From: Pseudomonas bohemica
GTDB lineage: Bacteria; Pseudomonadota; Gammaproteobacteria; Pseudomonadales; Pseudomonadaceae
DNA: 64,000 nucleotides
Assembly: GCF_002934685.1 (NCBI RefSeq)
Contig: NZ_NKHL01000109.1
Coordinates: 69,655-133,654, forward strand
Direction: 5' to 3'
Shown here piece by piece: positions 1 through 64,000 of this stretch (its first letter is position 1; every line of letters starts with the position of its first letter). The position numbers were made by a program, and so were the translations under genes. The notes beneath the pieces are model-generated. The model had not been told where the DNA came from and made no database searches. It saw only the letters and a list, made by a program, of their open reading frames with translations.

Positions 1-159
<159 letters not shown>

Positions 160-341
160 CCGAACAACGGGAAAAGACGTTCTATCCTCATCTGATCCGC
201 TTTTTTCTCCAATACCTGGCCCTGTATTGAAACAGTCATCCTCCCCACAATGATCGCCATTCCCAGTCCCGCTCCGAACTGTTCGAGTTCATGCCTGGGA
301 GTGGTTTGCACCTGTATCGTTGACATTCTGAGGAGGCCCTT

Positions 342-425
342 ATGGCCCGGATGACGATTTTCCTGTTGGGGTTTCTGGCGTTGACCATCACCATCGGCAT
401 GTTGGCAACCATCCCTCCGAGCTAA
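342..425 (+). CDS. 27-residue single-span membrane peptide
   Basis: An ATG follows a strong AGGAGG ribosome site at 331-336. The reading frame codes for 27 residues: a short M-A-R-M start, one hydrophobic helix (residues about 4-23) and a small polar end. The strong ribosome site and clean membrane segment argue that it is translated. It is too short for a family assignment. A possible second small membrane gene starts at its stop codon, at ATG 425, so the two may form a mini-operon. Confidence 0.5.
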   Translation: MARMTIFLLGFLALTITIGMLATIPPS

Positions 426-710
426 TGACGCCGAGTCCACCCGTTTCCCTCTCTTCAAATCTTCGCCACGCTGGCCCTGTGCTTGGGGGCGTTGATGGCA
501 CTGATTTTTAGCAATCAGTTTGACCCCGACGATATCCATCTGACGAATACAGATCTTCTTGAACTGTTACTGGACGAGTTGTCGATGCCTGACGGTCAGT
601 CGAAGCTGAGCCCTTACTCTCCGGTGCTGGTCAATGTCTTGCGTCAGTATCTTGCGGCGTGTCTATCCCGGGAATCATCCGATATCGATATCCAGCCGTT
701 TCAGGCGTGA
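425..710 (+). pseudogene. small membrane protein gene, apparently frameshifted
   Basis: ATG 425 overlaps the stop of the preceding small gene, but its frame stops at 509-511 after 28 residues. A second frame, open from 429 to TGA 708-710 without a good start of its own, encodes a convincing protein: a transmembrane helix (L-Q-I-F-A-T-L-A-L-C-L-G-A-L-M-A-L-I-F), then an acidic soluble domain of about 65 residues rich in D-L-L-E-L-L-L and V-L-V-N-V-L-R-Q-Y-L. Joining the ATG to this frame needs one single-base shift between about 430 and 460. The 3' end overlaps the convergent nitA gene by 36 bases. It could be a decayed gene, a sequencing error, or a shorter gene starting at TTG 483. Confidence 0.35.
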
Positions 711-2579
711 GGCTAGCGTCGTTGGCTTCACCCCAAGCAGTTGCGCGGCACCTCCCTTGCCGAACAGCTTGCCTTTGGCGGCCTTGAGCGCAGCCTGCAG
801 GTTGCTGCGCTCAAGCTCATGCATCTGCGCTTCGGTAAGGAAACCGTCCCCCGGCATCGTGGCATCGCGGGGGAGGTCGAGGGGTTTGGCTTCGTCCGGC
901 AGGTCGAGGTTCAGATCAGCCCCGGTGGAGGTGATCAGGCCGCGTTCAATGACGTTTTGCAGTTCACGGATGTTGCCCGGCCAGGAGTAATTCTGCAGCC
1001 GTTCGATGTCGCTGTTGCGCAGGCGTCGGCCGGGCATGTTCAGGCGTTTGCCGACTTGCTTGAGAAAGTGCGCGGCCAGCGGCGCGATGTCCATCGGACG
1101 GTCGCGCAGGGCAGGGGACTGGATCGGGAAGACATTCAACCGAAAGTACAGGTCCTCACGAAAGTGTCTGGCTCCGACTTCCTGGCGCAGATCGCGATTG
1201 GTCGCGGCGATGATTCGCACATCGACCTTGCGCGTGCGCTCTTCACCCACTCGCTCGAATTGCCCCTCCTGCAATACCCGCAGCAGCTTGCTTTGCAGCT
1301 CCAGCGGGATTTCGCCGATCTCGTCGAGAAACAGCGTGCCGCCATCGGCCAGCTCGAAACGCCCGACACGGTCGCGGACGGCGCCGGTGAAAGCACCGCG
1401 AATGTGCCCGAAGAATTCACTCTCGAACAACTCGGTGGGAATCGCCGCGCAATTGACGCGGATCAGCGGATGCGCACTGCGGCGGCTGGCCTGATGAATG
1501 GCGCGGGCGATCAGCTCCTTACCGGTGCCGGATTCGCCATTGATCAACACGCTGGCATCGGTGGGCGCGACCACGTCGATCTGCTTGATGATTTTCAGAA
1601 TCGGCGCGCTCTGACCAACGATCTCGCGGAAGTTGTGTTCGATGTGAATCTCTTCCTGCAAATACGCGTTCTGATCTTCCAGCCTTTGCTTGAGCAGCTT
1701 GAGTTCATCCAGCGCGGTTTGCAGCTGGGTTTCGGTGCTGCGCCGTTCGGTGATGTCGCGGAATACCACCACGGCGCCTGCGATGCGCCCGTCGGAGATC
1801 ACCGGCGTGCTGGTGAACTCCACTGGAAAGCAGCTGCCATCGCGACGCCAGAACACTTCCTGCCGACCCTCATGCACCACACCATCATGCACCGCCTTGT
1901 AGATCGGGCAGTCCTCCACCGGGTAATGGCTGCCGTCTTCGTGGCTGTGGTGGTGAATACGGTGGATGTTCTTGCCGATCATGTCCTTGACTTCCCAGCC
2001 GAGCATCCGCGCGCCTGCCGGGTTGACGAAAGTCGCCAAACCTTCGCTGTCGATGGCGTAGATGCCGTCACCCACCGAGCTGAGCAGCAACTGATTGTCG
2101 CGCTCGGACTCCTGAAACAGGTTGAGGATGTTGCGCCACTCGATCAGCCCGCCGCGCATCGTGCGTTCGGTGTGCGCCTGATCCTGCTGATACTTCTGCT
2201 GGCTGGCTTCGCGCATGACCAGGATTAGCTGCGCACTGCCTTTGATCTGCAGGGTGGTGGCGGAAATCTCCAGCTCGATGCGCTCACCGGTCTTGATATT
2301 GCAGCTCAGGTCCGTGCTCCAGCCGCGTCCTTTGTCCATCACCGCCTGAGTGAAGACGATCAGGTCCGCCAGCTGATGACCGAACAGCTTACTCACCGGC
2401 AGAGCCAGCAACTCCTGGCGCGGATAGCCGAGTAGCGTGCAGGCAGCGATGTTGAGGTCGCCGAAGTGGTCGGAGAAGGGGTCGAGCAGGGCGATGGCTT
2501 CGGCGCAGTGTTCGAAGACCATGTGCCGCGATGAATAGGCGAGGTCGGCCCAGCCGATCAGTGAGTCAGTTTCGCTCAT
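675..2579 (-). CDS. nitA: sigma-54-dependent activator with PAS domains, regulator of the Nit1C cluster
   Basis: A 634-residue bacterial enhancer-binding protein. Two PAS-like sensor regions (about residues 20-120 and 160-280) lead through a coiled coil (about 283-315) into an AAA+ domain. Visible there are Walker A G-E-S-G-T-G-K-E (348-355), the sigma-54 contact loop G-A-F-T-G-A (395-400) and Walker B G-G-T-L-F-L-D-E (413-420). A Fis-type helix-turn-helix lies at the C-terminus, near residues 590-630. There is no receiver domain, so it probably senses a small molecule or redox state through the PAS domains. It is transcribed divergently from nitB, whose -24/-12 promoter lies at 2738. The letter A is my inference from published nitBCDEFGH naming of cluster genes. 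Confidence 0.88.
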
Positions 2580-2605
2580 GATTACGAAATCTCGTGATGT
2601 AGCGC

Positions 2606-2645
2606 TACGAATATTCGTATTTCTACGGGAAAGCGTGATTTCCCG
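2606..2645. promoter_or_regulatory. putative enhancer (UAS) sites of the sigma-54 activator
   Basis: Two perfect inverted repeats lie side by side in the nitA-nitB gap. TACGAATATTCGTA is a 14-base palindrome at 2606-2619. CGGGAAA-N6-TTTCCCG spans 2626-2645. They sit about 95-130 bases upstream of the -24 element, the usual distance for enhancer-binding proteins. They also lie just upstream of nitA on the opposite strand, so autoregulation is possible. Binding is inferred. Confidence 0.5.
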
Positions 2646-2737
2646 AAAGCATCAGAAAGTCGGCGAAAAACCGGATCAGTGCGAGAACTTGCGCAAATTC
2701 AATCGCTTAATGGTCCGCCGCTGATGCGTTTATTTTC

Positions 2738-2753
2738 TGGCACGCCGTTCGCT
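2738..2753 (+). promoter_or_regulatory. sigma-54 (-24/-12) promoter of nitB operon
   Basis: TGGCACGCCGTTCGCT matches the consensus TGGCACG-N4-TTGCW at nearly every position. It has the obligatory GG-N10-GC spacing (GG 2739-2740, GC 2751-2752). It lies about 69 bases before the nitB start and is oriented toward it, with a divergent sigma-54 activator next door. Confidence 0.85.
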
Positions 2754-2821
2754 CTGGTCCTTGTGTTACCCCGGTGGTCGATCGAGACCACCGACAACAC
2801 CTGAACGAACGGAGCGACGAC

Positions 2822-3304
2822 ATGCCAAGCGTAGATATCAACCACTATCAAGACGGCGACTTCCTGGTCAATTACGAAGAGAAGGTCTTCGAGGACGTCA
2901 AAGCCGAGCCGGGGGAAAAAGCCCTGCTGACCTTCCATACCATCGCGTTCGAAGGGTCCATCGGCCTGGTCAACATGCTTCAGGCCAAGCGCCTGCTGCG
3001 CAAGGGCTTCGAGACCAAGGTGCTGCTCTACGGCCCTGGTGTGCAGCTGGGTGTGCAGCGCGGCTTCCCGACCCTGGGCGCCGAAGCCTTTCCGGGGCAT
3101 CTGGCGGTGAATAACCAGATCAAGGCATTCATGGCCGAAGGCGGTGAAGTGTATGCCTGCCGTTTTGCCCTGCAGGCCCTGTATGGCCAGACCGAAAAAG
3201 CCCTGATCGAAGGTATCCGCCCGATCAATCCGTTGGACGTGATGGACCTGCGTCTGCTGATGCGGCGTGAGGGCGCGATGATCATTGATACCTGGACGGC
3301 TTGA
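2822..3304 (+). CDS. nitB: Nit1C protein NitB, MSMEG_0572/Sll0783 family
   Basis: A 160-residue soluble protein, the first gene behind the sigma-54 promoter. The start [12 protein letters not shown] follows a GGAG-like ribosome site. The body (residues 30-100) has a DsrE-like alpha/beta pattern, with an [18 protein letters not shown] segment, but no catalytic motif I can name. The family is found only with Nit1-type nitrilase clusters and was called a nitrogen-starvation response protein. Published work on Nit1C reports that nitB product is strongly raised on cyanide. Its biochemical role is unknown. Confidence 0.85.
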
Positions 3305-3314
3305 TCGGATTGAT

Positions 3315-3339
3315 CGTGCCCACGCTCTGCGTGGGCACG
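3315..3339 (+). terminator. perfect hairpin between nitB and nitC
   Basis: CGTGCCCACGC, loop TCT, then the exact complement. This is an 11-bp stem starting 10 bases after the nitB stop. No T tract follows, so full termination is unlikely. It may be a partial terminator, or a 3' stabiliser that raises nitB over the distal genes. The sequence also resembles the inverted-repeat element at 18865-18955, so it may be a repeat remnant. Confidence 0.5.
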
Positions 3340-3409
3340 GTCAGCAACGATCAAAGGCAGTGACGCATTGCAGCACTTCACCGAACCGCCTCATCAGGAC
3401 ACGCCCGCC

Positions 3410-4387
3410 ATGACCACCATCCGCGCCGCCGCCGTTCAGTTCAGCCCCGTGCTGTACTCCCGCGAATCCACCGTCGCCAAGCTGTGCCACACCTTGCTCG
3501 CGCTCGGCCGGGAAGGTGTGCAATTTGCGGTTTTTCCCGAAACCGTGGTGCCGTACTATCCCTACTTCTCCTTCGTCCAGCCGCCGTACGCGATGGGCAA
3601 GGAACACCTGCAACTGCTGGAACAATCGGTCACGGTGCCTTCCGACGTCACCCGGCAGATCGGCGAGGCCTGTCGTGAGGCGGGCATCGTCGCGTCCATC
3701 GGCGTCAACGAGCGCGACGGCGGCACGATCTATAACGCACAGCTGCTGTTCGATGCCGACGGCACGCTGATTCAGCACCGCCGCAAGATCACCCCGACCT
3801 ACCACGAGCGCATGGTCTGGGGGCAAGGCGACGGCTCCGGCCTGCGTGCCGTTGACAGCGCGGTGGGTCGCATCGGCTCGCTGGCCTGCTGGGAGCACTA
3901 CAACCCTCTCGCTCGCTATGCCTTGATGGCCGATGACGAACAGATTCACGTGGCGATGTTCCCCGGGTCGCTGGTGGGTGACATCTTCGCCGAGCAGATC
4001 GAAGTCACCATCCGCCATCACGCCCTGGAATCCGGCTGCTTCGTGGTCAACGCCACCGCCTGGCTGGACGCCGATCAGCAAGGCCAGATCATGCAGGACA
4101 CCGGCTGCGGCCTCGGGCCGATCTCCGGCGGTTGCTTCACCGCCATCGTCACGCCGGAAGGCAGATTGCTCGGCGAGCCGCTGCGTCAGGGCGAGGGTTG
4201 GCTGATTGCCGATCTGGATTTGAAACTTATCGACAAGCGCAAACGAATGATGGATTCGGTAGGGCATTACAGCCGCCCGGAGCTGCTCAGCCTGCTGATC
4301 GATCGCACCCCCACCGCCAAGGTCCACGAACGCAGCGCGCATCCGATGATGGCTGTCCGCGAGGAGCTCGATCATGCAGACCAATGA
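3410..4387 (+). CDS. nitC: Nit1C nitrilase (cyanide-active nitrilase candidate)
   Basis: A 325-residue carbon-nitrogen hydrolase of the nitrilase branch, hydrolysing R-CN compounds to acids and ammonia. The catalytic triad is complete: Glu44 in V-F-P-E-T, Lys126 in H-R-R-K-I-T-P-T and the nucleophile Cys160 in L-A-C-W-E-H-Y. The ATG at 3410 gives [11 protein letters not shown], the standard family start; an in-frame TTG at 3368 would add 14 residues that do not look family-like. It overlaps nitD by 14 bases. In P. fluorescens NCIMB 11764 the equivalent gene is needed for growth on cyanide as nitrogen source. That substrate is inferred here from synteny. Confidence 0.92.
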
Positions 4388-5456
4388 ACTGCTCGCCGAA
4401 CTTCAATGCCACGGCGTGCGCTGGCCGGCTGCGCAAAACGGCCTGTCGCGCCAGGGCGGCGCCGGGCCATCGGACCACAAGGCGCTGACCTTCGGCGATC
4501 GAACCATGATGGTGCCGATCCTCAATCAGGCCTCGCAGACCTCGCCGTATCAGGCCGAACCCAGCGCCGACGGCAGTCTGGCGCTGATCTTTCGCGAAGG
4601 CTTGCAGGTCGGTCAGGTGAGTATGCCGGGGGTGCCGAACTTCTACAGCCGCAGTACCGCCGAGGGTATTCCGTACTGGAAGATCGCCACACTGCACAGC
4701 GCCGATGTGCTGGCGACCACTGTGTTGCAGCACTGCATCCGCTTCAACGACCGCAGCACCTCTTGCCAGTTCTGCGCCATTGGCCAGTCCCTGGCAGCTG
4801 GCAAGACCATCGCCCGCAAACGTCCATGGCAGCTCGCGGAAGTCGCCAAGGCCGCAGTGGAACTCGATGGCGTGAAACACATGGTGATGACCACCGGCAC
4901 CCCACAAACCCCGGATCGTGGCGCGGCGATTCTCTGTGAGTCAGCCACGGCCGTGACCGCCGCTGTCGATCTGCCGATCCAGGCCCAATGCGAGCCGCCG
5001 GATGACGACGTCTGGTTCGAAAGGCTGGCGCAGAGCGGCGTGGTCTCGCTGGGCATGCACCTTGAGGCAGTCACCGAGGAGGTGCGCCAACGCATCATGC
5101 CGGGCAAGGCCGAAGTGCCTCTGAGCCGTTATTTCGACGCTTTCGAGGCAGCGGTGAAGGTGTTCGGTCGCGGTCAGGTGAGCACCTACATCCTGGCCGG
5201 GCTGGGCGACAGCGAATGGGCGATTACCGAGATGAGCGAGCGCCTGAGCGCAATGGGCGTTTACCCGTTCGTGGTGCCGTTCGTGCCCATCGACGGCACG
5301 CCCCTGGCCCATCACCCCAAACCCGACAGCGCGATGATGGCCCGGCTGTATCCGCAGGTCGGCGCCAGTCTGCGTCGTCACGGATTGCACTCGGAAAACA
5401 TCAGCGCAGGCTGCGCGAAATGCGGCGCTTGCTCGGCGCTGAAGAATCATGAGTAA
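4374..5456 (+). CDS. nitD: Nit1C radical SAM protein (MSMEG_0568 family)
   Basis: A 360-residue radical SAM enzyme. The N-terminal cluster-binding motif is unusual: Cys121, Cys131 and Cys134 (C-X9-C-X2-C) instead of C-X3-C-X2-C. A second cysteine group, C-A-K-C-G-A-C (Cys347, 350, 353), sits near the C-terminus and could hold an auxiliary Fe-S cluster. A G-T-P-rich TIM-barrel strand (T-T-G-T-P-Q-T-P-D) follows the first motif. The start overlaps nitC by 14 bases, so translation is probably coupled. The reaction is unknown. The family occurs in Nit1 clusters, and the partner acetyltransferase and AIR-synthase-like genes suggest that it modifies or assembles a small nitrogen compound. Confidence 0.88.
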
Positions 5457-5482
5457 CCCCTTGGTTTCACGGGAGACGGATC

Positions 5483-6046
5483 ATGCAGAACCTGGCCTTT
5501 GCCCTCGTCGACGGCACTTTCGAACCCTTTCGCGCCGGTGAGCTGGTGATCAAGCCGGCCACGGAAAACTGGGAGAAACAGGCGTACTTCGCCTTGCGCC
5601 GCTCGGTGTTTTCAGAGGAACAACAGCTGCTGCCCCAGGACAGGGACAGCCGCGATTTTCAGGCTATCGCCATTGTTGCGCTGGCGGGCAGCTGTGGCAT
5701 GGTCGATCAGGTGGTCGGCGCCGTGCGCATTTACCAAGTGGAACCCGGGCTGTGGTTCGGCGGCCGTTTGTGCGTGGCCCAGGCCTATCGTCGGCACAGC
5801 ATGATCGGCAAGGCGTTGGTCAACGAGGCGGTTTCGCGAGCCAGGGAATTGGGCTGCACGGTCTTTCGCGCGACGGTGCAGGCGCCCAACGAGGCGTATT
5901 TTCATGGCCTGCACTGGCGAACCCTGGAGCATCTCGAGCTACTCGGTCAGCCCCACTGCCTGATGCAGGCGGACCTGGCGTGTTATCCGCTGATGCCGCG
6001 TCAAGTTTCCTTGCGCGCACTGAAGAAGGGAACTCGCCATGACTGA
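5483..6046 (+). CDS. nitE: Nit1C GNAT N-acetyltransferase (MSMEG_0567 family)
   Basis: A 187-residue GNAT-fold protein. The acetyl-CoA-binding segment is seen in G-G-R-L-C-V-A-Q-A-Y-R-R-H-S-M-I-G-K-A-L-V (about residues 92-112). It is followed by the usual helix and A-T-V-Q-A-P-N-E-A-Y-F-H-G-L-H-W strand. The ATG is preceded by GGGAGA. It overlaps nitF by eight bases and follows nitD by 26, so it belongs to the same transcript. The acceptor molecule is unknown. Confidence 0.85.
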   Translation: MQNLAFALVDGTFEPFRAGELVIKPATENWEKQAYFALRRSVFSEEQQLLPQDRDSRDFQAIAIVALAGSCGMVDQVVGAVRIYQVEPGLWFGGRLCVAQAYRRHSMIGKALVNEAVSRARELGCTVFRATVQAPNEAYFHGLHWRTLEHLELLGQPHCLMQADLACYPLMPRQVSLRALKKGTRHD

Positions 6047-7091
6047 CTCCGTGGATCTGGACGCACTGCTGAACACCCTGCGCAACACCCCGGCGATGCT
6101 GTCCAAGCAGTCGATTCAGCAGCCCGCGCGGGCAATAGGCGCCGCCCCTCGACAGCCGGAAAGACAACTGACCCGCGCCGAGTTGTACGCCTTGCCCGGC
6201 GACGATACGGCGGCGATAGCCTGCGGTGATCATTTTCAGCTGCTGGCCATCGAAGGCATGTTGCCGGGTTTTGTCAAAGCCGCGCCTTGGTTTGCCGGGT
6301 GGTCGGCGGTGATGGCCAATGTCAGCGACATCACCGCGATGGGCGGGCGCGCGACTGCCGTGGTCAACGCCTATTGGCATCACGACGCCGCCGCCGCCCA
6401 GGAAATCCTCGCTGGAATACGTGCCGCCTGCGAAGCCTACGGGCTGATGCTCGCGGGCGGGCATACCAGTCTGGCTGCGCACAACCCCACTGCGTTGGCA
6501 GTAGCGATCACCGGGATTGCCAACCGCCTGCTGTCGACCCTGCACGTGAGGCCGGGGCAGATCATCGCCATGGCAGTGGATCTGGAAGGCTATTGGCATG
6601 CCGACAGCACCTACTGGAAGGCCTTCGAAGGTGTGCCTGCCGAGCGCCTGCGCAGCAAGCTCGAAGTGCTGCCGCGCCTGGCCGAAGCCCAGTTGCTGCA
6701 CGTGGCCAAGGACATCAGCAATGCCGGGGTGCTGGGCAGTCTGCTGATGCTGCTGGAAACCACCGGCTGCGGCGGCGATATCGATCTGCGGCAGTTGCCG
6801 TGTCCCGCCGATGCTGAGGCTGATTTTGACTGGGCGCGCTGGCTGCAGGTCTTCCCCAGCTACGGCTTTCTCATGACCCTGGACGAGGCCAACTGGTCCA
6901 ACGTACAGGCCGCGTTCGCCTTCGAAGGGTTGCGTTGCGAGCGTATCGGCCGGGTCACCGACAGTGCCGAACTCAGCGTTCAGCATGGCTCGCAGCGTCG
7001 CACCTTTTGGAACTTCAACGAGCAGCCGTTCACCGGGTTCAGCTACCCCCATCTCGACCTTTCCCCTTTGTCCGTACACAAGGAGCACTGA
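6039..7091 (+). CDS. nitF: Nit1C AIR-synthase-related protein (Sll0787 family)
   Basis: A 350-residue protein of the PurM/ThiL/SelD superfamily of ATP-dependent enzymes. The N-terminal half carries G-D-D-T-A-A-I (about residues 50-56) and M-A-N-V-S-D-I-T-A-M-G-G-R (about 91-103), the metal- and ATP-binding signature. The C-terminal half has K-D-I-S-N-A-G-V-L-G-S (about 225-235). The family would phosphorylate or cyclise an amide-type substrate with ATP, but no substrate is known for the Nit1C branch. The start overlaps nitE and nitG follows one base after the stop. Confidence 0.85.
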   Translation: MTDSVDLDALLNTLRNTPAMLSKQSIQQPARAIGAAPRQPERQLTRAELYALPGDDTAAIACGDHFQLLAIEGMLPGFVKAAPWFAGWSAVMANVSDITAMGGRATAVVNAYWHHDAAAAQEILAGIRAACEAYGLMLAGGHTSLAAHNPTALAVAITGIANRLLSTLHVRPGQIIAMAVDLEGYWHADSTYWKAFEGVPAERLRSKLEVLPRLAEAQLLHVAKDISNAGVLGSLLMLLETTGCGGDIDLRQLPCPADAEADFDWARWLQVFPSYGFLMTLDEANWSNVQAAFAFEGLRCERIGRVTDSAELSVQHGSQRRTFWNFNEQPFTGFSYPHLDLSPLSVHKEH

Positions 7092-7092
7092 C

Positions 7093-7413
7093 ATGCCCGC
7101 CGTCAATTTCCGCATTCGCTGGCCCAACGGCAAGGAAGCCGCCGGTTACTCGCCTTCCACCGTGATCTACGAGCATCTGCAGGAAGGCAAGAGCTACCCG
7201 CTGGCCGAATTTCTGCAACGCATTGAAGGGGGGCTGAACAACGCTTCCGAGCGGGTGAAACAGGTGAAGGGTTTCTATTGCAGCTCGGCGATGGACACGC
7301 TCAGCATGCTCAAGGGTCAGGCACATTCTCAGGAGGGGGGGCAGGTGGAAGTCCTCAGCATGAGAACCGAAGGCGGTGGCCGGGTGACCGGGGCCGGGTG
7401 GAGTTCTTTTTAA
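7093..7413 (+). CDS. nitG: Nit1C small protein (MSMEG_0570 family)
   Basis: A 106-residue soluble protein with no recognisable catalytic motif. The start M-P-A-V-N-F-R-I-R-W-P follows an AAGGAG site. The N-terminal strand pattern and the following P-L-A-E-F-L-Q-R segment recur in Nit1 clusters, where the family is called a nitrogen-starvation response protein. Its last 25 residues are glycine- and serine-rich. It may be a small accessory subunit or binding protein. It is separated from nitH by a REP doublet. Confidence 0.82.
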   Translation: MPAVNFRIRWPNGKEAAGYSPSTVIYEHLQEGKSYPLAEFLQRIEGGLNNASERVKQVKGFYCSSAMDTLSMLKGQAHSQEGGQVEVLSMRTEGGGRVTGAGWSSF

Positions 7414-7434
7414 GCCCCGATGCCCGTGCACCAC

Positions 7435-7522
7435 GGTAGGAGCGCGCTTGCCCGCGATGAGCGATCACGCGTTATGCCTGGCGCGCCGCAACGTCTGAAT
7501 CGCCAGCGCGGGCGCACCTACC
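7435..7522. repeat. REP doublet between nitG and nitH
   Basis: GGTAGGAGCGCGCTTGCCCGCG and an inverted partner ending GGGCGCACCTACC face each other across about 45 bases, the layout of Pseudomonas REP pairs. It lies inside the operon, where such hairpins often protect upstream mRNA or lower downstream expression. Confidence 0.7.
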
Positions 7523-7565
7523 TCTATTAATTCCAAACCTCATGCGCACTCTGGAGACCACGACC

Positions 7566-8852
7566 ATGCCGAGCTCAATCACCCCCATCAAGACTCCCCA
7601 CCACAGCGTCATCATCGTCGGTGGCGGGCAGGCCGGATTGTCCGCCAGTTATTACTTGCAACAGCAGGGTGTCGACCATCTGGTGCTGGAAAAACACAGC
7701 CTGACCCACACCTGGCGCAATCAGCGCTGGGATGCGTTCAGTCTGGTCACGCCGAACTGGCAATGCGCACTGCCGGGCTATCGCTACATCGAAGAACACG
7801 GCGGCACCGATCCCCACGGTTTCATGAAGAAGGATGAAATCAACGCCTACCTGGCGGGCTTCGTCAAAGCCGTGAATGCGCCAGTGCGTGAGGGCGTGAC
7901 GGTCACACGCGTGATGCCACGCGCAGCGGGTGGCTTTGACGTACACACCTCCCAGGGTGACTTCACTGCCGATCAGGTGATCTGTGCCTCCGGCGGCTAT
8001 CACACGCCGATCATCCCGCGTCTGGCCGAGCGTCTGCCGGCCCGCATCACCCAGCTTCACTCCGAGCAATACCGCAACCCTCAGGCCTTGCCCGAAGGCA
8101 ACGTGCTGGTGGTCGGCTCCGGGCAGTCTGGTGCGCAGATTGCCGAGGACCTTCACCTGGCCGGGCGCAAGGTGTTTCTGGCAGTGGGAGACGCCCCGCG
8201 TTGCGCACGCTTTTATCGCGGCAAGGACGTGGTCGACTGGCTGGCAAAGATGGGCTATTACCAGATCGGCGTCGACACCCATCCGCTGCGTGAGGGGGTG
8301 CGCGACAACACCAACCATTACGTCACCGGGCGCGATGGCGGGCGCGATATCGACCTGCGCAGATTTGCCCTGGAAGGCATGCAATTGTTCGGTCGCCTGG
8401 AAGGGCTACACGGCGATGCGTTGCAGTTCGCAGACAACCTGAGCGCCAGCCTGGACAGCGCCGACGCGGTCTACAACCGCATCAATGGCTCCATCGACAA
8501 ATACATCGCCGAACAGGGCATCGACGCGCCGATCGGCGAGCGTTACGAACCGGTTTGGGCGCCGGGGCAAGAGCGGCGTGAGCTGAACCTGCTGGAGCAG
8601 GGCATTACCAGCATCATCTGGTGCATTGGCTTTACCCCGGATTTCACCTGGGTCGACGCACCGGTATTCAACGGTCGCGGACATCCCGGCCATGTGCGCG
8701 GGGTGACGCCGCAGCAAGGGTTGTATTTTCTCGGGCTGCCGTGGTTGTACACCTGGGGGTCCGGGCGGTTTTCCGGCGTGGCGCGGGATGCGGAGTATGT
8801 GGTGGAGCATATTGTCGGAGCGGCGGCGGGCCAGAAGGTGGCGGCTCGATAG
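7566..8852 (+). CDS. nitH: Nit1C flavoprotein (MSMEG_0569 family)
   Basis: A 428-residue FAD- and NAD(P)-binding oxidoreductase like flavin monooxygenases. The FAD Rossmann motif V-G-G-G-Q-A-G-L-S lies near the N-terminus (about residues 19-27). A second dinucleotide motif V-V-G-S-G-Q-S-G-A-Q occurs near residue 180. The start at ATG 7566 has CTGGAGA nine bases upstream; an ATG at 7542 would add eight residues. It is the last gene of the cluster and lies 152 bases after nitG. A hydroxylation or N-oxidation step is plausible, but the substrate is unknown. Confidence 0.85.
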   Translation: MPSSITPIKTPHHSVIIVGGGQAGLSASYYLQQQGVDHLVLEKHSLTHTWRNQRWDAFSLVTPNWQCALPGYRYIEEHGGTDPHGFMKKDEINAYLAGFVKAVNAPVREGVTVTRVMPRAAGGFDVHTSQGDFTADQVICASGGYHTPIIPRLAERLPARITQLHSEQYRNPQALPEGNVLVVGSGQSGAQIAEDLHLAGRKVFLAVGDAPRCARFYRGKDVVDWLAKMGYYQIGVDTHPLREGVRDNTNHYVTGRDGGRDIDLRRFALEGMQLFGRLEGLHGDALQFADNLSASLDSADAVYNRINGSIDKYIAEQGIDAPIGERYEPVWAPGQERRELNLLEQGITSIIWCIGFTPDFTWVDAPVFNGRGHPGHVRGVTPQQGLYFLGLPWLYTWGSGRFSGVARDAEYVVEHIVGAAAGQKVAAR

Positions 8853-8864
8853 ACGCAATTCAAC

Positions 8865-8951
8865 GGAGGAACGCGCTTGCCGGGGATGGCGTACATTCGT
8901 ACGCCGCAATGCTGTCTGACGGATCGCAATCGTGGGCAAGCGCGCCCCTAC
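8865..8951. repeat. REP doublet after nitH
   Basis: ACGCGCTTGCC near the left end and GGCAAGCGCGCCCCTAC at the right end form an inverted pair with about 45 bases between. It marks the end of the Nit1C operon. Intrinsic termination was not visible. Confidence 0.65.
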
Positions 8952-9073
8952 ACTGATCCGCGTCTGGCGCTCAATTGCGGCGTCACAAAATATGCACATT
9001 TGCCACTCATCCGAGAACCTCGCCCTCTACTCTTGACGATCATCTGTAACGGAATGATACTTCGATCAGATTC

Positions 9074-9089
9074 ATATAGATGACTATAT
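9074..9089. promoter_or_regulatory. candidate operator of the GntR/UTRA regulator
   Basis: ATATAG-ATGA-CTATAT is a perfect 6-bp inverted repeat 23 bases before the regulator's start. HutC-type GntR proteins bind TATA-centred palindromes and commonly repress themselves, so this is a likely autoregulatory site. The -10 region probably overlaps it. Confidence 0.45.
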
Positions 9090-9112
9090 AAATACACCTG
9101 CGAAGCGCCGCC

Positions 9113-9844
9113 ATGAACCGTCTGTCCAGTGATGTTCGCCTGCCGCTTTACCAACGCTTGCGTGACCAATTGGCTGAGCAGATCGCCAATAACCGCTGGC
9201 GTCCGGGTGAAGCCATTCCCACCGAAGCCGCCTTGTCCAGTGAGTACTGCCTATCCACCGGCACTGTGCGCAAGGCCATCGACATGTTGGTCAACGAGAA
9301 CATTCTCGAGCGCCAGCAGGGGCGCGGCACATTCATTCGCCGTCCACAGTTTCAGTCTTCGTTGTTCCGTTTTTTCCGCTTCCAGAGTATTTCGGGCGAA
9401 CGTCAGGTGCCCGAGAGCCGCATCCTGTCCATCGAACCGGTGAGCGCGCCATCCGCTGTTTCCCAGGCGCTGGGTCTGCCGCTGGATGCCCCGGTGATTC
9501 GTCTGATCCGTTTGCGTCTGCTCGATGCCCAGCCGGTACTCGCCGAAGAAATCTGGCTGCCGCAGGTGCAATTCCAGACGCTGCTGGAAACCGATCTCAG
9601 CCGCCATGGCCCGTTGCTCTATCCGATTTACGAACAGCTGTGCGGTCAGGTCGTCGCCTATGCCGAAGAGACGCTCACGGCCGAAGCGGTCAGCGACGTG
9701 CACGGCCGTCTGTTGCAGGTTCCACCGGGCAGCCCGGTGGTGGTGATCGAGCGTCTGGCGCGCAATTACGCAGGTCAACCGTTGGAATGGCGACGCTCGC
9801 GCGGGCATGCGAGCCATTTCCGCTACAGCGTCGACATCCGATAA
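9113..9844 (+). CDS. GntR-family regulator, HutC/UTRA type
   Basis: A 243-residue transcription factor. Residues about 12-80 form a GntR winged helix (L-P-L-Y-Q-R-L-R-D-Q-L, P-G-E-A-I-P-T-E, T-G-T-V-R-K-A-I, Q-Q-G-R-G-T-F-I). Residues about 100-240 form the UTRA ligand domain, ending in Y-A-G-Q-P-L-E-W-R-R-S-R-G-H-A-S-H-F-R-Y. It lies upstream of, and in line with, an MFS transporter and an amidohydrolase that it probably controls. The ligand is unknown. Confidence 0.88.
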   Translation: MNRLSSDVRLPLYQRLRDQLAEQIANNRWRPGEAIPTEAALSSEYCLSTGTVRKAIDMLVNENILERQQGRGTFIRRPQFQSSLFRFFRFQSISGERQVPESRILSIEPVSAPSAVSQALGLPLDAPVIRLIRLRLLDAQPVLAEEIWLPQVQFQTLLETDLSRHGPLLYPIYEQLCGQVVAYAEETLTAEAVSDVHGRLLQVPPGSPVVVIERLARNYAGQPLEWRRSRGHASHFRYSVDIR

Positions 9845-9856
9845 CCCCGCAACGTT

Positions 9857-9945
9857 GTAGCAGGGCGCTTGCCTGCGATGGCGCGGTGTCAGTCGACATA
9901 TTCGTCGCAGAACCGCCTCAATCGCAGGCAAGTGCGCTCCTGCAG
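9857..9945. repeat. REP doublet between regulator and transporter
   Basis: GTAGCAGGGCGCTTGCCTGCGA at the left faces ATCGCAGGCAAGTGCGCTCC at the right in inverted orientation, with about 42 bases between. It occupies most of the 175-base gap before the MFS gene. Confidence 0.7.
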
Positions 9946-10019
9946 GAATTTGCAAAAAGCCTGTCATCGAGAACGGGCTCGACAATAACTGCCGCTTCAC
10001 CTACATAAGGACAAGAACC

Positions 10020-11309
10020 ATGTTCAACTGGTATCGCCAAGTCACTCCTCGGGAGCGCAAAACGTTCTGGGCCTGCTTCGGCGGATGGTCGCTGGATGCT
10101 CTTGAAGTCCAGATGTTCGGTCTGGCCATTCCGGCACTGATCGCTGCCTTCGCCTTGAGCAAGGGCGACGCGGGCCTGATCAGCGGTGTCACTCTGATCA
10201 CCTCGGCGCTGGGTGGCTGGGTCGGCGGCACGCTGTCGGACCGTTACGGTCGCGTGCGCACCCTGCAATGGATGATCCTCTGGTTCTCCTTCTTCACCTT
10301 CCTTTCCGCCTTTGTCACTGGCTTCAACACGCTGCTGGTGGTCAAGGCCCTGCAAGGCTTCGGCATCGGTGGCGAGTGGGCCGCCGGGGCAGTGCTGATG
10401 GCCGAAACCATCAACCCCAAATACCGCGGCAAGGTCATGGGCACCGTGCAAAGCGCCTGGGCCGTGGGCTGGGGTGTGGCGGTAGGGGTGTTCGCGTTGA
10501 TCTACTCGTTCGTGCCTACAGATATTGCCTGGCGCGTGATGTTCCTGGTCGGTCTGCTGCCGGCGCTGCTGATCATTTGGGTGCGGCGCAACGTCGAGGA
10601 GCCGGACAGCTTCCAGCGCCTGCAGAAAGATAACGCCATCGCGCAAAGTTTCTTCAAATCACTGGCCGGTATTTTCCGTCCCGACTTGATTCGCGTAACC
10701 CTGCTCGGCGGCCTGCTGGGCCTGGGCGCTCACGGCGGCTACCACGCGGTGATGACCTGGCTGCCGACCTTCCTCAAGACCGAACGCAACCTGTCGGTGC
10801 TCAACTCCGGTGGTTACCTTGCGGTGATCATCGTCGCCTTCTGGTGTGGCTGCGTGGCGAGTGGGTTCCTCATCGACCGCATCGGCCGTCGCATGAACAT
10901 CGTGCTGTTCGCCCTGTGCTGTGTCATCACCGTGCAGTGCTATGTGTTCCTTCCGCTGACCAACACCGAAATGCTGTTCCTGGGTTTCCCGCTGGGCTTC
11001 TTCGCCGCCGGCATTCCGGCCAGCCTCGGCGCGCTGTTCAACGAGCTGTACCCGGCTGAGGTGCGCGGGGCAGGGGTAGGCTTCTGCTACAACTTCGGCC
11101 GTGTGCTGTCCTCGGTATTCCCATTCCTGGTGGGCCACATGAGCGAGTCGATGTCGCTGGGCTCGGCCATCGGTATCGATGCCGGTATCGCCTACGGCGT
11201 CGCCGTGATCGCCGCGCTGTGTCTGCCGGAAACCCGGGGTCGTAGCCTGGAAGACAGCGCCGCCGCCGCGCAAGGTTCGGCTTCGCGCAACGAAGCCGCC
11301 AGCGCCTGA
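10020..11309 (+). CDS. MFS transporter (organic-acid symporter type)
   Basis: A 429-residue, 12-helix major facilitator protein of the inner membrane. The loop 2-3 signature is G-G-T-L-S-D-R-Y-G-R-V-R, and the first helix contains the acidic W-S-L-D-A-L-E-V segment seen in the SHS/AAHS carboxylate families. It is followed 69 bases later by an amidohydrolase, so it likely imports that enzyme's substrate, probably an organic acid. The ATG at 10020 has AAGGACA upstream. The exact substrate cannot be read from sequence. Confidence 0.85.
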   Translation: MFNWYRQVTPRERKTFWACFGGWSLDALEVQMFGLAIPALIAAFALSKGDAGLISGVTLITSALGGWVGGTLSDRYGRVRTLQWMILWFSFFTFLSAFVTGFNTLLVVKALQGFGIGGEWAAGAVLMAETINPKYRGKVMGTVQSAWAVGWGVAVGVFALIYSFVPTDIAWRVMFLVGLLPALLIIWVRRNVEEPDSFQRLQKDNAIAQSFFKSLAGIFRPDLIRVTLLGGLLGLGAHGGYHAVMTWLPTFLKTERNLSVLNSGGYLAVIIVAFWCGCVASGFLIDRIGRRMNIVLFALCCVITVQCYVFLPLTNTEMLFLGFPLGFFAAGIPASLGALFNELYPAEVRGAGVGFCYNFGRVLSSVFPFLVGHMSESMSLGSAIGIDAGIAYGVAVIAALCLPETRGRSLEDSAAAAQGSASRNEAASA

Positions 11310-11378
11310 TGTTCTTTCCTGTGCGGTGCCCGGGCCTCAAAGCCGGGCGTCGCGCATTTCCTTCGATAGATGAGACCC

Positions 11379-12224
11379 ATGTCCGATACCTTCCCCGCGT
11401 CGATTCTTGGCATCGACGGCCACGCACATGTATTCAGCAGGGAGCTGGATCTGACATCGGCAAGACGCTATTCGCCCGACTACGACGCCACCCTGGCGAC
11501 GTATCAACATACTCTGCAAGGCCACGGTCTGAGCCATGGCGTGCTGGTACAGCCGAGCTTTCTCGGCACTGATAACAGCTATCTGCTCGATGCACTGAGG
11601 CAGGCACCCGCCCAATTGCGCGGTGTCGTGGTGGTCGAACGCGACATCGACCGTGCGGCGCTGGACGAGATGGATCGTCTGGGCGTGGTCGGCATTCGTT
11701 TGAATCTGATGGGCAAGGCGCTGCCGGACTTTTCCGAGCCGCAGTGGAAAGTCCTGTTCGGTCATATCGCCGAGCTGGACTGGCACGTGGAGCTGCATCG
11801 CCACGTGGCGGATATTCCGGCGCTGGTCCGTGGGCTGCTGCCGTTTGGCGTGAAGATCGTGATCGATCATTTCGGCCGGCCCGACGCGCGACTGGGGCTG
11901 GATCAGCCGGGCTTTGGCGACATGCTTGAACTGGGCCTGAGCGGTCAGGTGTGGCTGAAAGTGTCGGGCATCTACCGCCTGGAAGGCACTGACCAGCAAA
12001 ACCTCGATTTCGCCGGCGCCGCGCTGCCCTTGCTGGTGCAGAGTTTCGGACCGCGGCGCCTGGTCTGGGGCAGCGACTGGCCCCATACGCAGCACGAGGA
12101 AAAGGTCAGCTACGCAACGGTGGTCGAGCAATTGCAGGCTCTCGGGTGCACGCCTCAGCAGACGCGTTCGCTGCTGATCGAAGCGCCGCAGGTATTGTTT
12201 GATTTTTCGGTGGTTGAGGCCTGA
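11379..12224 (+). CDS. TIM-barrel amidohydrolase (PDC-lactonase-like)
   Basis: A 281-residue metal-dependent hydrolase of the Amidohydro_2 type. The N-terminal H-A-H motif (I-D-G-H-A-H-V-F) follows the first strand. Later elements are E-L-H-R-H near residue 145, I-V-I-D-H-F-G-R-P near 165-173 and W-G-S-D-W-P-H near 230-236, which matches lactonases acting on 2-pyrone-4,6-dicarboxylate and related sugar lactones. An alternative ATG lies three codons upstream at 11370. With the transporter before it, a carboxylated lactone or aromatic-ring fragment is the likely substrate. Confidence 0.78.
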   Translation: MSDTFPASILGIDGHAHVFSRELDLTSARRYSPDYDATLATYQHTLQGHGLSHGVLVQPSFLGTDNSYLLDALRQAPAQLRGVVVVERDIDRAALDEMDRLGVVGIRLNLMGKALPDFSEPQWKVLFGHIAELDWHVELHRHVADIPALVRGLLPFGVKIVIDHFGRPDARLGLDQPGFGDMLELGLSGQVWLKVSGIYRLEGTDQQNLDFAGAALPLLVQSFGPRRLVWGSDWPHTQHEEKVSYATVVEQLQALGCTPQQTRSLLIEAPQVLFDFSVVEA

Positions 12225-12242
12225 CGGGTACCCACATGAACC

Positions 12243-12332
12243 TGTAGGAGCGTGCCTGCCCGCGATATCGGTATGCCTGTGACGCGTGTACCGCCCAACA
12301 CTCCGCTATCGCCGGCAAGCGCGCTGCTGCAG
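12243..12332. repeat. REP doublet between convergent units
   Basis: TGTAGGAGCGTGCCTGCCCGCGA and the inverted ATCGCCGGCAAGCGCGCTGC flank about 45 bases. It fills most of the gap between the amidohydrolase and the converging efflux operon. Confidence 0.65.
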
Positions 12333-12349
12333 TGATTTACCTCGTCGGA

Positions 12350-13771
12350 TCAACCGGATTTCCACCCCCCACCCAACGCCGCCGCCAACCCGACGCTGGC
12401 CTGCAACCGGCTGGTGTCCACCACCTGCAATCGCCGTTGCGCCTGCAACGCAGTGGTCTGGGCGGTGACCACGTCCAGGTAATTCACAGCGCCCGCTTCA
12501 TAGCTGCTGGTGGCCATGCGCTCGGCACTTTGCGCGGCGTCGACGGCGGCTTGCTGGTCTTGAGATTCCTGCTGCAAATCGCGCAGTTGGCCGAGATTGT
12601 CTTCCACCTCGCGCACGGCTTTGAGCACCTGGCTGTGGTACTGCGCGGCGGCTTCCTCGAATTCGGCCCTGGCCTGGCGTTCGTTGGCGCTGCGCCGTCC
12701 GCCGTCGAAGATCGGCAGGTTGACCAGCGGCCCCAGCGCCCAGTAACGATTGGCTGCCGCCAGCAGATTACCGTTGCCCTGAGTTTGCCCGCCGAGCAGC
12801 CCGGTCAGGCTGAAGTCGGGATACCAGGCGGCCTTTGCCACGCCGATATTGGCGTTGGCGGCGAACACCCGACGTTCGGCTGCGGCAATGTCGGGCCGCT
12901 GTTGCAGCAGGCTGCCGGGCAGGGCTTGCGGGATGTTCGGAAGCTTCAGCGGCTCAGCGTCATGGACCAGGGCGAAGTCGCTGGGCAGCACACCCACCAG
13001 CTCGGCGATGGCGTGCTCGCTGAGGTCGCTCTGGGCTTTCACATCGTCCAGTTGCGCCTGGGCTTCGGCCAGCTGGCTCTGGGCGCGGGTCAGGTCCAGT
13101 TCCGAGGCGATCTTGCCTTCGTAGCGATCACGGGTCAGTTGCAGGGCCTCGGTGTAATCGTCCAGCGAACGCTTGAGTATCCGGGCCTGCGCGTCGAGCC
13201 CTCTGGCCTGCACATAAAGCGTTGCCAACTGGCGCTGCAGGCTCAGGCGCGCCACCGCCAGATCATCCGCCGAAGCCTGGGCCTGTGCGTCACCGGCGGC
13301 GACCTGATTGCGTATCCTGCCCCATAGATCCGGGTCGAAATTCAGGCTGAAACCGGCGGTGTCGCTGTTGTACACCGAGGGCTGGGTGTCGCCGCGCAAG
13401 GGCCTGCGATCCGATTGGCGCTGACGCAACGGGGCGACGCTGGCGTTCACCTGTGGGAACAGCCCGGCATGCAGCTGGCTGGCGTAGGCCTGCGAGGCAT
13501 CGTAATGGGCGAGGGCGGCGGCCAAATCGGGGTTGGCGTTCAGCAGTTGCAGTTGCAGGTCATTGAGTTGCTTGTCCTCAAACACCTGCCACCACTGCGC
13601 CTGCAGCTGGTCTGCCGGCTGAGCGGGGTGCCAGGGCCCAGCATCCTCTTTGTAATGCTCCGGCAGCGGGACGCTTGGCGTGTGATAGGTCGGCGCCAGC
13701 GAGCAACCCTGCAGCGTCAGGGCGCCGGCCATAACCAGCGCCAGGGCCAGACCTTCAAGCCTTGGGCGCAT
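12350..13771 (-). CDS. RND efflux outer-membrane lipoprotein (NodT family)
   Basis: A 473-residue TolC-like channel. The start M-R-P-R-L-E-G-L is followed by a hydrophobic signal and the lipobox L-Q-G-C, so the mature protein is lipid-anchored. Two outer-membrane efflux repeats follow, rich in A/Q/L coiled-coil segments, with A-R-L-S-L-Q-R-Q-L-A-T-L-Y typical of the periplasmic helices. The start overlaps the adaptor's end by 17 bases; an upstream in-frame ATG would remove the signal from the N-terminus. It is the last gene of a three-gene efflux operon. Confidence 0.88.
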   Translation of the reverse strand: MRPRLEGLALALVMAGALTLQGCSLAPTYHTPSVPLPEHYKEDAGPWHPAQPADQLQAQWWQVFEDKQLNDLQLQLLNANPDLAAALAHYDASQAYASQLHAGLFPQVNASVAPLRQRQSDRRPLRGDTQPSVYNSDTAGFSLNFDPDLWGRIRNQVAAGDAQAQASADDLAVARLSLQRQLATLYVQARGLDAQARILKRSLDDYTEALQLTRDRYEGKIASELDLTRAQSQLAEAQAQLDDVKAQSDLSEHAIAELVGVLPSDFALVHDAEPLKLPNIPQALPGSLLQQRPDIAAAERRVFAANANIGVAKAAWYPDFSLTGLLGGQTQGNGNLLAAANRYWALGPLVNLPIFDGGRRSANERQARAEFEEAAAQYHSQVLKAVREVEDNLGQLRDLQQESQDQQAAVDAAQSAERMATSSYEAGAVNYLDVVTAQTTALQAQRRLQVVDTSRLQASVGLAAALGGGWKSG

Positions 13772-14921
13772 GCTCACCTCCGGCGTCGGCCAGTTGCACG
13801 GCATCGTTCTCGCGCAGAGCGTCGGGCGGGTTGTCGATCACTTTGTTCGAAGCTTGCAATCCTTGATCGATCACCAGCCGGTCACCCAGATCCATGGCGA
13901 TATGAATATTGCGCAGGTGCACATGACCGGCAGTGTCCATGGTCGCCACCTGCGTGCCTTTGGCGCGGAAGATGAGCGCGCTGGCCGGGATGCTCACGCC
14001 ATGGTTACCCGCTGCGACCGGCAACGTGGCATCTGCATAGTCGCCCGGGAGCAGGGCGCCGTCCGGGTTGTCGGCGACGAATTGTGCCAACAGTGTTCCA
14101 GAGCGCGGATCGACCGCCGTGGAGTCACCCATGAGCGTGGCCTTGTAGACCTGCGCGGGATGCTCGGGCACTGTCAGTTGCACCTCCATGCCGGGGTGGA
14201 TGACGCTGGCGTAGTTCTGCGGCACCGGCACGTACAGGCGCAGGCGATGGGTGTCGGCCATGCTGAACAGCGGTGTGCCGCCACCGTCGTCGGCCTTGAT
14301 CAACTGACCGATGTCGGTGTTGCGCGCGGTGATGGTCCCGCTGAACGGCGCGCGAATGATCTTGTACGCGGCAAGGTCGGTCAGGCGCTGATAATCCGCC
14401 GCGGCGGCTTGCACATCGGCCCTGGCGGCGGTGGCGGCTGAGACTTTTTCGTCCACTTCCTGCTGCGACACCGAATGCGTCGCCAGCAGATGCTGCCAGC
14501 GTTGCGCGGTGGTTTCGGCGATGCGCGCGTTGGCCTGCTGTTGGGCCAGATGCGCGCGCGTCTGCGCCAGTTGTTGATCCAGCTCCGGGCTGTCGATATG
14601 CGCAAGCACCTGCCCGGCTTGCACCTGTGTGCCGATATCGACGGTCCAGTCTTTGAGGTAACCGCTGACCCGGGCATTGATCGAGGCCTTGCTCCAGGCA
14701 TCGAGGCGGGCGGGCAACTGCAAGGTATCGCCTTGGGCGTTCTGTGACGGCGAAACCACGGTGACCACCGGCACTGACTGGCTTTCGGTCCAAGTGGCGA
14801 CGGCGTGGTCATGGCGGGTACGCGCGGCCAGACCGTTGGCGACCAGCAGCGCCGCCAGGGTCAGACCGCCGATGCCGGTGAGCATCAGGCGTTTGCGCGA
14901 AGGAGCGTTTTCAGACGACAT
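13755..14921 (-). CDS. RND efflux periplasmic adaptor (HlyD-like)
   Basis: A 388-residue membrane fusion protein. An N-terminal anchor (about residues 10-30) precedes a barrel-sandwich lipoyl half (I-N-A-R-V-S-G-Y-L-K-D-W-T-V-D-I-G-T), an alpha-hairpin (residues about 85-150) and the second lipoyl half (I-I-R-A-P-F-S-G-T-I). The start M-S-S-E-N-A-P has GGAGAAA upstream; longer in-frame starts exist at 14936 and 14954. It overlaps the pump gene by 11 bases. It links the inner-membrane pump to the outer-membrane channel. Confidence 0.88.
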   Translation of the reverse strand: MSSENAPSRKRLMLTGIGGLTLAALLVANGLAARTRHDHAVATWTESQSVPVVTVVSPSQNAQGDTLQLPARLDAWSKASINARVSGYLKDWTVDIGTQVQAGQVLAHIDSPELDQQLAQTRAHLAQQQANARIAETTAQRWQHLLATHSVSQQEVDEKVSAATAARADVQAAAADYQRLTDLAAYKIIRAPFSGTITARNTDIGQLIKADDGGGTPLFSMADTHRLRLYVPVPQNYASVIHPGMEVQLTVPEHPAQVYKATLMGDSTAVDPRSGTLLAQFVADNPDGALLPGDYADATLPVAAGNHGVSIPASALIFRAKGTQVATMDTAGHVHLRNIHIAMDLGDRLVIDQGLQASNKVIDNPPDALRENDAVQLADAGGEHAPKA

Positions 14922-17900
14922 GGCGTGTTTCTCCATCAAGAGCGCTGGTGGCATGCGGGTTTAGAGAGCGGGGTTGCGAATGGCGATGCACGAGGCTGAA
15001 AACCACCGGGACGAACAGCAGCGTGGCGGTGGTGGCGAGGATGAGCCCGCCGATAACGGCGCGGCCCAGCGGCGCGTTCTGTTCCTGGGAAATCGCCAGC
15101 GGCAGCATGCCGATGATCATCGCCAGGGCGGTCATGCACACCGGGCGGAAACGGGTGTAACCGGCTTCCAGCGCAGCGAGCAGGGCATCGCCATGTTCGG
15201 CCAGGCGCTCGCGGCAGAAGCTCACCACCAGGATCGAGTTGGCGGTGGCGACCCCCATGCACAGGATCGCCCCGGTCAGCGCCGGCACCGACAACGACGT
15301 GTCGCTGAGGAACAGCATCCAGACGATCCCGGCCAATGCCGCTGGTAATGCCGTAATAATGACAAAAGGATCGATCCACGACTGGAAGTTGACCACGATC
15401 AGCAAATAGATCAGCACCACTGCACCGAGCAGACCCAGGCTCAAACCGCTGAAGGCTTCATGCAGGGCATCGATCTGGCCATGCAGGCTGACCACCGCGC
15501 CTTTGGGACGCAGGTGAGCCGTGTCGTCGATGACCTTCTGCACGTCCTTCGCCACACCGCCGAGGTCGCGCCCTTGCACATTGGCGTACAGGTCAAGCGT
15601 CGGCTGGATGTTGTAGTGGGTGACCACGGCCGGGCTGTCGACCCGCTTGATGGTCGCCAGCCCGCCGAGGATCTGCGACTGACCATCGCTACCGGTGATC
15701 GGCAAGGCTTCAAGGGTGGGCAGGCTGTCCAGGCGGTATTGCGGAGTGGCCGCGACCACCGAATAGGACACGCCGTTCTTCGGATTCAGCCAGTACGTCG
15801 GTGCCACTTGCGAGGTTCCGGCCAGTGACGCGCCGAGGCTGGTGGTCACGTCTTTTTCGGTGATCCCCAGCTGCTTGGCACGCAGGCGATCGACGTTCAC
15901 TTGCAGCGACGGATACCCGGTGGACTGCTGGATACGCAGATCGGCGATGCCGGGAATATGCTGCAGCCGGCGTTGCAGTTCCAGCGCATAGGCGCGGTTG
16001 GCTTCGCCACTTGGCCCGGAGATTTTCAGGTCCAGCGGAGCGGGGGCGCCGAAGTTGAGGATCTGGCTGCTGATGTCCGCCGGCATGAAGGCGAACTGGC
16101 TGCCAGGGAAGCTTTGCGGCAGGGCTTCACGCAGACGTTTGACGTAGTCAGCGGTCGGCGCATGGCCCGGATTGAGCGTGACCTGAATGTCGCCATCCTG
16201 TGGGCCGATGGTGCCACTGCTGCTGTAGGCCATGTCGATGCCGCTGAGCGGGATGCCGATATTGTCGATCACCGTGTCCAGCTCCTCGGCCGGGATGATC
16301 TGGCGAATGCGTTGTTCGATGCGGTCGAAAGCAGCGGCGCTTTCTTCGATCCGCGTGCCCAGTGGCAGGCGCACGTGCATCGACAGCGCACCGGCGTCGG
16401 TGGCCGGGAAGAAATCTTCACCCAGGCTCGGCACCAGGGCGAAACTGGCCAACACGCAGGCGAGGAAGCCCAGCAAAAATGCCTTGCGGCGTTTCAGCGC
16501 CAGCCCCAGCAAACCGTGATAGACATCGCGGATTGCCGAGAAGCGCTGTTCGAAACCTTGCTGCAAGCCCAGTGCAGCGCGCAGAAACACGTTGCGCTGA
16601 CGCTCGTGCCGATCGCCTTCGTGATGGTTGATGAAGGCATCTTCCGGGTGATGACCGGGGCCGGACTCCAGCACATGGGGCTTGAGCAGAAACATCGCTA
16701 ATGTCGGCACCAGGGTGCGCGACAGCAGGAACGAGCTGCCCATGGCGAAGATCACCGCCAGGGCCATCGGCCGGAACAGATAACCGGCGATGCCTTGCAG
16801 CATGAACATCGGCACGAACACGATGCAGATGCACAGCAGCGAGACGAACGCGGGGCCGACGATCTGTCGCGCGCCGTCCATGATCGCGTCCTTGACCGCC
16901 TTGCCTTGCTCCAGGTGCCAGTTGATGTTCTCGATGGTGACCGTGGCGTCGTCCACCAGAATCCCCACCGCCAGCGCCAGCCCGCCGAGGGTCATGACGT
17001 TGAGTGTCTGGCCACTGATGGAGAGCAGGGCGATGGCCGACAACACGGCCAGCGGTATCGAGGCGGCGATGATCACGGTCGAACGCCAACTGCCGAGAAA
17101 CAGCAGAATCATCACGCTGGTCAGCAAGGCGGCGATGATGCCTTCCCGCGCCACGCTGCCGACCGATTCCTTGACGAACACCGAGGCATCACCGAGTAAC
17201 GAGGTTTTAAGCTCCGGCGGCAGCGTTTCGTTGATCAGCGGCAGCATGTTGCGGATGTCGTCGACGATCGACAGGGTCGAAATATTGCCGTTCTTCAACG
17301 CTGGCATCAGCACCGCGCGGCGGCCATCGACGCGCACGATGTTGGTCTGCGGCGGCGAGCCGTCACGCACGTGCGCCACTTGGCCGATGGTGATCAGGGC
17401 GCCGTCGATGGTCTTGATCGGCAGGTCGTTGAGCTCGTCGATGGCTTGCGGGCTGTTGTTGAGCAGCACGGTGTATTCGTCCGTGCCCATCTTCGCCGTG
17501 CCCACCGGGATGATCTGATTGCCTGTGGCCAGCGCGTTGCCAACGTCCTGAGCGGAAAGGCCTTTGGCGGCCAGCGCCTGGGGATCGAGGTCAAGGGTGA
17601 TCTGCCGCTGCTTGCCGCCCATTGGCGTCGGCATCGCCAGGCCCGGCACGGCGCTGAGCGGCAGACGAATGCTGTTCTGCACCAGGTCGCGAATCCGCGC
17701 TTCCGAGAGGCTCGGGCTGGAGAACGCCATTTGCAGGATCGGCACCGTCGAAGCGCTGTAGTTGAGGATCAGCGGCGGAGTGATACCGGCTGGCATCTGC
17801 TTGAGCACGGTTTGTGAAACTGCCGTCACCTGGGCGTTGGCGGTGCGGATGTCCACTCCCGGCTGGAAGAAGATCTTGACGATCCCCATGCCCGGCAACG

Positions 17901-18156
17901 ACTGCGATTCGATGTGCTCGATGTCATTGACCGTGGTGCTGAGCGAGCGCTCGTAGGTGTAGATCACCCGACCGGCCATCGCATCCGGAGACAGGCCAGC
18001 GTACTGCCAGACCACCGCGACCACCGGAATGCCGATGTCGGGAAACACGTCAGTGGGTGTCTTGACGGCCGCCATCGGCCCGACAATACAGATGAATATC
18101 GCCAACACGATGAACGTGTACGGCTTGAGCAATGCAGTCCTGACCAGCCCGAGCAT
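14911..18156 (-). CDS. RND efflux pump, inner-membrane subunit
   Basis: A 1081-residue RND transporter with the usual two repeats of six helices and large periplasmic loops. Transmembrane helix 4 carries the proton-relay pair in G-I-L-V-D-D-A-T-V. The N-terminus L-V-R-T-A-L-L-K-P-Y-T-F-I is standard, and GGGAGG lies before the ATG at 18156. The branch resembles pumps of the hydrophobe/amphiphile type that lack a long C-terminal extension. It heads the operon with adaptor and channel. The substrate is not predictable. No regulator lies directly upstream, but a two-component system is encoded 0.8 kb away. Confidence 0.88.
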   Translation of the reverse strand: MLGLVRTALLKPYTFIVLAIFICIVGPMAAVKTPTDVFPDIGIPVVAVVWQYAGLSPDAMAGRVIYTYERSLSTTVNDIEHIESQSLPGMGIVKIFFQPGVDIRTANAQVTAVSQTVLKQMPAGITPPLILNYSASTVPILQMAFSSPSLSEARIRDLVQNSIRLPLSAVPGLAMPTPMGGKQRQITLDLDPQALAAKGLSAQDVGNALATGNQIIPVGTAKMGTDEYTVLLNNSPQAIDELNDLPIKTIDGALITIGQVAHVRDGSPPQTNIVRVDGRRAVLMPALKNGNISTLSIVDDIRNMLPLINETLPPELKTSLLGDASVFVKESVGSVAREGIIAALLTSVMILLFLGSWRSTVIIAASIPLAVLSAIALLSISGQTLNVMTLGGLALAVGILVDDATVTIENINWHLEQGKAVKDAIMDGARQIVGPAFVSLLCICIVFVPMFMLQGIAGYLFRPMALAVIFAMGSSFLLSRTLVPTLAMFLLKPHVLESGPGHHPEDAFINHHEGDRHERQRNVFLRAALGLQQGFEQRFSAIRDVYHGLLGLALKRRKAFLLGFLACVLASFALVPSLGEDFFPATDAGALSMHVRLPLGTRIEESAAAFDRIEQRIRQIIPAEELDTVIDNIGIPLSGIDMAYSSSGTIGPQDGDIQVTLNPGHAPTADYVKRLREALPQSFPGSQFAFMPADISSQILNFGAPAPLDLKISGPSGEANRAYALELQRRLQHIPGIADLRIQQSTGYPSLQVNVDRLRAKQLGITEKDVTTSLGASLAGTSQVAPTYWLNPKNGVSYSVVAATPQYRLDSLPTLEALPITGSDGQSQILGGLATIKRVDSPAVVTHYNIQPTLDLYANVQGRDLGGVAKDVQKVIDDTAHLRPKGAVVSLHGQIDALHEAFSGLSLGLLGAVVLIYLLIVVNFQSWIDPFVIITALPAALAGIVWMLFLSDTSLSVPALTGAILCMGVATANSILVVSFCRERLAEHGDALLAALEAGYTRFRPVCMTALAMIIGMLPLAISQEQNAPLGRAVIGGLILATTATLLFVPVVFSLVHRHSQPRSLNPHATSALDGETRHVV

Positions 18157-18363
18157 GCCGGAAACCTCCCATTTCGAATCTGCGCAGTCTTGGGGCAAGT
18201 ACCTAACAGGCAGCTTTCGGCCGGATGAACAAATCGTTAGTCCGGTGCACAAGGAGCTTTCATGGGGGGTTCATTTGTTGTTCATGCGACGGGCGCGCAG
18301 CCTTCTTCCATCGAAATTCACCCTGCGCTACAGGGACTTTTTCAACTGTCGAAGGTATATGTC

Positions 18364-18774
18364 ATGAACGCAAAATCAGTGTTACTCGTGCCCATGTTGG
18401 GGCTGGTGGCGGTTCTTTCTGCCTGTGCCGGTCCGATGCCCAAGGCTGATTCGAGCAAGGCATGGATTGGTTTGCAGGAGGAGCCATCCGGGGTGTTGAT
18501 GGCAGAGGATGTGGATGGCAAGCGTCTGAATGACGGGCGTTATTTCGATGTGAAGCCGGGGGCGCACAAGCTTGATGTGGACCTGATCGTCGAGCGTGGG
18601 GGCGACGATGGCCAGATGAACTGCGAGACCGGCATCAGCTTCAGCCAGTTCAAGGCGGGCGAGCGTTACACGCTGGTCGAGTCGAGTCTGGGTGAGGAGT
18701 ATCGGCTGAAGCTCGAGGATGCTCATGGGCATCAGATTGGGCATAGCAAGGATTTCAACTGCATGCCGGGGTGA
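18364..18774 (+). CDS. small lipoprotein, function unknown
   Basis: A 136-residue protein with a signal peptide ending in the lipobox L-S-A-C (Cys near residue 20). The mature part looks like a small beta-rich domain (G-R-Y-F-D-V-K-P-G-A-H-K-L-D-V) and contains two further cysteines, in M-N-C-E-T-G and the C-terminal F-N-C-M-P-G, that could pair. The ATG at 18364 places the lipobox correctly; an upstream in-frame ATG at 18262 would not. It is divergent from the efflux operon. I do not recognise a named family. Confidence 0.72.
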   Translation: MNAKSVLLVPMLGLVAVLSACAGPMPKADSSKAWIGLQEEPSGVLMAEDVDGKRLNDGRYFDVKPGAHKLDVDLIVERGGDDGQMNCETGISFSQFKAGERYTLVESSLGEEYRLKLEDAHGHQIGHSKDFNCMPG

Positions 18775-18864
18775 TTCGATTGCGCACCCAAGTCGCGTTC
18801 TCCGGCGTCCTGCCTACCGTGCCCTGTAGCGGTCCGGCTTGCCAGCGGTGGCGTAGCTGAGATT

Positions 18865-18955
18865 GATCGTTCCCATGCTCTGCGTGGGAATGCCTCCGGG
18901 GACGCTCTGCGTCCATTGACGTGGAGCATCGGTCACGCCGAGCGTGGGAACGATC
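18865..18955. repeat. 91-base element with perfect terminal inverted repeats
   Basis: GATCGTTCCCA at the left and TGGGAACGATC at the right are exact complements. The interior holds the repeating CTCTGCGTGGGAA / GACGCTCTGCGTCC hairpins of a family common between Pseudomonas genes. It lies between the lipoprotein and the converging sensor kinase. A shorter relative appears at 3315-3339. Confidence 0.65.
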
Positions 18956-18994
18956 GATTCGTCAGAACGAGCTTGCCCAGGACGCTTTGTGGCT

Positions 18995-20386
18995 TCACCC
19001 CAACGCCAATACCTGTCGACACTCCAGCACCAGGCTCGCGCCCCCGGAAGGGCTGCTGCCGATGCGCAATTTGAAGCCGTGCAGGTTGACGATCGCCGCG
19101 ACGATGGACAGTCCCAGACCGAAGCCGCTCTGCTGGTTGCCGGTTTCGCTGCGGTAGAAGCGTTTGAATACGGCTTGACGCTCGGCGTCGGGGATGCCGG
19201 GGCCGGTGTCCTGGACTTCGATGAAGGTGGTGTCGCCTTCGGCGCGGGCGATCATCAGGACCTGGCCGCCCGCTGGGGTGAATTTGATCGAATTGCTCAG
19301 CAGGTTCGACAGCGCTTCGAATAACAGGGCGCGGTCGCCCACCAACCGCGGCAGGTTCTCGGCAATTTTCAGCTGCAGCGAAACGCCGCCTTCTTCGGCC
19401 AGGGGCAGGTAAAAATCGTGCAGCTCCTGCAGCAGCGGCAATGGATCGAGCTGGCCGAACGCTGAGCGGCGCTGATGATCTTCCAGTTCGGAAATCCGTA
19501 GCAGACCACGGAAACGCGCCATCAAGGTATCGGCATCGGCGATCACCTGCGCCATCTGTTCGCCTTGGGGTGAGTCTTCCGGGGACTGTTGCTGAATACG
19601 ATAAAGCTGCGCGCGCAGGCGGGTCAGCGGGGTGCGCAGGTCGTGGGCGATGTTGTCGCAGACGCCCTTGACTTCGTTCATCAGCCGCTCGATGCGGTCA
19701 AGCATGGCGTTGACGATATCGGCGAGCATGTCCAGCTCATCGCGGCGATCGGAGACCGGCAAGCGTCGGGTCAGATCGCCGGTGACGATGGCCTCGGCGC
19801 TGGCCTGAATCGCGCCGATGCGTTTGAGCGGCCGGCGTCGCAGCAGATGCCAGCCCGCGGCGCCAGGGATGATGGTCAACGAGACTCCCCACAACAAGGC
19901 GCGCAGTATCAGGGTGGTCACGGCAAACAGCGAACCGTTGTCGCGCACCAGGATCAGCCAGCGGTTATCGAGGGTATGGATCGCCACCGCATCGCAGCTG
20001 GCGCGGGGCAGATCGGGGTCGTCGGAGTCAATGCAGGTGTCCAGTTCCTGGATTTCGCCGGTCAGCTTGAGGCCGTCCGGAATTTCGTGAACCGGCCCGC
20101 TGATCGGTTTCAGGTCGTTGTCGAACAGACCGTAGGCGTCAACGGTGCGGATATCGAACTTGTCGCTGGTGCGCAAGGCATCGTCCAGCTGTGCGCCCTG
20201 GAAGCGCGAAAACAGCTGCTGGCGCTGCATCAGCGAATGGCGGGCGAGGGTGTTGAGGTAGCTGGTGACTTCCCAGTACAGCACCCCCATGAGGATGCTG
20301 CTCCAGGCCACGAACAGGAAACTGTAAAGCGCCAGCAGACGGCTGCTGGAGGAGCGCCAGCCCTTAGACGGGTTCGGCAATGACAT
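18995..20386 (-). CDS. two-component sensor histidine kinase
   Basis: A 463-residue membrane kinase. Helix one (about residues 17-42) and helix two (about 165-190) bracket a periplasmic sensor of about 120 residues with a C-I-D-S-D-D-P-D-L-P-R-A-S-C pair of cysteines. HAMP (about 195-245), HisKA with the phospho-His in N-I-A-H-D-L-R-T-P and HATPase with E-A-L-S-N-L-L-S-N-S-I-K-F-T-P complete it. It overlaps its response regulator by 23 bases. The signal is unknown. Confidence 0.9.
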   Translation of the reverse strand: MSLPNPSKGWRSSSSRLLALYSFLFVAWSSILMGVLYWEVTSYLNTLARHSLMQRQQLFSRFQGAQLDDALRTSDKFDIRTVDAYGLFDNDLKPISGPVHEIPDGLKLTGEIQELDTCIDSDDPDLPRASCDAVAIHTLDNRWLILVRDNGSLFAVTTLILRALLWGVSLTIIPGAAGWHLLRRRPLKRIGAIQASAEAIVTGDLTRRLPVSDRRDELDMLADIVNAMLDRIERLMNEVKGVCDNIAHDLRTPLTRLRAQLYRIQQQSPEDSPQGEQMAQVIADADTLMARFRGLLRISELEDHQRRSAFGQLDPLPLLQELHDFYLPLAEEGGVSLQLKIAENLPRLVGDRALLFEALSNLLSNSIKFTPAGGQVLMIARAEGDTTFIEVQDTGPGIPDAERQAVFKRFYRSETGNQQSGFGLGLSIVAAIVNLHGFKLRIGSSPSGGASLVLECRQVLALG

Positions 20387-21047
20387 AACCTGAGCCTCGA
20401 ACGGTACGTATCAGCGGCGTCAGGGTAGGGGGATCGATTTTCTTGCGCAAGCGACCGATGTGCACGTCGATGAGGTTGGTGCCGGGGTCGAAGTGGTAAC
20501 CCCAGACTTCCTCGAAGATCATCATGCGGGTGATGATCTGGCCGCTGTTGCGCATCAAGAATTCCAGCAGCTTGTATTCGGTGGGCAGCAGGTTCAACGG
20601 TTGACCGGCGCGGGTGGCCTCGCGGGTGATCAGGTTCAGTTCCAGATCGGCGACCTTGAGCATGGTTTCGGCCTGGGTGACCGGGTTGCTGCGGCGCAGC
20701 AAGACCTCGACCCGGGCGGCCATTTCGTCGGAGGCGAAGGGCTTGGAGAGGTAGTCATCGCCCCCGGCACGCAGGCCGCGAACGCGTTCGTCGACGTCGG
20801 ACAGGGCGCTGATCATCAAAATCGGGGTGGCGATTCCCAAGGCACGCATGGTGGTGACAATCGCCAGACCATCGACCTCGGGCAACATGCGATCCAGGGT
20901 AATGAGGTCGTAATCGCCGCTGACGGCACGCACCAGACCTTCGCGACCATTGTCGACCCAGTCCACATGCAGGCCATGGCTGCTTAATTCGGCGACGATT
21001 TCCTTGGCTGTGACGGCATCGTCTTCGATTGTCAGAATTCGGGTCAT
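20364..21047 (-). CDS. OmpR/PhoB-family response regulator
   Basis: A 227-residue regulator. The receiver domain (residues 1-120) shows the E-D-D acidic pocket, the phospho-Asp in L-I-T-L-D-R-M-L-P, and K in L-S-K-P-F. The winged-helix domain (about 130-225) ends in I-R-T-V-R-G-S-G-Y-V-I. It is the first gene of the pair, followed at once by its kinase. Targets are unknown; the nearby RND operon is a candidate. Confidence 0.92.
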   Translation of the reverse strand: MTRILTIEDDAVTAKEIVAELSSHGLHVDWVDNGREGLVRAVSGDYDLITLDRMLPEVDGLAIVTTMRALGIATPILMISALSDVDERVRGLRAGGDDYLSKPFASDEMAARVEVLLRRSNPVTQAETMLKVADLELNLITREATRAGQPLNLLPTEYKLLEFLMRNSGQIITRMMIFEEVWGYHFDPGTNLIDVHIGRLRKKIDPPTLTPLIRTVRGSGYVIAEPV

Positions 21048-21175
21048 TGGATTGCCTGAACCACGTGGTGACTGAAGGCTGTATTTTGCCTTTAAACGTG
21101 GAGGGTATTTCTTAAAAATAATTTAAGAAGGTCAGGGCGCCTTGCTTTAGGGGCAGATACCTGACCTACGAGGGT

Positions 21176-22096
21176 TCAGGCGCGCTTGGATTCCATATCG
21201 CGATCCTTGTCAGCCTGCGGTCCTTTCTTCGCTCCATCTTTTTTCTGCGTGTCATCTTTCTTCGGCGCGCTGCTCTCACTGCGAATCTGCGCATGGCTGA
21301 TCAGCGCGAAGATAAAGCTGCCGCCGATGATGTTGCCGGCCAGGGTCGGCCCGGCGAACCGCAGCCAGAACTCGCTCCACGACAGCTCGCCGGCGAACAC
21401 CAGATACGACACCTCCGCCGAGCCGACCACGATGTGGGTGAAGTCCCCCAGCGCCATCAGGTAGGTGATCATCAGAATGATCCACATCTTGGCGTTTTCC
21501 ATGGACGGGATCATCCACACCATGGTCGCGATCATCCAGCCAGACACGATGCCCTTGGCAAACATCTGGCTGGTGCCGTTTTCCATGACCTTGCGCCCGA
21601 TTTCGAGAAAGGCCTCGTCGGTCTTGGTGTCGAAGATCGGTAAATGCAGCATGACGTAGGCCACCAGCAGCGTGCCGCACAGATTGCCTACCAGCACCAC
21701 GGTCCACAGTCGCAGAAGCCGTACGAAGTTGTTCAGGGTCGGTTTGCTCATCACCGGCAGCACCGCCGTCAGGGTGTTTTCGGTAAACAGTTGCTGGCGC
21801 GCCAGAATCACCGCCAGAAAGCCCGCGCTGTAGCCGACGCTGGCGATCACCTTGAATGCCTCGCCGTCGGGCAGCCGGGAGTTGAGCAGACCCATCGCCA
21901 TCAGCGACAGGCCCATGGTCAGCCCCGCAGCCAATGCCGACCAGAACAGCGCAGCGACATTGCGTTCCAGTTCCTGATCGCCCTGCATGCGGATCGTCTC
22001 GTGCAGCACGGCGGCACGGGGTGGTTGATTCTCATCGATGTCACGTTCTTCCTCGGCCGTCAGGCCTGGGGTCTTGCCGTCTTTTTCAGTGTCCAT
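21176..22096 (-). CDS. formate/nitrite transporter-family channel
   Basis: A 306-residue FNT-family membrane protein with six predicted helices. Family segments visible are G-F-L-A-V-I-L-A-R-Q-Q-L-F-T-E-N-T, the C-G-T-L-L half-helix region and T-L-A-G-N-I-I-G-G-S. The start M-D-T-E-K gives a 45-residue acidic N-terminal extension; the open frame upstream is not needed. The last 45 residues are a highly charged K/D/A/Q tail with no predicted structure, unusual in FNT proteins. The relatives closest to this layout are the YfdC-like branch. The substrate anion is unknown. Confidence 0.82.
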   Translation of the reverse strand: MDTEKDGKTPGLTAEEERDIDENQPPRAAVLHETIRMQGDQELERNVAALFWSALAAGLTMGLSLMAMGLLNSRLPDGEAFKVIASVGYSAGFLAVILARQQLFTENTLTAVLPVMSKPTLNNFVRLLRLWTVVLVGNLCGTLLVAYVMLHLPIFDTKTDEAFLEIGRKVMENGTSQMFAKGIVSGWMIATMVWMIPSMENAKMWIILMITYLMALGDFTHIVVGSAEVSYLVFAGELSWSEFWLRFAGPTLAGNIIGGSFIFALISHAQIRSESSAPKKDDTQKKDGAKKGPQADKDRDMESKRA

Positions 22097-22237
22097 GGTT
22101 TTCCTTTGGCTTTTCTGGGTTGGACGGTCAGGTTTTTTGCTCTTGTCTGCTGCGCCGTGCTGATGGTTGAGACACAATCCGGTTCCCGTCGTTCGCCTAC
22201 GCGCGAGCGCCTTTTCACTGCCCTGGGAGACCCCGCC

Positions 22238-22723
22238 GTGACCCTTCAAATCCGTGACGCCACCCGCGCCGATGCCGCTGTGATACTGGGCTTCATTACC
22301 GAGCTTGCGATCTATGAAAAAGCCGAGCATGAGGTCAAGGCCAGCGTCGCCGACATCGAGCGCAGCCTGTTCGACGAGGCGTCACCGGCCAAGGCGCTGA
22401 TCTGCCTGCTGGACGATCAGCCCATTGGCTTTGCCGTGTATTTCCTCAGTTATTCAACCTGGCAGGGCCGCAAAGGCCTGTATCTGGAAGACCTGTTCGT
22501 CTCGGCCAGCCAGCGTGGTATCGGCGCGGGCAAACAGCTGCTGCGCCACTTGGCGAAAATCGCCCACGACACCGGTTGCGGGCGGTTCGAGTGGAGCGTG
22601 CTGGACTGGAACCAGCCGGCGATCGATTTCTACAAGTCGATCGGCGCCGAGCCGCAGGATGAGTGGGTGCGGTATCGGATGGCGGGGGAAGGGTTGAAGC
22701 GATTTGCGTTGGGGCAGGACTAA
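22238..22723 (+). CDS. GNAT N-acetyltransferase (Spermidine/diamine-type)
   Basis: A 161-residue acetyltransferase starting at GTG 22238 with TGGGAGA eight bases upstream. The core reads L-Y-L-E-D-L-F-V then R-G-I-G-A-G-K-Q-L-L (acetyl-CoA P-loop, about residues 90-110). The last part is W-N-Q-P-A-I-D-F-Y-K-S-I-G-A, as in SAT-like GNATs. It is divergent from the FNT channel. The exact acceptor is not known. Confidence 0.85.
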   Translation: MTLQIRDATRADAAVILGFITELAIYEKAEHEVKASVADIERSLFDEASPAKALICLLDDQPIGFAVYFLSYSTWQGRKGLYLEDLFVSASQRGIGAGKQLLRHLAKIAHDTGCGRFEWSVLDWNQPAIDFYKSIGAEPQDEWVRYRMAGEGLKRFALGQD

Positions 22724-22741
22724 CGCCGACTTGCAGGTCAA

Positions 22742-22771
22742 CTGTGGGAGTGAGCAAGCTCACTCCCACAG
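22742..22771. terminator. 14-bp perfect hairpin between convergent genes
   Basis: CTGTGGGAGTGAGC, two A bases, then the exact complement, followed by a short GGTTTT. It lies between the GNAT gene and the converging nicotinamidase. It may also be a REP-related element (GTGGGAGYGAGC), but its position fits a terminator. Confidence 0.65.
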
Positions 22772-22818
22772 GTTTTCGCTGACAGGGCTATCGCGTGAAG
22801 ACGGCAGATATACGGCGT

Positions 22819-23469
22819 TCAGACCGTCAGTTCAGCGCTGTCGATCCGCACCACACCCGCCGCCTGAAAATCCGTCCATGCCTTTTCCAGCGACCCACCC
22901 ATATCGATCGCCTTGCACGCATCGGCGATCACCCAGGTATTGAAGCCTGCCGCCCGTGCATCCAGCGCCGACCAGGCCACGCAGAAATCCAGCGCCAGAC
23001 CGACCACGAATACGCTGTCGATACCACGCTCCTTCAGATAACCCGACAGGCCGGTGTGGGTCGTGCGGTCAGCCTCGACGAACGCCGAGTAGCTGTCGAT
23101 CCCGGCATTGCAACCCTTGCGCAGAATCAATTGCGCATGAGGAACATGCAGATCGCCATGCAACTGCGCGCCATGGGTGCCCTGAATGCAGTGGTCCGGC
23201 CATAGCGTCTGTGGGCCGTAGGGCAGGATGATGCTGTCGAATGGATCACGTCCGGCGTGGCTTGACGCGAAGGAAATATGCTCGGCGGGGTGCCAGTCCT
23301 GGGTGATCACCACGTTACGAAACTGCGCGCCGAGGCGATTGATCACAGGCACCAGCGCATCGCCTTCGGTCACCGCCAGCGCACCGCCGGGCATGAAGTC
23401 GTATTGCATGTCGATGACCAGCAGCGCGGAGCGCGGGTCGGACGGGAGTCGGGAAAGGGGCGCGGTCAT
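22819..23469 (-). CDS. pncA: nicotinamidase
   Basis: A 216-residue isochorismatase-fold amidase that converts nicotinamide to nicotinate in the NAD salvage pathway. The triad is visible as Asp20 (V-I-D-M-Q-Y-D-F), Lys118 (L-R-K-G-C) and Cys163 (A-L-D-F-C-V-A-W). The metal site is D58-W-H60 with H64. The start M-T-A-P-L-S overlaps the stop of the upstream dehydrogenase by one base, so the two are cotranscribed. Confidence 0.92.
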   Translation of the reverse strand: MTAPLSRLPSDPRSALLVIDMQYDFMPGGALAVTEGDALVPVINRLGAQFRNVVITQDWHPAEHISFASSHAGRDPFDSIILPYGPQTLWPDHCIQGTHGAQLHGDLHVPHAQLILRKGCNAGIDSYSAFVEADRTTHTGLSGYLKERGIDSVFVVGLALDFCVAWSALDARAAGFNTWVIADACKAIDMGGSLEKAWTDFQAAGVVRIDSAELTV

Positions 23470-24434
23470 CAGGCAAACACTCGAATTGGCGCACCCGCGT
23501 GCCAAGCCTGAATATCCTCGATCATCTGACTGAAGAACATCCTGTAGTTGTTCTCCGTGACATAGCCCACATGGGGCGTCGCCAGCAGATTCGGCAGGCT
23601 GCGGAACGGATGATCGGCGGGCAACGGCTCGACGCTGTACACGTCAAGTGCTGCACCGGCGATCCTTTTCTGCTTGAGCACATCGACCAGCGCACCTTCA
23701 TCGACGATTGGACCGCGGGCAGTGTTGACCAGATACGCCGTCGGCTTCATCCGGTTCAGCGAATCGGCGTCCACCAACCCGCGAGTGCGCTCGCTGAGCA
23801 CCAGATTGATCGAGACGATGTCCGACTGTTCGAACAGTGTCTGCTTGCTGACATAGGTCACGCCATGTTCAGCAGCGCGTTCGGCGGTGAGGTTTTCGCT
23901 CCAGGCGATGACCTTCATGTCGAAGGCCTGGGCATAGCGGGCGACCTTCTGGCCTATGCTGCCCAGGCCGACGATGCCCAGCGTCCTGCCATACAGATCG
24001 CTGCCGATCCCGACCTGCCAGTTGCCGGCGCGCAGAGAATTGGCTTCGTCGACGATGTTGCGCGTGACGCCCATGATCAGCGCCCAGGTCAGCTCGGGCG
24101 CGGCATATTTGTAGCTTTCGGTGCCGACCACGGTAATGCCCAAACGCGCAGCAGCCTTGAGATCCAGGGCGGCATTGCGCATGCCGCCGGTCACCAGCAA
24201 CTTGAGGTTGGGCAGTTGGCTGAGCAGGGCGTCGTCGAAGATCGTGCGTTCACGCATCACGCAGATCACGTTGAAGTCTTTCAGGCGAGCGATCATCGTC
24301 GCGGTGTCAGCGGGGTAGTCATGCAGGAAGCTGACGTTGCCAATCGGCTCGAGGACAGTCCAGTCCGCCACATCCTGGGCAACGGACTGCCAGTCATCGA
24401 GTACGGCAATTCTCAGCGCAGAACCCTGAGTCAT
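23469..24434 (-). CDS. D-2-hydroxyacid dehydrogenase family protein
   Basis: A 321-residue NAD(P)-dependent dehydrogenase. The Rossmann motif is L-G-I-V-G-L-G-S-I-G-Q. Catalytic Arg lies in V-N-T-A-R-G-P-I-V-D-E, Glu in V-Y-S-V-E-P-L-P and His in T-P-H-V-G-Y-V-T. The motifs fit the glycerate/phosphoglycerate dehydrogenase group, but the substrate is open. It overlaps pncA, so a metabolic link with NAD use is possible though unproven. Confidence 0.87.
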   Translation of the reverse strand: MTQGSALRIAVLDDWQSVAQDVADWTVLEPIGNVSFLHDYPADTATMIARLKDFNVICVMRERTIFDDALLSQLPNLKLLVTGGMRNAALDLKAAARLGITVVGTESYKYAAPELTWALIMGVTRNIVDEANSLRAGNWQVGIGSDLYGRTLGIVGLGSIGQKVARYAQAFDMKVIAWSENLTAERAAEHGVTYVSKQTLFEQSDIVSINLVLSERTRGLVDADSLNRMKPTAYLVNTARGPIVDEGALVDVLKQKRIAGAALDVYSVEPLPADHPFRSLPNLLATPHVGYVTENNYRMFFSQMIEDIQAWHAGAPIRVFA

Positions 24435-24546
24435 TCGGTTAGGCCTCGTTCAAAGGAGCACGGTGGATGGCGTTAACAGTACGCCCGACGCATCTTGAGT
24501 GGAACCCGGTGGTCGCCGCAGAACGAACAGCGACGACCACGGCTTT

Positions 24547-25200
24547 TCAGTTAAACAAGCCCGCTGCGATATTGATCGAGAATCCCAATATCGAGGTATT
24601 GAACAGAAAGCCGATCAGCGACTGCGCCAGCACGACCTTGCGCAAATCCCGAGTAGCGACCCCGACATCGGACGTCTGCACCGCGACGCTGATGGTGAAG
24701 GAGAAGTACAGGAAATCCCAGTAATCGGGATTCTCCTCGCCTTCAGCAAAACGCAGGGGTGCGTCTTTGCCTTTCCAGGTGTAGAAAAGGCGCGCGTAAT
24801 GCAGGCTGAACACAACGCCGATCAAGAGCCAGGAGCCGACGATGGTGAAGCCGGTGAAAGCGTAATGCAGCGCCTTTTCGCTGGCACTCATGTCCTTGAT
24901 GCCAGCCAGTTCCAGGACGATCGCCGCAAGGCTGGCGATGGCCGCGACGCACACGACCACCAGGACCAGTCCGGCATTCTCGTCCTCGATTTCAGCCACG
25001 CGCCTGACGTCTTCGGCACTGGACTTGAACGTGCGCTGCATGATCATCGCCATGTAAATCCAGCCGGCGACGTTCCAGCCGATCAGGCATTTGCTGATAA
25101 CGGTGATGTCTGGCGCGATGAAGGCAGAGGCGATGCCCGCCATGAAGCCCAAAGCGGTGGCGACGGTGAGGCGAGGGTGGGTCTGGGTGAGATGGGGCAT
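24547..25200 (-). CDS. DUF1345 membrane protein
   Basis: A 217-residue protein with about five to six transmembrane helices. The pattern [22 protein letters not shown] (about residues 158-180) is the mark of the DUF1345 family. This segment resembles the pore loop region of two-helix potassium channels. The function is unknown. It stands alone on the reverse strand. Confidence 0.82.
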
Positions 25201-25369
25201 GAGGGGGCTTCACGGCAGCGAGATGGACAAACCATAGCATGCGGTGATCAGGAAGACGGGTGAAGAAAAACGGCGCGCAAGGGGTTACGCGCCGGTCGCC
25301 ATATGGCAGTTAACGTGGATCGGTTTCCAGCAGGCTTATCGGACGAGGCTCTCCAGCGCCCAGGGCTCG

Positions 25370-26779
<1,410 letters not shown>

Positions 26780-26789
26780 TCAAAGGGCA

Positions 26790-28139
26790 TCAGGAATGGC
26801 TGGGCGTGGCGTCGACCTCCGACACCGGCATGGCCCCAGGCTTTGGCGTGGTGCGCACGGTGAAGACCAGAATCGCGGCGATGATCGAGGTCGCGGTCAA
26901 ACCGTACAGACCGCCCTGAATCGAGCCGGTCTGCTGTTCGAGAATGCCGAAGGTGGTCGGCGCGACGAAGCCGCCGAGGTTGCCCACCGAGTTGATCAGG
27001 GCGATCACCCCTGCTGCGATGCGCGCATCCAGATAGCCTTGGGGAATCGGCCAGAACAGCGATGAAGCCGATTTGAAACCCATCGCTGCGAAACAGATGG
27101 CGACGAACGCGAACACCGGGCCACCGGTGGTGGACATGAACATTCCCGCGGCGGCGATCAACAGCGCCGCAGCCACCCAGGCTTGCTGATGCTTCCACTT
27201 GGCCGACAGCGCGGCGAAGCCGTACATGCAGACAATGGCGATGAACCACGGGATCGAGTTGTACAGGCCGACCTGGAAGTCGCTCAGATCGCCCATCTTC
27301 TTGATGATGCTCGGCAGCCAGAAAGTCGCGGCGTAGATCGTCAGCTGGATGAAGAAGTACATCACGCAGAACAGGATGATCTGCGGGTCCTTGAGCAGCT
27401 TGCCAGTGGACAGTTTCACCGGGTTCGCCGCTTCACGGGCGCGCTGTTCGGCGTCGATGGTGTTGACCAGCGCGTCCTTCTCGGCCGCAGTCAGCCACTT
27501 GGCGTCATGGGGTTTGGAGTCCAGCCAGAACCAGACGAAGAAGCACAGGCCCACCGAGAGCATGCCTTCGATGAGGTACATCCACTGCCAGCCGTGCAAC
27601 CCCAGCCCTTCGATTTGCAGGAGCATGCCGGAGAGGGGGCCGCAGATCAGCGAAGCAAAGGCCGAACCGCTGAGAAAGATGGCAATGGCCTTGCCGCGTT
27701 CGACCCCTGGCAACCAGCGGGTGAAGTAATAGATCACGCCCGGAAAGAAACCGGCTTCGGCCACACCCAGCAAAAAACGCAGGATATAGAAGTGGGTTTC
27801 GGTCTGGATGAACGCCATGCCAGCCGCCACCAAGCCCCAGGTCAGCATGATCCGGGTCAGCCAGATGCGCGCGCCGACTTTCTGCAGGAGGATGTTGGAG
27901 GGTACTTCGAACAGCGCATAAGCAATGAAGAACAGGCCAGCGCCAAAGCCGTAGGCGGCAGCGCCGATGCCCAGGTCATGTTCCATGTGACTCCGTACGA
28001 AGCCGATGTTGACCCGGTCGATGTAGTTGACGATGAACATGACGACGAATAGCGGCAGGATATGACGTTTGACTTTGGAAACCGCCGACTGCAAGACGGA
28101 GTCGGTCGCGTCATCCACTCGTGAAGAGGGTGTGTTCAC
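26790..28139 (-). CDS. gudP: glucarate MFS transporter
   Basis: A 449-residue transporter of the anion:cation symporter branch (GudP/GarP type), 12 helices. Loop motifs are V-N-Y-I-D-R-V-N-I-G in helix one and R-F-L-L-G-V-A-E-A-G-F-F-P-G in helix four. It is the first gene of the gudP-gudD unit, and glucarate is inferred from that pairing. It is divergent from the FCD-GntR gene, with a candidate operator at 28294. Confidence 0.88.
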   Translation of the reverse strand: MNTPSSRVDDATDSVLQSAVSKVKRHILPLFVVMFIVNYIDRVNIGFVRSHMEHDLGIGAAAYGFGAGLFFIAYALFEVPSNILLQKVGARIWLTRIMLTWGLVAAGMAFIQTETHFYILRFLLGVAEAGFFPGVIYYFTRWLPGVERGKAIAIFLSGSAFASLICGPLSGMLLQIEGLGLHGWQWMYLIEGMLSVGLCFFVWFWLDSKPHDAKWLTAAEKDALVNTIDAEQRAREAANPVKLSTGKLLKDPQIILFCVMYFFIQLTIYAATFWLPSIIKKMGDLSDFQVGLYNSIPWFIAIVCMYGFAALSAKWKHQQAWVAAALLIAAAGMFMSTTGGPVFAFVAICFAAMGFKSASSLFWPIPQGYLDARIAAGVIALINSVGNLGGFVAPTTFGILEQQTGSIQGGLYGLTATSIIAAILVFTVRTTPKPGAMPVSEVDATPSHS

Positions 28140-28293
28140 TCTGATTAACTCCCACTGATTATTTTTATGCGGGTTGTCGCTTATCCATGTAACAAGGTGT
28201 GTGCGCCTTGTTGTTAGTCATCATACAAGTAAGGAGGATCTCCGCAAGCGGTTTTACAGGGGTTGTGGGAATTATTTCAGCGCAGTACTCTAG

Positions 28294-28306
28294 CTTGTCT
28301 GACAAG
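28294..28306. promoter_or_regulatory. candidate GntR/FCD operator in the gudP-regulator gap
   Basis: CTTGTC-T-GACAAG is a perfect 6-bp palindrome inside the 342-base divergent gap. It fits the TNGTNNNACNA pattern bound by FadR-type (FCD) GntR proteins. The rest of the gap shows no other strong structure. Confidence 0.55.
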
Positions 28307-28481
28307 TTGGATGAGTGCTGCCGAGACCTGCGTATTCTGGCTTTACGCGGGTTTCGGGCAGGCACCAAGGCCGGTTTAATTCAGCCAGGCGAGCTTGTCC
28401 TGCATTGTCTCTGCAAAAAAATACAAGTGTGGCTGGGTCAAGGTCCGGTCATTTCAACGCAACTGTTCGGACAACCCGCCC

Positions 28482-29195
28482 ATGCAAACGCCTACTCCTA
28501 CGATCCCCAAGCGCCGACAGCACAACCTGGCGACCGATCTGGTCACCGACCTGAGCCAACGGATTCTCATGGGGTCCATCGCGCCCGGTGAGAAGCTGCC
28601 TTCGGAAAGCGAAATCGTCCGTCAACACGGGGTAAGCCGCACGGTGGTGCGTGAGGCGATTTCCAAGTTGCAGGCGTCCGGGCTGGTGGAGACCCATCAG
28701 GGCAAGGGCACATTCGTGTTGCAACGCTCGGAACACAGCGGCCTGCACCTGAATGTCGAGACAGCCTTCAGCGTGCGCCACATCATCGAACTGCGCATGG
28801 GCCTCGAAATCCAGGCCGTGGCCCTGGCGGCACAGCGACGCACCCCGGCGCAACTGGCGGCGATGCGTGTCGCGCTTGATGATTACCAAGACCTGCTGGC
28901 CAAGGAAGACAGCTGCGTAGAGGCCGACCGGCGCTTCCATCTGCTGATCGCCGAGGCGACCGGCAATCCGTATTTTTTCGAGATTCTGCACAACCTGGGC
29001 AACGCAGTGATTCCCCGAAGCCGCATCGCTTCGGCTGAAAGGGCGGGTGCGAGCCTGACCCATCACGCCTATCTGGCGAATCTGGAGCACGAAGCGATTC
29101 TCGCCGCGATCCGACGCCAGGACCCGGACGCGGCGAGGGCGGCGATGTGGACGCATTTGAGCAACAGTCGCGAGCGGCTGGCGCCCGTGGAGTGA
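28482..29195 (+). CDS. GntR-family regulator, FCD type, probable glucarate regulator
   Basis: A 237-residue FadR-like regulator. The N-terminal winged helix holds G-E-K-L-P-S-E-S-E-I, S-R-T-V-V-R-E-A-I and H-Q-G-K-G-T-F-V. The FCD domain carries the metal-binding set D-x-R-F-H (E-A-D-R-R-F-H), and later H-H-A-Y and H-E-A-I. ATG 28482 gives M-Q-T-P-T-P. Its divergent position from gudP makes it the likely local repressor. Confidence 0.87.
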   Translation: MQTPTPTIPKRRQHNLATDLVTDLSQRILMGSIAPGEKLPSESEIVRQHGVSRTVVREAISKLQASGLVETHQGKGTFVLQRSEHSGLHLNVETAFSVRHIIELRMGLEIQAVALAAQRRTPAQLAAMRVALDDYQDLLAKEDSCVEADRRFHLLIAEATGNPYFFEILHNLGNAVIPRSRIASAERAGASLTHHAYLANLEHEAILAAIRRQDPDAARAAMWTHLSNSRERLAPVE

Positions 29196-29210
29196 GCGTG
29201 TCTTCGCAGG

Positions 29211-30406
29211 TCACTGCGGCGTGCGCAAAACCCCCACCATCACCCCCATCTGCCAATCGAAATACGGATTGAACGTCAGCCGCGCGAACACCTTGCCTGG
29301 CTCGCGGTGCCCCCAGTCCGAATACCACACCGGCTCGCCACTCAGGCACTTGTGCATGTCTTCCGCTGTTTGGCCGTTCCAGCAAATGCGCTGGTTGCCG
29401 TCCCTGCCATACAGGCGGTTATTGGGCGAGAACATCAGGCCCATGTGGGAGAACTGGGCGATGCGGTATTCCGGCAGGTAGTCGTTGCGCACCAGCACCC
29501 GCGACGTCTTGGCGGCCGGCGCCGGTTCGTCGCCGTACCAGATCAGGCGGCTGTCCGGATGGCTGAAACGTGTATTGAAATTTTCCAATACATAGGCGGT
29601 ATCGAGCACCGAGTCATGCTGGGTGATGGCGACGAATACCGGCTTGCCATAGGGCCGGTCGTTGATATGGCTCTGCGCCGACAGCGCGCTGCGATAGAAC
29701 TGGGCAAAGCCGTTGGTGGGCACATTGAGATAGCGCACCGGCGTCTGCATCGGACGCACGCCATCCTCGGGTTTGGCCAGCCACGGTCGAAACCAGCCGA
29801 TGTACTGTGTCACCCAAGCGTAGGTGTTGGACGGACGAAAGGCTGGAGAAAACAGCACCAATCCGGCGATTTCTGGATGTTCATAGGCGTAGTCCAGTAC
29901 CAGATTGGCTCCGGTCGAGAAGCCGACCAGATACACCGTCGGCACCTCGCGTTGCAACACCCGGGTCTGCTCGCGCACCACTTGTTGCCACTGTTTGAGC
30001 GTGACAGCGAGCATGTCCGCGGGCTTGCTGCCATGGCCGGGCAGCAGCACCGTGCGCACCAGAAACCCCTCATCCGCCAGCTTCTGCCCGACATCGTTGA
30101 ACGACCACGGCGAATCCTCTAGCCCGTGCACCAGCAAAATCCCGCGCTTGGGTACGCCAGCGGGACGCCACTCATGGGGCGCATTCCACTCAAGCTCGGC
30201 GGCGTGGTCATCGGTCTGAAAGGCGCGGTTCTGCTGCATCCAGGCAAGGGTCTGCTGGCGATACTCGGCAAAACTCGTCTGCCCCAGCGGCACATCACTG
30301 GAGGCGCAGGCTTGCACGTCAGGAAGGGCAGGAGCAGGGCGAGGCGGTGTAGGGGCAAGTGCGCTTTCTCTCGGCATTCTTCAGGGGACGCAGGGCACTG
30401 TGCCAT
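29211..30406 (-). CDS. alpha/beta hydrolase, probable lipoprotein with frameshifted signal region
   Basis: A 388-residue frame (29211-30377) encodes an alpha/beta-hydrolase: oxyanion strand L-V-H-G-L-E-D-S-P-W, nucleophile elbow G-F-S-T-G-A-N and late C-terminal D and H. Its first 28 residues are a proline/alanine-rich stretch not typical of exported enzymes. In the next frame, open from ATG 30406, the same DNA encodes a signal core H-R-L-A-L-L-L-P-F-L-T. The two frames join as L-L-P-F-L-T then Q-A-C-A-S-S, a clear lipobox. A one-base shift near 30310-30320, or a pair of compensating shifts, is therefore likely. Without it the enzyme would be cytoplasmic. Confidence 0.65.
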
Positions 30407-30546
30407 GCCGCTGGCGCCTTGGGTATCCGTGTCTGCCGATTGTCATGCAGGAACTGGCGGCGAAAATCAGGCAGACTCCCACCACCCATAAAAACAATTC
30501 GTGATGTGTATGAACCTTCAACCGCTTCGCTCACCGGACATGCCCC

Positions 30547-31638
30547 ATGTTTGCCCTTGATCACGCGCTGGCCCAAGACATCGTCGATCGGGCGATGGCG
30601 ATTCTGCCGTGCAACGTCAATGTGATGGATTACCTGGGCATCATCATTGGCAGCGGCGAGGCAGAGCGTCTCTATACCCGGCATGAGGGGGCGCAACTGG
30701 TGCTGGCCAACAGTCGCGTCGTGGAGATCGATTCGCATACCGCCAAGCAGCTCGATGGCGTGCGACCTGGGGTGAATCTGCCGTTGATGCTGGATCGCAA
30801 ACTGGTCGGGGTCCTGGGCATCACGGGCGAGCCGGATCAGGTCAGGGTGTATGCGGAGCTGGTGAAGATGACCGCCGAAATGCTGATGGAGCATCGCAGG
30901 CAGCAGGCCGACCAGCAGTGGCGGCATCAGCGCAGTGAGGATCTGCTGTCGCGTCTGTTGCTGGGTGACAGCGTCGGGCATTTGCTCGATGAGGCCGAGC
31001 AGCTGGGGTTGCAGCCGCAGTTGCCGCGGCAGGCGGTGTTGATCGAGCTTCCAGCCGACGCTGATTACGCCGGGCACATTGCCGCGTGGCTCAACGGACG
31101 CTATGCCAATAGCTGGTGCGTGTCGTGCGAGCCGAGTCTGGTCTACTGGTGCCGCGCCGCTGGCAAGGAGCGCGACGATGCCTTGCTGCTGGAGCAGTTC
31201 GATGAGCAAGGCTGGCCGGCGTCGCGCATGGCGACGGTCGAGCCTTCCTCGGACCTGGCCTCGTTGCGCGAGGCCTGCTCAGCAGCGCGGGATCTGCTCG
31301 ATTACGCTCGCCACATCCAGCCGCAACAGCGTTTGCTGCGCCTGGCGAGTCATCGTCTGGAGGTGCTGTTCTGGCGCAATCGCCACGACTGGCTGGCCGA
31401 GGGCGTGGCCGAACCGGTGATGCGCCTGCAGGGTAACGGCCAGCTGCTTGACACCCTGCGCGCGTGGTTCGACTACAGCGGTGAAAGCCAGGCCTGCGCC
31501 GATGCCCTCGGGATACATCGCAACAGCTTGCGTTATCGGCTGGAGAAGATTGCCGAGGTCAGCGGCTGTGATCCGTATCGGACTGATGATCTGCTGAAGT
31601 TGTATCTGGGGATGCAGATGGTGCCGCGATCTCAGTAA
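30547..31638 (+). CDS. cdaR: CdaR-type sugar-diacid regulator
   Basis: A 363-residue activator. The N-terminal diacid-recognition domain (about residues 1-135) contains L-A-Q-D-I-V-D-R-A-M and G-S-G-E-A-E-R. The C-terminal PucR/HTH_30 domain (about 310-360) has A-L-G-I-H-R-N-S-L-R-Y-R-L-E-K-I. In E. coli CdaR activates glucarate, galactarate and glycerate kinase genes. Here it sits between the gud unit and glycerate kinase, on the same strand as the latter. Confidence 0.88.
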   Translation: MFALDHALAQDIVDRAMAILPCNVNVMDYLGIIIGSGEAERLYTRHEGAQLVLANSRVVEIDSHTAKQLDGVRPGVNLPLMLDRKLVGVLGITGEPDQVRVYAELVKMTAEMLMEHRRQQADQQWRHQRSEDLLSRLLLGDSVGHLLDEAEQLGLQPQLPRQAVLIELPADADYAGHIAAWLNGRYANSWCVSCEPSLVYWCRAAGKERDDALLLEQFDEQGWPASRMATVEPSSDLASLREACSAARDLLDYARHIQPQQRLLRLASHRLEVLFWRNRHDWLAEGVAEPVMRLQGNGQLLDTLRAWFDYSGESQACADALGIHRNSLRYRLEKIAEVSGCDPYRTDDLLKLYLGMQMVPRSQ

Positions 31639-31667
31639 GGCCTGGAGCTATCCCGGAGGGTGATGAC

Positions 31668-31735
31668 AACGACGCCGAAAGTCGCAGTCCGGCCTACTTA
31701 CGGTAGCAGGCCGAACTGCGACTTTCGGCGTCGTT
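31668..31735. terminator. 21-bp perfect inverted repeat between convergent genes
   Basis: Arms 31668-31688 and 31715-31735 are exact complements (ACGACGCCGAAAGTCGCAG core). An inner GGCCTAC/GTAGCAGGCC partly extends the stem. It lies 29 bases after the cdaR stop and before the converging GGDEF remnant, so it is probably a bidirectional terminator. It might also be a mobile repeat. Confidence 0.65.
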
Positions 31736-31753
31736 CCCAAGCGACACAACACG

Positions 31754-32104
31754 CTACAAATCCATCGGCTCAACCACCTTGACCCGCCCGCGCAGCCGTT
31801 TGGCGCGGTACAGCGCCTTGTCCACCGAGCGCAGCAGGGCTTCGAAATCCTCCCGGCTATTCATGGCCGAGGTTTGCGCCAGCCCTGCACTGAAATCGAT
31901 TAGAAACGGCAGATTTGATTCTCCAGCCGCATGAACCAGGGCATCGCGCAGGTATTTGAGGAAGGCCTGGGCCTGGTGCACATCGGTGCCGGGGAACACC
32001 AGCAGAAATTCCTCGCCGCCCCAGCGCACGAACACCTCCTCCTTGCGCATGAGCCGGGTCACGGTACTGGCGAAGGACAGGCACGGTTGCAGCAGCGCTG
32101 TCAC
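31754..32104 (-). pseudogene. GGDEF-domain remnant
   Basis: The 116 codons code for the C-terminal half of a diguanylate cyclase domain: R-W-G-G-E-E-F-L-L-V-F-P-G-T, then S-A-G-L-A-Q and the helix V-D-K-A-L-Y-R-A-K. The N-terminal half with the metal- and nucleotide-binding D-x-D-x-F-K-x-x-N-D is missing, and no in-frame upstream extension restores it. It cannot be a working cyclase alone, so I call it a decayed gene. Confidence 0.7.
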
Positions 32105-32338
32105 CAGGCATCGCCAGAGTTCTCAAGAAAGTAGTGGCTATATAGCGTCATATTCGCCAGAGCCTGTGGCTGGTCATCGGTGACGCTTAAGACGGTATAG
32201 AAAACAACCGGCCGATCGTCGACGTTCCGGCATTTTTTGTTCGGATGACCAATGCTGGCGTCTGCAGCATTGTGCGAAGGTCAGGCGGAAAATCCCGGCA
32301 GTCGTGAGAAGATCGCGACCATCGACAAGGAGAACAAC

Positions 32339-33475
32339 ATGAAAATCGTCATCGCCCCGGATTCGTTCAAGGACAGCCTCAGCGCGCAAGGTGTGGCCCA
32401 GGCGGTCGCCAGCGGCCTGCGCGAGGTCTGGCCCGACGCGCAGTTGGTCGAATGCCCGATGGCCGACGGCGGCGAGGGTACCATCGAAGCAGTGCTGGCG
32501 GCGTGTGGCGGGCAGTGGATGACCACCGATGTCAGCGGCCCGCTGGGGCAGCCGATCCAGGCGCAATGGGGCTGGCTGGCCGACACCCGCACCGCGATCA
32601 TCGAAATGGCCATGGCCAGCGGGTTGCAGATGCTGACCCTGGCCCAGCGCGACGCCACCGTCACCACTACATACGGCACCGGCCAGTTGATCGCCGCTGC
32701 CCTGGATGCCGGCGCGCAACGAGTGATCCTCGCCATCGGTGGCAGCGCCACCAATGATGCCGGCACCGGGATGCTCACGGCGTTGGGCGCGCGTTTTCTC
32801 GATGCTGACGATCAACCCCTGCCCCCCGGCGGCCTGGCCTTGCGCAAGCTGGCGCGCATCGAACTGGGATCACTGGACCCGCGCTTGAAGGATGTGCAGT
32901 TCGAAGTCGCGGCAGATGTCAATAATCCGCTGTGCGGGCCCAACGGGGCTTCGCATATCTTCGGCCCGCAAAAGGGCGCGTCTGCCGAGCAAGTGCTGGC
33001 GCTGGATGCAGCATTGGGGCATTTCGCCGAGCAGTCTGCCCAGGTACTGGGCAAGGATGAAAGTGAACATCCAGGCAGTGGCGCAGCAGGTGGCATGGGT
33101 TTCGCTGCCAAGGCCTACCTCAATGCATCGTTTCGTCCTGGCGTCGATGTCGTCGGGGACCTGACCGGGCTGGCTGAAGCACTGGAGCACGCCGACCTGG
33201 TGATCACCGGGGAAGGGCGGTTCGATGCCCAGACGTTGCGCGGCAAGACGCCCTTTGGCGTGGCGAAGCTCGCTCAGCGCCGGCACGTGCCGGTCATCGT
33301 GCTGGCCGGGACCCTGGGTGACGGCTATGCCGATCTCTACGCGCATGGCATCAGCGCTGCATTCGCCTTGACCAGCGGGCCGATGACCCTGGAGCAGGCC
33401 TGTGACAATGCCGCGACCTTGCTGCACGATCGGGCACGGGATCTGGCGCGGGTGTGGCAACTGGCGGCGCGATAG
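32339..33475 (+). CDS. garK: glycerate kinase
   Basis: A 378-residue GckI/GarK-family kinase that phosphorylates D-glycerate with ATP. Landmarks are the start M-K-I-V-I-A-P-D-S-F-K-D-S-L, P-M-A-D-G-G-E-G-T, G-G-S-A-T-N-D-A-G-T-G-M and G-S-G-A-A-G-G-M-G-F. AAGGAG lies before ATG 32339. With CdaR it suggests glycerate arising from sugar diacids, but no aldolase or tartronate-semialdehyde reductase is in the window. Confidence 0.92.
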   Translation: MKIVIAPDSFKDSLSAQGVAQAVASGLREVWPDAQLVECPMADGGEGTIEAVLAACGGQWMTTDVSGPLGQPIQAQWGWLADTRTAIIEMAMASGLQMLTLAQRDATVTTTYGTGQLIAAALDAGAQRVILAIGGSATNDAGTGMLTALGARFLDADDQPLPPGGLALRKLARIELGSLDPRLKDVQFEVAADVNNPLCGPNGASHIFGPQKGASAEQVLALDAALGHFAEQSAQVLGKDESEHPGSGAAGGMGFAAKAYLNASFRPGVDVVGDLTGLAEALEHADLVITGEGRFDAQTLRGKTPFGVAKLAQRRHVPVIVLAGTLGDGYADLYAHGISAAFALTSGPMTLEQACDNAATLLHDRARDLARVWQLAAR

Positions 33476-33494
33476 GAAGGGTTTGGGCCGGCGC

Positions 33495-35024
33495 TCAGGC
33501 TGTCTTGAGCTGCAGTGCCGGAATCGGCTTGCGCATCAACGTACCCACCAGCAGCGCTGCGAACAGACCAACCAGACCCGCTACCCACAGCACCGACGCG
33601 AATCCTGTCACGAACGCCTGCTGCGCCAGCGGCTCGACCACGACTCGAGCGCTGGCGTCCAGCGATTGCAGGGCAGCGCTCATGTCACCGGCCACCACTC
33701 GCGAGGCGATGTATTGCGCCTGATCGAGCCACTCCGGGGCGACGCTTCGCAGGTTCAGGTCCAGCGCGTTCAATGTGTGACTGGCGAGCAGCGCGCCGTA
33801 AACCCCGACCGCGAGCATGATCGCGCTGAAGCGCATGGTGGTGCTCATCCCCGACGCCATGCCGGTGCGTTCACGAGGCACGCAGGCCATGATGTTCTTT
33901 TGCGTATCGCCGTTGAGCAGCCCGGCACCGGCGCCCGTGATCGCCATGGCCAGGGCAAAGGTCGGATAGCCGCCCATGGACGTCGCCCAGGCACACAGCA
34001 GATTACCCAAGCTCACCAGCGTCAGCCCCAGCGCCATCATCGCGGCTGGCGACAGCCTGCGCGACAGCCGCGGCCCGAGACGCGGACACAGCAGCATGGT
34101 GATGGCGAACGGCAGCATACCCAGCCCCGAGCCGATCGCGGTGAAGCCCAGACCGTTCTGTAGATAGAACGGCAACAGCGTCATCATCACCTGAGCGCAA
34201 CCGGCATAGGCGAATATCCCCAGCAGCGCACCGATGAAGCGAGCGTGTTTGAACAGGCGCATATCCACCATCGGCCGACGCTGCAACCGCTCGGCGACCA
34301 CGAACAGCCCCAGCAGCAACCCACCGCCCGTTAGTCTGGCGAAGGTCAACGGGTTGTCCCAGCCGATGCGGTTGGCTTCTATCAGGCCCCATATCAGGCT
34401 CGACAGGCTGGCGCTGAAAAACAGGCTGCCCAGCGGATCCAGACGCGCCGACTGTTCATTGCGCGATTCGCTGATGTGGCGCGTGACCATCGCCAGCAGC
34501 ATCAGGCCCACCGGCAGATTGAGGTAAAAAATCCAGCGCCAGCCGACCAGTTCGGCGATCAGGCCGCCAACGGTGGGTGCGGCGGTCATGGCCACCCCCA
34601 TGCAAGCGCCCCAGAAGGCCCAGGCCTTGGCCCGCTCCGCTTCGTCGTGGAAGACATGGCCTATGGTCGCCAGCGCGGAGGTCAGCAGCAGCGCCGCCCC
34701 TACGCCTTTGATGGCCCGGGCGACATCAAGAAACATAATGTCGGATGCCGCGCCACAGCCCAGCGACGCGAGAATGAACAGCGCCAGCCCCGTCAGCAGC
34801 ATCTTCTTGCGCCCGAAACGATCCGCCAGGCTGCCCGCGGGCAACAGCAGCGCGGCGAACGCCAGCATGTAGGCGCTGACCACCCATTCGATGTCGGCGA
34901 ACCCTGCACCCAGATCCCGGGCAATGCTCGGCAGGGTAACGGCGACAATGTTGGTGTCGAGCACGATCAGCGAGCACGCGCCGGAAGCGGTGAGCAAGGT
35001 CATGCGGGGGCTGGGGGACGGCAT
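33495..35024 (-). CDS. DHA2-family (14-helix) MFS drug exporter
   Basis: A 509-residue, 14-helix H+ antiporter. Motif A is L-A-D-R-F-G-R-K-K and the helix-one signature is V-L-D-T-N-I-V-A-V-T-L-P-S-I. It is divergent from a LysR regulator with palindromes in the shared gap. The substrate is probably an antibiotic or organic toxicant. Confidence 0.87.
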   Translation of the reverse strand: MPSPSPRMTLLTASGACSLIVLDTNIVAVTLPSIARDLGAGFADIEWVVSAYMLAFAALLLPAGSLADRFGRKKMLLTGLALFILASLGCGAASDIMFLDVARAIKGVGAALLLTSALATIGHVFHDEAERAKAWAFWGACMGVAMTAAPTVGGLIAELVGWRWIFYLNLPVGLMLLAMVTRHISESRNEQSARLDPLGSLFFSASLSSLIWGLIEANRIGWDNPLTFARLTGGGLLLGLFVVAERLQRRPMVDMRLFKHARFIGALLGIFAYAGCAQVMMTLLPFYLQNGLGFTAIGSGLGMLPFAITMLLCPRLGPRLSRRLSPAAMMALGLTLVSLGNLLCAWATSMGGYPTFALAMAITGAGAGLLNGDTQKNIMACVPRERTGMASGMSTTMRFSAIMLAVGVYGALLASHTLNALDLNLRSVAPEWLDQAQYIASRVVAGDMSAALQSLDASARVVVEPLAQQAFVTGFASVLWVAGLVGLFAALLVGTLMRKPIPALQLKTA

Positions 35025-35041
35025 CGCGTGGGCTCCGGCGT

Positions 35042-35058
35042 GTTAGGTAACGGCTAAC
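35042..35058. promoter_or_regulatory. inverted repeat at the exporter start
   Basis: GTTAG-GTAACGG-CTAAC lies 18 bases before the exporter's start codon on the reverse strand. It shares the GTTA/TAAC words with the site at 35245. It could be an accessory LysR binding site. Confidence 0.35.
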
Positions 35059-35244
35059 GCAAGGTTGTATCGCTACCAGGCTTTGTGAGGTGGGCGTCAC
35101 GACAGTTCTATAGCAGTCCGGGCGCGCCGGTAGTGGTGTTCCCCGGGGCGCTGCCGCCGCGAGCCGGACTGCTGCAGACATTTCGACAAGGCGCAGCATA
35201 TCGCCGCATGGCTTATGCTTCGTTACCTGCCCAACGCAACTTCA

Positions 35245-35259
35245 TTACCTATCAGGTAA
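35245..35259. promoter_or_regulatory. LysR binding-site candidate (TTACCT-ATC-AGGTAA)
   Basis: A perfect 6-bp inverted repeat of 15 bases that fits T-N11-A. It lies six bases before the LysR start, where self-repression sites are usual. A half-site GTTACCTG occurs 20 bases upstream. The remaining 180 bases of the gap hold nothing I recognise. Confidence 0.5.
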
Positions 35260-35265
35260 CGCACC

Positions 35266-36141
35266 ATGGAAATTCGTCACTTTCGCTATTTTCTCGCTGT
35301 CGCCAGGCACCGGCACTTCACCCGCGCCGCCGAGCAACTGGGCATCGCACCGCCGACCCTGACGCGGCAGATTCAGGATCTCGAAAGCGCGCTGGGCACG
35401 CGGTTGTTCGTGCGGGAACAGCGGGAAGTTCGCCTGACCGACGCCGGCCGTGCCTTGCAGATCGAAGCGGAACTGGCAGTACGTCAATTTGAAACCGCAC
35501 AGTACAACGTGCAGCGCGCCGGACGGGGCGAGGCAGGGAAGATCGAGTTGGGATACGTGGCGTCGGCGGTGTTTTCCGGCGTGTTGCAGCGTCAGGTCGG
35601 TGAATTCCGCCAGCGCCATCCCGATGTCGATTTCACCATCACCGAATACCTGATGCCGGCGTTGCCGCGCATGATCGAAGAGGGGCGTCTGGACGTAGGC
35701 TTCATTCGCTCACCGATGAACCTGCCGGAGTCGGTCAGCGCCGTGAAGCTGTTGACCGAAGGCTTTGCCCTGGCGCTGCCGGACAGCTCCTGGCTGTGTA
35801 AGCTCAAAGCTATCAATGCCGTGCACCTGCAAAACGAGACCTTCATCCTGCCCGAGCAGATTTCCGGCACCCTCGAAGTCGCCGCCCGAGGCGGATTTGC
35901 CCCAACCCTCGGGCCGCAGCCCGGCGGTCTGGTCTCGGTCATTGCGCTGGTGAGCCTGGGGCAGGGCGTTGCAGTGGTGCCGGAGTCAGTGGTCGAGCAT
36001 ATCAAGCTGCCCAACGTGCTTTACCGACGCATCGACGATTGCCAGCCCACCTCGTACCTGTCGCTGGTCCACCGCCGCTACGAGAAGGCTCCGGCAGTCA
36101 CGCGCTTCCTTGAGCACGTGAGAGCATCGCGGGAAACATGA
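35266..36141 (+). CDS. LysR-family regulator
   Basis: A 291-residue LTTR. The N-terminal helix-turn-helix reads F-T-R-A-A-E-Q-L-G-I-A-P-P-T-L-T-R-Q-I-Q-D-L-E. The effector domain (about 90-285) has G-Y-V-A-S-A-V-F-S-G-V-L and R-L-D-V-G-F-I-R-S-P. It most likely controls the divergent DHA2 exporter. Its stop codon directly abuts the stop of the converging antiporter. Confidence 0.9.
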   Translation: MEIRHFRYFLAVARHRHFTRAAEQLGIAPPTLTRQIQDLESALGTRLFVREQREVRLTDAGRALQIEAELAVRQFETAQYNVQRAGRGEAGKIELGYVASAVFSGVLQRQVGEFRQRHPDVDFTITEYLMPALPRMIEEGRLDVGFIRSPMNLPESVSAVKLLTEGFALALPDSSWLCKLKAINAVHLQNETFILPEQISGTLEVAARGGFAPTLGPQPGGLVSVIALVSLGQGVAVVPESVVEHIKLPNVLYRRIDDCQPTSYLSLVHRRYEKAPAVTRFLEHVRASRET

Positions 36142-37962
36142 TCAGTCCTTGGCAGCCTCTTCGGCTTCCTCGTCCGTGCGATCGGACGCGAACAGTTCAG
36201 CCAGCTCGGTTCGGGCTTCCAGTGCGCTTTGCATCACTTTCGCGGCGTCGTCGTAGATCAGGTGCTGGCGATTGAGCACCTGTTCATCGTGGCGCTTGAA
36301 GCGATCGATCCGCGCCGCCGCCTGCGCTTCGCTCAAGCCCAGGCCGATCAGCGTGCGTCGGGTCATCTCCAGACTGGAATAGAACGTTTCCCGCACGGCC
36401 TGCGCGTCCAGGTCCATCAGGCGATGCACATGTTGCCGGTTACGTGCGCGAGCGATGATCTTCAGGTGCGGGTACAGCTTGCGCACCAGTTCCGCGGTCT
36501 TGATGTTGGTGTCCGGGTCATCGGTGGCAATCACGAAGTATTCAGCCTGATCGACCTTGGCGGCACGCAGGATCTCCGGACGCAACGGGTCGCCATAGAA
36601 CACCGGCACGTTGCCAAAGCTGCGGGTGAATTCGATGGTCTCGACCGACGTGTCCAGGGCGATGAACGGGATGTTTTGTGCGCGCAGGATACGCGCCACG
36701 ATCTGCCCCATGCGGCCCATTCCGGCGATGACCACGCGCGGGTTGTCGGAGTCGATGTCCTTGTATTCGGCGGGCACTTCTCGGGTCACCGGCTTGGACT
36801 TGAGCCAGCGCGACATCAGCAGCAGCAGCAGCAGCGGGGTCAGGGCCATCGACAGGGTGATGGTCAGCACCAGCGTGTCATACAGGCTGGCATCGAACAG
36901 GCCCTGATCGCGGCCGATCTTGAACACCACGAAGGCGAACTCACCTCCCGCGGCCAGCACCAGACCCAGGCGCAACGCGCTCTGTTTGCCAAGACCGCCA
37001 GCCAGGCGCCCGACGAAGAACAGCAGCGGCAACTTCAAGCCGATCAGCAGCAGCGTCAGGGCCAATATCGTGATCGGCGAGCTGAACAGCAGGCCGATAT
37101 TGGCGCCCATGCCGACGCTGATGAAAAACAGGCCCAGCAGCAGCCCCTTGAACGGCTCGATCTGCGCTTCCAGTTCGTGGCGATATTCCGAGTCCGCGAG
37201 CAGCAGGCCGGCGAGAAACGCCCCCAACGCCATCGACACGCCCACCAGATCCATCAGCCACGCGGTGCCGATCACGACCAACAACGCGGTGGCGGTGGAA
37301 ACCTCCTGCAGCTTGGTCTTGGCGACGACACGAAACACCGGGCGCAGCAGATAGCGACCGCCGACGACCACTACAGCGATCCCGCCCAGCACCTGCAGAC
37401 CATGGCGCAGTGAGTCGCTGGACGAGGCGTCATGAGTGCCGCCGGCGAGCATTGGAACCAACGCGATCAGCGGAATCGCCGCAATGTCTTGAAACAGAAG
37501 AATGGCGAATGCCAGACGACCGTGTGGCGCGTTGAGCTCTTTGCGCTCGGCCAGGCTTTGCAGACCGAACGCCGTGGACGACAGCGCCAGCCCCAGGCCG
37601 AGCACCACCGCGCTGTTCAGCGGCTGACCGAAGCCGAGCAGGGCGACCGTGCCAATCACAAGCCCGGTGAGCAGGACTTGGGCCAGGCCGACACCGAACA
37701 CCGATTTGCGCATGACCCACAGGCGTTTGGGAGACAGCTCAAGGCCGATGATGAACAGCAGCAGGACCACGCCCAGCTCGGAAATGTGCGCCACGCTCTG
37801 TGGGTTGCCGATCAGGCCCAGGCCGGAAGGGCCAATGATCACGCCCGCGATCAGATAACCGATCACCGCACCCAGTTGCAGGCGCTTGGCCAGGGGAACG
37901 GTCAGAACGGCGGCGAGCAGAAACACGACTGCGGCCTGCAACAGGCTGCCTTCATGGGGCAT
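36142..37962 (-). CDS. Kef-type potassium/proton antiporter (CPA2)
   Basis: A 606-residue protein. Helices 1-13 form the CPA2 transporter (V-I-G-Y-L-I-A-G-V-I-I-G-P and E-L-G-V-V-L-L-L-F-I-I-G-L-E-L). Then comes a TrkA-N (RCK) domain with V-V-I-A-G-M-G-R-M-G-Q near residue 415. The last 40 residues are acidic (D-R-T-D-E-E-A-E-E). It resembles KefB/KefC, which release K+ under electrophile stress. The ancillary KefF/KefG subunit is not in the window. Confidence 0.88.
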   Translation of the reverse strand: MPHEGSLLQAAVVFLLAAVLTVPLAKRLQLGAVIGYLIAGVIIGPSGLGLIGNPQSVAHISELGVVLLLFIIGLELSPKRLWVMRKSVFGVGLAQVLLTGLVIGTVALLGFGQPLNSAVVLGLGLALSSTAFGLQSLAERKELNAPHGRLAFAILLFQDIAAIPLIALVPMLAGGTHDASSSDSLRHGLQVLGGIAVVVVGGRYLLRPVFRVVAKTKLQEVSTATALLVVIGTAWLMDLVGVSMALGAFLAGLLLADSEYRHELEAQIEPFKGLLLGLFFISVGMGANIGLLFSSPITILALTLLLIGLKLPLLFFVGRLAGGLGKQSALRLGLVLAAGGEFAFVVFKIGRDQGLFDASLYDTLVLTITLSMALTPLLLLLLMSRWLKSKPVTREVPAEYKDIDSDNPRVVIAGMGRMGQIVARILRAQNIPFIALDTSVETIEFTRSFGNVPVFYGDPLRPEILRAAKVDQAEYFVIATDDPDTNIKTAELVRKLYPHLKIIARARNRQHVHRLMDLDAQAVRETFYSSLEMTRRTLIGLGLSEAQAAARIDRFKRHDEQVLNRQHLIYDDAAKVMQSALEARTELAELFASDRTDEEAEEAAKD

Positions 37963-38171
37963 TGGGGACTCCTTTCAGCGACAGGGAAATTTCGTACACG
38001 AAATGTAAAGTGCGCGTATTAAACCACGGCAAAGTGACAGGGTTCAGCGACCGAGGCGCTTCGTCGCAGGCCGGCGGGGCCGTTCGGGGTGCGATGGCGG
38101 CCAGGACGGCGTAAGATGTCGGTCGCGTTTGCGCCGCGCAAATGATCTGCCCCGTTTTCAGGAACCCCGCA

Positions 38172-38360
38172 ATGACCAACAAACAGCGTCTGATTTATTC
38201 GATCATCATCGCCCTGAGCGTGCTGGCCATCATGCTCGGCCTGTCGCACTTGCAGAACATTGGCGTACTCGACGAGAAGACTTTCCAGTACGTGGCCATC
38301 TTCGTGGCCGTGGTAGTGGTGGTGCTGAACGGCGTGCTGCGGCGCAAGGTCAAGCGCTGA
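38172..38360 (+). CDS. small two-helix membrane protein
   Basis: A 62-residue protein. Helix one (I-I-I-A-L-S-V-L-A-I-M-L-G-L) and helix two (Y-V-A-I-F-V-A-V-V-V-V-V-L-N-G-V-L) are joined by a short polar loop. It ends R-R-K-V-K-R. It is divergent from the antiporter. No function is known. Confidence 0.65.
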   Translation: MTNKQRLIYSIIIALSVLAIMLGLSHLQNIGVLDEKTFQYVAIFVAVVVVVLNGVLRRKVKR

Positions 38361-38559
38361 TCGTTGGGCATGCACCCTTAGCAGTCCGGCTTGCTGGCGG
38401 TAGCGATCCTTATGACGCTACTCTCGGCAAACCGCATTGCCACAGCAGGCAAGCTATCGGCGGGACGTCGTTACAAAACTTCGGCTGAACTATTTTTTCC
38501 CTCGTGAACTCCAAAAAATCGCAAGTCATAAAGCCCGCATAGGGAAATGGAGTTTGAAA

Positions 38560-38826
38560 ATGATCAAGACACTTACCGCTGCCGTTCTCGCCACCGCCGC
38601 TCTGGCTGCCGCCCCGTTCGCTCTGGCGGACAAGCCCGGGGCAGGCTGGATCACCATCGAGAAGGCGATCGAAAAAGCGAAGTCGGCCGGTTACACCCAG
38701 ATTTACAAGATCGAGGCCGATGACAACGGTTACTGGGAAGGCGAGGGCCGCAAGGCTGACAGCCTGACCTACGAATTCCGCATCGACGGCACCTCCGGCA
38801 ACATCCTTCGCGATCAGAAAGACTGA
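38560..38826 (+). CDS. secreted PepSY-domain protein
   Basis: An 88-residue protein with a clear signal peptide (residues 1-23, cleavage after A-L-A). The mature part is a single PepSY-like domain: I-T-I-E-K-A-I-E-K-A, Y-K-I-E-A-D-D-N-G-Y-W-E-G and D-G-T-S-G-N-I-L. Such proteins are thought to inhibit proteases or bind metals at the cell envelope. The ATG follows ATGGAG. A terminator follows the gene. Confidence 0.8.
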   Translation: MIKTLTAAVLATAALAAAPFALADKPGAGWITIEKAIEKAKSAGYTQIYKIEADDNGYWEGEGRKADSLTYEFRIDGTSGNILRDQKD

Positions 38827-38860
38827 TCCGAAAGGGCGCAGCACTCGTAGTTGCCCCTCC

Positions 38861-38887
38861 ATGGGAGCGCCACTTGGCGGCTCCCAT
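38861..38887 (+). terminator. intrinsic terminator after PepSY gene
   Basis: ATGGGAGC and GCTCCCAT form a stem around GCCACTTGGCG, followed by TTTCTTT. It is 34 bases after the PepSY stop. Confidence 0.75.
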
Positions 38888-38964
38888 TTCTTTATCCTCG
38901 CTTTACTCATCTCGACGAATCCGACAACCTTGCCTTCCTTTTTTATGTCAGCGGGAAGCGACAC

Positions 38965-39390
38965 ATGAGCGTGCGGATCGAATTCAAGCACAACCCCAGC
39001 GAAGACGAACGTCTGCAGATCCTCGCGCCGTTGCGGGCTTATAACGCAGCCAAGGCGGGCGACGGTCTGTCTGAAAAGTTCGCGTTCTTCGTCCGCGATG
39101 AAGCCACCGATGCTGTGCTTGGCGGGCTGCACGGGCGCATCCTCTATCGCTGGCTGTTCATCGAACTGCTGGTGGTGCCGGAGCAGGCTCGCGGGCAGCG
39201 AATGGGCGGCCAGTTGATGGAGATGGCCGAGGATTTCGCCCGGGAAAGAAGCTGCGTCGGGATTTGGCTCGACACCTTTGATTTCCAGGCCCCGGACTTC
39301 TATCGCAAGCACGGTTATCAGGCGTTCGGCCATCTGGAAGACTATCCGTCAGGTCATAAGCGCCTCTTCTTCCAGAAACGTCTGGACTGA
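38965..39390 (+). CDS. GNAT N-acetyltransferase
   Basis: A 141-residue acetyltransferase. The acetyl-CoA loop is R-G-Q-R-M-G-G-Q-L-M (about residues 78-87), and the end is F-Y-R-K-H-G-Y-Q-A-F-G. ATG 38965 has GGGAAG upstream; the longer open frame runs through the terminator and is unlikely. The acceptor is unknown. Confidence 0.82.
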   Translation: MSVRIEFKHNPSEDERLQILAPLRAYNAAKAGDGLSEKFAFFVRDEATDAVLGGLHGRILYRWLFIELLVVPEQARGQRMGGQLMEMAEDFARERSCVGIWLDTFDFQAPDFYRKHGYQAFGHLEDYPSGHKRLFFQKRLD

Positions 39391-39392
39391 CT

Positions 39393-39426
39393 GCATCGGC
39401 GGCCTCGTTTTTGCCGAGGCGGCGAT
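39393..39426. terminator. hairpin between convergent GNAT and dehydrogenase
   Basis: GCCTCG and CGAGGC pair around TTTTTGC, with CATCG/CGATG extending the stem imperfectly. It lies in the 39-base gap between the two convergent stops and ends near the dehydrogenase TAG. It could end transcription in either direction. Confidence 0.45.
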
Positions 39427-39429
39427 GAA

Positions 39430-40668
39430 TTAGCCGAAGCGTGCCGGGCTGTAGGGCGCCGGGTCGGTAAAGGTTGGCGCGCGGGTCATCATTTCCGCCA
39501 ACAAACGCCCCGTCACAGGCCCCAGCGTCAGGCCATGGTGGGCATGGCCAAAGTTGAACCACAGCCCCTCGTGATTGCCAGCCGGGCCAATGACCGGGCG
39601 CATGTCCGGCAGACATGGCCTGCGCCCCAGCCACGGCTCTACGTCCAGGCGTTCACCCAGCGGATATAGCTTGCGAGCGATGGTTTCACAGCGGCGTAGC
39701 TGGATTTCGTTGGGTGGCGCGTCACTGGCGGCGAACTCGACGCCGGTGGTCAGGCGGATGCCCCGTGCCATGGGCGCCAGGACGAACCCCGCTTGTGCGT
39801 CGATCACCGAATGCTGCAGCTGCGCGCCCGACTGCGAGGCGTAATGCATGTGGTAGCCGCGCTTGATCGCCAGCGGAATGCGGTAGCCCAGCTTCGCGAA
39901 GACATCACCGGACTGAGGCCCCATGGCGATCACCACCTGCTCCGAACGGACAGATTCCTCCTTGCTCTGCACCTCCCAGTGTCCGCTCTGTTGACGTAAG
40001 GTGCAGGCGTCGCCCTTGAGCAGCAGGCCGCCCCGTTGCACGAACAAGGCCGCATAGCCGCGCACCAGTGCACCGGGATCGGTCACACTTTTCGGATCGA
40101 GCCAATGGATGCCGCCGATCACACCACTGAGATCGGGCTCACGTTCGCGCAGTTGGTCTGCATCCAGAATCTGGTAATGCAAGCCGCATTGGTCATAGGT
40201 TCTGGCATCGGCGACGGCCAGATCGAATTCCTGCTGATCACGATAAAACTCGATCCAGCCTTTGGCGCGGATCAACCCGGTCATGCCCGAGGCCTCGGCC
40301 AGCAGGTCATGCTCGGTGACGCAACGTTCGATCAAAGGCTGCATGGCACGGCTGGCGCGGGCCAGGTTCTGCGGCGAGGACTGACGCCAGTATTCCAGGA
40401 GCCATGGCGCCAGTTGGGGGAGAAACGTCGGGCTGAAACGCATCGACGACTGTCGATTGAGGCTGTAGCGCAATAACCGTCGCCACTCGCGAGGGAAGGC
40501 GTAGGGGATGATGCTGGAGCGCTCGATCAGCCCGGCGTTGCCATGGCTTGTGCCACGGCCGGGTTCGTCGCGATCGAGCAGGACGACGCTATGGCCTGCG
40601 GCTTGCAAGTGCAGTGCGGAACAAACGCCGACGATTCCGGCGCCGAGGACGAGGGTCTGGCATTCCAT
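39430..40668 (-). CDS. FAD-dependent D-amino-acid dehydrogenase (DadA family)
   Basis: A 412-residue DAO-fold flavoprotein. The FAD motif G-A-G-I-V-G-V-C lies at residues 9-16, and R-G-T-S-H-G-N-A-G-L-I is the DadA-type substrate loop. The C-terminal F-G-H-A-H-H-G-L-T-L-G-P binds flavin. It oxidises D-amino acids to keto acids plus ammonia. Its divergent partner is a DpkA-like reductase, so D-lysine or another basic D-amino acid is a likely substrate. The start M-E-C-Q-T-L at 40668 is preferred over the longer frame. Confidence 0.85.
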   Translation of the reverse strand: MECQTLVLGAGIVGVCSALHLQAAGHSVVLLDRDEPGRGTSHGNAGLIERSSIIPYAFPREWRRLLRYSLNRQSSMRFSPTFLPQLAPWLLEYWRQSSPQNLARASRAMQPLIERCVTEHDLLAEASGMTGLIRAKGWIEFYRDQQEFDLAVADARTYDQCGLHYQILDADQLREREPDLSGVIGGIHWLDPKSVTDPGALVRGYAALFVQRGGLLLKGDACTLRQQSGHWEVQSKEESVRSEQVVIAMGPQSGDVFAKLGYRIPLAIKRGYHMHYASQSGAQLQHSVIDAQAGFVLAPMARGIRLTTGVEFAASDAPPNEIQLRRCETIARKLYPLGERLDVEPWLGRRPCLPDMRPVIGPAGNHEGLWFNFGHAHHGLTLGPVTGRLLAEMMTRAPTFTDPAPYSPARFG

Positions 40669-40809
40669 GGGTCGATCCTTAATCGGCTGTAAGCGAAGGC
40701 TAAGCGAGAAGCAGACGCGCAGTTTACCCGTTTGCCGGCGCACAGTACCCTCAGGTTTTGCTCAGGTTCTGTTCGGCTTCCACTTCCAATAATCACATCG
40801 GAGCTTCAG

Positions 40810-41841
40810 ATGTCTTCACCCCGTGACCCTGTCGATACCCAAGCGATTTCATTCAGCGATCTGACCGAACTGCTGCGCCAGATATTCCTGCGCCACGGCA
40901 CGTCGGCAGAGGTTGCGGCAGTGCTGGCGCAAAACTGCGCCAGCGCCGAGCGCGACGGCTCGCACAGTCACGGCATCTTTCGCATCAACGGTTACCTGTC
41001 GTCGCTGGCTGCGGGCTGGGTGGATGGTCAGGCAGTGCCGAAGGTCGAGGATGTGGGGGCAGGCTTCGTGCGAGTGGACGCCGGTGGCGGTTTTGCCCAA
41101 CCTGCGATGCAGGCGGCCAAAGCGCTGCTGATCGACAAAGTGCGTACGGCGGGCATTGCGATCCTGGCGATTCGCAACTCTCACCATTTCGCAGCGCTTT
41201 GGCCAGATGTCGAGCCGTTCGCTCAGCAAGGGCTGGTGGCGCTGAGCGTGGTCAACAGCATGACGTGCGTTGTTCCTCACGATGCGCAGAACCCCCTGTT
41301 CGGGACCAACCCGATCGCCTTTGCAGCGCCACGGACCGGCGGCCAGCCGATCGTCTTCGATATGGCGACCAGCGCCATTGCCCATGGCGATGTGCAGATT
41401 GCCGCCAGGGAAGGGCGGATGTTACCCCCCGGCATGGGCGTAGACCGCGCCGGGCAGCCGACTGAAGATCCAAAGGCGATTCTTGAAGGTGGGGCGCTTC
41501 TGCCGTTCGGTGGTTATAAAGGCTCGGCACTCTCGATGATGGTCGAGTTGCTTTCGGCGGCCATCACGGGGGGCAACTTCTCGTTCGAGTTCGACATGTC
41601 CAGCAAACCCGGGGCGCAGACGCCGTGGACCGGTCAGACCATCATCGTCATCGATCCCGACAAGGGCAGCGGACAGGCTTTCGCTCAGCGCAGCGAAGAG
41701 TTGGTCAGGCAGATGCATGGCGTCGGTCAGCAGCGCATGCCGGGGGATCGTCGTTATCAGCAGCGGGAAAAGTCCTTGCGCGAAGGAATTGTGCTCTCGA
41801 GGGAAAATCTGTTGCGGCTTCAAGGGCTTGCCAGCGTTTAG
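40810..41841 (+). CDS. dpkA: delta-1-piperideine/pyrroline-2-carboxylate reductase (Ldh family)
   Basis: A 343-residue member of the malate/L-lactate dehydrogenase-like family, the length of the characterised P. syringae DpkA. It reduces cyclic imino acids to L-pipecolate or L-proline with NADPH. The catalytic His is in D-G-S-H-S-H-G-I-F-R, and the cofactor segment is M-A-T-S-A-I-A-H-G-D-V. The pathway fit is strong: DadA-type oxidation of D-lysine gives the piperideine carboxylate that DpkA reduces. The Ldh family alone would not settle the substrate. Confidence 0.8.
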   Translation: MSSPRDPVDTQAISFSDLTELLRQIFLRHGTSAEVAAVLAQNCASAERDGSHSHGIFRINGYLSSLAAGWVDGQAVPKVEDVGAGFVRVDAGGGFAQPAMQAAKALLIDKVRTAGIAILAIRNSHHFAALWPDVEPFAQQGLVALSVVNSMTCVVPHDAQNPLFGTNPIAFAAPRTGGQPIVFDMATSAIAHGDVQIAAREGRMLPPGMGVDRAGQPTEDPKAILEGGALLPFGGYKGSALSMMVELLSAAITGGNFSFEFDMSSKPGAQTPWTGQTIIVIDPDKGSGQAFAQRSEELVRQMHGVGQQRMPGDRRYQQREKSLREGIVLSRENLLRLQGLASV

Positions 41842-41921
41842 CAATACATTTCGATGACGCCGGTCGTTGTGCGCAGCGACCGCTCGTCGAATCAAGCCTT
41901 GCGTTTGGCGGCTCTTGAAAA

Positions 41922-41941
41922 TACTGTATGTTTAAACAGTA
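41922..41941 (+). promoter_or_regulatory. LexA (SOS) box
   Basis: TACTGTATGTTTAAACAGTA keeps the CTG-N10-CAG core and both TA flanks of the E. coli-type consensus. It lies 21 bases before the start of the next small gene, a usual place for repression. Confidence 0.75.
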
Positions 41942-41962
41942 TTCAGTGAAGAGGGATCGACC

Positions 41963-42251
41963 ATGCAAACCAATCAAGCCGAAACCACCCTGGCTTTCAC
42001 CGCACCAACTGCCGAGACATCGTTCAGCAGCGTCTGGGGCAATGAAATGCAACGCGAGGACTTCCTTGCACTGGCGGCAGGCGTTCGTCAGTTCAGCATC
42101 GGTCTTGAAGGCGTCGCCTTCGTGGCGGGCTCACGACCTTGTGCTGTCGAGCAGGGACAGTTTGCTGCTGATTAATCCGCAGGCACGCATCGTGCTGGCG
42201 TTAGTGACGCAAGGGCAAGGACTCAGCGGTCGTAAGTCACTGGCACCGTGA
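41963..42251 (+). pseudogene. SOS-controlled small gene, apparently frameshifted
   Basis: ATG 41963 (AGAGGG upstream) opens a frame of 70 residues ending at 42175. Its last 17 residues are poor. The neighbouring frame continues with H-D-L-V-L-S-S-R-D-S-L-L-L-I-N-P-Q-A-R-I-V-L-A-L-V to a stop at 42249-42251, which looks like true coding sequence. Joining them near 42125-42135 with a one-base shift gives about 95 residues. Either the 70-residue product is real or the gene is broken. The family is not recognised. Confidence 0.5.
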
Positions 42252-42381
42252 CGGGAACAACCTCATTGTTCGCGATGTTGTCAGCTTCGGGCTGGCGCCT
42301 CTTGCCCGCCCTGATCAGGCTGACCGCGATCAGCGTTCCTACCAGCGACAGGGCACACCAGCCCAGCAAAAATGTAATCAC
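42223..42381 (-). CDS. 52-residue membrane protein
   Basis: GTG 42381 has CGGAGA seven bases upstream. It encodes one strong helix (I-T-F-L-L-G-W-C-A-L-S-L-V-G-T-L-I-A-V-S-L) followed by a basic R-A-G-K-R-R-Q stop-transfer and a cytoplasmic tail. The longer open frame to 42555 has no good start. Its 3' end overlaps the second part of the frameshifted SOS gene by 29 bases. No family is known to me. Confidence 0.55.
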   Translation of the reverse strand: MITFLLGWCALSLVGTLIAVSLIRAGKRRQPEADNIANNEVVPVTVPVTYDR

Positions 42382-42572
42382 GTCTGGTTCTCCGAACTGC
42401 AAAAATCGGGTTGCCATGCAAAATGACAAGCTGTCCATCCGAGTTATCGGCCGGGTTCTACGATTCCTTAGGCCGAAAAAGCGCGCAGCTTGAACAAATG
42501 TCGGGCGGTTCGCAACTCCCTTCGACTGACGGGGTCTTGCATTAAACATAGTCAATCTCGAGGCTCGCGTTT

Positions 42573-42923
42573 ATGAAAGATCTTGGTTCACGCCTGAAGG
42601 AAGAACGCAAAAGCCTGGGCCTCTCGCAACAGGAGTTCGGTGCGATCGGCGGGGTTGAAGCCAATGCCCAAGGCAAATATGAAAGCGGAGAGCGCATTCC
42701 TCGTTCGGACTATCTCGCAGCGTTGGGCAAAAAGGGTGTGGACATCCTTTACGTGCTGTCTGGCAAGCGAACGCCGATGGCCGCCGAATCTCTCAATGAT
42801 GCGGAGCGGGCAATCATTACCCATTACCGTGCCCTGAGCGAAGACGATCGAGAGGCAATTTCGCAGTTGGCTACTTCATTGTCGGAGTGTGCGATGGACG
42901 CAGCGGCCCAGGCCCCGGCGTGA
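42573..42923 (+). CDS. XRE-family (HTH_3) transcriptional regulator
   Basis: A 116-residue regulator with an N-terminal Cro/CI-like helix-turn-helix: R-L-K-E-E-R-K-S-L-G-L-S-Q-Q-E-F-G-A-I-G-G. The C-terminal half is alpha-helical (L-N-D-A-E-R-A-I-I-T-H-Y-R-A-L). It resembles phage or toxin-antitoxin repressors, but no phage genes are nearby. Its target is unknown. Confidence 0.82.
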   Translation: MKDLGSRLKEERKSLGLSQQEFGAIGGVEANAQGKYESGERIPRSDYLAALGKKGVDILYVLSGKRTPMAAESLNDAERAIITHYRALSEDDREAISQLATSLSECAMDAAAQAPA

Positions 42924-42961
42924 GAACCGATCCCTCCCAGTAAACATGATGCCTTGCGAAT

Positions 42962-42993
42962 GAATATATGAAACGTATATGCTTTGTATATTC
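42962..42993. promoter_or_regulatory. inverted repeat before the ParD-like gene
   Basis: GAATATA and TATATTC are perfect 7-base arms across 18 bases, 15 bases before the ParD-like start. An inner TATATG/CGTATA core adds to the symmetry. It could be the autoregulatory operator of the ParD-like protein or part of its promoter. Confidence 0.4.
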
Positions 42994-43008
42994 AAAGCGA
43001 GGTAAGTC

Positions 43009-43263
43009 ATGGGATTGGTCAAGATTTCCGAACAGATGCACGCCAACATTCGCGCCGCCAGCGCCGCGTTGAGTCGATCCATCAATGCCCAGGCTGAGCA
43101 CTGGATGCGAGTCGGTATGCTCGCCGAGCTTAACCCCGGCCTGAATTACGCTGATATCTGCCAACTGCTGATTCGCGCCGAAGCCGGCGGTGATGCGCTG
43201 TTGGGTGAGCAGTCCGACCAACCTGCCAGTCATGAGCCTCACGTCAAGGCGGTGTCGAAATGA
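43009..43263 (+). CDS. ParD-like protein
   Basis: An 84-residue protein of the ParD_like family. The ribbon-helix-helix start reads M-G-L-V-K-I-S-E-Q-M-H-A-N-I-R-A-A-S-A-A-L, followed by R-S-I-N-A-Q-A-E-H-W and a short tail. No ParE toxin is nearby. Its stop overlaps the start of the methionine aminopeptidase gene by four bases (ATGA), so it is coupled to that enzyme rather than to a toxin. Confidence 0.82.
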   Translation: MGLVKISEQMHANIRAASAALSRSINAQAEHWMRVGMLAELNPGLNYADICQLLIRAEAGGDALLGEQSDQPASHEPHVKAVSK

Positions 43264-44045
43264 GCGTCAGTATCAAGAGCGAAGCCGATCTGGTTGGATT
43301 GCGCGTGGCCGGGCGCCTGGCAGCAGATGTTCTGGCGATGATCGCGCAGCACGTCAAGCCAGGCGTTAGTACCGAGGCGCTGGATGACATCTGCAATGAC
43401 TACATCGTCAATGAACTGAAGGTCATCCCGGCCAACGTCGGTTATCACGGCTTCACCAAGACCACCTGCATTTCGCCCAACACCGTGGTCTGCCACGGCA
43501 TCCCGTCTCCGGATGACATTCTCAAAGAGGGCGATATCGTCAACATCGATGTCGCGGTCATCAAGGATGGCTGGTATGGGGATACCAGCCGCATGTATTA
43601 CGTCGGTGAGGTCAGTCCTCTGGCGCGGCGTCTGGTTGAAACCACTTACGAAGCGACACTGGCCGGGATTCGTGTGGTACGTCCGGGCGCAACGCTTGGC
43701 GATATCGGTAACGCGATCCAGACGGTGGCTCATCGTGAAGGTTTCAGTGTTGTGCGTGAGTACTGTGGTCATGGCATTGGCCGTAAATATCACGAAGAGC
43801 CACAGGTGTTGCATTACGGGGCGGCGGGGAAGGGGTTGAAGCTCAGGGCGGGGATGGTGTTTACCATCGAGCCGATGATCAACGCCGGCAAGCCTGGCAC
43901 ACACGTGCTGGATGACGGGTGGACGGTGTTGACGCGGGATCAGTCGCTGTCGGCGCAGTGGGAGCACATGGTGGCAGTCACGGATGATGGGTTCGAGTTG
44001 TTGACACCGTGGCCGGACGGTACCGGTGATTATCCGAAGCTGTGA
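43260..44045 (+). CDS. map: type I methionine aminopeptidase
   Basis: A 261-residue enzyme that removes N-terminal methionine. Its residues match E. coli numbering: His79, Asp97, Asp108, His171, Glu204 and Glu235, with H-G-I-G-R-K-Y-H-E-E and F-T-I-E-P-M. Pseudomonas normally has its housekeeping map beside rpsB, so this is probably a second copy. It is coupled to the ParD-like gene. Confidence 0.92.
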   Translation: MSVSIKSEADLVGLRVAGRLAADVLAMIAQHVKPGVSTEALDDICNDYIVNELKVIPANVGYHGFTKTTCISPNTVVCHGIPSPDDILKEGDIVNIDVAVIKDGWYGDTSRMYYVGEVSPLARRLVETTYEATLAGIRVVRPGATLGDIGNAIQTVAHREGFSVVREYCGHGIGRKYHEEPQVLHYGAAGKGLKLRAGMVFTIEPMINAGKPGTHVLDDGWTVLTRDQSLSAQWEHMVAVTDDGFELLTPWPDGTGDYPKL

Positions 44046-44202
44046 AGAGGTCACGGCTGGACTAATAAAGTCACAATTGTTCAAGTGACGAAAAGCTGAC
44101 TTAACTTGTAGGCTTCTTCTCGTTCCCCTGTAGTGCTGCTGCTTGACCGGCTCATGGATGATCAGGCATGCAGCACTTGGGGAGAACACCGGAATTATTT
44201 AC

Positions 44203-44224
44203 GGCGCGCTACTCATTGCGCGCC
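44203..44224 (+). terminator. GC-rich hairpin after map
   Basis: GGCGCGC and GCGCGCC form a 7-bp stem with an eight-base loop, followed by GCTTTCGTTT. It is 157 bases after the map stop, so a long 3' UTR or a separate small RNA ending here is possible. Confidence 0.55.
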
Positions 44225-44259
44225 GCTTTCGTTTGACCCGCACTCAATTCGCTGCCAGA

Positions 44260-44508
44260 TCAGAGCTGCTTGGCCGCCACGACGCCTGCTGAACTCAGCT
44301 TCACAGGATACTTAAGCGACCGCTCGCCTTTGGCCGGGTTGTCCACGCATCCGTCATGAATGAGCCCGGCCTTTTGCAAATGCTCGAGGGTATCGGCCAC
44401 CGCGTGCTCCCCTCGATAATTATCCAGGACCTCTTTACCCAGACCGGCCGGATGAGCGTGCAATAGCCGTGTCAGGACTTCGTTTTTAAGCGCGTTATCG
44501 ATAGTCAT
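44260..44508 (-). CDS. conserved small protein, winged-helix-like
   Basis: An 82-residue protein starting M-T-I-D-N-A-L with GCGGAG upstream. The pattern L-L-H-A-H-P-A-G-L-G-K-E-V-L and L-E-H-L-Q-K-A-G-L-I-H-D-G suggests a winged-helix fold. No family name can be assigned. It converges on map. Confidence 0.65.
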   Translation of the reverse strand: MTIDNALKNEVLTRLLHAHPAGLGKEVLDNYRGEHAVADTLEHLQKAGLIHDGCVDNPAKGERSLKYPVKLSSAGVVAAKQL

Positions 44509-44590
44509 ATTTACTCCGCTTTGCTGGTTCATGAGCGCTGCTTGTAAATACCGACCACTCGATCTTCGGTTTGTTTGGAGATTTATCGCC

Positions 44591-44821
44591 TCAGGTGCGT
44601 TTCCACTGAACCTGAGTCACGCCCAGCCCCTCGGCATAAAGCATGGCCAGACGCACAGGACCTGCCGCGACACTCCCATCCAGATTCCCCACGCCAGCGT
44701 GCAATGTCGCAAAATGCAGCGCCTCGCTTTCACACAGATGATTTGCATGGTGGCAAAAGTGCCGGGGTTCGCCTCGGAAACGGTAATGAATTTCAAAATC
44801 CCTGGAATCATTCATCGTCAT
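44591..44821 (-). CDS. hypothetical small protein
   Basis: A 76-residue protein from ATG 44821 (M-T-M-N-D-S-R-D-F-E-I-H-Y-R-F); ATG 44815 is equally possible. It has a cysteine/histidine patch C-H-H-A-N-H-L-C and ends V-T-Q-V-Q-W-K-R-T. The composition looks coding and the ribosome site is weak. The function is unknown. Confidence 0.5.
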   Translation of the reverse strand: MTMNDSRDFEIHYRFRGEPRHFCHHANHLCESEALHFATLHAGVGNLDGSVAAGPVRLAMLYAEGLGVTQVQWKRT

Positions 44822-44881
44822 TGGCCTGCTGGCGTGATGCACGCCGGTCTGAAATTTGAGTACTTCCTTATGTACCTGACA

Positions 44882-45295
44882 GAGTGACCGCCCGATGCAT
44901 CGGCGGTGCTGTCACTTCATTTCGAGATCGATACAGGCTGGTCAGTCCTTGCTGGCCCTGGATCGTAATGCGGGTTCTCTGCCTGAGATGATGGGTAGCC
45001 GGCGGTGATCGCTATGGGCTACCGACAGCCAGAGAATTGCACTGTTTTATGGCCTTTTGAAGCCTCTGCCGATAAGCGGCCATGTGCCACATCTGTTTAG
45101 AGGGTTCTCCTCCTGCGAAGCGGTGTACTGGGCTTGACTGCCCGTCTTTTGGAAGGATGACGCAATATCTTAAATCCCTTGGATGCCCCCTCTGCGACTC
45201 AAGCGCGTCAGGCAGAAAAAAGGCAATTTGATGGCCCGCAAAGGTAATAATTTCTGAAAAAATCCTTTTCTTTCAAATAATTCCGGGACAGGCGT
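44882..45295. other. 414-base region without a recognisable gene
   Basis: No frame here combines a good ribosome site with protein-like composition. I saw no strong terminator, tRNA or paired repeat. A promoter for the small secreted protein at 45296 must lie near its 3' end. Confidence 0.5.
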
Positions 45296-45628
45296 ATGCG
45301 AAATATGGGTTTGGGCGTGGCGGCGGTTGTTTTGATGGTGACGGCAATCCCTGCGCAGGCCCGAAACATCAGCAAAAACGATCTGCAAGTCTGCAAGTGG
45401 GGAGCAGCAATGGCAGCTAATGCCCAGCAATCCAAGCTTTCGGGGACGACGTTGTACAGCGCACGCCAAAAACTGCAGGCACGAAAATTTTCTCAGCCGT
45501 GGATGCGCAAGATGGCCATCGGGATCACTGATCAGACCTACAAGAGCCCGTCGCGTCTGAAGCCGGCCGCGATAAAGCAGACTTATTACGACGGCTGCAT
45601 CCAACACGACCTGGCGCGTAATAAGTAG
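45296..45628 (+). CDS. secreted small basic protein, function unknown
   Basis: A 110-residue protein with a signal peptide (residues 1-22, cleavage after A-Q-A). The mature part is basic, with K-W-G-A-A-M-A-A-N-A-Q-Q-S-K-L-S-G and two cysteines (V-C-K-W and D-G-C-I-Q-H) that could form a bond. GGGACAGG precedes the ATG. No family is recognised. Confidence 0.65.
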   Translation: MRNMGLGVAAVVLMVTAIPAQARNISKNDLQVCKWGAAMAANAQQSKLSGTTLYSARQKLQARKFSQPWMRKMAIGITDQTYKSPSRLKPAAIKQTYYDGCIQHDLARNK

Positions 45629-45687
45629 AAGGGCCTCCGGGAATACGCCTGGCGTTCAGGCGCATTCCGAGGATATTTTCGCATACC

Positions 45688-46752
45688 TCAGCGGCAGTTT
45701 CCTGCCAAGTGATAGTGCTGTGCTTCGGCCGCCGCAGCGGTATCGAATTCGACTCGATTCTTTTCCGCAACTGCGTTGTACGACGGGCAGCCCGGGCGAT
45801 GGTAGACCATGGTTTTTTTATTGCCACGAATCGCTACGGTCAGGTTATCTGCCTTCGCCGAAGGCGCCGTCGCTGGCTTCATCGGATTGGGCTGGATAGT
45901 TTTTGCGGGAACCGTCGTCGCAACAGAACCGCCAGCACCAAAGCTGGCACTGAGAAAGATCGGCGCATGGTCCGACACGCTGTCACGACCTTGCGCGTGG
46001 GTTACGCCCAGGTATTTTGGATAGTTGAATACCTGGACGTTATTGACCTTTATCGTCGAGTTCTTGCTGACGAAGATGTTGTCGTAGAGGTTGGCAAACT
46101 TGCCATCGGTGCTCGACAGCGTGCTGGCTCCGTTGAGCACTAACGGCTTGGCGCTGGCGTCCAGATTGCCCCAGGCCGGCGAATTCGGCGGTGTATTGAA
46201 GTCGCCCATCAGCATGATCTGATTATTGCCCGGGTATGTGTCTTTCAGCCACGTCCAGTAACTGGACAGCGCTGTGATTTCCGAAGCGCGGTCCGCGTGA
46301 CTTTTGCCGTACAGGATGTGCACCGTGGCAACGACAAAAGTGCTGCCATTCCTGAGTGACTTGAAGCGGGCAGAGTACGGTTCGCGTTCGAAAGTGTCGC
46401 CGCGATCCAGATAAGTGACGGCGCCGTCTTCGTAGGCCACGACATCATCACGCCAAACGAAACCGTACATTTCCTTGTAGGACGACCGACCTACAGCATG
46501 GGACGCCATTGCGCTCCAGTGTTTGCCGGTCTGCCGAGTCAGCTCCTTGGCCAGCGCTTGCAGGGCGTCTTCGTTCATGAGTTCTTGCACGGCGAGAAAG
46601 TCGACCTTCTGCGCGACTTTGGCAATGCCCTGAAAATCCTTGTTCGGTCGCACGCTCAGGTGCTCCAGATTCCAGGTACCGATATTGACGTCAGCGGATG
46701 CGTGTTGCAGGAAAGACAGAGCCAACAGGCATGAAACGAAAAATCTAAGCAT
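45688..46752 (-). CDS. secreted endonuclease/exonuclease/phosphatase-family protein with C-terminal sunset-type domain
   Basis: A 354-residue protein. A signal peptide (residues 1-20) precedes an EEP nuclease domain: G-T-W-N-L-E-H-L, Q-E-L-M-N, M-G-D-F-N-T-P and S-D-H-A-P-I-F-L. This family cuts DNA, RNA or phosphoesters with a metal ion. A linker rich in P/A/K leads to a C-terminal Cys-containing module (Y-H-R-P-G-C-P-S-Y and A-G-N-C) like the sunset/Ada-type domain. Only 112 bases separate its start from the SOS-boxed DUF1654 gene upstream, on the same strand. Confidence 0.8.
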   Translation of the reverse strand: MLRFFVSCLLALSFLQHASADVNIGTWNLEHLSVRPNKDFQGIAKVAQKVDFLAVQELMNEDALQALAKELTRQTGKHWSAMASHAVGRSSYKEMYGFVWRDDVVAYEDGAVTYLDRGDTFEREPYSARFKSLRNGSTFVVATVHILYGKSHADRASEITALSSYWTWLKDTYPGNNQIMLMGDFNTPPNSPAWGNLDASAKPLVLNGASTLSSTDGKFANLYDNIFVSKNSTIKVNNVQVFNYPKYLGVTHAQGRDSVSDHAPIFLSASFGAGGSVATTVPAKTIQPNPMKPATAPSAKADNLTVAIRGNKKTMVYHRPGCPSYNAVAEKNRVEFDTAAAAEAQHYHLAGNCR

Positions 46753-46864
46753 TGAATTCCAACTACGGGCTGATTGAAGCGAAGCGAGATTGCAATGTGT
46801 CTCGCCGGTGTGGCAGGTTTCATGGCCCGGTGACAGCCGGGCGCAGAAACCAGGTGAGGGATAA

Positions 46865-47107
46865 TCAGTCTTCTTTGGGGACAGTCCAGAAAATCTGTAC
46901 CCCGCCATCGTCGCGCCACGCCAGGGTCACGTTGTCGTTCTCGGCGATTTCCTCGAGCAACTGACTCCAGTCATCCTCCAGCTCATCCACGAGGCGGAAA
47001 ATCAGCGCAGAGCGGGATTTTTGCGCGGTCGGAGAGTTAATGACTTTTTGAATGCGCGTGGCCAGGTGTTCATACGAAGCGGGGGCTGTAGCGGCGTTGG
47101 TAGGCAC
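46865..47107 (-). CDS. DUF1654 family protein, LexA-controlled
   Basis: An 80-residue protein of the Pseudomonas DUF1654 type, with S-Y-E-H-L-A-T-R-I-Q-K-V-I-N-S-P and N-D-N-V-T-L-A-W-R-D-D-G-G-V-Q-I-F-W. GTG 47107 has AAGGGA at a good distance and lies downstream of the LexA box. The ATG at 47140 would sit inside the box, so GTG is preferred. The family's function is unknown. Confidence 0.75.
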   Translation of the reverse strand: MPTNAATAPASYEHLATRIQKVINSPTAQKSRSALIFRLVDELEDDWSQLLEEIAENDNVTLAWRDDGGVQIFWTVPKED

Positions 47108-47126
47108 GAAAGTGATCCCTTGTTTT

Positions 47127-47146
47127 TGCTGTATGTGCATACAGTA
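47127..47146 (-). promoter_or_regulatory. LexA (SOS) box before DUF1654
   Basis: CTGTATGTGCATACAG is a perfect 16-base palindrome with CTG-N10-CAG and a TA flank on the far side. It lies about 20 bases upstream of the GTG start, ideally placed to repress the DUF1654 gene and perhaps the nuclease after it. Confidence 0.82.
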
Positions 47147-47243
47147 TTTGAGTGTGGGATGTTTCGCAATACTGGGAAGGGCGGATCTACGGCGGGGCTC
47201 AAGTCGTTGACTGTTCCGACTCGTCTTGGCGCAACGAACCAAA

Positions 47244-47312
47244 ATGAATTACGTCGATCTGATTCAACTGTTGGCGAATCAGTTCGCGACGATCGAAAAA
47301 ATAGAGGAATAG
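47244..47312 (+). CDS. possible 22-residue leader peptide before ygdR-like gene
   Basis: ATG 47244 opens a frame M-N-Y-V-D-L-I-Q-L-L-A-N-Q-F-A-T-I-E-K that stops two bases before the next ATG. The next gene's ribosome site (AGAGGA) lies inside it, so coupling is possible. Its own ribosome site is weak, so it may be chance. Confidence 0.25.
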   Translation: MNYVDLIQLLANQFATIEKIEE

Positions 47313-47314
47313 CC

Positions 47315-47539
47315 ATGAATATCAGAGGGTTGGGGCTCGGCGTCACTTTGGCGTGTTGCGTAATGCTGGCCGGATGCTCGACAGCGACGGTGGTTACCCT
47401 GCAAAACGGTACGCAATACCTCACCAAGGATGCGCCAAAAACCAAAAGCAAGGATGGATTTTATGAGTTCGAGGACATTTCGGGTAAAACCATAAGGGTG
47501 CGCGCTGACGAAGTTGCGACGGTTAAGAAGGAGGATTGA
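47315..47539 (+). CDS. YgdI/YgdR-family lipoprotein
   Basis: A 74-residue lipoprotein with lipobox L-A-G-C at residues 18-21 and a small SH3-like domain: T-L-Q-N-G-T-Q-Y-L-T-K-D-A-P and Y-E-F-E-D-I-S-G-K-T-I-R-V-R-A-D-E-V. AGAGGA precedes ATG 47315. These proteins are widespread, with no set role. Confidence 0.85.
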   Translation: MNIRGLGLGVTLACCVMLAGCSTATVVTLQNGTQYLTKDAPKTKSKDGFYEFEDISGKTIRVRADEVATVKKED

Positions 47540-47825
47540 AGAGGGACCTCTACGACCGGGTTCATCATTCTTACTCTACAGCCTGTCGTTTTAGCTTCAC
47601 CGCCTGACTACGCGTGATGTCATACAGCTGGCATCTTAGCGCAGCCCGGCGGTGACATTGCATTGAAGACAGATTTAAGTGCCTGCTGGCGCACATCTCG
47701 GCGCTCAGGCCTGGAGAAGATCGGCAGTTCCGATCAGTCAATTGGCTGTAGGGCAATTCTGAAGCAGTCAGTTACGCATTCAGGGTTGTTGACAAAAGTC
47801 TCTGCGATTCTCATAGTTTCGCTCA

Positions 47826-47839
47826 CGCAAACGTTTGCG
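47826..47839. promoter_or_regulatory. RbsR operator (LacI type)
   Basis: CGCAAACGTTTGCG is a perfect 14-base palindrome with the CG centre and AAAC/GTTT arms of LacI-family operators. It lies 70 bases before rbsB. A weaker half-copy GTCGCAAACGG follows at about 47863. The remaining 280 bases of the gap back to the ygdR-like gene show nothing clear. Confidence 0.75.
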
Positions 47840-47908
47840 ATTCGCCTGGTTAATCGCCTAAGGTCGCAAACGGTGCCGATAAAATAATCATAATGTCGGA
47901 GTGATTAC

Positions 47909-48868
47909 ATGAAGCTGCCATTCGCTGCACGCTTTCTTGCTGTTGCCATGCTCACCGCCAGTGCGGTAACGCTGCCTCTTTCTTCTGCCTACGCTGACGA
48001 CGCGAAAAAACCTACCGTCGCTTTGGTGATGAAGTCCCTGGCCAACGAATTCTTCCTGACCATGGAAGACGGCGCCAAGCAATACCAGAAAGAACATTCC
48101 ACTGACTTCGATTTGATCTCCAACGGTATCAAGAACGAGTCCGATACTGCCGCGCAGATCGATATCGTCAACCAGATGATCGTGAAAAAGGTCGATGCGC
48201 TGGTCATCGCACCTGCCGACTCGAAAGCGTTGGCCTCGGTGATCAAGAAGGCCATGGATGCCGGTATCAAGGTCGTGAACATCGACAACCAGCTTGATGC
48301 CGACGTGCTCAAGAGCAAGGGCATGGAAGTGCCTTTCGTAGGTCCGAACAATCGCAAGGGCGCCAAGCTGGTGGGTGATTATCTGGCCAAGCAACTGACT
48401 GCCGGTGATCAGGTCGGGATTATCGAAGGAGTGCCAACCACCACCAACGCACAGCAACGCACGGCCGGCTTCAAGGATGCGATGGACGCTGCACAGATGA
48501 AGATTGTCTCCACCCAATCGGGTAACTGGGAAATCGACAAGGGCAACGCTGTTGCGTCGGCCATGCTCAACGAGTACCCGAACCTGAAAGCGCTGCTGGC
48601 CGGTAACGACAGCATGGCACTGGGCGCGGTCTCGGCCGTACGCGCCGCAGGCAAGGCGGGCAAGGTGCAAGTCGTGGGTTATGACAACATCAACGCCATC
48701 AAGCCGATGCTCAAGGATGGTCGCGTCCTGGCGACCGCTGACCAGTTCGCTGCCCGTCAGGCCGTGTTCGGCATCGATACCGCGCTGAAGATGATCAAAG
48801 GCGAGAAGCTCGACATCAAGGATGGCGTGATCGAGACCCCGGTCGAGCTGATCACCAAGCCGCAATAA
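47909..48868 (+). CDS. rbsB: ribose ABC transporter, periplasmic binding protein
   Basis: A 319-residue binding protein with a signal peptide (cleavage after A-Y-A, near residue 29). The fold is that of LacI-like sugar-binding proteins: V-A-L-V-M-K-S-L-A-N-E-F-F, V-D-A-L-V-I-A-P-A-D-S, A-L-L-A-G-N-D-S-M-A-L-G and V-V-G-Y-D-N-I. It is first in a seven-gene ribose operon. Confidence 0.93.
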   Translation: MKLPFAARFLAVAMLTASAVTLPLSSAYADDAKKPTVALVMKSLANEFFLTMEDGAKQYQKEHSTDFDLISNGIKNESDTAAQIDIVNQMIVKKVDALVIAPADSKALASVIKKAMDAGIKVVNIDNQLDADVLKSKGMEVPFVGPNNRKGAKLVGDYLAKQLTAGDQVGIIEGVPTTTNAQQRTAGFKDAMDAAQMKIVSTQSGNWEIDKGNAVASAMLNEYPNLKALLAGNDSMALGAVSAVRAAGKAGKVQVVGYDNINAIKPMLKDGRVLATADQFAARQAVFGIDTALKMIKGEKLDIKDGVIETPVELITKPQ

Positions 48869-48934
48869 GCCTGACCCTTCAAACACCCGTAAATACCGCC
48901 GGCCCGCATTCCGGGCTGGCGTGTGGAGAGCGTT

Positions 48935-50485
48935 ATGTCAGCGTCTGCTCAGGCCGCTGTTCTATCTGTCAGTGGTATCGGCAAAACCTACGCCCAACCT
49001 GTTCTCGGTGACATTGATCTGACGCTGATGCGCGGTGAAGTGTTGGCGCTGACCGGAGAGAACGGCGCAGGTAAAAGTACCCTGTCAAAAATCATCGGCG
49101 GACTGGTGACACCCACCACCGGCCAGATGCAGTTTCAAGGGCAGTCTTACACTCCAGCGAGTCGAACCCAGGCTGAAAAGCTTGGCGTGCGCATGGTCAT
49201 GCAAGAACTCAATCTGCTGCCGACCCTGTCGGTCGCCGAAAACCTGTTCCTCGACAACTTGCCCAGCCGGGCCGGTTTCATCACTCGCAAGAAGCTGCGC
49301 GAAGATTCCATCAAGGCCATGGCTCAGGTAGGGCTGGAAGCCATTGACCCCGACACCCTTGTCGGTGAGCTGGGTATAGGCCACCAGCAAATGGTCGAGA
49401 TCGCCCGCAACCTGATCGGCGATTGCCACGTGCTGATTCTCGATGAGCCGACGGCCATGCTGACGGCTCGTGAAGTGGAGATGCTGTTCGAGCAGATTAC
49501 CCGTCTGCAGGATCGTGGCGTATCCATCATTTATATCTCCCATCGTCTGGAAGAACTGGCCCGCGTCGCGCAACGCATTGCCGTGCTGCGTGATGGCAAG
49601 CTGGTGTGTGTCGATGCGATGGCCAATTACAACAGCGAGCAACTGGTGACCCTGATGGTGGGTCGCGAGCTGGGGGAGCACATTGATCTTGGCGAGCGCC
49701 GGATTGGTGACGTCGCGTTGTCGGTGAAAGGGTTGAGTCGCTCCGACAAGGTCCGTGAGGTGTCCTTTGACGTACGTGCCGGCGAGATCTTCGGCATTTC
49801 CGGTCTGATCGGCGCCGGTCGCACTGAATTGCTGCGCCTGATCTACGGTGCCGACGCTGCCGACCACGGTACGATTTCGGTCGGCCAGCCGTTACAGAGG
49901 GTTCGCATCGGCTCGCCGGTGGATGCAGTCGGTCACGGTATCGCCCTGATCACCGAAGATCGCAAGGGCGAGGGCCTCCTGCTGTCGCAGTCGATCAGCG
50001 CCAACATTGCTCTCGGCAATATGGAAGCGATCTCCAATGCTGGCGTGGTCAATGGCACTGCCGAAATGTCGCTGGCCAGGCGTCAGGTGGATGCCATGCG
50101 GATTCGCAGTTCCAGCCCGACGCAATTGGTGTCTGAGCTGTCTGGCGGCAACCAGCAGAAGGTCGTCATCGGGCGCTGGCTGGAGCGCGGCTGTCAGGTG
50201 ATGCTGTTCGACGAACCAACCCGTGGCATCGACGTCGGCGCCAAATTCGATATCTATGCGCTACTGGGCGAATTGACCCGCCAGGGCCGGGCGCTGGTGG
50301 TGGTGTCCAGTGATCTGCGCGAACTGATGCTGATCTGTGATCGCATTGGCGTGCTCTCTGCCGGGCGCCTGATCGACACCTTCGAACGTGACAGCTGGAC
50401 GCAGGACGAATTGCTTGCCGCCGCCTTCGCGGGCTATCAAAAACGTGATGCGCTGCTCTCCGAAGCGGCGCCCAGGAACGACTGA
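48935..50485 (+). CDS. rbsA: ribose ABC transporter, ATPase
   Basis: A 516-residue double ATPase. The first half has Walker A G-E-N-G-A-G-K-S-T and D-E-P-T-A-M-L-T. The second half carries a degenerate Walker A (G-L-I-G-A-G-R-T-E) and signature L-S-G-G-N-Q-Q-K-V. ATG 48935 follows GGAG; the in-frame GTG at 48923 is less likely. It shares one base with rbsC. Confidence 0.93.
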   Translation: MSASAQAAVLSVSGIGKTYAQPVLGDIDLTLMRGEVLALTGENGAGKSTLSKIIGGLVTPTTGQMQFQGQSYTPASRTQAEKLGVRMVMQELNLLPTLSVAENLFLDNLPSRAGFITRKKLREDSIKAMAQVGLEAIDPDTLVGELGIGHQQMVEIARNLIGDCHVLILDEPTAMLTAREVEMLFEQITRLQDRGVSIIYISHRLEELARVAQRIAVLRDGKLVCVDAMANYNSEQLVTLMVGRELGEHIDLGERRIGDVALSVKGLSRSDKVREVSFDVRAGEIFGISGLIGAGRTELLRLIYGADAADHGTISVGQPLQRVRIGSPVDAVGHGIALITEDRKGEGLLLSQSISANIALGNMEAISNAGVVNGTAEMSLARRQVDAMRIRSSSPTQLVSELSGGNQQKVVIGRWLERGCQVMLFDEPTRGIDVGAKFDIYALLGELTRQGRALVVVSSDLRELMLICDRIGVLSAGRLIDTFERDSWTQDELLAAAFAGYQKRDALLSEAAPRND

Positions 50486-51480
50486 TGAAAACCTCGACTA
50501 CTCCTGTCGCGCTGCCGTCCCCTGGCAAGCGCAGCGGCAATTACTTCGGCCTCGGGACCTACCTGGGCCTGGCAGGCGCCTTACTGGCGATGATCGTGCT
50601 GTTTTCGCTGCTCAGCGATCACTTCCTGTCCTATGAAACCTTCAGCACCCTGGCCAACCAGATCCCGGACCTGATGGTGCTGGCGGTGGGCATGACCTTC
50701 ATTCTGATCATCGGCGGCATCGATCTGTCGGTGGGTTCGGTACTGGCGCTGGCGGCTTCTGCGGTCAGTGTCGCCATGCTCGGTTGGGGCTGGGGCGTGC
50801 TGCCCTCGGCGTTGCTGGGCATGGCCTGTGCCACCGCTGCAGGCACATTGACCGGTTCGATCACGGTGGCCTGGCGCATTCCTTCATTCATCGTTTCGCT
50901 GGGTGTGCTGGAGATGGCGCGCGGCGTGGCCTATCAACTGACCGATTCGCGGACGGCATACATCGGCGATTCCTACGCCTGGCTGTCCAACCCGTTTGCC
51001 TTTGGCATCTCGCCTTCGTTCGTCATTGCGCTGATCGTGATCTTCGCCGCACAAGCAGTGCTCACCCGTACCGTGTTTGGCCGTTACCTGATCGGCATCG
51101 GCACTAATGAAGAGGCCGTGCGTCTGGCCGGGGTCAATCCGAAGCCCTACAAGATCCTGGTGTTTTCTCTGATGGGGTTGCTGGCAGGCGTTGCTGCGCT
51201 GTTCCAGATTTCGCGCCTCGAAGCGGCAGACCCTAACGCAGGCTCGGGCCTTGAACTGCAGGTCATCGCAGCCGTCGTGATCGGCGGCACCAGCCTGATG
51301 GGCGGCCGTGGTTCGGTGATCAGTACCTTTTTCGGTGTCCTGATCATTTCCGTTCTGGCCGCCGGCCTTGCGCAGATTGGCGCTACGGAACCGACCAAAC
51401 GCATCATCACTGGCGCGGTGATCGTCGTGGCGGTGGTGCTCGACACCTATCGCAGCAATCGCGCACGGCGGCGCGGCTAA
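50485..51480 (+). CDS. rbsC: ribose ABC transporter, permease
   Basis: A 331-residue permease with about ten helices. The family marks are G-G-I-D-L-S-V-G-S-V-L-A-L-A and the EAA-like stretch A-V-V-I-G-G-T-S-L-M-G-G-R-G. The start overlaps the rbsA stop, and one base separates its stop from rbsR. Confidence 0.93.
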   Translation: MKTSTTPVALPSPGKRSGNYFGLGTYLGLAGALLAMIVLFSLLSDHFLSYETFSTLANQIPDLMVLAVGMTFILIIGGIDLSVGSVLALAASAVSVAMLGWGWGVLPSALLGMACATAAGTLTGSITVAWRIPSFIVSLGVLEMARGVAYQLTDSRTAYIGDSYAWLSNPFAFGISPSFVIALIVIFAAQAVLTRTVFGRYLIGIGTNEEAVRLAGVNPKPYKILVFSLMGLLAGVAALFQISRLEAADPNAGSGLELQVIAAVVIGGTSLMGGRGSVISTFFGVLIISVLAAGLAQIGATEPTKRIITGAVIVVAVVLDTYRSNRARRRG

Positions 51481-51481
51481 G

Positions 51482-52504
51482 ATGGCGACCATAAAAGACG
51501 TGGCTGCGATAGCAGGTATTTCCTACACCACCGTGTCCCACGTTCTGAATAGAACTCGGCCTGTGAGTGACGAAGTGCGCAAAAAAGTCGAGGCCGCGAT
51601 TGCGCAGCTCGATTACGTGCCCAGCGCAGTGGCGCGCTCGCTGAAGGCCAAGTCGACCGCGACCATCGGCCTGTTGATTCCTAACGGCATCAACCCTTAT
51701 TTCGCCGAGCTGGCCAGGGGCATCGAGGACTACTGCGAGCGCAACGGTTTCTGCGTGATCCTCTGCAACTCCGACGACAATCTTGAAAAGCAACGCAATT
51801 ACCTGCGGGTTTTGCTGGAAAAACGCGTGGATGGTCTGATCGTGTCGTCAGTGGGCGGAGGCGACAGTCTGGTGGACAGTTTGTCGGCCGTGCGCACGCC
51901 GATGGTGATCGTAGACCGCGATCTGGAAAACATCAGCGCCGATCTGGTGCGTATCGACCACGAGCTGGGCGCTTATCTGGCTACGTCACATTTGCTGGAA
52001 CTGGGCCATCGCCATATCGCCTGTATCTGCGGACCGGCCCAGACCAGCGTTGCGCGCATGCGCCTGGCCGGTTATCGCCGAGCGATGCAGCAAGCGGCCA
52101 TCAACGTCCCTGACACCTGGATATTAGAAAGCGATTTCACAGGTCCCAGCGGTCATCAGGCGGCGGGCAAGCTGCTGGACGGTGACCGCCCGACCGCGAT
52201 TTTCGCTGCCAACGACATGGTCGGCATCGGTGTGTTGCGAGCCGCTGCGGAGCGTAACGTGCGTGTGCCGACCGATCTTTCGGTGATCGGCTTTGACGAT
52301 ATCCAAATGAGCCAGTATGTGTATCCGGCGCTGACCACGGTCGGGCAATCGATTCTGCAATTGGGAGAGCGTGCGGCAGAAGTGTTACTGCGGCGGATTT
52401 CGACCCGTGGCGACAGCCCGGTGCAGCAGTTGATCGTCGCGCCGAGTATCGTGTTGCGTGAATCCACGGCGCCGCCAACCAATGCGTTCAACGAGTTTCG
52501 CTGA
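51482..52504 (+). CDS. rbsR: LacI-family ribose regulator
   Basis: A 340-residue repressor. The N-terminal helix-turn-helix is T-I-K-D-V-A-A-I-A-G-I-S-Y-T-T-V-S-H-V-L-N, followed by the hinge V-A-R-S-L-K-A. The effector domain has G-L-L-I-P-N-G-I-N-P-Y-F-A-E and A-A-N-D-M-V-G-I-G. It lies inside the operon, so it controls its own level, most likely through the operator at 47826. Confidence 0.92.
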   Translation: MATIKDVAAIAGISYTTVSHVLNRTRPVSDEVRKKVEAAIAQLDYVPSAVARSLKAKSTATIGLLIPNGINPYFAELARGIEDYCERNGFCVILCNSDDNLEKQRNYLRVLLEKRVDGLIVSSVGGGDSLVDSLSAVRTPMVIVDRDLENISADLVRIDHELGAYLATSHLLELGHRHIACICGPAQTSVARMRLAGYRRAMQQAAINVPDTWILESDFTGPSGHQAAGKLLDGDRPTAIFAANDMVGIGVLRAAAERNVRVPTDLSVIGFDDIQMSQYVYPALTTVGQSILQLGERAAEVLLRRISTRGDSPVQQLIVAPSIVLRESTAPPTNAFNEFR

Positions 52505-52543
52505 ACCGGGCCGAGAAGGTCCGGATTGAAGAGTACAGACGTC

Positions 52544-53461
52544 ATGCAAGCAAAAGTAGTGATAGTGGGCAGCCTCAACATGGATCTGGTCACGCGGGCG
52601 CCGCGTTTGCCGCGCGCGGGAGAAACCCTGGCCGGACAATCGTTCGTCACCGTTCCGGGTGGCAAGGGGGCCAATCAGGCCGTCGCTGCAGCACGGCTTG
52701 GCGCGCGCGTGGCCATGATCGGTTGCGTGGGTGAAGACGCATACGGGGAACAATTGCGCGCTGCGCTGCTGGCCGAAGGCATCGATTGCCAGGCCGTGAC
52801 CAGCATTACTGGCGAGTCCACCGGCGTGGCGCTGATCGTCGTCGACGACAGTAGCCAGAACGCAATCGTCATCGTCGCCGGGGGCAATGGCCGCGTCACG
52901 TCGGGAGTGGTGGAACGCTTCGATGAGCTGTTGAGTGGCGCCGACGTGATCATCTGCCAGCTGGAAGTGCCGATGGCCGCCGTCGGTCACGTGCTCAAGC
53001 GTGGTCACGAGCTGGGCAAGACGGTGATCCTCAACCCTGCGCCCGCCAGCGAACCGTTGCCGGCGCAATGGTATGCGTGGATCGATTACCTGATCCCCAA
53101 CGAGAGCGAAGCCAGTGCATTGACTGGTCTGCCGGTCGACAGCGTAGCCACCGCCGATGCTGCCGCCACCGCGCTGCTGGCATCGGGCGTCAGCAAAGTC
53201 ATCGTCACGCTGGGCGAGCATGGGGCGCTGTTCGCAACTCGGGCCCATTCTCAGCATTTCCCTGCGCCCAGGGTGAAACCCATCGATACCACCGCGGCGG
53301 GTGACACCTTCGTCGGTGGCTTCGCGGCGGCTCTGGCTGACGGGAAGTCCGAGTCCGATGCCATACGTTTCGGCCAAGTCGCTGCGGCGCTGTCCGTCAC
53401 ACGTTCCGGCGCTCAGCCTTCCATTCCAACCTTCGATGAAGTTCAGAGCTACCAGCCATGA
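52544..53461 (+). CDS. rbsK: ribokinase
   Basis: A 305-residue PfkB-family kinase that makes ribose 5-phosphate. Motifs: [23 protein letters not shown] and the catalytic [15 protein letters not shown] 52544 is preferred over the TTG frame start at 52526. It overlaps rbsD by four bases. Confidence 0.93.
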
Positions 53462-53862
53462 AAAAAACTCCGCTGCTCAATATCGCCTTGTCACGTGTCG
53501 TCGCCTCTCTGGGACATGGCGACGTGCTGATGATCGTCGATGCCGGCATGCCGGTCCCGCAGGGCGTTGAGCTCATTGACCTTGCTGTTACTCACGGTAT
53601 TCCCGACTTCGTCAGTGTGCTCAATACGGTGTTGGCGGAGATGCAGGTCGAAAGCCACGTCATCGCTGATGAAATGCGCGACAAACAGCCTCCGGCCCTG
53701 ACTGTGCTCGAAGAACTCAACGCCGGCGGCCGTCTGGGCGAACAGCGCCTGGTCAGTCATGAGTCCTTGAAGCAATTGAGTCGCAGCGCCCGGGCGATCG
53801 TCCGGACCGGGGAGTGCCAGCCCTACACCAATATCGCCCTGGTCGCGGGCGTAGTCTTCTGA
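53458..53862 (+). CDS. rbsD: D-ribose pyranase
   Basis: A 134-residue protein that interconverts ribose pyranose and furanose forms so that ribokinase can act. The catalytic His20 lies in A-S-L-G-H-G-D, followed by D-A-G-M-P-V-P. The ATGA overlap with rbsK shows translational coupling. Confidence 0.93.
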
Positions 53863-53905
53863 CCCCACGGAACATGTACCACCTCTACGAAACAGGGAGT
53901 TTCCA

Positions 53906-54934
53906 ATGCAAGCAAGCCGTCACTTTGTCGTTCAACTGATCCGGAGCGTTGCACTGTTGGCCATCTTCTCCACTACGGCAGCGCAGGCTGCCGAAAAGCG
54001 TGATCTGATCATCGACACCGACCCTGGGGCGGACGACGTGGTGGCGCTGCTTTTGGCGCTTGCGTCCCCACAGGAGTTGAACGTATTGGCCATCACCACC
54101 GTGGCGGGGAACGTGCGGATCGACAAAACCTCGCGCAACGCGCGCCTTGCCCGTGAGTGGGCAGGGCGGGAAGACGTGCCCGTTTACGCCGGAGCCGGCA
54201 GGCCTCTGGTTCGCATGCCCATCTACGCTGAAAACATCCACGGCAAGGAAGGTCTGCCGGGTGTGCAGGTGCACGAGCCGAAGAAAGCCCTGGCCGCAGG
54301 CAACGCGGTACAGTACCTGATCGACACCTTGAGCAACGCCTCCCCGCACAGCATCACCATCGCCATGCTCGGGCCCCAGACGAACCTGGCCCTGGCGCTC
54401 ATTCAGGCGCCGGAAATCACTCAGGGCATCAAGGAAGTGGTGGTCATGGGCGGTGCGCATTTCAATGGGGGCAATATCACGCCAGTTGCTGAGTTCAATC
54501 TCTATGCCGACCCGGACGCCGCCAGAGTGGTGCTCGCCAGCGGCGTCAAGCTGACCTACGTGCCACTTGATGTGACGCACAGGATCCTCACCAGCGATCA
54601 ACGGATCAAGCAAATCGAGGCCCTGAACAACCAGGCGGGCAAACTGGTCAGCGGCATTCTCAATGAGTATGTCAAGGCTGACATGGTCCATTACGGTTTG
54701 CCGGGTGGCCCGGTTCACGATGCCAGCGTGATTGCCTGGCTGCTGAAACCAGAACTGTTCAGCGGCAAATCGATCAACGTCGTGATCGACAACCGGGAGG
54801 GTCCCGGTTTTGGCCAGACCATCGCCGACTGGTATGACACGCTGGGGCAACCGAAAAACGTGTTCTGGGTCGAGAACGGTGACGCCCAGGGGTTCTTCGA
54901 CCTGCTGACTCAGCGGCTCTCGCGACTGAAGTAG
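53906..54934 (+). CDS. exported nucleoside hydrolase
   Basis: A 342-residue inosine/uridine-preferring hydrolase. The calcium-binding D-T-D-P-G-A-D-D-V (from Asp37) is intact, with V-V-M-G-G-A and E-F-N-L-Y-A-D-P-D-A-A further on, and a late H-D in P-V-H-D-A-S. A signal peptide ending A-Q-A (residue 28) places it in the periplasm, where it would split nucleosides into base and ribose for RbsBAC. It lies 43 bases after rbsD. Some relatives prefer purine nucleosides. Confidence 0.88.
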   Translation: MQASRHFVVQLIRSVALLAIFSTTAAQAAEKRDLIIDTDPGADDVVALLLALASPQELNVLAITTVAGNVRIDKTSRNARLAREWAGREDVPVYAGAGRPLVRMPIYAENIHGKEGLPGVQVHEPKKALAAGNAVQYLIDTLSNASPHSITIAMLGPQTNLALALIQAPEITQGIKEVVVMGGAHFNGGNITPVAEFNLYADPDAARVVLASGVKLTYVPLDVTHRILTSDQRIKQIEALNNQAGKLVSGILNEYVKADMVHYGLPGGPVHDASVIAWLLKPELFSGKSINVVIDNREGPGFGQTIADWYDTLGQPKNVFWVENGDAQGFFDLLTQRLSRLK

Positions 54935-54941
54935 ACGTTGA

Positions 54942-55139
54942 TCACGCGTTGCTCAACGCGCCAGTCGAGTAACGCAGGAACATCTGGTTCATGAAGTTCT
55001 GCGCGCCTTCGGTGCCCAGTTCCTTGACCAGCAGATCGATCGCGATGATCGCCAGTTCCTCAGGGCTGCCCGGGCTGTGAGCACATTGTCCCTGCGGCCA
55101 CTTGGCCCTGATGTCAGCATCGATAAGCACGATTGCCAT
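54942..55139 (-). CDS. hypothetical 65-residue protein
   Basis: ATG 55139 has AGAGGGACG upstream. It encodes M-A-I-V-L-I-D-A-D-I-R-A-K-W-P-Q-G and an alpha-helical C-terminus (E-E-L-A-I-I-A-I-D-L-L-V-K-E-L-G). It converges on the nucleoside hydrolase with a seven-base gap. No family is recognised. Confidence 0.6.
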   Translation of the reverse strand: MAIVLIDADIRAKWPQGQCAHSPGSPEELAIIAIDLLVKELGTEGAQNFMNQMFLRYSTGALSNA

Positions 55140-55458
55140 GGTGTAGCGTCCCTCTGTGAAATGTCCGGTTGCCGCCGTCAATACCCGTGCTTGGGCATGC
55201 GAGCAGACCGTGCAGTAAAGCATTTTGTTGGCTTTTGTGCACTGCGACTTAGGCATTAAGGGGCTCCAGGGCGGCGAAGAGTGGATACAATGCCAAATGT
55301 TTTGTCACGATTTTTTCGCAATGAGCGCCACGGGCTCGGGCAGACTTCGGCGCTTGTCTGCGTCGTTGGTTGTCAGCTTTGCGGGCGTTGCCTGCGAAAC
55401 CAAGCGTTTACTGCGCTGTCGCAGAGGTTCTGGTTCACGTTAAACGTAAGGAGGTTGT
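55140..55458. other. 319-base gap between divergent small genes
   Basis: No supported gene. An AAGGAGG ribosome site at the right end (about 55449-55455) serves the lipoprotein. I saw no palindromic operator. Confidence 0.5.
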
Positions 55459-55782
55459 ATGCCCTGGAAATACGCATCATCGGGTTTGATTCTGGCCGCG
55501 GTTCTGCTGGCGGGTTGCAGCAGCACTTCCGAGTCTTCGCAGCCAGCCGAAGGGCCGGTGGCTTCCGATTCCGGCTACTCCCGTTGTGATGCTGCCGCTG
55601 CACAGTTTGCAGTTGGTAAGCCGGCTTCCGCAGCGCTGCTGGAGCAGGCACGCGTCAAATCAGGCGCGCAGACCGCCAGGGTGCTTGGGCCCAATGACAT
55701 GGTGACGCTGGAATACCGGTCCGATCGCCTGAATCTCAATACCGATCCGGCAGCCATGGTCAATCGCGTCAATTGCGGCTGA
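55459..55782 (+). CDS. I78-type protease-inhibitor lipoprotein
   Basis: A 107-residue lipoprotein with lipobox L-A-G-C. The mature domain is of the inhibitor I78 type: C-D-A-A-A-A-Q-F-A-V-G-K, A-R-V-L-G-P-N-D-M-V-T-L-E-Y and R-L-N-L-N-T-D, ending in a paired cysteine N-C-G. It may guard the envelope against serine proteases. A strong AAGGAGG precedes it. Confidence 0.8.
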   Translation: MPWKYASSGLILAAVLLAGCSSTSESSQPAEGPVASDSGYSRCDAAAAQFAVGKPASAALLEQARVKSGAQTARVLGPNDMVTLEYRSDRLNLNTDPAAMVNRVNCG

Positions 55783-55800
55783 CCGGTTTCATGCAGGCAT

Positions 55801-55829
55801 AAAAAACCCCGTCGGTGACGAGGTTTTTT
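55801..55829. terminator. bidirectional intrinsic terminator
   Basis: AAAAAACCCCGTC-GGT-GACGAGGTTTTTT forms a stem with A and T runs on both sides, between the I78 gene and the converging cold-shock gene. Confidence 0.9.
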
Positions 55830-55843
55830 TCAGCACGCTCGGA

Positions 55844-56056
55844 TTACTCCGCGCGAACCTGAGCGGCTTGCATGCCCTTTTGGCCTTTCTCAGCTACGAA
55901 AGAGACAGTCTGGCCTTCTTTCAGGCTTTTGAAACCGTCGGATTCGATAGCTTTGAAGTGTACGAACAGGTCGTCACCGCCACCCTGTGGAGTGATAAAG
56001 CCGAAGCCTTTTTCATCGTTGAACCATTTTACGGTGCCGGTTTGGCGATTAGACAT
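55844..56056 (-). CDS. cold-shock protein (CspA family)
   Basis: A 70-residue OB-fold RNA chaperone. RNP1 reads K-G-F-G-F-I and RNP2 L-F-V-H-F, with the start [13 protein letters not shown]. It melts RNA structure and may act as an antiterminator. A long leader before it on the reverse strand is expected; the 297-base gap to 56354 shows no other gene. Confidence 0.93.
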
Positions 56057-56353
56057 GGTGTATCTCCAGAAACATAATTTTCAGTAGTGCTGTGCTGCTC
56101 AGGCCAACTGGGCACACGAGGGCTATCATAGTCGAATTGTGTGAATGCTGGACTTTTTCGGTAAGAACTTTGCGCCAGTGCCGCAAATATATACGGCTAT
56201 ACTCGTTGCGAATCGGCCCGTTTGCGCCTCTCTATCGTTCCTGAAAAATGTCCCTGGCATGGTTGAAGCCCGCAGAATACGCGGGCTTCGGTCATCGTTG
56301 CGCGGCCACGCATATCTGTTGCCGTTATGCTTGAGCAGCGGAATGTAAATTTT

Positions 56354-56668
56354 TTATTTTTTGCCTTTGAGACAGTTTTCCGCCACCGCGTTTTGCAGGC
56401 GAGAGGTCATTTCGGTACTCGGAGGCGTCGTTTTGTCATTCAACGAGGCAATTTCCTTATCCGAGAAATTCTTGTCGATCTGCTGTGCACCACATTCGCA
56501 ATGGGCTTTTACGGCAGCAGCATCCATCTTTGGATTATTTTGGGTCGCCGCCGCAGCGCATTCGTTCATATAGGTTGACTTGGTCTGCGCATCCATCGCC
56601 GCATGAGCGCTGATCGGGAGAGCCAGCGCCAACGGTGCGAGGAGGGCGGAGACACGTAGAAGCTTCAT
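56354..56668 (-). CDS. secreted cysteine-containing protein, function unknown
   Basis: A 104-residue protein with a signal peptide (A-H-A-A, near residue 23). The mature part is helical, with four cysteines (N-E-C-A-A, H-C-E-C-G, and E-N-C-L near the end) that may form two bonds. AAGGAAA precedes the ATG at 56668. It is the kind of small envelope protein common in Pseudomonas. Confidence 0.68.
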   Translation of the reverse strand: MKLLRVSALLAPLALALPISAHAAMDAQTKSTYMNECAAAATQNNPKMDAAAVKAHCECGAQQIDKNFSDKEIASLNDKTTPPSTEMTSRLQNAVAENCLKGKK

Positions 56669-57060
56669 GGTGGTTTCCTTCTTGTCTAATGGGCCCACGG
56701 ATCGAGGGGCCCTGAACGGAGGTCTCGGATTATCTGACGGCAGTGAGATGTCGCAGTTCAGTGCCAGACAATCCCTACGCCGATTGTCGGCAGCTTTATT
56801 CACAATCCGTTGCCTGGCCCTGACGTAGAGCGGGTGGGCTGTGCTAGGATGCGCGTCCTGCAGATTCGCTCGCGTCTCGCGGGTCAGGCCTCGCTCGATG
56901 CAGGTCTGTCGATTTCGTACATTCCAGTCACTCTGGTTCGGTCAATGGTTGGCCCTCGGGCTCCTGCCACTGTGAGGCAGGTACACCGCCGAATCGCGTA
57001 CTGGCTCTATCCCAACCCACGTGACCTTTGGTAGGGGTCACCACTAGGAGAGGAGGCGCC

Positions 57061-58983
57061 ATGCCAACTATTACTCTTCCCGACGGCAGTCAACGTTCTT
57101 TCGATCACCCGGTTTCCGTAGCCGAAGTCGCCGCTTCCATCGGTGCAGGTCTAGCCAAGGCCACCGTTGCTGGCAAGGTCAACGGTCAACTGGTCGATGC
57201 CAGCGACATCATCGATGCCGACGCGAGCCTGCAAATCATCACCCCTAAAGATCAGGAAGGCGTGGAGATCATTCGTCACTCCTGCGCGCACCTGGTCGGT
57301 CATGCCGTCAAGCAGCTGTATCCGACCGCCAAGATGGTCATCGGTCCGGTCATCGACGATGGCTTCTATTACGATATCGCCTACGAGCGTCCATTTACTC
57401 CGGACGATCTGGCGGCAATCGAGCAGCGCATGCAGCAGCTGATCGAAAAAGATTACGACGTCATCAAGAAAGTCACCCCGCGCGCCGAAGTGATCGAAGT
57501 GTTCAAGGCTCGGGGCGAGGACTACAAACTGCGTCTGGTCGAGGACATGCCTGATGAAAAGGCCATGGGTCTCTACTATCACGAAGAATATGTCGACATG
57601 TGCCGTGGTCCGCATGTGCCGAACACTCGCTTCCTGAAGTCGTTCAAGTTGACCAAGCTGTCCGGTGCCTACTGGCGCGGCGATGCCAAGAACGAGCAGC
57701 TGCAGCGCGTGTACGGAACTGCCTGGGCTGACAAGAAACAGCTGGCGGCGTACATCCAGCGCATCGAAGAAGCCGAAAAGCGCGATCACCGCAAGATCGG
57801 CAAGCGTCTGGGCCTGTTCCATACTCAGGAAGAAGCGCCGGGCATGGTGTTCTGGCATCCCAATGGCTGGACCCTGTATCAGGTTCTCGAGCAGTACATG
57901 CGCAAGACTCAGCGCGAAAACGGCTATCTGGAAATCAAGACTCCACAAGTGGTCGACCGCTCCCTGTGGGAGAAGTCTGGACACTGGGCCAACTACGCCG
58001 AAAACATGTTCACTACCGAGTCTGAAAGCCGTGACTACGCCATCAAGCCGATGAACTGCCCTTGCCACGTGCAGGTGTTCAATCAGGGCTTGAAAAGCTA
58101 CCGCGAGCTGCCGATGCGTCTCGCCGAGTTCGGGGCCTGCCACCGCAACGAACCGTCGGGTGCCTTGCACGGCATCATGCGTGTGCGTGCGTTCACTCAG
58201 GACGATGCCCATATCTTCTGCACTGAAGAGCAGATGCAGGCCGAATCCGCTGCGTTCATCAAGCTGACCATGGACGTCTATGCCGACTTCGGCTTCAAGG
58301 ACATCGAAATGAAGCTCTCCACTCGCCCTGAAAAGCGTGTGGGTTCCGATGATTTGTGGGACCGCGCAGAATCTGCACTTGCGGCCGCACTGGACAGCGC
58401 TGGCCTGCCGTATGACCTGCAGCCGGGCGAGGGTGCGTTCTACGGTCCGAAAATCGAATTTTCTCTGAAGGATTGCTTGGGTCGTGTGTGGCAATGCGGT
58501 ACATTGCAGCTCGATTTCAACCTGCCAATCCGTCTGGGCGCCGAATTCGTTTCGGAAGACAACGGACGCAAGCATCCGGTCATGCTGCACCGTGCGATTC
58601 TCGGTTCCTTCGAGCGTTTCATCGGAATTCTGATCGAGCACTACGAAGGTGCATTCCCTGCGTGGCTGGCTCCAACTCAAGCAGTGATCATGAATATCAC
58701 TGATAAACAGGCAGATTTTGCCCTTGAGGTGGAAAAAACACTGGCTGAAAGCGGGTTTCGTGCCAAGTCCGACTTGAGAAATGAAAAGATCGGCTTTAAA
58801 ATCCGCGAGCATACTTTGCTCAAGGTTCCTTATCTCCTCGTTATCGGAGATCGGGAGGTTGAAACGCAAACTGTCGCTGTGCGTACCCGTGAAGGTGCAG
58901 ACCTTGGCTCGATGCCGGTCGCTCAATTCTCGGAGTTCCTCGCACAAGCGGTTTCCCGGCGTGGTCGCCAAGATTCGGAGTAA
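57061..58983 (+). CDS. thrS: threonyl-tRNA synthetase
   Basis: A 640-residue class II synthetase. The TGS domain (residues 1-60) is followed by the editing domain (H-S-C-A-H-L-V-G-H and C-R-G-P-H) and the catalytic core ([13 protein letters not shown] and the motif 3 R-A-I-L-G-S-F-E-R). It heads the translation operon. GGAGAGGAGG lies upstream. A -10-like TAGGAT at 56845 about 215 bases before suggests a long leader that could be regulated. The stop shares one base with the first infC start codon. Confidence 0.96.
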
Positions 58984-59534
58984 TTATTATTAAGCGTGAA
59001 ATGAGACAAGATAAACGAGCTGCACCGAAGGCCCCGATCAACGAGAATATCTCAGCACGCGAGGTTCGGTTAATTGGCGCTGACGGCGAGCAGGTTGGCA
59101 TCGTCTCGATTGATGAAGCGCTTCGTATAGCTGAAGAAGCAAAGCTTGATCTGGTGGAGATTTCTGCCGACGCAGTACCACCTGTCTGTCGCGTGATGGA
59201 CTACGGCAAATCGATCTTTGAGAAGAAGAAGCAGATTGCTGCGGCGAAGAAAAACCAGAAGCAAATTCAGGTTAAAGAAATCAAGTTTCGTCCAGGGACG
59301 GAGGAAGGGGATTACCAGGTAAAACTACGCAACCTGGTACGTTTCCTGAGTGACGGGGACAGGGCCAAGGTGTCGTTGAGATTCCGCGGTCGTGAGATGG
59401 CCCACCAGGAGCTGGGTATGGAGCTGTTGAAGCGGGTTGAGGCTGACCTGCTCGAATACGGCGCCGTCGAACAGCATCCTAAGATGGAAGGACGCCAGCT
59501 GATCATGGTCATCGCCCCGAAAAAGAAGAAATAA
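58983..59534 (+). CDS. infC: translation initiation factor IF-3
   Basis: A 183-residue factor. An ATT start fits the protein length known in Pseudomonas and the family's use of a rare codon that IF-3 itself discriminates against (autoregulation). Three ATT codons occur in a row at 58983, 58986 and 58989, after GGAG at 58977-58980. I use the first, which overlaps the thrS TAA; ribosome spacing would also fit the later ones. ATG 59001 is internal. Motifs are P-I-N-E-N-I, R-G-R-E-M-A-H and the lysine-rich end. Confidence 0.92.
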
Positions 59535-59594
59535 CCACCAGGGCACGGCAGGCCTTGCGGTTATGTTTATCAACTGAATGCGGAGTATCCGAAC

Positions 59595-59789
59595 ATGCCA
59601 AAGATGAAGACTAAAAGTGGTGCAGCTAAGCGGTTTCTGAAAACCGCGAATGGCATCAAGCACAAACACGCTTTCAAGAGCCACATCCTGACCAAAATGT
59701 CGACCAAGCGTAAGCGTCAACTGCGCGGAAGCAGCCTGCTGCATCCGTCCGACGTGGCAAAAGTCGAGCGCATGCTGCGCCTTCGTTAA
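59595..59789 (+). CDS. rpmI: 50S ribosomal protein L35
   Basis: A 64-residue basic protein, [14 protein letters not shown] as in all L35, ending [14 protein letters not shown] precedes the ATG. It lies 60 bases after infC. Confidence 0.96.
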
Positions 59790-59817
59790 TTTTGATCAAG
59801 AATAGAGGAAGTAACTC

Positions 59818-60174
59818 ATGGCTCGTGTAAAGCGTGGCGTCATTGCCCGTAAGCGTCACAAAAAAATTCTGAAACTTGCTAAAGGCTACTACGGTGCGCG
59901 TTCACGCGTATTCCGTGTTGCCAAGCAAGCGGTAATCAAGGCAGGCCAATATGCCTACCGTGACCGTCGTCAGAAAAAACGTCAGTTCCGCGCTCTGTGG
60001 ATCGCTCGTATCAACGCTGGTGCGCGTATCAACGGTCTGTCCTACAGCCGTTTCATCGCTGGCCTGAAAAAAGCATCGATCGAGATCGACCGCAAGGTTC
60101 TGGCTGATCTGGCAGTGAACGAAAAAGCGGCGTTTGCTGCGATTGTCGAGAAAGCTAAAGCCACTCTGGCCTAA
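59818..60174 (+). CDS. rplT: 50S ribosomal protein L20
   Basis: A 118-residue basic protein, [16 protein letters not shown], with the R-I-N-A-G-A-R motif. In E. coli it represses its operon by binding mRNA. It lies 28 bases after rpmI. Confidence 0.96.
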
Positions 60175-60186
60175 GTCCCCGGCAAT

Positions 60187-61295
<1,109 letters not shown>

Positions 61296-61327
61296 GTAGC
61301 CCGTAACGAACTTTTTAGGAGAGCAGG

Positions 61328-63709
61328 ATGAAATTCAGTGAACAATGGTTGCGCGGCTGGGTAAGCCCGCAAGTATCCCGTGACGAGTTGGTAGCTCGCC
61401 TGTCGATGGCTGGCCTGGAGGTTGACAGCGTAACCCCTGCAGCTGGCGCTTTCAGCGGCGTCGTAGTCGGCGAAGTGCTGAGTACCGAACAGCACCCGGA
61501 TGCTGACAAGCTGCGTGTATGTCAGGTCAGCAATGGCTCGGAGACTTTTCAGGTCGTCTGCGGCGCGCCGAACGTGCGCCCTGGGCTGAAAATCCCATTC
61601 GCCATGATCGGCGCAGAGTTGCCAGGCGACTTCAAGATCAAAAAGGCCAAGCTGCGCGGCGTTGAATCCAACGGTATGCTGTGTTCGCAGGCCGAACTGC
61701 AGGTAGGCGAGGGCAATGACGGCTTGATGGAACTGCCGACCGACGCACCGGTGGGCAAGGACTTTCGGGCCTATCTGGAGCTGGATGACGCCAGCATTGA
61801 AGTCGACCTGACGCCGAACCGCGGCGACTGCTTGTCTGTCGCAGGTCTGGCCCGTGAAGTCGGCGCACTGTACGACGCCAAGGTCACCCGTCCACAGGTG
61901 GCTCAGGTTCCGGCCGTTCACGATGAAGTGCGCCCGATTGAAGTGCTGGCTCCGGCCGCCTGCCCGCGCTATCTGGGTCGTGTCATCCGTAACGTGGACC
62001 TGTCGCGTCCGACTCCACTCTGGATGGTCGAACGCCTGCGTCGCTCCGAAGTCCGCAGCATCGACGCCGCTGTAGACATCACTAACTACGTGATGCTCGA
62101 GTTGGGGCAGCCGCTGCACGCATTCGATCTTGCCGAAATCAATGGCGGCATCCGCGTGCGCATGGCCGAAGAGGGCGAGAAGCTGGTTTTGCTGGACGGT
62201 CAGGAAGTCAGTCTACGCGCCGACACCCTGGTCATCGCTGACCACCAGCGTGCCTTGGCCATCGCGGGCGTGATGGGCGGCGAGCACAGTGGCGTAAACA
62301 CCGCGACCACGCGTGACATCTTCCTTGAAAGCGCTTTTTTCGATCAGATCGCGGTGGCTGGCAAGGCGCGTTCCTACGGGCTGCACACCGATGCTTCGCA
62401 TCGTTACGAGCGCGGCGTCGACTGGCAATTGGCACGTGAAGCCATGGAGCGCGCTACCGGCTTGCTGCTGGAGATCACTGGTGGCGAAGCCGGGCCGATC
62501 ATCGAGACGGTCAGCGAGCAACATCTGCCATCCATCGCACCGATTGTTCTGCGCGCTGAGCGGATCGAGCAAATGCTGGGCATGCAGATGGATCCGGCCG
62601 AAATCGAGCGCCTGCTCTCGGCGCTGGGCCTGAACGTGTCCTCGGAGACGCCTGGCCAATGGCGCGTAAACGTCCCGAGTCATCGCTTCGATATCACCCT
62701 TGAAGTCGATCTGATCGAAGAGCTGGCGCGCCTATACGGTTACAACCGCCTGCCGGTTCGCTATCCGCAAGCTCGCCTGGCACCCCAGGCCCGCGCTGAA
62801 GCTCAGGGCGATCTGCCTGCGCTGCGCCGCTTGCTGGTTGCCCGAGGCTATCAGGAGGCGATTACCTACAGCTTCATCGATCAGAAGTGGTTTGAACTGT
62901 TCAATCCGGGCGTAGAACCACTATTGCTGGCCAATCCTATTTCCGCTGACATGGCGGCGATGCGCTCGTCGCTGTGGCCAGGCCTGGTGAAGGCTCTGCA
63001 ACACAACCTTAACCGTCAGCAGGATCGTGTACGACTGTTCGAAAGCGGCCTGCGTTTCATCGGCCAACTGGAAAGTTTGAAGCAAGAACCTATGCTGGCA
63101 GGCGTCATCTGCGGCAGTCGTTTGCCTGAGGGGTGGGCGCAAGGGCGCGATGCAGTGGACTTCTTCGACGTCAAGGCTGACGTGGAAGCGGTACTTGGCT
63201 TTGCTGGTGCTCTGGATGATTTCCGTTTCGTACCCGGCAAGCATCCAGCCCTGCATCCTGGCCAGACTGCCCGTATCGAACGTGATGGTTGTGAAGTCGG
63301 CTATATCGGCGCTTTGCATCCGGAGCTTTCCAAAATCTTGGGCCTGGACCGTCCGGTATTCGTTTTCGAGCTGGTCCTGGCGGATGTCGCCAAGGGCCGG
63401 TTGCCGAAATTCCACGAGTTGTCCCGCTTCCCCGAGGTCCGTCGCGACCTTGCGCTGCTGGCGGATCGCAACGTCGCGGCCTCGGCGTTGCTGGACATTG
63501 TTCGTGAAAATGCAGGGGAATGGTTAACGGACCTCAGGCTATTTGATGTTTATCAGGGTAAAGGCATTGATCCGCATAGAAAAAGCCTTGCAGTTGGCTT
63601 GACCTGGCAACATCCATCGCGCACTCTTACTGACGATGAGGTAAACGCTTCGACGCAGCAAATTCTCACCTCGCTAGAGGAAAGGTTAAACGCCACGTTA
63701 AGGAAGTAG
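61328..63709 (+). CDS. pheT: phenylalanyl-tRNA synthetase beta subunit
   Basis: A 793-residue subunit. The tRNA-binding EMAP-like domain is near 40-150 (E-Q-H-P-D-A-D-K-L-R-V-C). B3/B4 editing, B5 and the C-terminal ferredoxin-fold anticodon domain (F-P-E-V-R-R-D-L-A-L-L-A) follow. It is normal length for Pseudomonas. TAGGAGAG precedes the ATG. Confidence 0.96.
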   Translation: MKFSEQWLRGWVSPQVSRDELVARLSMAGLEVDSVTPAAGAFSGVVVGEVLSTEQHPDADKLRVCQVSNGSETFQVVCGAPNVRPGLKIPFAMIGAELPGDFKIKKAKLRGVESNGMLCSQAELQVGEGNDGLMELPTDAPVGKDFRAYLELDDASIEVDLTPNRGDCLSVAGLAREVGALYDAKVTRPQVAQVPAVHDEVRPIEVLAPAACPRYLGRVIRNVDLSRPTPLWMVERLRRSEVRSIDAAVDITNYVMLELGQPLHAFDLAEINGGIRVRMAEEGEKLVLLDGQEVSLRADTLVIADHQRALAIAGVMGGEHSGVNTATTRDIFLESAFFDQIAVAGKARSYGLHTDASHRYERGVDWQLAREAMERATGLLLEITGGEAGPIIETVSEQHLPSIAPIVLRAERIEQMLGMQMDPAEIERLLSALGLNVSSETPGQWRVNVPSHRFDITLEVDLIEELARLYGYNRLPVRYPQARLAPQARAEAQGDLPALRRLLVARGYQEAITYSFIDQKWFELFNPGVEPLLLANPISADMAAMRSSLWPGLVKALQHNLNRQQDRVRLFESGLRFIGQLESLKQEPMLAGVICGSRLPEGWAQGRDAVDFFDVKADVEAVLGFAGALDDFRFVPGKHPALHPGQTARIERDGCEVGYIGALHPELSKILGLDRPVFVFELVLADVAKGRLPKFHELSRFPEVRRDLALLADRNVAASALLDIVRENAGEWLTDLRLFDVYQGKGIDPHRKSLAVGLTWQHPSRTLTDDEVNASTQQILTSLEERLNATLRK

Positions 63710-63712
63710 CGT

Positions 63713-64000
63713 ATGGGGGCTCTGACGAAAGCTGAGATGGCCGAACGTCTGTACGAAGAGCTAGGCCTGAATAAACGAGAAGCCAAGGAACTGGTTGAGC
63801 TGTTCTTTGAGGAAATCAGGCACGCTCTGGAAGATAACGAGCAGGTCAAATTGTCCGGATTCGGAAACTTTGACCTGCGAGATAAACGTCAGCGACCGGG
63901 TCGAAATCCCAAGACCGGGGAAGAAATTCCGATTACGGCTCGCCGTGTGGTCACCTTTCGCCCAGGGCAGAAACTGAAGGCCCGAGTTGAGGCTTATGCT
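63713..64000 (+). CDS. ihfA: integration host factor alpha subunit (3' partial)
   Basis: The first 96 codons of a 100-residue DNA-bending protein, three bases after the pheT stop: [21 protein letters not shown] and the minor-groove arm [18 protein letters not shown]. The last four codons lie beyond the window. Confidence 0.95.

Follow-up and report, generated by a model that had tools for sequence, protein, structure and literature searches.

The window, that is, the whole 64-kb stretch of Pseudomonas bohemica DNA analyzed here, probably carries a LexA-controlled SOS unit, in which the gene of a DUF1654 protein that would modulate DNA-damage signalling is followed by a probably co-transcribed gene of an apparently exported DNase. 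Beyond the window, the DUF1654 family is nearly always preceded by LexA-type boxes and is common to hosts and prophages. A sequence-only reading of this region, in which it was suggested that DNA damage may induce the DUF1654 gene and possibly the nuclease gene behind it, was confirmed in its observation and partly supported in its interpretation. The features concerned are as follows:

47129..47144, no strand: LexA-type box CTGTATGTGCATACAG (from the sequence and from boxes matching seven or all eight outer bases in front of related genes)
47114..47121, minus: Shine-Dalgarno-like AAGGGATC before the GTG start (read from the sequence)
46865..47107, minus: DUF1654 gene, 80 aa, GTG start, acidic product of pI 4.45 (PF07867, 109.6 bits)
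46753..46864, minus: intergenic gap of 112 bp, GC hairpin without a T run
45688..46752, minus: DNase I-like (EEP) nuclease, 354 aa, apparently exported (PF03372)
46693..46752, minus: signal-peptide-like N-terminus, nuclease residues 1–20 (by inspection only)
45706..45831, minus: 'sunset' domain, nuclease residues 308–349 (NF051437, 30.7 bits)
47315..47539, plus: divergent DUF903 lipoprotein gene, a locus marker outside the unit (PF06004, 58.9 bits)
43260..44045, plus: M24 metallopeptidase (methionine aminopeptidase-like), the locus marker on the other side (PF00557, 185.3 bits)

LexA-type boxes upstream of DUF1654 genes

The product of the window gene matched positions 2–70 of the 70-position PF07867 profile with 109.6 bits (cut-off, 27). 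Its likely start is the GTG at 47107–47105, preceded by AAGGGATC at 47114–47121; in a longer frame, the ATG falls inside the LexA-type box. The box itself, CTGTATGTGCATACAG at 47129–47144, lies 21 bp upstream of the GTG, in agreement with the earlier placement of a site just before the gene. The site stands, although its description as a perfect LexA palindrome was slightly too strong, since the outer 7-bp arms are complementary but the innermost (central) pair is mismatched. CTGTN8ACAG was found twice in the 64-kb window against 0.57 expected by chance, with two or more occurrences in 13 of 100 shuffles, and a LexA consensus, with up to three mismatches allowed, matched at 47129–47144 and one other place against 0.06 expected. 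Because 0.57 CTGTN8ACAG sites are expected by chance, the single site is not significant by itself, whereas its conservation throughout the family is. A second LexA-type palindrome, CTGTATGTTTAAACAG, is located at 41924–41939, where neither strand shows a convincing gene start just behind it; about half a site of this kind is expected by chance per window.

Conservation was scored as the number of matches to the eight outer bases of the box, counting scores of at least 7/8 and taking, in the survey, the best site within 250 bp upstream of the domain. Four DUF1654 genes are present in the own genome, three with an 8/8 box and the fourth with a 7/8 box. The family occurs in 52 of the 59 genomes surveyed from the genus (own genome included), in 32 of 99 genomes of the wider family, and in 1 of 185 in the class, this one being the own genome. 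Among the 89 survey genes, from which G023:C3 with its two partial DUF1654 matches was left out, a box was found in 88 (77 with 8/8 and 11 with 7/8), and the exception (L111) is a shortened DUF1654 copy. A second set was obtained by protein-based searches, which are blind to the box, and comprised 80 host loci, 80 + 71 + 80 viral loci, and three phage records; after removal of matches below 25 bits, 316 genes were left, 314 of which had 120 bp of upstream DNA. All of these 314 had a box of at least 7/8 and 293 had one of 8/8, including the host copies with a box in 80/80 loci, which are the best 80 of 456 by similarity to the query and thus a non-random sample with many closely related rows. 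The control regions, namely those upstream of other ATG-initiated ORFs (100 aa or longer) within the second-set loci, scored at least 7/8 in 210 of 4816 cases and 8/8 in 12 of 4816. Many rows in the box counts are related and do not represent independent events; the box is, however, kept also by viral members only 23–35% identical to the window protein.

Thus, an origin of the box at 47129–47144 as a mere chance palindrome, for which the 0.57 sites expected per 64 kb might speak, was rejected as very unlikely, because a box is kept in 88/89 and 314/314 relatives as compared with about 4% of the controls at the same cut-off. The DUF1654 gene is therefore predicted, with good support from this conservation, to be under LexA control.

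Twenty loci taken from other genera of the wider family held 22 intact DUF1654 copies, 21 of them with an 8/8 box; L440 scored 6/8, which was counted as no box, and L447 contains a degenerate DUF1654 fragment without a box. Annotated phage and plasmid DUF1654 genes, four of which are shared with the second set, had a box in 10 of 11 cases. The only exception (L507, 3971–4213), the one non-phage Pseudomonas aeruginosa copy examined, scored 5/8 and is found on a plasmid record beside lldA and pvdQ, in what is presumably a stretch of chromosomal genes; no nuclease is seen among its annotated neighbours in an incomplete gene table. With this copy boxless and apparently nuclease-less, a link between the DNase and the SOS response could readily be overlooked in P. 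aeruginosa. The DUF1654 domain tree was built on few columns and left 23 of 64 inner branches open; we relied on it solely for the tailed phage branch (19 rows), the own_C6 branch (18 rows, including the long and unsure row g9_L430), and the position of the window row beside L120.

Two other genes were noted in the course of this analysis. A LexA-type box, CTGTTTGGATATACAG, is found close to the probable start of a gene for a small uncharacterized protein elsewhere in the own genome (L016, 1112–1573), which is a candidate SOS gene. P. aeruginosa PA0922 is described, in passages of PMC8944484, as a LexA regulon member beside dinB; its assignment as a DUF1654 gene was dropped, as nothing showed a family match and the visible P. 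aeruginosa copy (L507) lies elsewhere.

PP_3901 and the phage-borne copies

A member of the family has already been described under its locus name. According to passages of PMC4595014 that cite Abella and colleagues, PP_3901 of Pseudomonas putida is a prophage gene belonging to both the LexA1 and LexA2 regulons, is upregulated by mitomycin C, and is needed for the damage induction of other prophages; the same passages report, as the paper's own data, induction of the PP_3901 promoter by nalidixic acid and H2O2. The primers given there for PP_3901 map to one viral contig (L510), in which an ORF starts at 3041, 146 bp past the start of the promoter primer site, in agreement with PMC4595014. This ORF matched PF07867 with 111.4 bits, its product shares 49% identity with the window protein over 70 aa, and a box, CTGTCTATGCATACAG, lies 19 bp before its GTG start; PP_3901 is a DUF1654 gene. 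The PP_3901 gene of strain KT2440 thus resembles the window gene in the PF07867 domain and the LexA-type box shortly before a GTG. It differs in being prophage-borne and apparently monocistronic, as judged from a hairpin and T run seen by eye behind its stop codon, whereas the window gene is a host copy with a nuclease behind it. The claim that DNA damage induces the DUF1654 gene is strongly supported by the near-universal box in the family, together with the LexA control and damage induction reported for PP_3901 in PMC4595014.

Viral DUF1654 copies are numerous, at least 580 having been confirmed among the 600 pattern matches listed in one scan, and a repressor gene is located no more than about 3 kb from DUF1654 in all 8 annotated phage records read, of 14 matched. 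In one phage branch, the protein carries an acidic tail ending in Pro-Phe, as found in 21 of the 24 survey tails of at least 18 aa; a related set had the Pro-Phe tip on 80 of 84 tails of at least 18 aa but was ranked with a tailed query and is biased accordingly. Since the chromosomal SSB of the own genome ends alike (DFDSFDDDIPF), it is a fair guess that the phage-branch tail mimics the SSB tip. The window protein ends in VPKED, with no such acidic Pro-Phe tip. L113, a small phage-like contig belonging to the own genome, carries a second SSB gene (6478–6990) that encodes DDDIPF followed by nine residues, so that the tip is not terminal; the tailed DUF1654 protein encoded on L113 has EEPAPF at its end. 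Another phage (L118, 5641–6288) has two divergent DUF1654 genes, which have one short intergenic region in common and an 8/8 box each.

Structural comparison gave no decisive hint of function. The AlphaFold2 model of the window protein (pLDDT, 88.9) has an alpha-alpha-beta-alpha-beta-beta topology and found only middling matches with Foldseek and VIA-align, the best being the R3H domain of PARN (Z, 5.9), followed by Smr, ribosomal S8, and CodY; several of these are nucleic-acid binders. DinI was absent among the listed fold matches, all of which were weak, and a PDB sequence search with the family profile gave nothing significant (best E, 0.43). PHROGs places DUF1654 in family 2707, annotated as of unknown function. 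We propose that DUF1654, small and acidic, acts in the cytosol as part of the Pseudomonas SOS response; prophages carry it too.

The nuclease behind the host copy

As described in the sequence-only reading, the gene located 112 bases (46753–46864) behind the DUF1654 gene encodes an EEP nuclease with an extra cysteine-bearing domain. It matched PF03372 with 31.7 bits (cut-off, 24.5), and, among solved structures, DNase gamma and DNase I are closest to it in sequence (E, 2e-11 to 7.5e-10). Residues N28, E57, H145, D184, N186, D224, D261, and H262 were invariant across 17 rows and correspond to the active site of DNase I; the structure model was of moderate quality (pLDDT, 71.9). By eye, the N-terminus is hydrophobic and reads MLRFFVSCLLALSFLQHASA-D, with ASA-D, suggesting that the protein may be exported. 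The cysteine-bearing C-terminus is the NCBIfam 'sunset' domain NF051437 (30.7 bits; cut-off, 27), which is also present in the Endonuclease I variant found at this locus in relatives (33.0 bits in L132); in the window nuclease, the Ada zinc-binding domain PF02805 stayed just under its cut-off (22.7 versus 23 bits). Endonuclease I (PF04231) was absent among the matches of the window nuclease up to an E of 0.1 and had no match anywhere in the own genome (G000).

Comparison of the host loci, again the best 80 of 456, revealed a nuclease gene on the same strand behind DUF1654 in 72 of the 80. Endonuclease I was found in 48 with a gap of 4–16 bp, its sunset-domain variant in 6 with a gap of 48–209 bp, and the DNase I-like nuclease of the window type in 18 with a gap of 44–232 bp, whereas 8 had none of the three. 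In the genus survey, 44 of the 88 other copies had a nuclease (41 Endonuclease I and 3 of the window type), 43 were without one, and the remaining locus was too short; for the best-scoring copies besides the own ones (L027–L076), a nuclease was present in 44 of 50. Within flanks of about 5 kb, RbsB was encoded in 71 of the best 80 loci (42/48 with Endonuclease I, 6/6 with the sunset variant, 15/18 with the window type, and 8/8 with none) and an M24 peptidase in 47 (25, 3, 17, and 2, respectively). The host DUF1654 locus is therefore largely one chromosomal place, RbsB and M24 being seen in all four classes. In the window, the M24 peptidase stands in a row with an HTH regulator and a ParD-like antitoxin gene (42573–44045); the HTH regulator, antitoxin, and peptidase occur near the locus in 28, 47, and 47 of these best 80 relatives, respectively.

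Endonuclease I is found also without DUF1654. In 20 such loci from 20 genomes, none with an adjacent DUF1654 gene within 1.5-kb flanks, 12 were boxless; the other 8, all from genus g12, had a box that is shared with, and closer to, a divergent small gene. A 7/8 match was seen in 4 and an 8/8 match in none of 30 further Endonuclease I loci lacking an adjacent DUF1654. As the boxless loci indicate, the nuclease is not under LexA control everywhere. An independent LexA control of endA in g12 (all 8 genomes with a box of 7/8 or better, six with 8/8) was set aside as ambiguous, because the divergent ORF adjoins the box. This ORF, seen in the 4 of the 8 loci (L488–L495) that were listed, encodes 46 residues and is proline-rich, so that either side of the box could be the SOS gene; an ORF of 103–105 aa follows it in the same 4 loci.

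The order and orientation kept in relatives support the assignment of the nuclease to the same unit as DUF1654, and the 4–16-bp gaps of the Endonuclease I loci, being too short for a promoter, point in the same direction. The best argument for the nuclease slot as a part of the unit is that different nucleases of exported type stand behind the same LexA-boxed gene. Co-induction of the window nuclease across the 112-bp gap is accordingly judged likely from the arrangement of the genes, although the gap may hold a promoter of its own or attenuate readthrough. It is less probable that only DUF1654 is SOS-controlled and that the nuclease, driven by its own promoter in the gap, is a mere neighbour at a locus holding nucleases by coincidence. 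The wider gaps of the sunset-domain nuclease loci (44–232 bp) than of the Endonuclease I loci would suit such an arrangement, as would the occurrence of Endonuclease I apart from DUF1654, boxless in 12 of 20 loci; what weighs against it is that order and strand are conserved in 72 of the best 80 of 456 loci, where three nuclease architectures occupy a single chromosomal place. In a crude scan, the gap gave no promoter-like site, which says little, since the same scan was empty over the whole of 45500–47400.

Two further explanations concern DUF1654 itself. Being small, acidic (pI 4.45), and encoded directly ahead of a nuclease that is apparently exported, it might be a cytosolic inhibitor or immunity protein that guards the cell from the nuclease before export. 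This is improbable, because one of the three nucleases was found behind DUF1654 in 0/80 and 0/80 loci of two viral sets (2 and 9 of them with too little DNA) and in 4/72 of a third (8 more too short), where it presumably belongs to the host flank. Conversely, Endonuclease I was without an adjacent DUF1654 in 20/20 loci fetched as such (1.5-kb flanks), and two unrelated nuclease families stand behind the same DUF1654; a toxin/immunity pair was thus rejected, each partner occurring without the other. Alternatively, DUF1654 may belong primarily to phages, in which LexA-driven expression would trigger prophage induction in the manner of the Tum antirepressor of coliphage 186, and the host copy may be a domesticated relic. 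The abundance of viral copies (at least 580), their location near a repressor gene in 8/8 records read of 14, and the requirement of PP_3901 for the induction of other prophages, as reported in passages of PMC4595014, are all in its favour. We nevertheless regard it as unlikely, as the box in 80/80 and the nuclease in 72/80 host copies (best 80 of 456), largely at one fixed place, speak for a kept host function, and several different prophages would hardly respond to one antirepressor.

Proposed mechanism and comparison with known systems

In the preferred reading, that of a LexA-controlled unit, LexA would sit on 47129–47144 in the undamaged cell and keep the promoter off. Upon DNA damage, RecA would become active, LexA would be cleaved, and the DUF1654 protein would be made, with the downstream DNase probably read from the same transcript. 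The likeliest role of DUF1654 would be to modulate the RecA filament, repressor cleavage, or the SSB network, as DinI-type proteins do, and thereby to affect prophage induction in trans; this role was preferred in view of the reported need for PP_3901 in the induction of several other prophages and of the SSB-like phage tail. If exported upon damage, the DNase would degrade DNA outside the cytoplasm, such as that from lysing neighbours.

A more far-reaching version, which we put forward only tentatively and consider rather doubtful as a whole, would make DUF1654 the Pseudomonas counterpart of DinI/PsiB, tuning RecA and repressor cleavage and setting the threshold of prophage induction in trans. 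The SSB-mimicking tail of the phage version would compete for SSB partners, and the host copy would be coupled to an exported DNase; a single damage signal would then both wake prophages and remove the DNA of lysing kin, and the nuclease slot would have been refilled at least once by an unrelated enzyme.

These findings provide a testable regulatory identity for a function-unknown family present in 52 of 59 genus genomes and many viral contigs, connect it to PP_3901, a reported but unnamed player in prophage induction, and suggest that an exported DNase takes part in the DNA-damage response of many Pseudomonas species. A LexA-boxed family common to hosts and temperate phages, with an exchangeable nuclease, was not found among the matches listed in the open-access literature searched, a body of text outside which most subscription journals lie.

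The DNA scavenging or biofilm release suggested for the nuclease in the sequence-only reading may be among its roles, the nearest experimental parallel being P. aeruginosa EndA. EndA is tied to biofilm dispersion in passages of PMC9769550, which do not mention LexA with EndA and in which PA2750 appears as an uncharacterized gene tested among the AmrZ-dependent genes. No EndA–LexA link was found in the literature searched, where two of the co-mentions were, in the passages concerned, an Escherichia coli genotype (PMC3224232) and part of the word 'endangered' (PMC9578287). EndA/Endonuclease I (PF04231), the usual second gene in Pseudomonas, resembles the window nuclease in place, strand, and apparent export, and one Endonuclease I variant has the sunset domain in common with it, whereas the nuclease families are different.

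DinI, PsiB, and Tum are small SOS modulators of enterobacteria and mobile elements that act on damage signalling. DUF1654 likewise would be a small SOS protein of hosts or mobile elements, but no sequence relation to them was found, and its weak fold matches do not point to DinI. Serratia NucA and the nuclease colicins are SOS-linked extracellular nucleases; the window unit, with its predicted damage-linked secreted nuclease, would resemble them in this respect, while they belong to other nuclease families and are under other control.
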